From assembly GCA_021820645.1 (NCBI GenBank), contig JAKADJ010000003.1, positions 1 to 34,627 of the forward strand: 34,627 bases of DNA, given 5' to 3'. Below, one piece after another: positions 1 through 34,627 of this stretch (its first letter is position 1; each line of letters opens with the position of its first letter). The notes below the pieces were generated by a model. That model made no database searches, was not told the origin of the DNA, and worked only from the letters and a program-made list of their open reading frames with translations. Source of the DNA: Bacillota bacterium (lineage in GTDB: Bacteria; Bacillota_E; Sulfobacillia; Sulfobacillales; Sulfobacillaceae). A program made the position numbers and the translations under genes.

Positions 1-499
1 GCTAATGGGACAATCCAGCGGTTCACCTCTTTGAATACCCTCCGTGCTCCAACTGCAATGCGCGGAGGCCGCGATGACTTCGGACCTGCCTAAACTCGAA
101 CGTGCAGAATGGGCGCGGCTGGTAGACTTGGCTCCTGCCGCATGAATGTCGTAAAGACAGTGATGGCGCGCCGTCATTCACGGATGTAGCTCAGCACGTC
201 AGTGCGCCGAACAAGCTATTCAACGACTCAATGGGAGTACTACGGTCATCAACATTTACCCGGGGCTTTATGAGCGCTGACATGCACTTACAGCCTGCGC
301 CACTTAGAGCACCCTTAAATGACTAAGACGCTGAGAAAATTGAGGTGCACGGCAGGAAATTGGCTCTCGATGGGGAACATACTAGCATAGCGTGAGGAAT
401 GGAGCTTAGACGGTTGCGTGCGCGTCCGCTATAGTGAATGTAAGTGGAACATTTATTATACATCTGACCTCTGATAGTTGTGTATAAGGAGGAGGAATC
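1..499. other. leader region without a recognisable gene
   Basis: I see no supportable gene here. Both strands are broken by frequent stops. A short reading frame beginning at the ATG near 74 gives only 23 residues. The stretch from about 181 resembles the D-arm half of a tRNA but has no T-arm partner. The last 15 bases contain the strong ribosome-binding site (AAGGAGGAGG) of the following gene. The region may be decayed mobile DNA, but nothing in it identifies a source. Confidence 0.6.
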
Positions 500-1435
500 A
501 TGCCGTTTTTCGTTGGTGATTCCACCCAAGATTACGCGACCCTCTTTTTCACTGCGTTTATACTGTTGAAATATTCCGGAACCAAGACTCAGACTGTCTA
601 TCGTCAGTTATGCAGCATTCCGGCGTGGTCGCAGGCGTTGGCCGAGGTACTGAGGGTTCCCGAGGTGGACGTCGTACGCACAATAGGGCAGGTCGAGCAT
701 GCATTTGCAGAACTTCACAGTGATGATCTTGTGGTGCGTCGCGGTGGGCATCTATATCCCAAGCGTTTGCAAGACATACCAGCAGGGCCCGAATTTCTCT
801 TTGTTCGCGGGGATATCAGACTGCTTGATGAGCCCATTGTATCCGTTGTCGGCACGCGAAACCCCAGTGTCGAGGGATACAAGGACGTATGGGACCTTGC
901 ACGTCGGCTGACAGAACGACATGTCGTGGTGGCTTCAGGGCTTGCGTATGGAATTGATGAGGCCGCTCATAAGGGAGCACTCAGTGCAGGCTGTACGGTG
1001 GCGGTCATTGGGACACCCCTGAACAAGGCCTACCCGCGAGACCACGGAGCATTGCAACACACCATTTCAGAAACCGGCGTGGTACTGTCGCAATTTTTGC
1101 CGTCTCTTCCCATTCAGCGATGGAACTTTCCGATTCGAAACGCGACCATGAGTGGACTCTCTATCGCGAGGATAGTCGTCGAAGCGGGTGAGACGAGTGG
1201 TGCGCTTATTCAGGCAAGGGAGGCCTTGAAGCAAGGCCGTCGCGTCTTTGTTCCCCAAAAAGCGGTGGATAATCCACACTTTAAATGGCCCCAGAACTAT
1301 GTCTATCGCCGGGGGGCCTTGGCGTTTCAGGATGTCGATCAGCTAATGCAACAGTTGGAATCCGAAGACCTCATCAAGTCGGTGGCTGATGCCCGCCCTC
1401 GTACCGCGGTGGAATATGCTACTGGAGTGCAATAA
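500..1435 (+). CDS. DprA/Smf-family DNA-processing protein, free-standing variant
   Basis: The protein has 311 residues. From about residue 85 it carries the DprA Rossmann fold: GTRNPS (118-123), SGLAYGID (146-153), FPIRNATMSGLS (210-221) and a VVEA...SGALIQA...GR block (226-247). DprA binds single-stranded DNA and loads RecA during transformation, and relatives also occur in mobile and candidate defence loci. The first 75 or so residues do not look like the usual helix-hairpin-helix/SAM domain, and no winged-helix DML1 tail follows the fold. The usual FPxRNR has lost its second Arg (RNA). Start ATG 500 follows an excellent AAGGAGGAGG. It is not next to topA, the usual neighbour of chromosomal dprA, which suggests an accessory copy. 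The family is clear; the role in this cell is not. Confidence 0.85.
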   Translation: MPFFVGDSTQDYATLFFTAFILLKYSGTKTQTVYRQLCSIPAWSQALAEVLRVPEVDVVRTIGQVEHAFAELHSDDLVVRRGGHLYPKRLQDIPAGPEFLFVRGDIRLLDEPIVSVVGTRNPSVEGYKDVWDLARRLTERHVVVASGLAYGIDEAAHKGALSAGCTVAVIGTPLNKAYPRDHGALQHTISETGVVLSQFLPSLPIQRWNFPIRNATMSGLSIARIVVEAGETSGALIQAREALKQGRRVFVPQKAVDNPHFKWPQNYVYRRGALAFQDVDQLMQQLESEDLIKSVADARPRTAVEYATGVQ

Positions 1436-1506
1436 CCGGCGACTGATCGTCCTCGATCGGGACCAGCTCCAGCGTTCACCACATCCCAAATAAGGAGATG
1501 CCTGCC

Positions 1507-1701
1507 ATGGATCCCACCCCTCGCCAACGCCAGGCCCCCTATCGATGCTGGCATCCCCAACGGATGGTCACCTTTCGCTCGCGGCCCGACTGGCTTCTCG
1601 TCGCCCACGCGTTGCAACCGACCGGCGAATCGCCTCAGCACATCCTCGTTCGTTGGGCTTGCCAGCTTCGCGCCAAATCGGACGGCACAGAGTCTTCGTG
1701 A
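1507..1701 (+). CDS. possible small protein downstream of the DprA-like gene
   Basis: This 64-residue frame starts at ATG 1507, nine bases after a good AAGGAG (1492-1497). An ATG at 1498 in the same frame would be too close to that site. The product is rich in Arg, Trp, His and Pro, has a central hydrophobic patch (WLLVAHAL) and ends in a polar tail. I recognise no family. It lies 71 bases after the DprA-like gene on the same strand, so the two could be cotranscribed. An overlapping frame (1545-1823) covers much of the same DNA, and conservation would be needed to choose between them. Support is limited to the ribosome-binding site and plausible composition. Confidence 0.3.
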   Translation: MDPTPRQRQAPYRCWHPQRMVTFRSRPDWLLVAHALQPTGESPQHILVRWACQLRAKSDGTESS

Positions 1702-1871
1702 CCGCTCTGTCCTACCATTTCACTCATCCGAAGGAGGAATCAGTCTCACACTTAAGAGCTGAAAAATTTGTCTTGACGACGGGGTCCACTTTAAGGAGTC
1801 GATCCACCAGCGCTTTCGGCTGATGAGACTTTTGGCTTGAATGGTCGAAAAAGGGAGGATTTATCTCCTCG

Positions 1872-2063
1872 GTGAATTTCGCACGAGGCTTGGGTTTCGA
1901 GGTAGGTCTACTGTCATTTTCGGTCGATTACTATCCCAATCCCGGCGTCGACTATTTAAAGCTATTGGAAGAGAATATCGAAACAGTCACTCCCATTTTC
2001 TCTAAGAATCATGGCGATACTTGGTCACTCAAAGCACTCGCCCGTGATAGGGGACACGCCTAG
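1872..2063 (+). CDS. possible small or truncated protein of unknown function
   Basis: This 63-residue frame starts at GTG 1872, with GGGAGG 13 bases upstream. The stretch SFSVDYYPNPGVDYLKLLEE looks like real protein, with an amphipathic acidic helix at its end. The frame is open upstream only to a TGA at 1824 and contains no better start codon, so this may be the surviving 3' end of a longer gene. The ribosome-binding site can pair with the TCTCCTC just before the start (GAGGA with TCCTC), forming a short hairpin. It runs convergently into the permease gene on the other strand. I do not recognise it. Confidence 0.25.
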   Translation: MNFARGLGFEVGLLSFSVDYYPNPGVDYLKLLEENIETVTPIFSKNHGDTWSLKALARDRGHA

Positions 2064-2083
2064 GGTGAGCCATGGCCCAGGTT

Positions 2084-2950
2084 CTACACGGTGTGGGCAA
2101 TGGTTAGTGCCGTAGCGCCGAGAATCGCGGTCACTAATCCGAACCGGAGCCATCGGGCTGGGGTAATGGTAGCTAATTGAGGGCCAACCCAAGCGGCTGG
2201 AATGCCACCGGCTAGGAGCATACCAGTGGGAGTCCAAGCGATTTGATGGGCGTGGAGTTTGATGACAGAGGACACCAGCGCCATCACGAACACGGGTCCT
2301 AAAACCGTACCGAGGCACTGCTTTAGAGGCCGACCCGTAAAGATTAGCATCATCGGTGTCAAGATAAAGGCACCCGGGGTGCCGGTAATGCCCCCCATGA
2401 TCCCGATCAAGAGGGTGACACCATATAAGGCACCGCCGAATATTTTTGGGACCCGGAGCTCTCTGGGGAAGATGAGGCTCAGCGCTGCGAGGAGGCTCAC
2501 CCCGCCAAAGGCCACGCCAATTCCGTTGCCGTGCCAATGGGTCGATAGCATGGCGCCGAGAGCTGCCCCGAGGGTTCCAATCAGCGCCATCCGCCATGAA
2601 ATGCTCCATTGCACAAGATTCTGGTGGCGATAGGATAAGAATCCCATGAGAGCGGTCGCCATCGATTGGATAGCCCCGGTTCCGGTTATCTGATGGGCGG
2701 TGAGCGGGGATCCGGGAACGTTCAGCAAAATCGGAACCAGGAGGATAGATCCTCCCAGGCCAAGCCATGAGGCGATGACACCGATCACGGCGCCGAGGGC
2801 ATAGAATTCCCCGTCGGGAATATAGGGTCGGACGACACGGGGGAAGATATTGGTTAACACGGCCCCCAATACTAGACCCATCAAGACCAGAAGGACGGGC
2901 CACAGCCATTTGACACGATAGATAGGGCGAGAATAGGCCGCTTGCGACAC
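2084..2950 (-). CDS. TSUP (TauE/SafE) family permease
   Basis: This integral membrane protein has about 289 residues and seven or eight hydrophobic segments in two similar halves. The sequence signature of the sulfite-exporter family is visible: a glycine-rich SWLGLGGSILLVPIL after the second helix, and GGITGTPGAFILTP as its counterpart in the second half. Members move organic or inorganic sulfur anions (sulfite, sulfoacetate, taurine products). The substrate cannot be read from sequence. I chose the GTG at 2950 because GAGGTG lies six bases before it; the open frame continues to a TTG at 3010, which has no ribosome-binding site. It is divergent from hemL. In a sulfur-oxidising acidophile, sulfite export would be a sensible job, but that is inference. 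Confidence 0.85.
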   Translation of the reverse strand: MSQAAYSRPIYRVKWLWPVLLVLMGLVLGAVLTNIFPRVVRPYIPDGEFYALGAVIGVIASWLGLGGSILLVPILLNVPGSPLTAHQITGTGAIQSMATALMGFLSYRHQNLVQWSISWRMALIGTLGAALGAMLSTHWHGNGIGVAFGGVSLLAALSLIFPRELRVPKIFGGALYGVTLLIGIMGGITGTPGAFILTPMMLIFTGRPLKQCLGTVLGPVFVMALVSSVIKLHAHQIAWTPTGMLLAGGIPAAWVGPQLATITPARWLRFGLVTAILGATALTIAHTV

Positions 2951-3055
2951 GCCAATCACCTCATCCAGGTCAGCTTCCCACAAGGTGTACGAGATTATGC
3001 AGGAACACAAAAATTGTTATGATATCACCGTGAAAATAGGGGAGGAAAATAAGTG

Positions 3056-4339
3056 ATGAGGGAATTATCATGGTTTGAACGTGCCACGGTCGTGACGCCT
3101 GGGGGGGTCAATTCTCCGGCCCGGTCATTCCGTAGTGTGGGAGGGGATCCGCCGTTGGTCATGAGTCGAGGCGATGGTGCCTACCTGATCGACGTCGAGG
3201 GACGGCGCTATATCGATTACCTCGCGGCATTTGGCCCGGTGATTTTGGGACATGCCCACCCTGCGGTCACTCAAGCGATTCAAGAGGCGAGCTGTGAGGG
3301 GACATTGCTTGGGACACCGCACCCCAGTGAAATTCAATTGGCGGAAGTATTGGTGGATGCCATTCAGGGGATGGACATGGTTCGCCTCACCACGACGGGA
3401 ACGGAAGCGGTCATGTCCACGATTCGACTTGCTCGGGCTTTTACCGGGCGGCACCTCGTGATTAAATTCGAAGGAACCTATCACGGACACAGCGATGGCG
3501 TGTTGGTTAAGGCGGGTTCGGGCGCTGCTACGGTCGGAACTGCCGACAGTTTGGGGGTACCCCCTGGGGTTACGGACGACGTTATCAGTCTTCCTTTCAA
3601 TGATATTGAGCGCCTCGAAGCCGCCTTAGACCAATGGGGTGACCGTGTGGCCTGCGTGTTAGTGGAGCCGGTGGTGGGCAATATGGGGATTGTCCTACCA
3701 CGCCCGGGGTATCTTGAAACACTGTCTCGATTGGCACATCGATGGGGAGCGGTGGTGATTTTTGATGAGGTGATCACAGCGTTTCGGTTCCATTATGGAT
3801 CGGTGGGCTCGTTGCTCGGCGTCATTCCCGATTTATATGCGCTGGGGAAAATTATCGGCGGAGGGTTACCCGCGGGGGCGTATGGAGGGCGTCGCGAGAT
3901 CATGCAATATGTGGCGCCCCTAGGTGGGATGTTCCAAGCGGGAACCCTGGCAGGGAATCCTTTATCCTCTGCGGCAGGATTGGCCACCCTTCGGGTGCTT
4001 CGCGAAGAAGACCCGTATCCACGGATGGCTCACCTGGCGGAACGATTAGAATTGGGGATTTTGGATTCGGCAGCGCGCCATTCGATCCCCGTCACCATTA
4101 ATCGGATGGGGTCTGGGTTCACGGTGTTTTTTGGGCCCGATGCAGTGTGGGATTATGACACGGCATGCGTCGCCTCCAAAGAACAGTTCGCGGTGTTTCA
4201 TCAGGCGATGCTGAGGGAGGGGGTGTATTTGGCGCCGAGTCGTTTTGAGGCGTGGTTCGTGTCGGCAGCGCATCAAGAGTCAGAAGTAGAACGCACCCTC
4301 GATGCCGTCGAGGTGAGTATGCGACAGCTCCGCCGTTAA
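3056..4339 (+). CDS. hemL: glutamate-1-semialdehyde 2,1-aminomutase
   Basis: This is a PLP enzyme of 427 residues that converts glutamate-1-semialdehyde to 5-aminolevulinate, the entry to haem and other tetrapyrroles by the C5 route. Visible marks are GGVNSPARSFR near the N-terminus, the phosphate-binding TGTEA (about 115), GTYHGHSD, the cofactor Asp in FDEVITAFR and the Schiff-base Lys in ALGKIIGGGLPAGAYGG (residue 265). Length matches the family. Start ATG 3056 is ten bases after GGAGG; a GTG at 3053 is equally possible. No other hem gene is adjacent, so it may be a second copy (gsaB type) or a dispersed pathway gene. It is transcribed toward the spoVB-like gene but separated from it by an inverted repeat. 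Confidence 0.92.
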   Translation: MRELSWFERATVVTPGGVNSPARSFRSVGGDPPLVMSRGDGAYLIDVEGRRYIDYLAAFGPVILGHAHPAVTQAIQEASCEGTLLGTPHPSEIQLAEVLVDAIQGMDMVRLTTTGTEAVMSTIRLARAFTGRHLVIKFEGTYHGHSDGVLVKAGSGAATVGTADSLGVPPGVTDDVISLPFNDIERLEAALDQWGDRVACVLVEPVVGNMGIVLPRPGYLETLSRLAHRWGAVVIFDEVITAFRFHYGSVGSLLGVIPDLYALGKIIGGGLPAGAYGGRREIMQYVAPLGGMFQAGTLAGNPLSSAAGLATLRVLREEDPYPRMAHLAERLELGILDSAARHSIPVTINRMGSGFTVFFGPDAVWDYDTACVASKEQFAVFHQAMLREGVYLAPSRFEAWFVSAAHQESEVERTLDAVEVSMRQLRR

Positions 4340-4369
4340 GCCTCAGGTCTTTTCAGTGGCCAGTCCCCA

Positions 4370-4399
4370 TATGTTGCTAAATGAGACTCCCGCAACATA
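4370..4399 (+). promoter_or_regulatory. 8-bp inverted repeat abutting the spoVB ribosome-binding site
   Basis: TATGTTGC at 4370-4377 is exactly repeated in inverse as GCAACATA at 4392-4399, with a 14-base loop. The right arm ends on the first base of the AAGGAG (4399-4404) that serves the next gene. It could be an operator or an RNA hairpin affecting initiation. There is no T-tract, so it is not an ordinary terminator for hemL. Confidence 0.4.
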
Positions 4400-4411
4400 A
4401 GGAGAGGCCGA

Positions 4412-5941
4412 ATGGAAAAGAATCGCCGCTCTACGATTTGGCAAGGGGCTTTTTGGCTATCGATCGGATCATTTATCTCTAAACTCATTGGAGCCGTCTA
4501 CCGAATTTTTTTACCCCGCGTTCTGGGAGATTATGGGGTAGGCCTATTCCAGATGGCTTACCCGCTGTACGCGGTCCTATTGGCAGTGTCCGTTAACGGA
4601 ATACCGACCGCGTTGTCCAAACAAACCGCAGAGAAACTGAGTCGTGGCGATGAAGCTGGGGCCGAAGCCTTAGGGGCATGGGCTCAAGTCTGCTTGGGTT
4701 CGGTTGGGATGCTGCTGGCTGTCATGATGGAGTTATGTGCGCCCTTGATTGCCCGTGGGCTCTTTTCGGAGCCCGCCGCTACCTTACCGATTCGGGCACT
4801 GGCTCCCGCTATGGGATTCGTGTCTCTTGAGGCCAGTTTCCGAGGATACTTTCAAGGACGCCAAGAAATGGCTCCTACGGCCACCAGTCAGATCTTAGAA
4901 CAGGTGGTGCGGGTGTCGGTGATGTTTCCAATCGCCCTATTACTGTTACCCGAAGGGATTGAACGTGCAGCGGCCGGCGCGACTTTAGGAGCCCCGATTG
5001 GGGCGGTGGTGGGTGTCGGGTATCTCATTTGGCGTCGTGCACAGCATCAGCCGCGATTTCGCTTGAGAAGACCAGTGCCCTTTAAAGAATTGGGACGGCT
5101 ATTTCTAGTGGCCCTACCGATGTCCTTATCTGGACTGCTTTTTCCGTTGATGCTGTTGGCGGACTCAATGTTCGTCCCCCTCCGATTGACACGGACCGGA
5201 ATCCCCTTGGTCAAAGCGACGGCACTATTTGGTCGTTTGAGTGGCGAAGCCATGCCACTGGTGAACCTGACCATGGTGGTTGGGGCGGCGTTGGCGGTGT
5301 CTCTAGTCCCCGCCGTAGCCCGTTCGATCGCCAGTGGTCGGCGGGAAGAAGCGGGGCATCGGGTTGGGGTGGCGATGCATTTAGTGTGGCTCTTGGGACT
5401 TCCGATGGGAGGCGGGCTTATCGTGTTGGCCCGTCCCTTGACCCAGCTCTTATACGGGGAATCTGGTGCCAGCGGGGCGCTCGAGGTACTGGCATTGGGG
5501 GCGACCGTGCTTGCCCTGCAACAGGTCCTGGGATCGGCTTTGCAGGCTGCAGGGCGCGGATGGATTCCGGTAAAAAATCTGGTGGCAGGTGCTCTGGTAA
5601 AGTTCATATTGACGTGGTGGCTCACGCCGCTCCCGGCGCTTGGGATTAGAGGTGCAGCCATCGGGACGGTGGTGGCGGGGGTGCTCACCGCTTACTTGAA
5701 TTGGCGCGATTGGGCCAAGATCGTGCCCCATCCTGGAGGATTTCTCACCGGGGCTGTCTGGCCTACGGCGGGGACCGTCCTAATGGTAATGGGGGTACAA
5801 ACCTGGATTCATTTAGGCATGGGTTGGCCCCTTGCGACCATGATTGCGAGTGCTGTCGGCCTGGGCGCTTTGATATATGGGATCTTAATGCTGAGCGTCG
5901 GGGAATTACATGGGATTCAACGACTCTGGAATGAACGCTGA
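4412..5941 (+). CDS. SpoVB/YabM-type polysaccharide flippase (MOP superfamily)
   Basis: The protein has 509 residues and about 14 hydrophobic helices, the architecture of MOP flippases (MurJ, SpoVB, Wzx) that move lipid-linked sugar intermediates across the membrane. The N-terminal segment FISKLIGAVYRIFLPRVLGD and the NGIPTALSKQTAEK stretch are typical of the SpoVB/YabM branch. Arg and acidic residues sit inside helices, as in lipid II flippases. AAGGAG lies seven bases before ATG 4412. In B. subtilis, yabM precedes yabN (mazG), exactly as here. A role in spore cortex or wall precursor transport is likely. Which lipid-linked substrate it carries is not shown. Confidence 0.88.
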   Translation: MEKNRRSTIWQGAFWLSIGSFISKLIGAVYRIFLPRVLGDYGVGLFQMAYPLYAVLLAVSVNGIPTALSKQTAEKLSRGDEAGAEALGAWAQVCLGSVGMLLAVMMELCAPLIARGLFSEPAATLPIRALAPAMGFVSLEASFRGYFQGRQEMAPTATSQILEQVVRVSVMFPIALLLLPEGIERAAAGATLGAPIGAVVGVGYLIWRRAQHQPRFRLRRPVPFKELGRLFLVALPMSLSGLLFPLMLLADSMFVPLRLTRTGIPLVKATALFGRLSGEAMPLVNLTMVVGAALAVSLVPAVARSIASGRREEAGHRVGVAMHLVWLLGLPMGGGLIVLARPLTQLLYGESGASGALEVLALGATVLALQQVLGSALQAAGRGWIPVKNLVAGALVKFILTWWLTPLPALGIRGAAIGTVVAGVLTAYLNWRDWAKIVPHPGGFLTGAVWPTAGTVLMVMGVQTWIHLGMGWPLATMIASAVGLGALIYGILMLSVGELHGIQRLWNER

Positions 5942-5946
5942 AATTT

Positions 5947-5975
5947 TTGCCATACGGGGCTGCTTTCGGTATACT
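5947..5975 (+). promoter_or_regulatory. sigma-A-type promoter for mazG
   Basis: TTGCCA (5947-5952) and TATACT (5970-5975) are separated by exactly 17 bases. Each hexamer differs from consensus at one position. The predicted start of transcription is close to the mazG start codon at 5990, so the leader would be very short. Confidence 0.6.
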
Positions 5976-5989
5976 GCAAGCAGTCGGGG

Positions 5990-6865
5990 GTGAAAAGCCT
6001 TATGGGGCAATGGTTGTGGGATTCGATGGAAGGATCTGGTGAATTTATCATTAAAGGTCCCCGGCTTGGGGCCGAGATTTGGAAAGCCTTTGGTCCCTTG
6101 TTCCCCATGGACTCGCCGACTCGATGGTGGCCTGCTTTTCAGTCAGAATCGCAACAACTCCGATGGGGTGATGTAAAGGATCTCGTGCTGGACCCGGAAA
6201 GCTCGTTAGAATTACCAGGTGCCCCGGTCCAGGTCGGCCCGTTGGTCCATGTGGTACAGCGCCTCCTTGGCGACGGCGGGTGTCCCTGGGATCGACAGCA
6301 AACGTCGCAATCCTTGCTTCCTTATCTTCTCGACGAAAGTTACGAAGCTGCGGAAGCCTTGGTGGCGCAAGATTTCGAGTCCTTTCAGGGGGAACTCGGT
6401 GACGTCTTGCTCCAAATCATATTCCAAAGTGCGTTGCTCCAAGATGCTGGCCTTTCGATTGTGGTGGGACGTGAAGTGGAAAAATTGATACGCCGTCACC
6501 CCCACGTGTTTGGCGATGAGGTGATTGAACAGGCCTTGGACGTGCAAGAACAGTGGGATCGAATCAAGGACCAAGAAAAGCATGAGGAGTCTCGATCTAG
6601 TTGGGTATACCCGAGTCTGGTCATGGCCAAACGAGAAAGTAAACGTGGCGTAGACCCGAAAAGCGCTGTATTTCAAGCGGTTCGCGATTTTATGCAGGTA
6701 TATATTGCCAATACATCGGGAACACTAGAAGAAATCCTAGCAGATGCCGCTTGGGCGATCGCAGACGTCGGTCGACAGCACCATTTGGATGTTGAGTGGG
6801 CATTATGGAGGCGATTGGTGAGCCAGAGTCCTCCGTCTCAAGTGTCTTACCGGGAAAATTCTTGA
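5990..6865 (+). CDS. mazG: MazG-family nucleotide pyrophosphohydrolase lacking the methylase domain
   Basis: MazG proteins hydrolyse (d)NTPs to monophosphate and pyrophosphate, clearing aberrant nucleotides or tuning the stringent response. The core is clear: GGCPWDRQQTSQSLLPYLLDE (96-116), with catalytic acids in DESYE (115-119) and ELGD (135-138), then a helical RHPHVFGD segment. A second, degenerate MazG repeat fills the C-terminus. Firmicute YabN homologues usually carry an N-terminal tetrapyrrole-methylase domain of over 200 residues. Here only about 80 unfamiliar residues precede the MazG core. Start GTG 5990 has no good ribosome-binding site; ATG 6002 is an alternative. The near-consensus promoter at 5947-5975 supports a short N-terminus rather than a missed upstream domain. 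Confidence 0.87.
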   Translation: MKSLMGQWLWDSMEGSGEFIIKGPRLGAEIWKAFGPLFPMDSPTRWWPAFQSESQQLRWGDVKDLVLDPESSLELPGAPVQVGPLVHVVQRLLGDGGCPWDRQQTSQSLLPYLLDESYEAAEALVAQDFESFQGELGDVLLQIIFQSALLQDAGLSIVVGREVEKLIRRHPHVFGDEVIEQALDVQEQWDRIKDQEKHEESRSSWVYPSLVMAKRESKRGVDPKSAVFQAVRDFMQVYIANTSGTLEEILADAAWAIADVGRQHHLDVEWALWRRLVSQSPPSQVSYRENS

Positions 6866-6952
6866 TAAAAAAAGGATTTCGCGTGTTATTGGCGAATAGT
6901 GGGAACGAAGAGTAGTTTTGGTAAGCAACAACATTTAGCAGGAGGGATATTG

Positions 6953-7228
6953 TTGAATAAGGCGGAATTAGTAACCGAAGTGGCGGAACGTGCGGGAATG
7001 ACGAAAAAAGATGCTGAGAAGGCTGTGAACGCGGTTGTTGAGTCCATCGAAACGGCACTGACTCAGGGAGACCGAGTTTCGCTGGTGGGCTTTGGTACTT
7101 TTGAAGTGAGGCAGCGCGCGGCACGGGTGGGCCGAAACCCCCGTACCGGAGCTACGCTAGAGATTTCGGGCAGCAAGGTGCCAGCATTTAAAGCAGGGAA
7201 AGCATTAAAGGACTCCGTCGCCAAATAG
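6953..7228 (+). CDS. hup: HU-family DNA-binding protein
   Basis: The protein has 91 residues, the standard HU length. HU dimers bend and compact DNA without strong sequence preference. Seen directly: the N-terminal helix pair ([20 protein letters not shown]), the core [20 protein letters not shown], the beta-arm tip GRNPRTG with the DNA-intercalating Pro, and the closing helix [14 protein letters not shown]. The start is TTG 6953, seven bases after GGAGG (6941-6945). The TTG at 6950 and the longer open frame from 6899 would sit too close to, or ahead of, that site. It is followed at once by a strong terminator. Confidence 0.96.
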
Positions 7229-7243
7229 GTTGCACGTGATGTC

Positions 7244-7274
7244 AGACCAGGCCCCAAAACGGCCTGGTCTTTTT
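7244..7274 (+). terminator. Rho-independent terminator after HU
   Basis: A perfect 10-bp stem (AGACCAGGCC at 7244-7253, GGCCTGGTCT at 7261-7270) with a 7-base loop runs into a T-tract. It lies 16 bases past the HU stop codon and 40 before rqcP, so HU can be expressed apart from the downstream genes. Confidence 0.92.
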
Positions 7275-7313
7275 CTTGGGCATTTACTATACCCTTTTAA
7301 TGGAGGATTACCG

Positions 7314-7553
7314 GTGCGCATCGACAAATTTTTGAAAGTAAGTCGCATCATTAAGCGTCGCACCTTGGCTAAGGAAGTCTGCGATGCCGGCAAAGTACAG
7401 GTCAACGGTAAGGTGGTCAAGCCGGGTCACGAGATTCAAGTGGGCGATCGTATCACGATTGGGTTTGGTACCCGGATCATATCGGTAGAGGTTGAAGCAT
7501 TACGTGAAAACGTTCCCGCTAAAGATGCAGCCAGCTTGTATCGCGAGGTCTAA
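7314..7553 (+). CDS. rqcP: RqcP (YabO), S4-domain ribosome quality-control factor
   Basis: The protein has 79 residues and is almost entirely an S4 RNA-binding domain. It opens MRIDKFLKVSRIIKRRTLAK, matching the Firmicute RqcP/YabO family (a relative of Hsp15). RqcP works with RqcH on obstructed 50S subunits to add alanine tails to stalled nascent chains. The conserved VNGKVVKPGHEIQVGDRI turn is present. Start GTG 7314 is seven bases after GGAGG (7302-7306); the longer frame from 7230 runs through the terminator and is not credible. It is followed by yabP, as in B. subtilis. Confidence 0.94.
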   Translation: MRIDKFLKVSRIIKRRTLAKEVCDAGKVQVNGKVVKPGHEIQVGDRITIGFGTRIISVEVEALRENVPAKDAASLYREV

Positions 7554-7615
7554 ACCTAGACGTCCTTTGCATACCATGGGGTAATCTCGTGGGGTGATGT
7601 AAAGGAGCGAATCGG

Positions 7616-7909
7616 ATGGCGTTGGACAACCGCGATAGTAGGCGCCCAAAGAATCATGAAGTAACGGTGAGCGGCCGACGCGAGGTGGTGATTGAAGGGG
7701 TACGTCATGTTGATAACTTCGATGATGATACCATCGTACTGGCCACCGAGCTAGGGCTCCTCACGATTCGGGGGCGTGGTTTGACGATTCATCAGTTAGA
7801 TCTGGAAGAAGGACATTTTAGCGCCGAAGGTGACATCGATGCCCTGATTTATAGTCGGAAGAAAACCGGGAAATCTTCCGAGACACCATGGAAAAAATTG
7901 TGGCGGTAA
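7616..7909 (+). CDS. yabP: sporulation protein YabP
   Basis: The protein has 97 residues with the YabP/YqfC domain: an N-terminal HEVTVSGRREVVIEGVRHVDNFD, the central TELGLLTIRGRGLTIHQLDLEEG and the closing GDIDALIY. YabP and YabQ are sporulation proteins of the spore envelope; yabQ is needed for cortex formation. AAGGAG lies nine bases before ATG 7616. The C-terminal tail is basic (RKKTGKSSETPWKKLWR). It lies 13 bases before yabQ, almost certainly in one operon. Confidence 0.93.
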   Translation: MALDNRDSRRPKNHEVTVSGRREVVIEGVRHVDNFDDDTIVLATELGLLTIRGRGLTIHQLDLEEGHFSAEGDIDALIYSRKKTGKSSETPWKKLWR

Positions 7910-7922
7910 GGGGGCGACGTTA

Positions 7923-8345
7923 ATGGCGTTCGGTTCCTTAGAGATGGTCGTAATATGGACCCTTACCGGCATAAGCATTGGGTTTATGGCGACCGCCTAT
8001 GGTGCGTGCCGGAGTCAATGGCGCATTTGGCCGGGATTGCGTGAAGTCCTAGACTGGTTCTTTTTTATTGTGGTAGCCATTCTCTATTTGTTGATGCTCT
8101 TGTGGTCGGATTGGGGTGTCTTAAAGATCTGGAGCATCGTCGGAGTCCTGGTTGGATATGGATTATGGGCGTGGCTTGCCGCGCCCTTTGTTTTTGGTGT
8201 GTTGTCGTTTGTCGCGCATGTGCAAGCTCGCGCTGTCTATTACGTGACCCTACCGGTAAGACAGTTATCGCGGCGCGTGGCAAAACCGTTAGGAACTGGA
8301 TTTCTTTCTTGGCTCAATCGAAAAAATCCCCCCTCTAATCAGTAG
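7923..8345 (+). CDS. yabQ: spore cortex biosynthesis protein YabQ
   Basis: The protein has 140 residues with four to five hydrophobic helices, beginning with a helix of the form MVVIWTLTGISIGFMATAYGACR and a paired LDWFFFIVVAILYLLMLLW. YabQ is a membrane protein made in the mother cell and needed for spore cortex formation. Order, size and topology match the family. GGGG of the yabP end provides a ribosome-binding site before ATG 7923. The stop codon overlaps the -35 element of the next promoter. Confidence 0.87.
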   Translation: MAFGSLEMVVIWTLTGISIGFMATAYGACRSQWRIWPGLREVLDWFFFIVVAILYLLMLLWSDWGVLKIWSIVGVLVGYGLWAWLAAPFVFGVLSFVAHVQARAVYYVTLPVRQLSRRVAKPLGTGFLSWLNRKNPPSNQ

Positions 8346-8371
8346 CCAACGCGCTCGGCATCTCTTATAAT
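8343..8371 (+). promoter_or_regulatory. sigma-A-type promoter ahead of the HTH-divIC pair
   Basis: A perfect TATAAT at 8366-8371 is preceded, at 17 bases, by TAGCCA (8343-8348), which matches four of six -35 bases. The -35 begins on the yabQ stop codon. The -10 runs straight into the 11-bp repeat array, so occupancy of the array should affect this promoter. Confidence 0.55.
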
Positions 8372-8435
8372 GTAAAAGCTATGTAGTTGTTTTGTAGTTG
8401 ATTTGTACACATCTTGTACACAACCTGTGGATAAC
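8370..8435 (+). repeat. six-unit 11-bp iteron array (TGT in register)
   Basis: TGT occurs at 8371, 8382, 8393, 8404, 8415 and 8426, each exactly 11 bases apart. In the first five it is followed by A. Units 2 and 3 share TGTAGTTG, and units 4 and 5 share TTGTACACA. The sixth contains TGTGGATAA, a perfect inverse DnaA box. The array spans from the -10 element to nine bases before the start of a small HTH gene. One helical turn per unit places every TGT on nearly the same face of the DNA. This looks like a cooperative operator, plausibly for the HTH protein encoded next to it. Confidence 0.6.
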
Positions 8436-8444
8436 TGGTGATAC

Positions 8445-8681
8445 ATGCAAATTGAAATTCGTGGGCTTGAGAAGTTGTCATTTCGAGAGCGACAAGTAGT
8501 GGCGTTAAAAGAGACCGGGGTCAACAACGATACGGTGGCCAAACGCCTTGGGTTATCTCCGGCTACGGTTGCAACACTATACAATCGTGCCAAAACCAAA
8601 GGGTACCAAGTGGTTTTGGTAATTTCAGGCGATCCGCTCGGCGTGCTCGCGGATCCGGACGAAGGAGAAGACGACGCATGA
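8445..8681 (+). CDS. small sigma-70 region 4/LuxR-type HTH protein
   Basis: The protein has 78 residues. LSFRERQVVALKETGV followed by NDTVAKRLGLSPATVATLYN is a classic tri-helical HTH of the GerE/sigma-region-4 type (residues 11-48). After it come a short beta-like KGYQVVLVISG and an acidic tail (DPDEGEDDA). There is no receiver or sensor domain. Start ATG 8445 is preceded by GGTGAT, the 3' part of a Shine-Dalgarno sequence. Its TGA overlaps the ATG of the DivIC-like gene (ATGA), so the two are translationally coupled. In B. subtilis yabQ is followed directly by divIC, so this is an extra gene in a conserved block. The role is unknown; autoregulation through the 11-bp array is my inference. 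Confidence 0.75.
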   Translation: MQIEIRGLEKLSFRERQVVALKETGVNNDTVAKRLGLSPATVATLYNRAKTKGYQVVLVISGDPLGVLADPDEGEDDA

Positions 8682-8947
8682 TTCAAGGAAAGCGGGTCAG
8701 AATAAGATGGGCGCGTCTTGTCATGATCGGCATTGCGCTATACTCGGCCACGTGGATTGGGATTTCCCTAACGCATATGGTGGTGTTGTGGCATGATGAG
8801 CAGCACTGGAATCATCAGATTGCGGTGGTGCAGGGCGAGCAGAATCAATTGCGGTCCGATATACGGGAATTACGTAATCCCAAAATCCTCAGTAAGATGA
8901 TTCAGGGAACCGCGCCGATTCCCAATCCGGTTGTCACGACGCCATAA
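8678..8947 (+). CDS. divIC: DivIC/FtsB-like septum formation initiator
   Basis: The protein has 89 residues: a short basic cytoplasmic end, one transmembrane helix (about 14-34), then a coiled-coil with an Asn-rich heptad (about 40-66), as in DivIC/FtsB/FtsL-type division proteins that bridge the divisome with FtsL. A conserved N-x-x-L turn appears as RELRNPKILSKMI. The position after yabQ and before yabR is that of divIC in B. subtilis. It starts inside the stop codon of the HTH gene. Sequence identity in this family is low, so the call rests on architecture and context together. Confidence 0.8.
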   Translation: MIQGKRVRIRWARLVMIGIALYSATWIGISLTHMVVLWHDEQHWNHQIAVVQGEQNQLRSDIRELRNPKILSKMIQGTAPIPNPVVTTP

Positions 8948-8985
8948 ATACATATGGTAAATTTTGGTGTTCTAAGAGACTTCCA

Positions 8986-9015
8986 TTGACAGCGGTTTCA
9001 CGGCGGTCATATAAT
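8986..9015 (+). promoter_or_regulatory. consensus sigma-A promoter for the S1-domain gene
   Basis: TTGACA (8986-8991) and TATAAT (9010-9015) are both perfect, with an 18-base spacer. This is the strongest promoter in the window and should drive the S1 protein and probably the tRNA-Leu behind it. Confidence 0.88.
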
Positions 9016-9059
9016 GGCACTATCAGCAATCCGAATCACGGGAGGACTCAGTTTCTCAT

Positions 9060-9470
9060 ATGTCGTCTGAAGTAGAAGTAGGGCAAATTTTAGAAGGAAC
9101 CGTCAGCGGTATTGCGCACTTCGGTGCTTTTATCGTGCTACCAAATGGTAAGACGGGATTAGTTCATATTTCCGAAGTTGCCGATGCCTATGTAAAAGAC
9201 ATCAAGGAATTTCTGAAAGAGAACGATCATGTTAAGGTGAAAGTGTTGTCGATGGATGACAAGGGGAAAGTAGCCTTATCCATTCGGCAAGCGCAACCTA
9301 AGGCACCCTCAACGCGGGATACCCATCGAGATCGGGACCGTGATCGACGAGGACAAAACACTTCACCAGCATCATTTGAAGATAAGATGCAACGCTTTAT
9401 GCGGGACAGTGAAGATCGCTTGCAAGATTTGAAGCGTAACACCGAGTCCAAGCGTGGAGGCCGGGGCTGA
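9060..9470 (+). CDS. yabR: S1-domain RNA-binding protein (YabR-like)
   Basis: The protein has 136 residues. Residues 5-75 form an S1/OB fold: VGQILEGTVSGIAHFGAFIVLPNGKTGLVHISEV, then VKVKVLSMDDKGKVALSIR. A highly charged tail follows (RDTHRDRDRDRRGQN, later a Lys/Arg/Asp helix). The family includes B. subtilis YabR and general stress protein 13 and is thought to bind RNA or ribosomes. Start ATG 9060 lies 14 bases after GGAGG (9041-9045), a long spacing, but no closer in-frame start exists. It is driven by the consensus promoter at 8986-9015. The position between divIC and a tRNA gene is conserved. Confidence 0.9.
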   Translation: MSSEVEVGQILEGTVSGIAHFGAFIVLPNGKTGLVHISEVADAYVKDIKEFLKENDHVKVKVLSMDDKGKVALSIRQAQPKAPSTRDTHRDRDRDRRGQNTSPASFEDKMQRFMRDSEDRLQDLKRNTESKRGGRG

Positions 9471-9490
9471 TCGTGTTAATCGGTTAACAT

Positions 9491-9577
9491 GCCGGGATGG
9501 CGGAATAGGCAGACGCAGAGGACTTAAAATCCTCCGGCCGAGAGGTCGTACCGGTTCGAGTCCGGTTCCCGGCACCA
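9491..9577 (+). tRNA. tRNA-Leu (anticodon UAA)
   Basis: An 87-base class II tRNA: acceptor GCCGGGA pairs with TCCCGGC, discriminator A, and CCA encoded at 9575-9577. The anticodon arm GAGGA-CTTAAAA-TCCTC reads TAA, so it decodes UUA and wobbles to UUG. A long variable arm (GGCCGAGAGGTC region) and GGTTCGAGTCC T-arm fit leucine. It begins 20 bases after the S1 gene and ends nine bases before a terminator, so it is probably made from the S1-gene transcript. Confidence 0.96.
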
Positions 9578-9585
9578 TTCAGGAT

Positions 9586-9612
9586 AACCCCACTGGGTGG
9601 GGTTGTTTTTTT
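9586..9612 (+). terminator. Rho-independent terminator after tRNA-Leu
   Basis: The stem AACCCCA (9586-9592) / TGGGGTT (9598-9604) with a 5-base loop is followed by G and seven T residues. It closes the conserved spore/division block on the left side of the synteny break. Confidence 0.93.
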
Positions 9613-9833
9613 CGGCTATTTGCAATCTACGGTTGGAATACCACATGGGTTGGAGGGCCCTGAATGCACATTCGGGCCGGTGGGTTTCGAACTCGTGCGC
9701 TAATGTGTTCACCCCGTGCCTTGTCGATGCATGATTGAAGCGGGTTGGGACGCGATCCCGTATTACACGCGAAGCTATGGAACGACTAGATCGTAGGGGG
9801 TCTCCGGTTATATTCCCTGAAGGGAGCCATCGT
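9613..9833. other. intergenic flank of the synteny break, with a hairpin
   Basis: No gene is seen. A stem-loop at 9656-9678 pairs GGCCC-GAATG with CATTC-GGGCC with one bulged T and a tiny loop. It has no T-tract and could be an element end or an attenuated hairpin. At 9791-9800 the sequence TCGTAGGGGG lies about 35 bases outside the stop codon of the transposase relic, where an IS terminal repeat would be expected. Confidence 0.4.
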
Positions 9834-10112
9834 TCATGATTCCTGTAGTGAGACTGGATGTGGCGAGGACATGAAATCCTGCTTACGATATGTGGGAATC
9901 ACTGGGAACGGCGGCGGGTAGCCGCCACACGCGCTATGAGGTCGCTCGTAGTTATAATGCGTTACGTAGGCGTCAACGATGCGTTGAGCCTCAGTGGGTG
10001 TAGGCGCCTCGTGAATTTGCTCTCCCCTCGCCTCCCGGATCGTCCGGTGCCACCTTTCTAAATTTCCTTTTTTATGGAAATTTTCATAACAAAGGTTATG
10101 AATAGGTGCGCG
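9834..10112 (-). pseudogene. transposase C-terminal relic (integrase-core, IS3/IS481-like)
   Basis: Read on the minus strand, 92 codons remain open from GCA CCT (10107-10109) to TGA (9834-9836). The translation contains FHKKGNLERWHRTIREARGE, then a helix ending AYVTHYNYERPHSACGGYPPP. These are the end of a DDE integrase core: the catalytic Glu sits in the GNLERWHRT block, and HYNYERPHSA is the usual C-terminal signature. An in-frame TAA at 10113-10115 and the lack of any upstream domain show that only the last third survives. Family placement is approximate. It lies directly behind the tRNA-Leu terminator. Confidence 0.75.
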
Positions 10113-10513
10113 TTATGCAAAGTTGATCCTCTAAACTGTTGTCTAGTCCCGAAAATGCGCTGACGTACTTCACATAAAATTTAGGTATAGATAGGGTCGA
10201 ATGACTTGAAACTGGAGATATCCGGCCAATTTAGTGCCAATATCTCCTCAAGCGCCATGAAAAGTGATGATGATTGGGCTAAATCATGCCAACATTATGT
10301 TGAGCAATTCGCTTATCAAAAGGCGTACTTAGGCGATGCGATAAGTGACTTCGACAGACGGCACAGGGGCCGAAGCCTTTTAGCCGCTTTTGCCCCCGTT
10401 TCTTCCGCAAAGAGGTCTCGGCAACGTTTAATGGCATCGCCACCTCTGCTGAAGACTTCCTACGAGCTCACCGGCACTGGCTTTGTCCGACTGGCGATGG
10501 ACGGTGTCCGCTC
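10113..10513. other. intergenic region of decayed DNA
   Basis: No gene can be supported. The left part is AT-rich. GGAGATAT at 10214-10221 and ATATCTCC at 10240-10247 form an 8-bp inverted repeat with an 18-base loop. A 111-codon plus-strand frame (10206-10541) runs 28 bases into the 3' end of the methyltransferase gene, begins at TTG without a ribosome-binding site and resembles no family. On the minus strand a 40-codon piece just past the methyltransferase stop (DAIKRCRDLFAEETGAKAAK) could be a gene fragment, but it is too short to name. Confidence 0.45.
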
Positions 10514-11311
10514 TTACGCCAACAGTTTCTCGGCCTTGTAAAACCATGCCCCGCGACTCAGCGTCAACGGCTCCATGTTCCGCAACCACCCCAACACATC
10601 GTCTTGGAACGCGGCGCGCGACGCGGGGGGCAAAGCCTCAATGAACCCCCGCATCCCATGAGCCATCTCTCCGCGCCAAAAGCTTTCCGGTGATTCCAGC
10701 GGTATTTCGACCGCGCGATTGACCATGTCCCCATGCGTGAACCCCGCTTCCTCCAGTAATTGGGACCAATCATGCGCGGGCCAGTCAGGCCACCGCGCGC
10801 GGTCGACGTCCGCCACGTATTGGCCGATGAGTTCCCCATAACGGTCCCAACGGCGGTCGGGGTGGGGTCCTGGCAGGGATAACGCCACGATCCCACCGGG
10901 ATTTAAAACCCGGTAGATTTCGGACAGCGTCGTGGTCGGATCTGGCAACATGTGGAGGGTAAATCCCGACAGCACTCGATCAAACGTGCAATCGGGAAAA
11001 TCCAGACACGCGGCATCCATCAACGCCACCTGGGCATGCGTCAAACCCTCCGCGCGAATGGCATGTGTCGTCCCAGTAATCATCCCCGCCGCGGCGTCAA
11101 TCCCGACCACGCGGCCCGATGGGCCTACCCGGGCCGCGGCGGGAAACAGATTCGCACCACGGCCCACGCCGACATCGAGGACATGATGACCGGACCCCAC
11201 CTGTGCCCAGTCGACGAGTTGCTGGCCGAATGCCCGAAAGAAGGGCACATGCTGGTCAAACTCCATAGAAACCTCATCAAATAGGCGGATAATATGCTTA
11301 TTAGTATTCAT
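10514..11311 (-). CDS. class I SAM-dependent methyltransferase (UbiE-like)
   Basis: The protein has 265 residues. The SAM-binding site is seen as VLDVGVGRGANLFPAA (motif I, near residue 45), VVGIDAAAGMI (motif II acidic loop), then DFPDCTFDRVLSGFTLHMLPD and LSEIYRVLNPGGIVALSLP, the order found in Methyltransf_11/25 enzymes such as UbiE. The C-terminal half has aromatic-rich helices of unknown substrate. ATG 11311 lacks a clear ribosome-binding site; ATG 11266 follows GATGAGG and is the alternative, though it would cut a helix usually present. The gene is visibly more GC-rich than its surroundings and stands alone, consistent with acquisition. The methyl acceptor is unknown. Confidence 0.85.
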   Translation of the reverse strand: MNTNKHIIRLFDEVSMEFDQHVPFFRAFGQQLVDWAQVGSGHHVLDVGVGRGANLFPAAARVGPSGRVVGIDAAAGMITGTTHAIRAEGLTHAQVALMDAACLDFPDCTFDRVLSGFTLHMLPDPTTTLSEIYRVLNPGGIVALSLPGPHPDRRWDRYGELIGQYVADVDRARWPDWPAHDWSQLLEEAGFTHGDMVNRAVEIPLESPESFWRGEMAHGMRGFIEALPPASRAAFQDDVLGWLRNMEPLTLSRGAWFYKAEKLLA

Positions 11312-11528
11312 GCGTTGAGCATACCGAAACGAGAAGTGACCGTCTAGCGCTCACCCAACAGAAAGCGTTTGAGGGTATTAAGAAACGCTCTCATTCACGG
11401 CTATGCAGACGGTATGGGGACGTTGTGCGTCATGATCTGCCCGCAATCCAAAACCAATTACGTAGCGAGAACGCTCACAGTCCGGATGAATCATGCACTC
11501 TCGGGGGCGATCTGCATCAGCGCTCCCG

Positions 11529-11957
11529 TTACTCGATTTTGGTGCTCTCTAGGTAATCGGCAAAAGCCGCCGGATCGATTAGGCGGGCAGGCCCGAAGGA
11601 TCCTAAGGCGTGTAACACTTTATCCGCGGTCACTAAGAATTGAGCTTGGGCATTTTTGGCCGTGGCCAAAATCCAATCGTCTTCCGGGTGGGTCGCCACC
11701 CCGATGACCGCCTCGATGATCGGCTGTAGAATGGCCGTGCGCTTGAGGAGTGTGAGAAAGCGGTCCGTCCGCTCGGGCCCGAGCCGGGCGGCAAAATAGG
11801 CTTTCGTGAGCGTGATCTCGACTTCATCCAATAGCGGCTCGGACACGTAAACCAGAAATCGGCCGGTCAGCCAGCTCTCGCGGATCACCGCCAACGGTCC
11901 CCGATCCGGGTGCACCGCTGAGACGAGCACGTTGGTATCCAGGACGACCTGGATCAT
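11529..11957 (-). CDS. PIN-domain ribonuclease, toxin-like
   Basis: The 142-residue protein is a single PIN domain. It has the acidic metal-binding residues expected: D7 in VLDTNVLVSA, E45 in LLDEVEITL, D93/D94 in HPEDDWILATA and D112 in FLVTADKVL. Length and layout fit the PIN-family putative toxins (TIGR00305-like) that cleave RNA. Its ATG (11955-11957) overlaps the TGA of a short upstream frame by the ATGA arrangement usual for antitoxin-toxin pairs. That upstream frame is an antitoxin remnant. With the antitoxin broken, the gene is either harmless, controlled by another antitoxin, or used differently. All acidic positions are intact. Confidence 0.85.
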   Translation of the reverse strand: MIQVVLDTNVLVSAVHPDRGPLAVIRESWLTGRFLVYVSEPLLDEVEITLTKAYFAARLGPERTDRFLTLLKRTAILQPIIEAVIGVATHPEDDWILATAKNAQAQFLVTADKVLHALGSFGPARLIDPAAFADYLESTKIE

Positions 11958-12037
11958 CCGGGAGGAGGATCGTCGGTGTGAGACCGACTCTCTTGCACGG
12001 CGCGATCCACCGCGCGATTAAATTCTTCGCTTGAACA
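11954..12037 (-). pseudogene. 3' remnant of the cognate antitoxin gene
   Basis: In frame with a TGA that overlaps the PIN start codon, 27 codons remain: they read SSEEFNRAVDRAVQESRS, then an acidic, Pro-rich tail ending in PPPG. This looks like the C-terminal part of a small antitoxin. An in-frame TAG (12038-12040) cuts it, and no start codon other than an internal GTG is available. A 13-bp hairpin begins ten bases further upstream. I infer that the DNA-binding N-terminal part was lost. Confidence 0.5.
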
Positions 12038-12046
12038 CTATGAAGG

Positions 12047-12087
12047 CCAATCCCCTCCCGGGCCAAATGGCGAAGGGAGGGGATTGG
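12047..12087 (-). terminator. strong hairpin, possible terminator of the Cys-rich gene
   Basis: A perfect 13-bp stem (12047-12059 with 12075-12087, both containing the CCCCTCCC/GGGAGGGG core) encloses a 15-base loop. It lies 17 bases past the stop of the Cys-rich minus-strand gene. It lacks a T-tract, so termination would be weak or the hairpin has another origin. It also marks the point where the antitoxin reading frame ends. Confidence 0.45.
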
Positions 12088-12104
12088 AGGGTTCCTTTCT
12101 TATG

Positions 12105-12224
12105 CTAATGGGCGCAGTCGCATTGGTCACAGGTGCACGGATGCGCTTCGTGGGTGCATGTGCATTGGTTACCACACATGTTCGGGGAGCATTGGTCGCA
12201 ACAGCAGTGGGTCATAGCATCCAT
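12105..12224 (-). CDS. 39-residue Cys/His-rich metallothionein-like peptide
   Basis: This short minus-strand gene encodes 39 residues with 11 Cys and 4 His. The Cys positions are 7-9, 12, 17, 21, 23, 30, 32, 35 and 37. CDQC occurs twice (9-12 and 32-35), and CTC occurs at 21-23 and 30-32. Such spacing suits clusters of Zn(II), Cu(I) or Cd(II). GGGAGGA lies about 11 bases before ATG 12224; an ATG at 12215 is a second choice. It does not match the SmtA pattern of about 55 residues. A metal-buffering role suits a metal-rich acidic habitat but is inference. It shares a strand with the 86-aa gene upstream (61 bases apart), so the two may be cotranscribed. Confidence 0.7.
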   Translation of the reverse strand: MDAMTHCCCDQCSPNMCGNQCTCTHEAHPCTCDQCDCAH

Positions 12225-12285
12225 GTTGGCTAAGTCCTCCCTAAGAGTCTGAATCGATCCTTAGGATGTCAAAAGTCGATGAGCC

Positions 12286-12546
12286 TTATTCGGCGTCTGG
12301 TACCGATTCCGTATGGCGTCGTGCCCATTCTTGATGGATCAGGTCCAAGGCATCATTGAGGGTGTCGCGGCGTGCGGTTAAGCGGCGTTCGAGAGCTCGT
12401 AGGGAAAAATCGTCGAGGTGTTCGACTTGGCTTCCCGCAAATCCGCCTAAATTACCGAATGGGGTTAATCGTTGCACGATGTCTTGGAGGTTCTCGCCCA
12501 TCTTATCGAAGTCTAATACCGTTTCATCGTTAAAGAAAATTTTCAT
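12286..12546 (-). CDS. 86-residue hypothetical protein
   Basis: The start ATG 12546 follows AGGGAGG by seven bases, and an extended -10 promoter lies 30 bases further up, so the gene looks real. The protein begins MKIFFNDETVLDFDKMGENL, has a Gly-rich centre (FGNLGGFAGSQ) and ends in a long, charged amphipathic helix (LRALERRLTARRDTLNDALDLIHQ) likely to coil. There is no signal peptide or membrane helix. I do not recognise the family. The Cys-rich peptide gene follows on the same strand. Confidence 0.7.
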   Translation of the reverse strand: MKIFFNDETVLDFDKMGENLQDIVQRLTPFGNLGGFAGSQVEHLDDFSLRALERRLTARRDTLNDALDLIHQEWARRHTESVPDAE

Positions 12547-12575
12547 GCCGTTCGCCTCCCTGATTTACTGCCTTT

Positions 12576-12584
12576 ATTATAGCA
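12576..12584 (-). promoter_or_regulatory. extended -10 promoter for the 86-aa/Cys-rich pair
   Basis: On the minus strand TGCTATAAT is a perfect extended -10 (TGnTATAAT). No convincing -35 lies upstream, which is acceptable for this promoter class. It sits 30 bases before the start codon of the 86-residue gene. Confidence 0.6.
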
Positions 12585-12810
12585 CGCATCCAAGATTCGG
12601 GGATTGCACCAGGCTACCGAAGGCGTCCATAATAGGGAGGTGTTCGCTCATAGTCATGAGGAGTAGTCCTTAAGCCATTTGGCGTCCGCAATCAGTTCGC
12701 GTTGGAAACCACACGAGTAGATGAACCTCCAATATCTTCGATAAAAGACGCATGTTACGATATTGAAGATTGAGGCGTTATATGTAGTTGAAGGGAGTTG
12801 GCATGGTATC

Positions 12811-14745
12811 GTGAACGAAGCACGAAAGGTCACCTGGCGCGCACTCACTATGTTTGGTTTGATCCTAATCGCCTTTTTAGTGGTGGGATATCGTTTTTGG
12901 TATTTACAGATTAAGCAATCCGCTCACTACCAGGCCATGGCACGTCAGGATACTTTGCGGAAACTGCCGGTACCGGCTCCGCGGGGCAATATTGTGACGA
13001 GTGATGGAGTGGTGGTGGCAACTTCTCAACCCTCATGGACTTTGTACTATCTCCCTATTAGCCAGCAACCGACGATGCCGACCAGCGAAGTGAAAACTCT
13101 GGCCGGATATCTGAAGGTGTCAGAAAAGCAGTTGGCCCAACAAATAAAAACACAAGAAGCGCGCGCTTACTCGTATCAACCGGTGGCGATCGTATCGGGT
13201 CTTACTGCGCAGCAGATGACCACCGTAGAAGAGAATCGAGCCAATTTGCCCAACACCCGGCTACAGCCGGTGGCCGTACGGTCATACCCCTATAACAGCG
13301 TGATGGGGAACATTTTGGGATACACGTCACCCATTAGTGCGAAGCAGTTGAAAATGCCGCAATTTCAGGGCTATTCACAGACCGCGGTTGTAGGCTCTGC
13401 GGGGCTTGAACAAGAATATCAGTCTTATTTGCGGGGGCACTCGGGTGGCCAATTTGCTGAAGTCAATCGACAAGGGCAGTTAGTAAGATTGTTGGGCCAG
13501 ACGGTGCCGACCCCTGGCGACACCTTACATTTGACTATAAATTGGAAGCTTGAACAAACTGCCACCAGCGCCCTAGCCTATACCATGAAGGCCATGCGCC
13601 ATGCAACGGCACCGTTGGCCCATAGTACTGGAGCCATTCAAGGTGCAGTGGTAGCTTTAGACCCAAACAATGGCAATGTGCTAGCGATGGCTAGTTTGCC
13701 CTCCTATAATCCCAATAAATTGTTACCCAATTCGACAACGCGGAACTCTTACTTCACCCAACTTTTGAAGAACCCGATGAGTCCCTTTAACGTGTTGCCG
13801 GTATCGGGACTATTTGCGCCGGGATCCGTGTTTAAACCCCTAATGGCGGTAGCGGCGTTGGCCACGGGTGTGGTGACTCCAACCACGCAAATCTTTGACC
13901 CTGGATACTTTCCAAAAGACCATGCGTTTACCAACTGGTATGCGCCGGGATTTGGGTGGTTAAACATTGAGCAGGCCATTGGTTTGTCAGACGACGTGTT
14001 TTTCTACACGTTAGGGTATGACATGGGTATTCAGACCATGGATAAATGGATGCAGAAGTTCCTGCTAAATAAGCCTACGGGAATTGACCTACCCGGCGAG
14101 GCCACCAGTCTTATCCCGTCCCCGGCCCTTTTGATGCAAGAAAGCCATGTGCCGTGGACCTGGGGGTGGAACCTTAATACGGTGATTGGTCAGGGGATTG
14201 GGCAATACTCGATGATTGCGTTGGCGCGTGCGGACGCAGCCATCGCCAATGGGGGAACCCTGTATCAGCCGCATATGGTGTCGTCGATCACCACCGCTAC
14301 AGGGAAGCTGGTGAAGACGATTCATCCCGTGGTTCAAGGGAGGCTCAATGTCCCGTATTCGGTGATCCACACGGTACATGTTGGGATGGAGATGTCGGCT
14401 CAGGATCCCTCTATTGCGAAGGGGGTATCCGGTACGGGGTATGGGGCATTGGCTGGGCTTCCGGTTCCGGTCGCCTCGAAGACTGGCACCTCACAGGTCA
14501 TTACTCAAAATAGCTATAATGCATATTTCTTGACCTATGGGCCGATGCCGCACCCGTCGATTTTGATTTTGGTTTACATTCGCGAGGGCAATTGGGGTGC
14601 GGATTCGGGATTTGTCGCGCGGGCGATTTATGATCAATACTTCAAGATCAAAGACCCCAAGGCGCAGGCAGTCTTCGATGGAGCCTATGGGCTCAATTGG
14701 AAGTGGCCCTTTGGATACACGCCACCAGCCCCAGCGCACCCCTGA
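12811..14745 (+). CDS. class B penicillin-binding protein, PBP2/MrdA type
   Basis: This D,D-transpeptidase cross-links peptidoglycan. It has 644 residues: an N-terminal membrane anchor (about 14-33), a PBP dimerisation domain (APRGNIVTSDGVVVA starts it) and the transpeptidase domain. Active-site motifs are seen: S339-V-F-K in APGSVFKPL, S393-D-D in IGLSDDVFFYTLGYDMGI and K557-T-G-T. The SxD second motif and the DKWMQKFLLNKPTGIDLPGE stretch point to the elongation-type PBP2 (MrdA) rather than FtsI. I chose GTG 12811 because it leaves a normal short cytoplasmic tail; its AAGGGAG is 13 bases away, a little far. The frame stays open to TTG 12763. No rodA or mre gene is adjacent. Confidence 0.9.
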   Translation: MNEARKVTWRALTMFGLILIAFLVVGYRFWYLQIKQSAHYQAMARQDTLRKLPVPAPRGNIVTSDGVVVATSQPSWTLYYLPISQQPTMPTSEVKTLAGYLKVSEKQLAQQIKTQEARAYSYQPVAIVSGLTAQQMTTVEENRANLPNTRLQPVAVRSYPYNSVMGNILGYTSPISAKQLKMPQFQGYSQTAVVGSAGLEQEYQSYLRGHSGGQFAEVNRQGQLVRLLGQTVPTPGDTLHLTINWKLEQTATSALAYTMKAMRHATAPLAHSTGAIQGAVVALDPNNGNVLAMASLPSYNPNKLLPNSTTRNSYFTQLLKNPMSPFNVLPVSGLFAPGSVFKPLMAVAALATGVVTPTTQIFDPGYFPKDHAFTNWYAPGFGWLNIEQAIGLSDDVFFYTLGYDMGIQTMDKWMQKFLLNKPTGIDLPGEATSLIPSPALLMQESHVPWTWGWNLNTVIGQGIGQYSMIALARADAAIANGGTLYQPHMVSSITTATGKLVKTIHPVVQGRLNVPYSVIHTVHVGMEMSAQDPSIAKGVSGTGYGALAGLPVPVASKTGTSQVITQNSYNAYFLTYGPMPHPSILILVYIREGNWGADSGFVARAIYDQYFKIKDPKAQAVFDGAYGLNWKWPFGYTPPAPAHP

Positions 14746-14751
14746 GGAGGA

Positions 14752-15189
14752 TTATGATAGCATTGTAGACACTCGCCTTCGGAACTCATCGGGCCAGGGC
14801 ATACTTTGATTCGTCTCGGAATTGATCAGGACGACGGTAGAGGTGCTTTCGGCAATGACGGATTCCGGATTGCCACGAAGGACGGCCATGTGCATTAAAT
14901 CTAAACTGGATCGGCCAATGCGCTTGGCCGCACTATAGATCGTCAGCGTTTGTCGGAAAAAGGCAGGCTTCCGATACATTAAGCACTGCTGCGCTAACAC
15001 TAACGTATGGTCGTCGGCCCACCAGTGAAATTGGGGTCCGGACAGCGACTCGAGAAAGGCAGTACGAGCTTCTTCAAAGTAGATCGCATAGGACGCTTGA
15101 CTGACGTGTTGGTTGGCATCGGTTTCGCAAAACCTCACGCGAATATCCGTCTCGTGGTGGTAGCCAACCTGGTTAATTTCCATACGCAT
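14752..15189 (-). CDS. hot-dog-fold acyl-CoA thioesterase (4HBT/YbgC-like)
   Basis: The protein has about 145 residues. It begins with the beta strand and loop ETDIRVRFCETDANQHVSQ and the long helix YAIYFEEARTAFLES, the pattern of 4-hydroxybenzoyl-CoA/YbgC-type thioesterases, where the Asp in the first loop is catalytic. Such enzymes hydrolyse acyl-CoA or acyl-ACP thioesters. The acyl group is not predictable. ATG 15189 lies just behind GGGGG; ATG 15183 is equally possible. The frame opens further to 15246, but no ribosome-binding site supports that. It is convergent with the PBP gene, six bases from its stop. Confidence 0.83.
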   Translation of the reverse strand: MRMEINQVGYHHETDIRVRFCETDANQHVSQASYAIYFEEARTAFLESLSGPQFHWWADDHTLVLAQQCLMYRKPAFFRQTLTIYSAAKRIGRSSLDLMHMAVLRGNPESVIAESTSTVVLINSETNQSMPWPDEFRRRVSTMLS

Positions 15190-15303
15190 AGATCCCCCTA
15201 GGTGTGTGACAGATAACCTCATAGTACTACGAGTCGGGGTTTCCACGAAATGTCACGGGATGGAGCCTGCGTGGTGTATCGTTCAACCCCATGCATAATG
15301 ACT

Positions 15304-15996
15304 TTAGAGTGGCACGTGTTGCATCTGAAGCAAATGGTCAATGAGTTTGGGTAGATCCCAATAGTCCGATAGTATGTGATTCGGTAGGACTAGAGCCGGA
15401 GACAGGGGATCAAACCGGTCTTCGGGACGCCAGTCAGTCTGGTACAAGACGCTGGTCACATGGGCCCGGTGCGCCACTAATACGTCGTGGTTGACCCGAT
15501 CCCCGATATGGCAGAGGATCGGGCCGTCAAAAGCCGTGAATACGCGGGGATCGGGTTTGCAACGCGTGTTCTCATTAGTGGTAACAATGGTGTCGAACGT
15601 CTTGTGCCAGCCTAGACTTTGTATAAATGGCAACTGGTTCACGGCGAGACCATTGGTGACAATCCCTAGTCGGACTGGATAGTCCTGGAGCACTGAGAGC
15701 ATCCACAATACTCCTGGTAGACTAAGCGACGCCACATGATGCCACGCAAACATTCCGGGTTGAGGAGGCTTTTTACCCCATACCCGTTGGATAATATCTT
15801 CCCAATCATACGCTTCAACCCACCGCCCTTGTGCCCAACGCTTTTGGCCCTCATTCACCACAGGCTGCCAAAACTGCGGCCACTTCAAGTGGTGTCGGGC
15901 ACTCTCCTGTTGAATCCAGGGGAACAACGTTAAACGCCAGTAAGGGTTCTTTAACAGGGTGCCGTCTAGGTCGAAGGTTATCCACGGCTTTGGCAT
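15304..15996 (-). CDS. HAD-superfamily hydrolase (subfamily IA)
   Basis: The 230-residue protein is a phosphatase of the haloacid dehalogenase fold. Motif I is FDLDGTLL (residues 8-15, nucleophile D9 and general acid D11), motif II lies in LGIVTNG, motif III is the Lys of NTRCKPDPRVF, and motif IV is CHIGDRVNHDVLVA. A helical cap of about 80 residues lies between motifs I and II, as in YjjG/phosphoglycolate-phosphatase relatives. GGGGGG lies eight to ten bases before ATG 15996. The substrate is unknown. It is divergent from the aspartokinase gene. Confidence 0.87.
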   Translation of the reverse strand: MPKPWITFDLDGTLLKNPYWRLTLFPWIQQESARHHLKWPQFWQPVVNEGQKRWAQGRWVEAYDWEDIIQRVWGKKPPQPGMFAWHHVASLSLPGVLWMLSVLQDYPVRLGIVTNGLAVNQLPFIQSLGWHKTFDTIVTTNENTRCKPDPRVFTAFDGPILCHIGDRVNHDVLVAHRAHVTSVLYQTDWRPEDRFDPLSPALVLPNHILSDYWDLPKLIDHLLQMQHVPL

Positions 15997-16112
15997 AAGA
16001 GTCGCCCCCCTTCCACAAATTACAATAAAATTGGCTCGTTATTGTTCAGCGTTTCACATGGCATTTGGTATCATAGTCGGATATACATGCGCCGCGAAAG
16101 AGGTTGATTTGG

Positions 16113-17351
16113 ATGTTACTGGTACAAAAGTTCGGCGGGAGTTCCGTGGCCACACCATCTCATATTGCCGAAGTCGCGAAGAAAATTCAACAGGTGCTGG
16201 ATCGCGGGGATCAGGTGGTCGTGGTGGTATCGGCCATGGGGGACAGCACCGATCACTTGGTGAGTTTGGCTGAAGCATTGGTGGAGATTCCTTCGGGCCG
16301 AGAGATGGACGCCCTATTATCCACGGGGGAACTCGTGACCACCGCGCTGCTGGCGATGACGCTGGAGCAAATGAAAATCCCTGCCCGATCTTTTTCAGGG
16401 GCTCAGGCAGGGATCCACACCTCTTATGACTTTGGTCGAGCACGGATTGAATCGATTGATCCTACTCCGTTACGACAGGCTTTGGCCGTAGGGATTACGC
16501 CAGTCGTCGCCGGATTTCAGGGGGTGACCGCCGGTGGGGATGTGGCGACTTTGGGTCGCGGGGGGTCGGATTTGAGCGCCATTGCCCTGGCCGGCGCATT
16601 AAACGCGGATCGTTGTGAGATATACTCCGATGTTCCGGGAGTCTTTACCGCCGATCCCCGAATCGTTCCCGATGCGGTTCCATTGAGCCGACTGAGTTAT
16701 GATGAGATGTTGGAACTGGCGAGTCAAGGGGCACAGGTTTTGCAGACCCAGGCGGTGCTGTATGCCAAGGGAAACCAGGTGGTAATTCATGCGCGCTCGA
16801 CATTTGAGAATGACCCCGGAACCCAAATTGAAGCGGAACCGGTGATACCGGTAAAGCCCGCGGTCACGGCGGTGGCCATCAATCGTCACGTCGCGAAGGT
16901 GGGTCTTCTGGGGGTACCAGATTCACCGGGCGTGGCCGCTTTGTTATTTTCGGCGTTGGCAGAGCACGGAATTAACATTGAGCTCGTGATTCAGTCGGTC
17001 TCGCACGATAAGCTGAACGACATTGCGTTTACCATCGATGAGCAAGATGTGTCGCGGGCGCGACCCATCGTAGAGCAATGCCTCGCGATGTTACGTGGGC
17101 AGGCCGTGGTGATTGATGACCGTGTCGCGAAGATTTCGGCGATTGGTTCGGGAATGCTCGGGCAGCCTGGCGTTGCCGCGCGCGTATTTAAAGCGTTGGC
17201 TGATGCGGACATCAATATTCAAATGATTGGTACCTCGGAAATTAAAATCTCTTGTATCGTTGCGCGGCAAGACTCCGAGAAAGGACTGGCCCAGATTCAC
17301 GACGCATTCGGCTTAAATGGGATCGTCGACGTGGTCGAAGATCCCCGATAG
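16113..17351 (+). CDS. lysC: aspartate kinase
   Basis: This enzyme phosphorylates L-aspartate, the first step to lysine, threonine, methionine and diaminopimelate (a cell-wall and spore component). The 412-residue protein starts MLLVQKFGGSSVATPSHI, with the KFGGSSV nucleotide-binding motif at 6-12. Further marks are STGELVTTALLAM, GRGGSDLSAIALAGAL and YSDVPGVFTADPRIV. Two ACT domains follow (about 265 onward), the usual site of amino-acid feedback, with SVSHDKLNDIAFTI and IGTSEIKISCIV. AAAGAGG lies nine bases before ATG 16113. No asd or dap gene adjoins it. Confidence 0.95.
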   Translation: MLLVQKFGGSSVATPSHIAEVAKKIQQVLDRGDQVVVVVSAMGDSTDHLVSLAEALVEIPSGREMDALLSTGELVTTALLAMTLEQMKIPARSFSGAQAGIHTSYDFGRARIESIDPTPLRQALAVGITPVVAGFQGVTAGGDVATLGRGGSDLSAIALAGALNADRCEIYSDVPGVFTADPRIVPDAVPLSRLSYDEMLELASQGAQVLQTQAVLYAKGNQVVIHARSTFENDPGTQIEAEPVIPVKPAVTAVAINRHVAKVGLLGVPDSPGVAALLFSALAEHGINIELVIQSVSHDKLNDIAFTIDEQDVSRARPIVEQCLAMLRGQAVVIDDRVAKISAIGSGMLGQPGVAARVFKALADADINIQMIGTSEIKISCIVARQDSEKGLAQIHDAFGLNGIVDVVEDPR

Positions 17352-17567
17352 ACGATCCGCCCTCATGACATGCGGACGAGGATGTTCTCTTCGTCGGACA
17401 TGGCGCTCCAACCCTTCAGTAGGGCGAAATCAATTTGCGTCCCAGGCCTGAGCACCAAAAGTCCTCGGAGCAATAACGAGCCAACGAGCCATTTTGATGC
17501 GGGATATCTTAGGCACATTACTGAGCCTGGGATCGCTGTTGTTGAGGATTAATAGGGGGTCTGAACA

Positions 17568-18236
17568 TTACCCGTCGACCCACTCGTCAAGGATGGAGGC
17601 TGATCGTGACACGCCGAGTCGCGTGGCACCGGCCTCAATCATGGCTCTTGCTTCGGCCAGAGTGCGGATTCCGCCGGACGCTTTAACCCCTACGTGGGCG
17701 GGTGCTACCCGGCGCATTATCTGCACCGCTTCGATGCTGGCTCCCGGTGCACCAAACCCGGTTGAAGTCTTCACCATATCGGCGCCGGCCTGGACTGCGA
17801 GCTCTGTCCCGCGCTGCACTTGAAGGGGTGTCAGCCATCCGGTCTCTAAGATGACTTTGAGGGTAATGTGAGGACCGAGCGCAGATTTTATTGCAGTAAT
17901 TTCACCAGCGACGGGGGCTTGTGCACCTCCTAAAAACAGTCCAAGGTTCCACACCATATCAATTTCATCAGCCCCATCACGGACAGCCTCGGTGGCTTCG
18001 GCGATCTTGGCATGAGAGCTGGCCTGTCCCAAAGGGAAGCCTATAGTGGCTGCAAGGTGCATCGTATTGTGAGCGCCTAACTGTTCTTTGGCCCATCGGA
18101 CATATCCACTGTTAACGCAAATAGCACCCACGTGAAGTCGTAATCCTTCTTGAACCAGCGTCGCCACATCTTCCGGGGTGGCTTTAGGGTCTAAAAGGGT
18201 ATGGTCCATCATCTGAGCGAGTTCCAATTTGGTCAT
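17568..18236 (-). CDS. deoC: deoxyribose-phosphate aldolase
   Basis: DeoC cleaves 2-deoxyribose-5-phosphate to glyceraldehyde-3-phosphate and acetaldehyde in deoxynucleoside salvage. The 222-residue TIM barrel shows MMDHTLLDP at the N-terminus, D93 in ADEIDMVWN, the Schiff-base Lys K156 in VKTSTGFG and the second active Lys K185 in VKASGGIR. All three are at the expected places. The start is ATG 18236, behind GGAGG at seven bases; the frame opens to 18263 without support. No other deo gene (deoD, pdp, nupC) is adjacent. Confidence 0.95.
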   Translation of the reverse strand: MTKLELAQMMDHTLLDPKATPEDVATLVQEGLRLHVGAICVNSGYVRWAKEQLGAHNTMHLAATIGFPLGQASSHAKIAEATEAVRDGADEIDMVWNLGLFLGGAQAPVAGEITAIKSALGPHITLKVILETGWLTPLQVQRGTELAVQAGADMVKTSTGFGAPGASIEAVQIMRRVAPAHVGVKASGGIRTLAEARAMIEAGATRLGVSRSASILDEWVDG

Positions 18237-18319
18237 GACCAACCTCCACAGTCTTCGTAGCACAAGCTTCCGAATAATATAAATCTCCGTCTAAGCATAA
18301 ACGACCGCTTCGCGGAAGT

Positions 18320-18354
18320 CACGTAGGGACAGCGGGAGCGTCGAGACCTACGTG
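18320..18354 (+). repeat. 8-bp inverted repeat at the IS3 relic end
   Basis: CACGTAGG (18320-18327) and CCTACGTG (18347-18354) are exact inverse copies, 19 bases apart, and lie 26 bases before the transposase OrfA start. The placement fits the terminal region of an IS3-family element. The CGTAGGG heptamer also occurs at 9792-9798, beside the other transposase relic. Confidence 0.45.
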
Positions 18355-18380
18355 GGGCCCCGAGATTCTCATTATTGACC

Positions 18381-18587
18381 ATGAGCAAACAATACGATAC
18401 CGAGTGTAAGGTACAGGCGGTCCGGGTAGCCACTGAATCGAACAAACCCGTGGCGCAGATCGCCGGCGAGTTGGGGATCCCGTCGCGTACCTTACCGGGC
18501 TGGATTAAGGCCACGCGACAGGACCCACATCAGGCCTTTATTGGCAGTGGGCGATTACGACCGGCGGCTCGTGAGGTCCCAGTTTGA
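18381..18587 (+). pseudogene. IS3-family transposase OrfA, truncated
   Basis: The translation begins MSKQYDTECKVQAVRVATES, followed by KPVAQIAGELGIPSRTLPGWIK, the N-terminal HTH_Tnp_1 domain of IS3-family OrfA, and reaches the conserved GSGRLRPA. The intact protein would continue with a leucine-zipper helix. Here the frame ends after another six residues (AREVPV) where the sequence runs into the neighbouring acetyltransferase gene. No OrfB follows. There is no ribosome-binding site before ATG 18381. This is a dead fragment of about 68 codons. Confidence 0.8.
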
Positions 18588-19115
18588 TGCCAACATGCCA
18601 TACACTATATGGTCAACGAAATGGTCATACAACCATTCATACTCAGGCAAACACCCTTCCGCTATGAAACCTAATCGTTCTGGTATGGCTCTGCTCTTGT
18701 GGTTTTGTTCAGCCGCTAAAATCTCCACTCGATTGAGTTTGTATTCCTTGAAAGCTATATCCACCAGTGCCTGAGTCGCCTGAGTCATGATTCCATGACC
18801 CTGAAAGCCTTCTGCAAGCCAATATCCAATGCTTGTCCTACGATTAGACCAATCAATTGCATGGAAGCCAATGCAACCAACCAATTGGTTGTGGAACCAT
18901 ATCCCGGCCTGGAACCCATTGTTAGAAGCGTATTGATTCATGCTGATCTCAATAAATGATTTCGAGTCATCTACTGATTTTGTTCTTCCATCGACCCAAG
19001 GTAACCATTCTCTCAAGTATTTTCTGCAGCCATCCGTTATATCGAATAAGTCGTCCGCATCATTAGGCTCTAACAATTTCAGATAGATATCATCGTGGAT
19101 TCGATGTGAAAACAT
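18555..19115 (-). CDS. GNAT-family N-acetyltransferase (RimJ/RimL type)
   Basis: The protein has 186 residues. It matches the RimJ/RimL/YdaF group, which acetylates N-terminal amines of proteins or small amines: IYLKLLEPNDADDLFDI at the N-terminus, VGCIGFHAIDWSNRRTSIGYWL, the acetyl-CoA loop GFQGHGIMTQATQAL (Q/R-x-x-G-x-G/A type) and NHKSRAIPERLGFIAEG. ATG 19115 follows GGAGG by seven bases. The gene is clearly more AT-rich than all its neighbours, a sign of transfer. Its last codons (about LTSRRS) lie on the antisense strand of the IS3 OrfA relic, so the original C-terminus may have been replaced by IS sequence. Confidence 0.85.
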   Translation of the reverse strand: MFSHRIHDDIYLKLLEPNDADDLFDITDGCRKYLREWLPWVDGRTKSVDDSKSFIEISMNQYASNNGFQAGIWFHNQLVGCIGFHAIDWSNRRTSIGYWLAEGFQGHGIMTQATQALVDIAFKEYKLNRVEILAAEQNHKSRAIPERLGFIAEGCLPEYEWLYDHFVDHIVYGMLASNWDLTSRRS

Positions 19116-19330
19116 GAGCATCCCTCCAGAGGTATTCCCGTTATCCTACCAACTAAAATGTCGCTGTTCCTGCGTTAAACGGCCCTTGAGCACCGTAATA
19201 GTCCCGGTTCCAGAATACATCAATACTACTCTGTGCGGGATGACCGGACGGAGACTCGCCTCACACGACCGTTCCCATCAATCACATAATCCGGTTGGCA
19301 TTCACGTGACGGTCCGATTCGATTCATCAG

Positions 19331-19403
19331 GCGAGAAGGCCCGGGGAATCGCACCTCGAGGTTCTCCCAGAACCGGACGTGAACCTCTCAGCTCATCCGG
19401 CTC
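19331..19403 (-). ncRNA. group II intron domains V and VI (3' end relic)
   Basis: On the minus strand, 19403 to 19370 is a 34-base hairpin that starts GAGCCGGATGAG and ends CACGTCCGGTTC. It has the size of a group II domain V, with the AGC catalytic triad at its base and a two-base bulge on the 3' side. Directly after it, 19369-19331 folds as a second stem (GAGAA with TTCTC at its base), as domain VI should. The maturase fragment lies immediately upstream in the same orientation. The intron 3' splice site should fall near 19330. Domains I-III are not present. Confidence 0.65.
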
Positions 19404-19870
19404 CCGTACCGACCCGCTACCGGGAGTCGTCCGTGTTGCCAGGGTACGAACAAGCCTGGGTCACGATGCCTGACAGGGGCAAGCCAATGCTCGGTCCGAC
19501 GCGTATGGACGCGCCATTTCTTGTCCTTCCATTCCACCCCGCGCACCAACATGCGATCCAGATGGCGGAGGACTGAATACAGGGCTGATGGGTAACACCG
19601 GCCGTAATACTGCATCCAGCCCCGCACAATTGGATTGACCATGCGGGCAAAATCCCTGGTCTCGGTTTCGATGACGTCTCTATCCTTTCGACACCGCGTC
19701 ACGCTCACGACCAGCGATTGTGAGCCTAGCCGCTGACGGTGGTTTGAAATCTTTCCCTGCAAGGCGATGTCGAGGAGCCGCCCCTCATCTCTCGCATAGT
19801 TCGGCCACGGCCTGTTCCCACGCCGTGCGCCTTCGCAGCACACCATCATCCACCTACCCAATACTTTCAT
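19388..19870 (-). pseudogene. group II intron reverse transcriptase/maturase, C-terminal fragment
   Basis: From about residue 80 the frame reads ARMVNPIVRGWMQYYGRCY, SALYSVLRHLDRMLVRGVEW and HTRRTEHWLAPVRHRDPGLF, the GIIM maturase-specific domain of bacterial group II intron proteins. The reverse-transcriptase palm and fingers are absent, and the first 70 or so residues do not match the family, so the 5' part has been lost or rearranged. The frame ends inside domain V. It is immobile by itself. It lies between the AT-rich acetyltransferase gene and the aminotransferase gene. Confidence 0.82.
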
Positions 19871-19981
19871 ATCTCAAAATTCGGTTGAAGTCGGCATAAT
19901 GGCTCATTTTGTTGCAATAACTAAGGTCCAATGGTACGGTGATGCTACTAAATTATTGTGTGATGCATAGGGGGACGGTTT

Positions 19982-21154
19982 GTGGAAGCATTAGATATCC
20001 AACCACGACTTTTATTAGGACCGGGGCCCTCCCCGGTCCCTTACTCGGTCCGCCGTGCGCTTTCCGAGCCTGTCGTGGGACATATGGATCCCCAATTCCT
20101 GGCCATCGTGGATCATATTCAATCCATGTTGCGACAAGTGTTTGGCACCAGCAATCGATTAACCCTACCGGTATCAGGAACAGGTAGCGCGGGCATGGAA
20201 ACGGCCATCGTGAATTTTGTCGAACCAGGAGATACGGTCATCGTAGTGGTGGCAGGGGTGTTTGGACGCCGTATTGTGGAAGCGGTCGAAAAAGTTGGTG
20301 GTCATGTGGTGTGTCTTGAAGTGCCGATGGGAGAGGCTGCCACGATCGGCGATTTGCAACATCTCCTCGACCATCATCCTAAGACACGTCTAGTCGCCGT
20401 GGTCATGGCGGAAACATCGACCGGGGTACTCCAGCCATTGGCGGGCTGGGCCGAACTGGTTCACGATCGGGGAGCGCTACTTTTGGTGGACGCCGTCACG
20501 GCGTTAGGGGGCATGCCTGTCGATGTGGATCGCAACGGGTTCGATGTGGTGTTTTCTGGCACCCAAAAATGTTTGTCGGCACCGCCTGGACTGAGCCCGT
20601 TCACGGCATCCGATCGTGCTTTGGATCGGCTGGATAGCCGAAGAGCTTCGGTTCCTAGTTGGTATCTTGACCTCAATGCGTTTCGCCAATATTGGGGGAA
20701 TAAACGGGTTTATCATCATACGGCTCCGATATCGATGTTATACGGCCTTTATGAGGCTTTACGCCTGGTGCTGAGAGAAGGCCTCGATGCACGGTACACG
20801 CGCCATCGCCAAGTTGCCGGCGCGTTATGGGCAGGACTTGAGGCGATGGGGATGGAACTCTTGGTGGATCCATCGATCCGATTGCCGTCCGTGACGACGG
20901 TAAAAATTCCTGATGGAGTCGATGACATGCGGTTGCGCCAGCATCTGTTGGAGCAAGACCACATTGAAATTGCCGGAGGCTTACACAGTCTATCTGGTAA
21001 GATATGGCGAATTGGGGTTATGGGCCACGGAGCCCGATTATCCAATATGATAGAGTTATTGGTGGCCTTAAGACGCGGTATGGCCGACCAGGGTCGGCAG
21101 GTTTCGTCTGGAGTGGAGGCCGCTGAGGCTATTTATAATAGAGGCAACAGGTGA
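19982..21154 (+). CDS. class V aminotransferase (alanine/serine-glyoxylate type)
   Basis: The protein has 390 residues. LLLGPGPSPVPYSVRRALSE at the start, VSGTGSAGMET, the cofactor Asp in LLVDAVTALGG and the Schiff-base Lys K196 in FSGTQKCLSAPPGLSP place it with the alanine/serine-glyoxylate and serine-pyruvate aminotransferases. It probably transfers an amino group to glyoxylate or pyruvate, with a role in photorespiration-like glyoxylate removal or serine metabolism. The amino donor is not predictable. Start GTG 19982 follows GGGGGA. The two genes behind it (manC, galU) are in the same direction with gaps of 15 and 29 bases, so all three may be cotranscribed although functionally unrelated. 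Confidence 0.9.
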   Translation: MEALDIQPRLLLGPGPSPVPYSVRRALSEPVVGHMDPQFLAIVDHIQSMLRQVFGTSNRLTLPVSGTGSAGMETAIVNFVEPGDTVIVVVAGVFGRRIVEAVEKVGGHVVCLEVPMGEAATIGDLQHLLDHHPKTRLVAVVMAETSTGVLQPLAGWAELVHDRGALLLVDAVTALGGMPVDVDRNGFDVVFSGTQKCLSAPPGLSPFTASDRALDRLDSRRASVPSWYLDLNAFRQYWGNKRVYHHTAPISMLYGLYEALRLVLREGLDARYTRHRQVAGALWAGLEAMGMELLVDPSIRLPSVTTVKIPDGVDDMRLRQHLLEQDHIEIAGGLHSLSGKIWRIGVMGHGARLSNMIELLVALRRGMADQGRQVSSGVEAAEAIYNRGNR

Positions 21155-21169
21155 GGAGTTAAGCTGCCC

Positions 21170-22219
21170 ATGGCGCGATGGTTGGTGATCTTGGCTGGGG
21201 GACGCGGCGAACGATTTTGGCCGTTGTCACGGATGATGCATCCAAAGCAATTTTTAACGTTGATGGGCGAACATAGCATGATTCGGAGTACGCGCGATCG
21301 GGTGCGCCCCTTAATCGATCCCGACCACACGTTTGTTGTCACAGGGTTCGATTATGTTAGTAAGGTCAAAGCAAATTTACCTGACGTGCCGGCCTCGCAT
21401 ATTCTCGGGGAGCCCGTGGGGCGCAACACGGCGCCTTCTATTGCCTGGGCAGCCGCTCAGATTCAGCAGTTGGACCCGTCAGGAACCATGCTAGTACTAC
21501 CCTCGGACCATATGATTCAGCAAGAAAAGACCTTTCGTCGACTGGCCAGCCGGGCCATGGAGATGTGCGAGGAGCAAGGGGGCTTTTACACCTTCGGCAT
21601 CGTCCCAACTCATGCGGAAACCGGTTACGGGTATATAGAGCCTGATGGCCCGACCTCTGTTGATGGGATCCTCACTGTGCGCAGATTTATTGAAAAACCT
21701 CCCTTAGAGGTTGCTGAAGCTATGATGCAGACCGGTCAGCACTTATGGAATTCGGGGATGTTTGTCTTTGGCGTCAACGAACTGATGGATTCGGTAGCCC
21801 GATATTTGCCGGAGTTATTCCGGGGTCTTGTCGCGTTGGTGGCAGAACCGGATCAGCTTGAGGTGATTTTTCCCGAGTTGCCCCAAGTCTCCATTGATCA
21901 TGGAATCATGGAACATGCCGAGGAGGTATTTGTGCTGCCGGCAGACATTGGTTGGGATGATGTAGGGACCTTCGCGGCACTCGCACGCCATCTGCCCAGA
22001 AATGACGAGCAGAATGCGGCAAAAGGGCATGCCATTTTCGTGGAAAGTCAAAATGTCACGGCGATTAGCGAGGGGCCCGTGGTGTCCTTTATTGGCGTCC
22101 AAAATTTGCTCGTGGTGGCGACGCGTGATGCGGTGCTGATTCTCTCACCGGAACGAAGTCAAGATGTTCGTAAGGTGGTCCAGGCCTTGAAAGAAGCGCA
22201 GCATGACCACTTGCTGTAA
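21170..22219 (+). CDS. manC: mannose-1-phosphate guanylyltransferase
   Basis: This enzyme makes GDP-mannose from mannose-1-phosphate and GTP, for cell-surface polysaccharide or glycoprotein sugars. The 349-residue protein starts with the pyrophosphorylase loop ILAGGRGERFWPLSR and then HPKQFLTLMG. Further marks are EPVGRNTAPSIAWAA, LVLPSDHMI, the sugar-binding FIEKPP, WNSGMFVF and the Mg-binding WDDVGTF. There is no C-terminal phosphomannose isomerase domain, so this is the single-function short form. GAGGAG lies 12 bases before ATG 21170 and overlaps the preceding gene's end. Confidence 0.93.
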   Translation: MARWLVILAGGRGERFWPLSRMMHPKQFLTLMGEHSMIRSTRDRVRPLIDPDHTFVVTGFDYVSKVKANLPDVPASHILGEPVGRNTAPSIAWAAAQIQQLDPSGTMLVLPSDHMIQQEKTFRRLASRAMEMCEEQGGFYTFGIVPTHAETGYGYIEPDGPTSVDGILTVRRFIEKPPLEVAEAMMQTGQHLWNSGMFVFGVNELMDSVARYLPELFRGLVALVAEPDQLEVIFPELPQVSIDHGIMEHAEEVFVLPADIGWDDVGTFAALARHLPRNDEQNAAKGHAIFVESQNVTAISEGPVVSFIGVQNLLVVATRDAVLILSPERSQDVRKVVQALKEAQHDHLL

Positions 22220-22248
22220 TTCACCACGCAATTTTTAGGAGGGTTTGC

Positions 22249-23127
22249 ATGACGATTCGCAAAGCGGTAATTCCGGCTGCTGGATTGGGAACTAGATTCC
22301 TACCGGCAACAAAAGCACAGCCCAAAGAGATGTTGCCTTTAATCGACACGCCGACCATTCAACTTATTGTGGAAGAGGCGGTTGCATCAGGAATCGAGGA
22401 TCTGTTGGTCGTCATCGGGCGCGATAAGGGCAGTATTGAGGATCACTTCGACCGTGCACCAGAGCTCGAAGAGTTCCTCAGAGAACGTGGCAAAACCGAT
22501 CTGCTTGAGGTGGTGCAAGCGGTCAGTCAACTGACCGATCTACACTTTATCCGACAAAAAGAGCCCAAGGGTCTCGGCCATGCCGTATTGGCAGCGCGCC
22601 GTCATATTGGTGACAATCCGTTTGCTGTATTGTTGGGAGATGACGTTATGGTGGGAGATCCCCCCGTCTTATCTCAATTAACGGCTCAATGGCGTCCGGG
22701 GCACAGTGTGGTGGCGGTGCAGCAGGTTCCTCGCGAGGAGGCTAGTCGATACGGCATTGCCTTTGGCGAATGGAAAAGCGATGGCACCTATCGCGTGAGT
22801 CATATGGTGGAAAAGCCGAGTGCCGATCAAGTGCCTGACGAGGCCTTGGCTGTAATGGGGCGGTACGTCTTGGATCCTGCGGTATTTTCTGCCTTAGAGG
22901 ACCTGGCACCGGGCACCGGCGGTGAAATTCAACTCACCGATGCCCTAGATATCTTGGCTGCCGATGGCGGATTGATTGCCGTGCCGTTCAAGGGGAAACG
23001 CTATGACGTGGGGGAAAAACTCGGCTTTGTCAAAGCCACCGTGGAAGTCGCGTTATCGCGTCCCGATCTGCGTTCCGAATTTCTCACCTATTTACGGCAA
23101 CTTGTCGAAGAGCTAACAGGTCACTAA
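22249..23127 (+). CDS. galU: UTP-glucose-1-phosphate uridylyltransferase
   Basis: GalU/GtaB makes UDP-glucose, used for glycolipids, teichoic acid decoration and exopolysaccharide. The 292-residue protein shows IPAAGLGTRFLPATKAQPKE at the N-terminus, IVEEAVASGIEDLLVVIGRDK, KEPKGLGHAVL, LLGDDVMV, VEKPS and GGEIQLTDAL, all at family positions. TAGGAGG lies seven to eight bases before ATG 22249. Together with manC just before it, it forms a nucleotide-sugar supply pair. No glycosyltransferase is in the window. Confidence 0.95.
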   Translation: MTIRKAVIPAAGLGTRFLPATKAQPKEMLPLIDTPTIQLIVEEAVASGIEDLLVVIGRDKGSIEDHFDRAPELEEFLRERGKTDLLEVVQAVSQLTDLHFIRQKEPKGLGHAVLAARRHIGDNPFAVLLGDDVMVGDPPVLSQLTAQWRPGHSVVAVQQVPREEASRYGIAFGEWKSDGTYRVSHMVEKPSADQVPDEALAVMGRYVLDPAVFSALEDLAPGTGGEIQLTDALDILAADGGLIAVPFKGKRYDVGEKLGFVKATVEVALSRPDLRSEFLTYLRQLVEELTGH

Positions 23128-23139
23128 GGGGCGTTCGGT

Positions 23140-23580
23140 ATGTTCCACGTCCACGTGTATCACTCGGCAGCGCATCTCTTCTTGGCCGAGATGCGGGTAT
23201 TGTTTTTCGCTCAAGGGTTCTTTGCCATCGGGGCTATCGGGTTCGGCCTTATTGTATTCCAACGGTTTCGCCGTCGGCAACGATCTGTCTTATGGGCGGG
23301 GATTCATCTTGCCTGGGTCGTGCTGTTTTGGATATTTTTTCTGTTCATGTGGTATTTTTGGCAACTCGATCAGAGTGTGTGGAGGCCCAGGATAGCTGCG
23401 TGGCACTATGAACTATTTTTGACGTCCCTGATTCTGGGTGCTGTGGTGACCACATTGGGTCTTATTTTACATCATGGTAAGCCACGGGCTGGATTCACTG
23501 GGCGAGTGTTATGGATGCACCTGGTCTTAGCGATCATGACGGTGGGGTTATGGGGGATGAGTAGCTGGCCTTATCGATGA
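23140..23580 (+). CDS. four-helix membrane protein of unknown function
   Basis: The protein has 146 residues with four predicted membrane helices (about 18-42, 50-74, 88-110 and 123-142). The N-terminus is His-rich (FHVHVYHSAAH), and more His lie at helix ends (AWHYE, LHHGK, WMHLV), a pattern seen in haem- or metal-binding membrane proteins. No motif is decisive. It starts 13 bases after galU on the same strand, with a weak GGGG before ATG 23140, so it is probably read through from galU. I cannot assign a family. Confidence 0.65.
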   Translation: MFHVHVYHSAAHLFLAEMRVLFFAQGFFAIGAIGFGLIVFQRFRRRQRSVLWAGIHLAWVVLFWIFFLFMWYFWQLDQSVWRPRIAAWHYELFLTSLILGAVVTTLGLILHHGKPRAGFTGRVLWMHLVLAIMTVGLWGMSSWPYR

Positions 23581-23875
23581 ATTTTCACGACAGTAGACGA
23601 ATATGCCAAGTTTTCTCGCCTCGAAGCTCCAAATTATCTCACGAAAGCCAGCCACCTCACTGCGTTGCCAGGAACGGCCCATGGATACCACTAGTCGTGT
23701 TTCTACCTTATGTAGCTCCCGATTCATCCTTCGCACCGGCCCCTAGGACAGCGGGGAGCGTCTTGGTTTTCTGCGCTCTATGTCGATAAATCCTTGGTTA
23801 TGTTCCGCAATCTTTAACACAATTAGTCTCCCCTCGGGCACTAAAGTGCTACTTAAGTAGCCAGGAGGGATAGTC
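23581..23875 (+). other. leader region of spoIIE
   Basis: No gene is supportable in these 295 bases. The sequence ATGTCGATA at 23780-23788 differs at one base from a Spo0A box core (TGTCGAA). spoIIE is a Spo0A target in B. subtilis, so the box is plausible, but it stands alone and I found no clear -35/-10 pair near it. Two overlapping palindromes lie just before the ribosome-binding site and are listed separately. Confidence 0.35.
23848..23861 (+). promoter_or_regulatory. 14-bp perfect palindrome before the spoIIE start
   Basis: GCTACTTAAGTAGC is a perfect 14-bp palindrome, two bases before the AGGAGGG of spoIIE. It overlaps a second short inverted repeat (GCACT at 23838-23842, AGTGC at 23845-23849), so two alternative structures compete. 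It could be an operator or a translational control element for the sporulation phosphatase. Confidence 0.4.
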
Positions 23876-26044
23876 ATGGCGGGAGAAACCGTACCGTTGC
23901 AAAACATCTCAACAACGTCTCGATGGGGCACTCGACGGCGTTTATGGCCTTTGCGTATCGCGGTGGCTCTCGTGAGCTTTGTGGTGGGACAGGCTCTAAT
24001 TTATCATCACGCGGCTCCGTTTCTATGGGTCTTACTCATCGTGGCGTGGCCACGATGGCGGGCTTTATTCGGCGCGATGGCGATCGGTGGGTTGGCCGGG
24101 ACGCTTACGGCAATTGGGTGGATGCCAGCCTTATGCCTGGGGCTCTTGATTTTCTTGATCCCCGTACCATGGCGACTAACCCGGGCTTCATCGACGCGAT
24201 GGGCGCTCGTGGTACTGGGGAGTCTTAGTGTGTATTGGATAGGACAGACCTATAGTCCGATGCGGGTCATTGTGGCGCTTTTGGTGGCCTCTGGAGCAGT
24301 GCTTCTCTATTGGGCTACAGAACGGGAAATATCAAAAATATCTCAAGGATTGGGTGGAGAAAGTACCCTGCTCCTCGGGTTAGCGGCGTTAGGCAGCCTC
24401 ATCGCGGGACTGGAAGGGTGGGTGCTTGGCCCTGTTCTCCCCAGCGTAATTTTGGGGGGGCTTTTGATTCTCGCCGCGGCCGTAATGAGTGGAGCGGCCG
24501 GGGGCGCTGTTGCCGGGGCTACGTTAGGCTTCACGCTTGCGATCCGGGGATCGGATCCGAATGGTGGAATTGGCATTTTGGTCGCAGCGGGCTTTTTGGC
24601 GGGCTGGCTGGGCACTCGGTCTTGGCGGCTCGCTTCTTTGGGACTGGTGGCAGGTTTTGTCCTTTACGCAATTGTCATTCGGATACCGGTCCACCTTACG
24701 GAGTTTTGGTTGTCGCTGGCCATTGCCGCAGGGGCCTTACAGTTAGTCCCAGCGTCTTTAATCACGTTGGCCACAGAATGGGCCGATGCCATGGTCGCTG
24801 GCGAGACGAAAGATTCCATGGTGAGCCGACTCGAACAAATTGCCGACGTGATGGGAGAAATGGCTCGAGCCTTTAGGATTGAAGAAGAGCCAGTCCATCA
24901 CGAACCTAATCTGGTCGACGCGGTGGTGGAGCCGGTGTGCAAAAAGTGTTCACTATATCGGGCATGCTGGGAGGACGATTTTTATCGGTCGTATCGAGCC
25001 ATGTTAGATCTGACCGCGCGGGGTGAGGGGGAGATTTTAACTCCGGCGCATATGCCCCACGATTTAAGGCGACGTTGCATTAAGCCCGATGCCGTGGTCC
25101 ATGCGGCTAATTTAGGGTTGAATAAAGAACGGGAGCACGCGCGGATGGCGCTCCGAGTTCGTGAAAGCCGAGCACTGGCGGAATTGCAGTTGTCGGGGGT
25201 AGCCAACCTGATTCGGGACATGGCCCATGAACCGGTCATCGAGAATCCACGCCAGAAGCCTAAATCGACGACCGCAATGCTCGATTACCGGGTTGGGATC
25301 GCCAAGCGCCCGCGGCGTGGGGGCGTGGTGACCGGAGATGCTGACTTGGTTCGAGAAATCACTGAATCCCAAGTGATATTGGGACTATCCGACGGGATGG
25401 GAGTAGGGCCTCGAGCGGCATGGGAGAGTGGCACTGCCATGTCTTTGCTCGAACAACTTCTGTTGGCCGGATTTTCACAGGCCATGTCGGTGCGTGCGGT
25501 CAACACGACGCTCCTTTTGCGATCGGTCGATGATCACTTTGCGACCTTGGACCTGGTGCTGCTTGATCGTCAGGCAAGGGGAGCGGAACTCGTTAAAGTG
25601 GCGGCGGCACCGACCTTTATTCGCCGGGGTCACAGGGTGGATGTGGTCCGTGCGCATTCCCTCCCGGTCGGGATTCTTCATGAGGTGCACATTGAACCCA
25701 TTTATCGGGCCATCGAACCCGCTGATGTGATCGTGTTGGTCACCGATGGCGTCATCGATGGACCGCCGTTAGACGGCGGTGAGGATCGACTTCGTGGATT
25801 TCTCAGCGATCTCCCGATTGAGGATCCGAAACTCATGGCAGAAACCATCCTCAGCTTTATGTTAGGGGGAGCCGAAGATGGACGGGATGATGCTGCGGTG
25901 ATGGTGATAGAAGTTCTAGCTCCCGGAAGCCGGACTCGACAAGCGGAAGCCGGGCGGGGCAACGGAACGGTTCATGAATGGAAGCGAATTACTCCGACGC
26001 CGATCCGGCGCAAGGAGAAATCTCACGCACATTTGGTACACTAA
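23876..26044 (+). CDS. spoIIE: stage II sporulation protein E, PP2C-type phosphatase
   Basis: SpoIIE dephosphorylates SpoIIAA-P in the forespore, freeing sigma-F, and helps place the polar septum. The 722-residue protein has about ten membrane helices in the first 310 residues, a linker with the Cys cluster CKKCSLYRACW, then the PP2C-type phosphatase domain. Metal-binding acids are seen in SDGMGVG (D506), VTDGVIDGP (D624) and RDDAAVMV (D671/D672). Length fits the family (about 800 in B. subtilis, somewhat shorter in clostridia). AGGAGGG lies seven bases before ATG 23876. tilS and ftsH follow, as in B. subtilis, but without yabS/yabT. Confidence 0.95.
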   Translation: MAGETVPLQNISTTSRWGTRRRLWPLRIAVALVSFVVGQALIYHHAAPFLWVLLIVAWPRWRALFGAMAIGGLAGTLTAIGWMPALCLGLLIFLIPVPWRLTRASSTRWALVVLGSLSVYWIGQTYSPMRVIVALLVASGAVLLYWATEREISKISQGLGGESTLLLGLAALGSLIAGLEGWVLGPVLPSVILGGLLILAAAVMSGAAGGAVAGATLGFTLAIRGSDPNGGIGILVAAGFLAGWLGTRSWRLASLGLVAGFVLYAIVIRIPVHLTEFWLSLAIAAGALQLVPASLITLATEWADAMVAGETKDSMVSRLEQIADVMGEMARAFRIEEEPVHHEPNLVDAVVEPVCKKCSLYRACWEDDFYRSYRAMLDLTARGEGEILTPAHMPHDLRRRCIKPDAVVHAANLGLNKEREHARMALRVRESRALAELQLSGVANLIRDMAHEPVIENPRQKPKSTTAMLDYRVGIAKRPRRGGVVTGDADLVREITESQVILGLSDGMGVGPRAAWESGTAMSLLEQLLLAGFSQAMSVRAVNTTLLLRSVDDHFATLDLVLLDRQARGAELVKVAAAPTFIRRGHRVDVVRAHSLPVGILHEVHIEPIYRAIEPADVIVLVTDGVIDGPPLDGGEDRLRGFLSDLPIEDPKLMAETILSFMLGGAEDGRDDAAVMVIEVLAPGSRTRQAEAGRGNGTVHEWKRITPTPIRRKEKSHAHLVH

Positions 26045-26089
26045 GGCAAGAAGGGGAAGGTCATCACGCATACGCTCGAGAAAATCTTC

Positions 26090-27433
26090 TTGCCGACAGT
26101 ATCTAAATTTTGGGATTTCGACACGCCATTGGTGGTGGGAGTGAGTGGCGGGGCCGATTCTATGGCCCTCATGGGACTCTTGTTCGCGATGGGGCCATCA
26201 AGGAGACCTTTCCTGCACCCTGTGCATGTGGATCATGGGCTGCGCCCTGAGTCCCGAGATGATGCCACTTGGGTGGTTGGGATGATTCGGGCGCACTGGG
26301 GATTGGAGACCGAGGTCGTAACTATGACCGTCAATCCGGATCCCGGAGAATCGGTGGAGATGGCGGCGCGGCGTCTGCGCTATGCCGCCCTCCATCGGGT
26401 GGCCGAAAGATGGGGATCCTCGTCACAAATTGTTGTTGCCCATCACTACGACGACCAAGTGGAAACCATTTTGATGCGCATTTTGGTGGGGACGGGTATT
26501 GCGGGTCTGGGCGGCATGCGCCCGATTCAAGGGCGTGTGGTACGGCCATTGCTGGAGATTCGACGTGATACCTTGCATCGATATCTTGAAGACAATAGGA
26601 TTCCGTGGTTGGAGGACTCGACCAATACGGACCGCGCGATATTAAGGAACCGAATTCGGCACGACATTCTGCCGTTGTTGGCGACCCAAGTCAACCCGCG
26701 GGTTGATCTGGCGTTAACGCGGCTTGCGGATCAGGCCCGCGATACCTCCGAGGAAATGTCGCAATGGGTCAAAGACTTCTTAAATGATCAGGGAATCGAC
26801 TTGAATCATCCTGTGGTGGTGCTTCCCGCGGAGCTTCGGGCGTGTCCGAAGTCGCGACTGCTGGCCATTTTTAGTCAATATGGAATGCTTCACAATCTGC
26901 GACTGTCTAAGCCCCATTTGGACCAAGCCCTGCAGTCAGATGTTACCTGGCCCCGAGGCGTGATGGTTCGTCATCACCCTGATCGGATTGAATTAGTGTT
27001 ACCGTCTAAAACGTCTGGCCATACCGGGTTTCAAGGTGCGGACATTACGCCGCTGCCAGAGGGAGAAGTCATAGATTTCAGGGGCACTCAACTAATCATG
27101 ACTAGGGCATCTGAGCCCCAGGTCGCGGGCCCCGGCGAGAGAACGTCGCGCATTAATGCGGCGCGCTGGCCAACAGTGGCCGTAAGGGGCTGGCGGGCTG
27201 GGGATGCCATGCGGCCTATTGGGCTGAACGGCACCAAGAAACTTCAAGACCTCTTCGTGGATTCGAAAATTCCTCGACCGTGGCGGCATCGATGGCCTAT
27301 TATTACGGGGGGCTCAGGCGAGGGGGCTCCGATTCTTGCGGTGGTTGGGTTGGCACTCAGTGAAGACGCCAAGCCTGAAGTGGGTTCTGAGTCCTACTGG
27401 ATTCGTTGGATCCCTCATTTTAATGGGGACTAG
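26090..27433 (+). CDS. tilS: tRNA(Ile)-lysidine synthase
   Basis: TilS uses ATP and lysine to modify C34 of tRNA-Ile(CAU) to lysidine, allowing AUA decoding. The 447-residue protein has the PP-loop SGGADS (19-24), HVDHGLRPESRDDA, VAHHYDDQVETILMRI with the catalytic Asp/His pair, RNRIRHDILPLL and a C-terminal WRAGDAMRPIGLNGTKKLQDLFVD substrate-binding domain. TTG 26090 has no good ribosome-binding site. In the same frame an ATC at 26063 lies six bases after AAGGGG and would add HTLEKIFLP, which looks like the usual N-terminal helix. The real start may thus be a rare codon. It follows spoIIE by 45 bases. Confidence 0.93.
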   Translation: MPTVSKFWDFDTPLVVGVSGGADSMALMGLLFAMGPSRRPFLHPVHVDHGLRPESRDDATWVVGMIRAHWGLETEVVTMTVNPDPGESVEMAARRLRYAALHRVAERWGSSSQIVVAHHYDDQVETILMRILVGTGIAGLGGMRPIQGRVVRPLLEIRRDTLHRYLEDNRIPWLEDSTNTDRAILRNRIRHDILPLLATQVNPRVDLALTRLADQARDTSEEMSQWVKDFLNDQGIDLNHPVVVLPAELRACPKSRLLAIFSQYGMLHNLRLSKPHLDQALQSDVTWPRGVMVRHHPDRIELVLPSKTSGHTGFQGADITPLPEGEVIDFRGTQLIMTRASEPQVAGPGERTSRINAARWPTVAVRGWRAGDAMRPIGLNGTKKLQDLFVDSKIPRPWRHRWPIITGGSGEGAPILAVVGLALSEDAKPEVGSESYWIRWIPHFNGD

Positions 27434-27460
27434 CGTGACATCAGATCCTCGATCATAATG

Positions 27461-27469
27461 TGATATAAT
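27461..27469 (+). promoter_or_regulatory. extended -10 promoter for ftsH
   Basis: TGATATAAT is a perfect extended -10. A GTGACA at 27435-27440 is too far away (23 bases) to serve as a normal -35. The element lies 28 bases behind the tilS stop codon and 41 before the ftsH start, so ftsH can be transcribed independently. Confidence 0.55.
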
Positions 27470-27509
27470 AGCAAACGTCTTGAACCGTGGCAGGGAAGGA
27501 GGCTCTTCA

Positions 27510-29330
27510 GTGACAAATCGTTGGGTCCGTGGAGCCCTCACCATCATTTTGTCAGTCCTCTTTATTGTGACCCTCTGGGAACTTACGAGTAATCACACGA
27601 CATCCGTCACCCATGAATCCTATAGCCAAATGCTCACACTAGCTAATAGTGGGCAAATCTCATCGGCGCGTTTAGATTCTCAAAGTCATGTGGTCTATGC
27701 CACCACAACCAATGGCAAAAAATTTGAGACGACCTACGCCACAGAAGGTACTGCGACATTAGCCAATCAACTGGCAAGTCACCACGTGTCGGTAACCATT
27801 ATGCGTCCGGCGACCACATCGTTTTGGCTGAGTCTCTTAGGGAATCTTCTCCCCGTATTGGTCATTGTGTTTATGCTCTATCTATTCTTGAACCAGTCTC
27901 AGGGCGGCGGCAATCGTGTCATGCAATTTGGTCGCTCGCGGGCTCGTTTACATACCGATGCGGGTCGCCGTGTCACTTTTGAGGATGTCGCTGGAGTCGA
28001 AGAAGAAAAGCAAGAACTCGCGGAAGTTGTAGATTTTCTACGCTATCCGAAGAAATATATGGAACTCGGAGCCAGGATCCCAAAAGGCGTGTTGCTGTCG
28101 GGCGCCCCGGGGACTGGAAAAACACTATTGGCGCGGGCGGTTGCTGGTGAAGCCGGAGTGCCATTCTTTTCGGATAGTGGCTCGGATTTCGTTGAGATGT
28201 TTGTGGGGGTAGGGGCTTCGCGAGTTCGCGACCTATTCGATCAAGCCAAGAAGAACGCTCCCTGTATTGTGTTTATTGACGAGATTGACGCAGTTGGCAG
28301 GATGCGAGGTGCCGGATATGGTGGTGGGCACGACGAGCGCGAACAGACACTAAACCAACTGCTGGTCGAGATGGACGGATTCGGCATGAATGAGGGCATT
28401 ATCATCATCGCTGCGACTAACCGCCCGGATGTTTTGGATCCGGCTCTGTTGCGCCCGGGTCGCTTTGATCGTCAAATCATTGTGCATCGTCCCGATGTTA
28501 AAGGGCGCGAAGCGATATTAAAAGTGCATACCCGGGGTAAGCCGTTGGGTGACGATGTTGATCTGGTGACCGTGGCGAAGCGAACTCCAGGATACACCGG
28601 GGCCGATTTGGCCAATCTTTGTAATGAAGCTGCCTTATTGGCGGCCCGTAATCATGAACGAACGATTCAGTTTTGGCATTTCGAAGAAGCGGCAGAACGC
28701 GTTATGGCAGGACCTCAGAAAAAGACACGGGTCATTAATGAGAAAGAAAAGAAGTCTGTAGCGTTTCATGAATCGGGCCATACCTTGGTGGGAATGCTGG
28801 TGCCTCATGGGGACCCGATCCATAAAGTGACGATCATTCCTCGCGGAATGGCTATGGGGTATACGTTGCCATTGCCAACGGAGGATCGATATTTGGTAAC
28901 TAAGTCTCAGATTTTAGATCAAGTCGCGATGGCCTTGGGAGGACGTGCGGCGGAAGAACTGGTGTTTGGCCAAATTTCTACCGGCGCCCAAAACGATCTG
29001 GAAAAGTCCACGGCGATGGTGCGCCAGATGATTACAGAATACGGGATGTCGGAATCCCTCGGGCCCATGACCTATGGTCAACGGCAAGACCAGGTCTTCT
29101 TAGGCCGCGATATCACTAGAGAACGCGATTATGGCGAGGAAGTAGCGTCGGCGATTGACCGTGAGGTTCAAGAAATTGTGATGCAGCAATATAAGCGCGC
29201 CAAAGACCTCCTGGTCTCGCGACGCGCCACGCTGAACCGGCTGGCCATTACATTGATGGAAAAAGAGACGCTCCTAGCGGAAGAGCTTTTGAGAATTGTT
29301 CGAGGGGGCGGCGACGCCGCGATCTCTTAA
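27510..29330 (+). CDS. ftsH: ATP-dependent zinc metalloprotease FtsH
   Basis: FtsH is a membrane-anchored AAA+ protease that degrades misassembled membrane proteins and regulators, including ones that delay sporulation. The 606-residue protein has two membrane helices (about 7-25 and 104-124) around an extracytoplasmic domain, then the AAA module: Walker A GAPGTGKT (198-205), Walker [12 protein letters not shown], the pore loop [15 protein letters not shown] and the arginine-finger region [14 protein letters not shown]. The zinc site is HESGH (420-424). The start is GTG 27510, seven bases after AAGGAGG; the frame opens to TTG 27480. In B. subtilis hprT separates tilS and ftsH. It is missing here. 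Confidence 0.97.
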
Positions 29331-29417
29331 TCTCAACTTCAACCCCACGGGTGAGTAAAGGTGGCGGTTTGGGGTTATGATCTCCCCATGGAACAACGAC
29401 AAAGGGGTTGATGTTTG

Positions 29418-30722
29418 GTGAAGCACCCGATCCAAACGGAGGCGGGTTTTGTAGGAAATTTTCACAATGGGGTAGGTTGGTACGTATACCCCACTAAGCG
29501 CTTTAAGACGATTTCGTTGCAAGCGTTCTGGGTTAACGATCTCACGCCGAGTACAGCCGCCCAAGGGGCTTTGTTGCCTCATCTCCTCAAGCGGGGCACT
29601 CTGCGTTGGCCCGATTCCATGGCCATTGAAAAGCAATTAGAGACGCTTTACGGGGCCTCCTTCCGCGCAGACGTGGGGAAAATCGCCGATAAGCAATTGA
29701 TTTCGGTGTCGTTGGATATTGTACATGGACAGTACTTGCCAGGAACTCCGGACACCTTGCACGCTGGGTTGGCATTCTTAGAAGAAATTTTGAACCATCC
29801 ATTGACCCCTTCTAAAAATCAGTTTGCGGAGCAGTATGTCGAACAAGAAAAAGAATTGTTGCGACGCCAAATTCGTGGCTTGATTAACGACAAGAACCAA
29901 TATGCGATGCATCGTCTACTGGAGACCATGGCGGACGGCCGCGCCTTTGGCCTGCGTAAGCTCGGCCGCGTCTCCGACCTAGATGCCATTGACGCCTCTC
30001 GCCTGTATCAGTATTACGAAAAGGTTCGGGATCAGAGTCCGTTTGTGCTCTTAGTGGTGGGAGATGTGGATCCGGCCACGATTGAGTCGTACGTGAAGCA
30101 GGGGTGGTCCCGTGGGCGTCATCCGCTGGGAGCGATTGAGCCTTATACGCCTCGGCATCACAACCACGAAGTCATCGAAGAACAACCGGTAAGCCAGGGT
30201 AAAGTGAACTGGGGCTATGCTACGGGACACACCTTGACGAGTCCACAGTACCCCGCCCTGATGATGTATGCCGGCGTGCTTGGGGGATTCCCTCACTCCA
30301 AACTTTTCGTTAACGTGCGGGAAAAGGCGAGTCTTGCCTATTATGCGTATGCACGGATCGATGCCGCCTTGAGTCTCATGGTGATCGGCGCAGGGATCGA
30401 ATTCGAGGACTACCAAGCCACCAAACGCATCGTGGCGGAGCAATTGGAGGCGATGGTTGAAGGGGAAATTTCGGGCCAAGAGTTACAATACACCCTCGAG
30501 GCGTTTCGCAACGATATCTTATCGGAAGAGGATTCCGCGAGTCAGCTCATTGGACGGCAAATGGAAAAGATATTATTAGGTGGAGGATTGACCGGTGACC
30601 AGCTCATCAAGGCCTTATCGGAGGTTTCGGTTTCGGATATTCGCGCGGTTGCTGAAGGGATTCAACTTGACACGACATTCTTTTTGACGACCGATGGCAG
30701 TGGGAGGGATAGCGATGGATAA
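29418..30722 (+). CDS. M16-family peptidase-like protein, non-catalytic partner (YmfF-like)
   Basis: The protein has 434 residues with the two-lobed M16 (pitrilysin-like) fold. The place where HxxEH should be reads ALLPHLLKRGTLR, so the zinc ligands are missing and the protein is probably inactive. Recognisable M16 segments remain: MAIEKQLETLYGASF, NVREKASLAYYAYARID and a helical C-terminus. In Firmicutes, YmfF-like (inactive) and YmfH-like (active) proteins occur as tandem pairs, as here. GTG 29418 follows AAAGGGG; TTG 29415 is possible. The next gene overlaps its last eight bases. Confidence 0.85.
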   Translation: MKHPIQTEAGFVGNFHNGVGWYVYPTKRFKTISLQAFWVNDLTPSTAAQGALLPHLLKRGTLRWPDSMAIEKQLETLYGASFRADVGKIADKQLISVSLDIVHGQYLPGTPDTLHAGLAFLEEILNHPLTPSKNQFAEQYVEQEKELLRRQIRGLINDKNQYAMHRLLETMADGRAFGLRKLGRVSDLDAIDASRLYQYYEKVRDQSPFVLLVVGDVDPATIESYVKQGWSRGRHPLGAIEPYTPRHHNHEVIEEQPVSQGKVNWGYATGHTLTSPQYPALMMYAGVLGGFPHSKLFVNVREKASLAYYAYARIDAALSLMVIGAGIEFEDYQATKRIVAEQLEAMVEGEISGQELQYTLEAFRNDILSEEDSASQLIGRQMEKILLGGGLTGDQLIKALSEVSVSDIRAVAEGIQLDTTFFLTTDGSGRDSDG

Positions 30723-32001
30723 GCGTTCCAATGCCGTCATCGGCGAGACACTATACACGGAACGGCTAGCGTCGGGCCTAACAATTTGTGTGGTGAAACG
30801 CCCGGGGATGAAGAAAGTGTTTGGGACGTTCGCGACCCATTATGGGTCCATTGACAATACCTTCGTGGTGCCCGGATCAACCGGAGTCACCGATGTGCCT
30901 GATGGCATAGCCCATTTTTTAGAACATAAGATGTTCGAAAAAGAAGACGGAGGGGATGTATTTAATGATTTCGCAGCGCTAGGCGCCTCCTCTAATGCGT
31001 ACACCGATTACACCTCGACGACCTTTTTATTTTCCACTACAGGACACGTCCAACAAAATTTGGAGATTCTCTTAGACTTTGTCCAACGGCCGTATTTCAC
31101 CACGGAAAACGTCGAAAAAGAAAAAGGAATTATTGAGCAGGAGATTCGGATGTATCTTGACATGCCTGGGGATCGCTTACACTCGAACTTGATGGAGGCC
31201 CTGTATTCCCACCATCCGGTACGGCTTGATATTGCGGGATCGGTGGAATCCATCCGAACCATTACACCGGAAATGCTCTACCAGTGCTACCAAACGTTTT
31301 ATCATCCGAGTAATATGGTGGTTTTTGTTACCGGAGACGTGGATCCGGAGGCCATCTTCGCACAGGTACGGCGCAACCAAGAGGCTAAAGGATTCGGGAA
31401 CCAGGCGGAGATTACTCGGATCTTCCCAGACGAACCGTTAGAGATCAAAAAACCGCGGGTGGAACAACGGATGCCCGTGGCTGCGCCCCTGTTTATGATG
31501 GGATTTAAGGACAACGCCGTAGGGAAGCAGGGCCAGGATCTGCTGCGTCACGAGATCGTGATGGGATTGATGTGGCAAATGCTCCTGGGCAAGAGCAGTA
31601 GGGTCTACGCTGAACTCTATCAGCAGGGACTGATTAACGATCGGTTTCAGGCGCGTTATAGTGGGGGCATCACGTATGGCATGAGTGCGGTCGGCGGCGA
31701 GACTTTGGACCCTGATTTACTCCAACGAGAACTCGAACAGCGATTACCCGAAGCAACCTTGAGATCCGAAGATTTAGCGCGGCTTAAGCAAAAAGAGATG
31801 GGAGAAATGATCGGGCTCTTTCAATCTCCGGAGGATCTTGGGTACGTCTTTAACAGTATGTACTTTCGCCAGATCGATCTGCTGAGCTACCTGGACGTGC
31901 TGAATTCTATCACCATTCAAGATGTTGAAAGAGCCCGCGAGGGGCATCTCACCGCACAGGTCCGTTCGGTTTCGCTGATTTTGCCATTAGAGCATCCATG
32001 A
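30715..32001 (+). CDS. M16-family zinc peptidase (YmfH-like)
   Basis: The protein has 428 residues. The inverted zinc motif H67-F-L-E-H71 and the downstream Glu in EKEKGIIEQEIRMY are intact, so this is the catalytic member of the pair. Other marks are FGTFATHYGSIDN at the N-terminus, ASSNAYTDYTSTTFLFS and the second-lobe KSSRVYAELYQQGLINDRF. GGGAGGG lies five bases before ATG 30715, which is inside the end of the preceding gene (8-base overlap), so the two subunits are translationally coupled and likely form a heterodimer. The physiological substrate is not predictable from sequence. Confidence 0.92.
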   Translation: MDKRSNAVIGETLYTERLASGLTICVVKRPGMKKVFGTFATHYGSIDNTFVVPGSTGVTDVPDGIAHFLEHKMFEKEDGGDVFNDFAALGASSNAYTDYTSTTFLFSTTGHVQQNLEILLDFVQRPYFTTENVEKEKGIIEQEIRMYLDMPGDRLHSNLMEALYSHHPVRLDIAGSVESIRTITPEMLYQCYQTFYHPSNMVVFVTGDVDPEAIFAQVRRNQEAKGFGNQAEITRIFPDEPLEIKKPRVEQRMPVAAPLFMMGFKDNAVGKQGQDLLRHEIVMGLMWQMLLGKSSRVYAELYQQGLINDRFQARYSGGITYGMSAVGGETLDPDLLQRELEQRLPEATLRSEDLARLKQKEMGEMIGLFQSPEDLGYVFNSMYFRQIDLLSYLDVLNSITIQDVERAREGHLTAQVRSVSLILPLEHP

Positions 32002-32016
32002 TGAGGAGGAATCGTG

Positions 32017-33543
32017 ATGAGTCAGCACCCGATCCGCATTGATGGCCGTTCCATGACGCCGGAATTGGTGTACCAAGTAGCGGTGAGAAAAAAACCTGTT
32101 GCCTTAGACCCGGAGGTCGCCACCAAAATGGCGACCTCCCGTCGTATGGTAGAACGTTATCTTAGTGAAGAGCGCGTGGTTTATGGGGTGACCACGGGTT
32201 TCGGTCGATTCAGTGACGTCGTCATTCCGCAAGAATCTCGCCAAACTCTCCAATTAAATTTGCTAAGAAGCCATGCTGCCGGAGTAGGTGCTCCATTTGA
32301 TCCCGCGATTAGTCGGGCGATGGTATTGTTGCGTGCTAATGCCCTCGTGCAAGGTTATTCCGGGGTACGTAGGGAAGTGGTGGAAGCACTCATTCTGTTG
32401 CTTAATCAGGGGGTCACGCCAGTCATTCCGTCACAAGGTTCGGTGGGGGCGAGTGGAGACTTAGCCCCACTCGCCCATTTGGCGCTGGTGTTGGTCGGGG
32501 AAGGCGAAGCCTGGTGGGGCGAGCACCGGATGCCGGGAGGACAAGCGCTGGCCGCGGCAGGCATCACCCCGATCCGATTGGACGCGAAAGAGGGCTTGGC
32601 GCTCATCAATGGAACCCAGGCCATGACCGCGATGGGCGCCTTAGGGGTGCATCGTGCAGAGTTTTTGGCCAATTGGGCGGATGCTGTGGGAGCGATGACG
32701 ACAGAAGTGTTAAGAGGGATCCCCGGAGCTTTTTCGGACGCGGTGGCAAAGGTAAGACCGCATCCGGGCCACGCTCGATCCGCTGCCAATTTACGGCATA
32801 TGCTTCAAGGAAGCCAATTAACCACGATCGCCGGAGATCTCCGGGTTCAAGATGCATATTCCATCCGCTGTATGCCTCAAGTCCATGGTGCGAGTCGGGA
32901 TGGTTTAGCGCATATTGCTTCGGTGGTGGGTCGGGAATTGAATAGTGTGACCGATAACCCTCTACTCTTTGAAAGTTTGGATAGCGCAATCTCGGCGGGA
33001 AACTTTCACGGACAACCTGTCGCCCTCGTCCTCGATTATCTTGCCATCGTCCTCGCCGAGTGGGCCAATATTAGTGAACGACGCATTGAACGAATGGTTA
33101 ACCCGGCCTTGTCCGGATTGCCAGCATTCTTGGTGGAACAGGGAGGAATAAATTCCGGACTGATGATTGCGCAATATACGGCGGCTAGCCTGGTGTCGGA
33201 AAATAAAGTGTTGGCGCACCCCTCGAGTGTGGATTCGATCCCCACGTCGGCTAACCAGGAAGACCACGTGTCTATGGGAACTACGGCTGGGCGCAAGGCG
33301 CTACAGGTGCTGGAGAATATGCGAACCGTCTTGGCCATCGAAATTCTTTGTGCGACGCAAGCGGCCGATTTGTTAGGCCCCGCGTTGTTGTCACCGCGGA
33401 GTCGCCAAATCTACGACTTTGTTCGGCAACAAATACCCACTTGGGACCAAGACCGAGTTCTGTCCTATGATATCGAAGAGATGTTACGCCGATTGGAGAG
33501 CGATGAAGCATTCGCCTTAATCCACTCGTTGCTCGAGGCTTAG
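32017..33543 (+). CDS. hutH: histidine ammonia-lyase
   Basis: HutH converts L-histidine to urocanate and ammonia. The 508-residue protein contains the A-S-G triad that cyclises to the MIO electrophile (residues 145-147, in GSVGASGDLAPLAHL), YGVTTGFGRF near residue 57 and the substrate-selecting RSHAAGVG. A Ser-His pair at that point favours histidine over tyrosine or phenylalanine. SVDSIPTSANQEDHVSMG is also conserved. ATG 32017 follows GAGGA; GTG 32014 is equally possible. No hutU, hutI or hutG lies nearby, so either the pathway is split or urocanate is the end product. The last 27 bases overlap the convergent HAD gene. Confidence 0.93.
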   Translation: MSQHPIRIDGRSMTPELVYQVAVRKKPVALDPEVATKMATSRRMVERYLSEERVVYGVTTGFGRFSDVVIPQESRQTLQLNLLRSHAAGVGAPFDPAISRAMVLLRANALVQGYSGVRREVVEALILLLNQGVTPVIPSQGSVGASGDLAPLAHLALVLVGEGEAWWGEHRMPGGQALAAAGITPIRLDAKEGLALINGTQAMTAMGALGVHRAEFLANWADAVGAMTTEVLRGIPGAFSDAVAKVRPHPGHARSAANLRHMLQGSQLTTIAGDLRVQDAYSIRCMPQVHGASRDGLAHIASVVGRELNSVTDNPLLFESLDSAISAGNFHGQPVALVLDYLAIVLAEWANISERRIERMVNPALSGLPAFLVEQGGINSGLMIAQYTAASLVSENKVLAHPSSVDSIPTSANQEDHVSMGTTAGRKALQVLENMRTVLAIEILCATQAADLLGPALLSPRSRQIYDFVRQQIPTWDQDRVLSYDIEEMLRRLESDEAFALIHSLLEA

Positions 33544-34353
33544 AGTAGAGAAGAGCCCTTCATCCATTGCCCACAGCAGGGCTTCGGCAACAGGATCAGG
33601 TGATCCCAGCGCGGTAACATAGCGCGGATTGATGCGACATTCGGGGGCTCCGTCGCCGATGGCGACCGCGGTGCCTGCCCAGGCCAGCATTTGTACATCA
33701 TTGAGCCCATCGCCGAGTGCCATAACCGAGTCACGGCTAATGCGGAGCGTATGGCATAAGAATTGCAGGGCGTCAACCTTATCTACATCGGGAGCGCAGA
33801 TATTGATTTCCTGATGGTTGTCATGGCTGAAGACCACGAGCTCATAGTCTCGGCCGCGCATACCGAACTCCTCGATAAATGGAGCAATCTGATGGGTGCC
33901 GAATAAGAAAATTTCCAAAGGATTCACGGTGAGGTTTTGGGCATCTCGACTCAGGACGACATCCTCGGCCCGTAAAAACTGAGTCCGGTGGCAATCGTCA
34001 AAGAAGTTAAAGATCACAGGGTGCCTATAACCGAGATAACACCGTAACATGGTTTGATGTGCGGTGGCCCAGTCTAGCATGCGTCTTGCGGTGGCAATCG
34101 GTACGTCTCGGCGGTACGTGTCATAGGATTCGCGGGGGTCAAAGACGTATCCTCCGTTATGGGCAATAATGGGTCCTGTAATGCCCAGTTGTTGCTGAAA
34201 TTTTAATGCTGTTCGCCAACTCCGGCCGGTGGCAAGGGCGACAATGATGCCGTCTTTCCAGAGGCGTCGAAGCAATGTCGATGAAGCCTGGCGTAACCGG
34301 GCGTCGGAGTCGAGTAAAGTACCGTCGAGATCACAAGCAATTAGTTTAATCAT
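33517..34353 (-). CDS. Cof-type HAD-IIB family phosphatase
   Basis: The protein has 278 residues. It starts IKLIACDLDGTLLDSDARLR (nucleophile D8, acid D10), followed by LATGRSWR (motif II), a C2-type cap, then VDKVDALQFLC (motif III Lys) and VMALGDGLNDVQMLAWAGTAVAIGDG (motif IV), the signature of Cof/YkrA-type phosphatases acting on sugar phosphates or cofactors. GAGGG lies eight bases before ATG 34353. Its end overlaps the hutH end on the opposite strand by 27 bases, so the two transcripts are complementary there. Confidence 0.92.
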   Translation of the reverse strand: MIKLIACDLDGTLLDSDARLRQASSTLLRRLWKDGIIVALATGRSWRTALKFQQQLGITGPIIAHNGGYVFDPRESYDTYRRDVPIATARRMLDWATAHQTMLRCYLGYRHPVIFNFFDDCHRTQFLRAEDVVLSRDAQNLTVNPLEIFLFGTHQIAPFIEEFGMRGRDYELVVFSHDNHQEINICAPDVDKVDALQFLCHTLRISRDSVMALGDGLNDVQMLAWAGTAVAIGDGAPECRINPRYVTALGSPDPVAEALLWAMDEGLFSTLSLEQRVD

Positions 34354-34446
34354 GCCATCATCCCTCGATTCGATGTGTTCCCTACCATGCTGGGAGCAGG
34401 GAATATTTCAGTTCCTGTCGAATGTTTGATGCAGGAGGGGTCCCTT

Positions 34447-34627
34447 ATGCCTATTATCCAAATTCGCTCGGGCGCTGGTCCAGATTTGTTAGCCGACTTC
34501 AAGCACCTCATGCGCCACCGCCGAGACCCCCTAAAGCCACTCGTAATCATTGTGCCATCACGCCCTGTGGCGGATTGGCTTCGCACGCGCACGCCCCTGG
34601 TGAACGTTAATGTTGTGACCTGGGTGG
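34447..34627 (+). CDS. N-terminal part of an AddB/RexB-like nuclease-helicase subunit (cut by window end)
   Basis: Sixty codons are present, starting at ATG 34447 behind AGGAGGGG. The protein opens MPIIQIRSGAGPDLLADF, then LKPLVIIVPSRPVADWLRTR and VNVNVVTWV. A strand ending in VPSR followed by a helix and a second strand ending T-W/F resembles the start of AddB/RexB-type and related inactivated-helicase/PD-(D/E)XK proteins of recombination. The evidence is short and the call is tentative. The frame is open to the window end. Confidence 0.45.
   Translation, partial: MPIIQIRSGAGPDLLADFKHLMRHRRDPLKPLVIIVPSRPVADWLRTRTPLVNVNVVTWV

Follow-up and report, generated by a model that had tools for sequence, protein, structure and literature searches.

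A register-locked 11-bp repeat array ahead of a small HTH gene coupled to divIC, a probable operator in Firmicutes

The repeat array and the genes around it

The stretch of DNA analyzed here (34,627 nucleotides, hereafter the window) carries a row of short repeats directly ahead of a small helix-turn-helix (HTH) gene, and the question that this locus raises is what binds these repeats and to what effect. TGT starts on the plus strand at 8371, 8382, 8393, 8404, 8415 and 8426, in exact 11-bp steps, with A directly following in the first five units; a further TGT, at 8388, is out of register. The preliminary description of the locus had reported the six steps and the five A residues, and direct reading of the window confirmed its coordinates. 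The array of six units (8371..8436, plus strand) stretches from the -10 box over the leader to the ribosome-binding region, and eight bases separate its end from the HTH start codon at 8445. When the interval of 102 bp was shuffled with its dinucleotides kept, six in-phase TGT did not arise at a period of 11 (20,000 shuffles) or at any period from 8 to 14 (5,000 shuffles). Both strands of the window were scanned for other strict 11-bp runs of at least three TGT, and none was found.

The candidate σA promoter, TAGCCA-17-TATAAT (8343..8371, plus strand), agrees with the consensus at 10 of 12 positions. At -35, TAGCCA (8343) is a poor match, and promoter-like matches between 7600 and 9600 are at chance level (3 versus 2.8 in shuffles). 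The first TGT does overlap TATAAT (8366-8371), as had been described, with one base in common. Upstream lies a yabQ-like gene (7923..8345, plus strand), whose product scores 28.9 bits with Pfam Spore_YabQ (cut-off 27) and is also above the cut-off of NCBIfam TIGR02893. Further along the window, a promoter that matches the consensus at 12 of 12 positions is found at 8986-9015, ahead of an S1-domain gene (9060-9470), after which there is a tRNA-Leu (taa) gene at 9491-9577.

The HTH gene (8445..8681, plus strand) encodes a stand-alone protein of 78 amino acids, for which Pfam, a family alignment and AlphaFold2 predict a strand-HTH-strand arrangement with an acidic tail. The fold is predicted to be of the GerE/sigma-4 type named in the preliminary description: PF08281 (sigma region 4; 28.2 bits, cut-off 25.7) and PF00196 (GerE; 28.1 bits, cut-off 23.5) both match above their curated cut-offs, and both are found at E <= 0.001 in all 35 members of family alignment A1. 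Among the NCBIfam models listed, the protein passed the cut-off of none. The AlphaFold2 model, made with 44 sequences, places strands at residues 2-6 and 55-59 and helices at 13-22, 28-35 and 39-52, with a mean pLDDT of 84.4 and low confidence for residues 74-78. Two other assignments were considered and rejected: a complete σ factor, since HTH models alone match the protein and no sigma region 2 is present, and membership by sequence in the BldC family, since no MerR model was among the 20 Pfam families matched at E up to 1.

Alignment of 35 diverse members revealed 25 invariant columns. The recognition region is nearly invariant in the family, as is the TGT core of the arrays. A single-sequence search returned 1163 homologues and an alignment search 2331 proteins, a set that may take in other HTH proteins. 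Each search listed 120 of its matches; names among the homologues include Sulfobacillus, Thermaerobacter, Desulforudis, Desulfofundulus, Neomoorella thermoacetica, Desulfotruncus and Formimonas, as well as members of the Symbiobacteriaceae and Syntrophomonadaceae. In a sample of the phylum, 280 of 398 genomes had an HTH match at E 0.001, and 154 of the 398 had one at 1e-20 or below (hand count). The family is unnamed and strongly conserved, from Sulfobacillus to Neomoorella, Desulfotruncus and the Syntrophomonadaceae.

The HTH gene shares the sequence ATGA with the gene that follows (8678..8947, plus strand), an overlap that the preliminary description had pointed out. The product of the latter is a divergent DivIC-like membrane protein. 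Pfam DivIC (PF04977) has no match in it, and of the 22 downstream proteins scanned with this model it is the sole exception. A model built from distant DivIC relatives alone matches it with an E of 2.6e-6 and a profile-profile probability of 97.9%; of the 27 downstream proteins in the group, 26 are recovered (L030 is missed). By profile, then, the protein qualifies as a DivIC homologue. The proposed link between the HTH gene and divIC is conserved, a DivIC-like gene being next downstream in 88 of 92 loci; yabQ is upstream in 69 of the 92. In the open-access literature, to which our search was confined, no paper on the HTH-divIC pair was found among the results listed.

Occurrence of the array with and without the HTH gene

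Regions upstream of the HTH gene were read in 55 of 61 relatives with the gene, at 80 named loci and at 88 + 19 loci from the phylum, these last picked from the best HTH matches. Sets of 92 and 84 loci, with duplicates removed, make up 176 non-redundant loci that have the HTH gene. An array was scored when at least three TGT stood in an 11-bp register no more than 120 bp before the start codon; a single gap was tolerated. Loss of the array where the HTH gene is kept had been named in advance as evidence against the switch first proposed, in which the HTH protein binds the array and shuts its own promoter; the register proved to be kept in 153 of the 176 loci, in 131 of them without any gap, and in a further set an array was present within 150 bp in 18 of 19 loci. 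Within the family of the window, TGT occupies the last three register positions in all 29 loci and the next three positions upstream in 25, 23 and 19 of them. Two TGT are 11 bp apart 255 times in the 92 loci, versus 6.0 in shuffles, and distances of 10 and 12 occur just 6 and 2 times. When the searched interval was shifted, arrays were found in 153 of 173 loci at -150 to 0, in 2 of 173 at -450 to -300 and in 0 of 174 at +100 to +250.

Eight of the 92 loci and 15 of the 84 do not reach three TGT in a row of units in these 120 bp. Among these 23, the arrays of L247 and L250, of four units apiece, lie more than 120 bp upstream, and no array was found within 150 bp of the HTH gene at L236, L237 and L271. 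At L198, seven TTGGG(A/G)TAA units, in exact 11-bp steps and with no TGT, replace the usual array between 122 and 56 bases upstream of the HTH gene. Five loci in the family of the window (L016, L020, L022, L023 and L027) have an extra TGTGGATA ahead of the -10 box, between -35 and -10, which is out of the array register by half a turn.

Forty genomes without a strong HTH match were used as a control; 20 of these had no match and 19 had weak matches, and the remaining one, G060, belongs to the class of the window. DivIC was present in 39 of the 40, and 30 divIC loci were examined. A run of three was found at none of the 30, G060 included, and the distance of 11 occurred twice in them versus a background of 2.4; in a stretch of equal length at loci with the HTH gene, the array was present in 75 of 85. 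The control genomes come mostly from families other than those of the genomes with the HTH gene, so that phylogeny is not separated from the presence of the HTH gene in this control. G060, within the window's class, has neither the HTH gene nor the array. In the genomes compared, the presence of the array follows that of the HTH gene. Its register, its wide conservation and the operon coupling of the HTH gene to divIC can be read directly from these loci.

A TGTNCACA-N3-TGTNCACA pair occurs in 41 of the 61 relatives, with one copy in each. Thirty-nine copies adjoin the HTH gene; another, in G023, is at the end of a contig, where no HTH gene could be seen, and the 41st, in G043, lies about 1.1 kb before a DnaA domain IV match. 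One copy per genome, nearly always beside the HTH gene, fits an autoregulator with a single target. In G043, a TGTCCACA-N3-TGTCCACA pair is located near the start of dnaA (C22:39643-39661), and the HTH gene of this genome (L055) has a poor array.

Candidate binders of the array

We consider it probable that the array serves the HTH-divIC operon as its operator and is bound mainly by the HTH protein, which sets the levels of HTH and DivIC. Each 11-bp unit, with its core TGTNNANA, would take one HTH monomer; the monomers would follow one another head to tail along a single DNA face, and the row would cover the -10 box and the leader. A filled array would block the promoter, and the HTH protein and the coupled DivIC would thereby be held at a set level. 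The identity of the binder, the head-to-tail cooperativity, the repression and the effect on septation are what we infer in this proposal. The occurrence of array, HTH gene and divIC together in distant Firmicutes points to an old switch for a septum protein.

Two other explanations can be weighed against the distribution described above. The array might be bound by a third regulator, with the HTH gene a conserved passenger of the operon. Direct repeats of 11 bp are also typical of some response regulators, and a looser triple pattern matched TTAAGA repeats elsewhere in G001, G012 and G019, which we take to be Pho-box-like sites; however, the array is found beside the HTH gene and hardly elsewhere, and it is missing where the HTH gene is missing, which makes such a regulator improbable. 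The repeats might instead act in the RNA as an element of the transcript leader, since those of the window follow the -10 box and would form part of the transcript. The 11-bp step, however, persists across many families while the sequences of the units vary, as expected of helical phasing in DNA, and we regard a role in RNA as very improbable.

The sites nearest to the gene raise a different alternative, in which DnaA binds the array together with the HTH protein or in its place. DnaA would assemble on the gene-proximal triplet, which would either stand by itself or overlap the HTH sites, and the operon would read out DnaA. In the window, two TTGTACACA sites (8403..8411 and 8414..8422, plus strand) resemble the DnaA box except for G in place of A at position 3, by comparison with boxes near dnaA, and they are followed at 8426..8434 by the exact DnaA-box sequence TTATCCACA on the minus strand (TGTGGATAA on the plus strand). 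The segment 8403-8434 is thus a forward-forward-reverse triplet (TTGTACACA, TTGTACACA, reverse TTATCCACA) of two near boxes and one exact box. According to excerpts of one paper, TTATCCACA is a high-affinity DnaA box in B. subtilis and TTGTCCACA is one in Streptomyces and M. tuberculosis (PMC4285127). One or more exact copies of TTATNCACA, counting both strands, occur in 109 of the 176 loci (58 of 92 and 51 of 84) and in none of the 30 divIC loci that lack the HTH gene. The 3'-most array site is TGTGGATAA in 75 of the 153 loci with an array, and the two sites that precede it read TTGTNCACA, the nearer one in 52 and the further one in 71 of them. Triplets of the same orientation are also found in the origin regions of L062, L078, L080 and L312, which favors a role for DnaA, as does the TGTCCACA pair of G043. 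In five near-complete genomes the locus is 176-235 kb from dnaA, or 5.2-7.1% of the contig. DnaA-like boxes in the arrays are spaced by 11 (55 pairs) or 12 (71 pairs), and those of origins by 12 (10 of the 11 pairs no more than 12 apart); since the 12-bp pairs of the arrays are forward-to-reverse, spacing tells arrays from origin boxes for forward pairs only.

Several observations stand against DnaA as the general binder. Array sites further upstream are mostly unlike DnaA boxes in the 153 loci, and a TTRTNCACA box is absent from 35 of the 176. Four genomes (G431, G252, G369 and G411) have arrays of the TGTAGAA/TGTACAA type without boxes but ordinary TTATCCACA around dnaA, and such box-free arrays argue against general binding by DnaA. 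TTGTACACA, the main unit of the window, accounts for one of 73 boxes in 30 dnaA regions, versus 34 of 73 for TTATCCACA, and the array is missing where the HTH gene is missing. We therefore rate binding by DnaA as possible, though on the unlikely side; as the gene-proximal sites do read as DnaA boxes, it is a real rival or partner of the HTH protein. The switch bound by the HTH protein, as first proposed, gains from the conservation of the array where the HTH gene is kept, but the proposal had missed the DnaA-box reading of these sites. A combined reading is still more tentative, and we think it unlikely: the HTH protein and DnaA would compete for one origin-like triplet per genome, near the origin, and the state of replication initiation would set the supply of DivIC, an arrangement that much of the Firmicutes would have retained.

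Another conserved group of DnaA-box-like sites (TATCCACA..TTTTTCACA...TTATCCCCA) was observed in 28 of the 61 relatives, all in the family of the window (28 of 34). In L096 it is at about 1670-1740 (G026:C61:38681), with like places in relatives, and is flanked by an 83-aa ORF bearing CxxC and a 503-aa ORF that is amidohydrolase-like by eye. G042, with a listed contamination of 7%, has two DnaA domain IV matches (C32:3912-4118 and C48:15953-16156), one of them about 27 kb from the HTH locus.

Comparison with known systems

A nearly invariant HTH family is kept with divIC and a register-locked array across many families of Firmicutes. If the proposed operator reading is right, the locus would be a compact and testable example of how the amount of a septum protein is set in the cell, would show how an HTH monomer without a sensor reads an array of direct repeats, and would perhaps link DnaA to division. 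The nearest studied behavior is that of BldC of Streptomyces, a protein with another type of HTH. As described in excerpts of one paper, which also mentions response regulators that bind direct repeats, BldC is an HTH-only protein of 68 residues that binds direct repeats of varying number, its copies arranged head to tail along a single face of the helix, and controls development (PMC5859096). The likeness is that of a very small HTH-only protein with an array of direct repeats, and the repeat architecture would fit a putative head-to-tail oligomer. BldC has a MerR-like winged HTH, whereas the protein of the window matches sigma-4/GerE models, and the array of the latter is found essentially at its own operon only. 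GerE of B. subtilis is a stand-alone LuxR-type HTH protein; the family described here has additional strands at its N and C termini, together with an acidic tail, and, unlike GerE, sits with divIC and has a putative repeat operator of its own. With DnaA-box clusters, both at oriC and at regulatory sites outside it, the array shares exact or near boxes, a location toward the origin and the forward-forward-reverse triplet. It differs from them in having forward boxes 11 bp apart with G at position 3, in upstream units that are unlike DnaA boxes, and in array types that are box-free.
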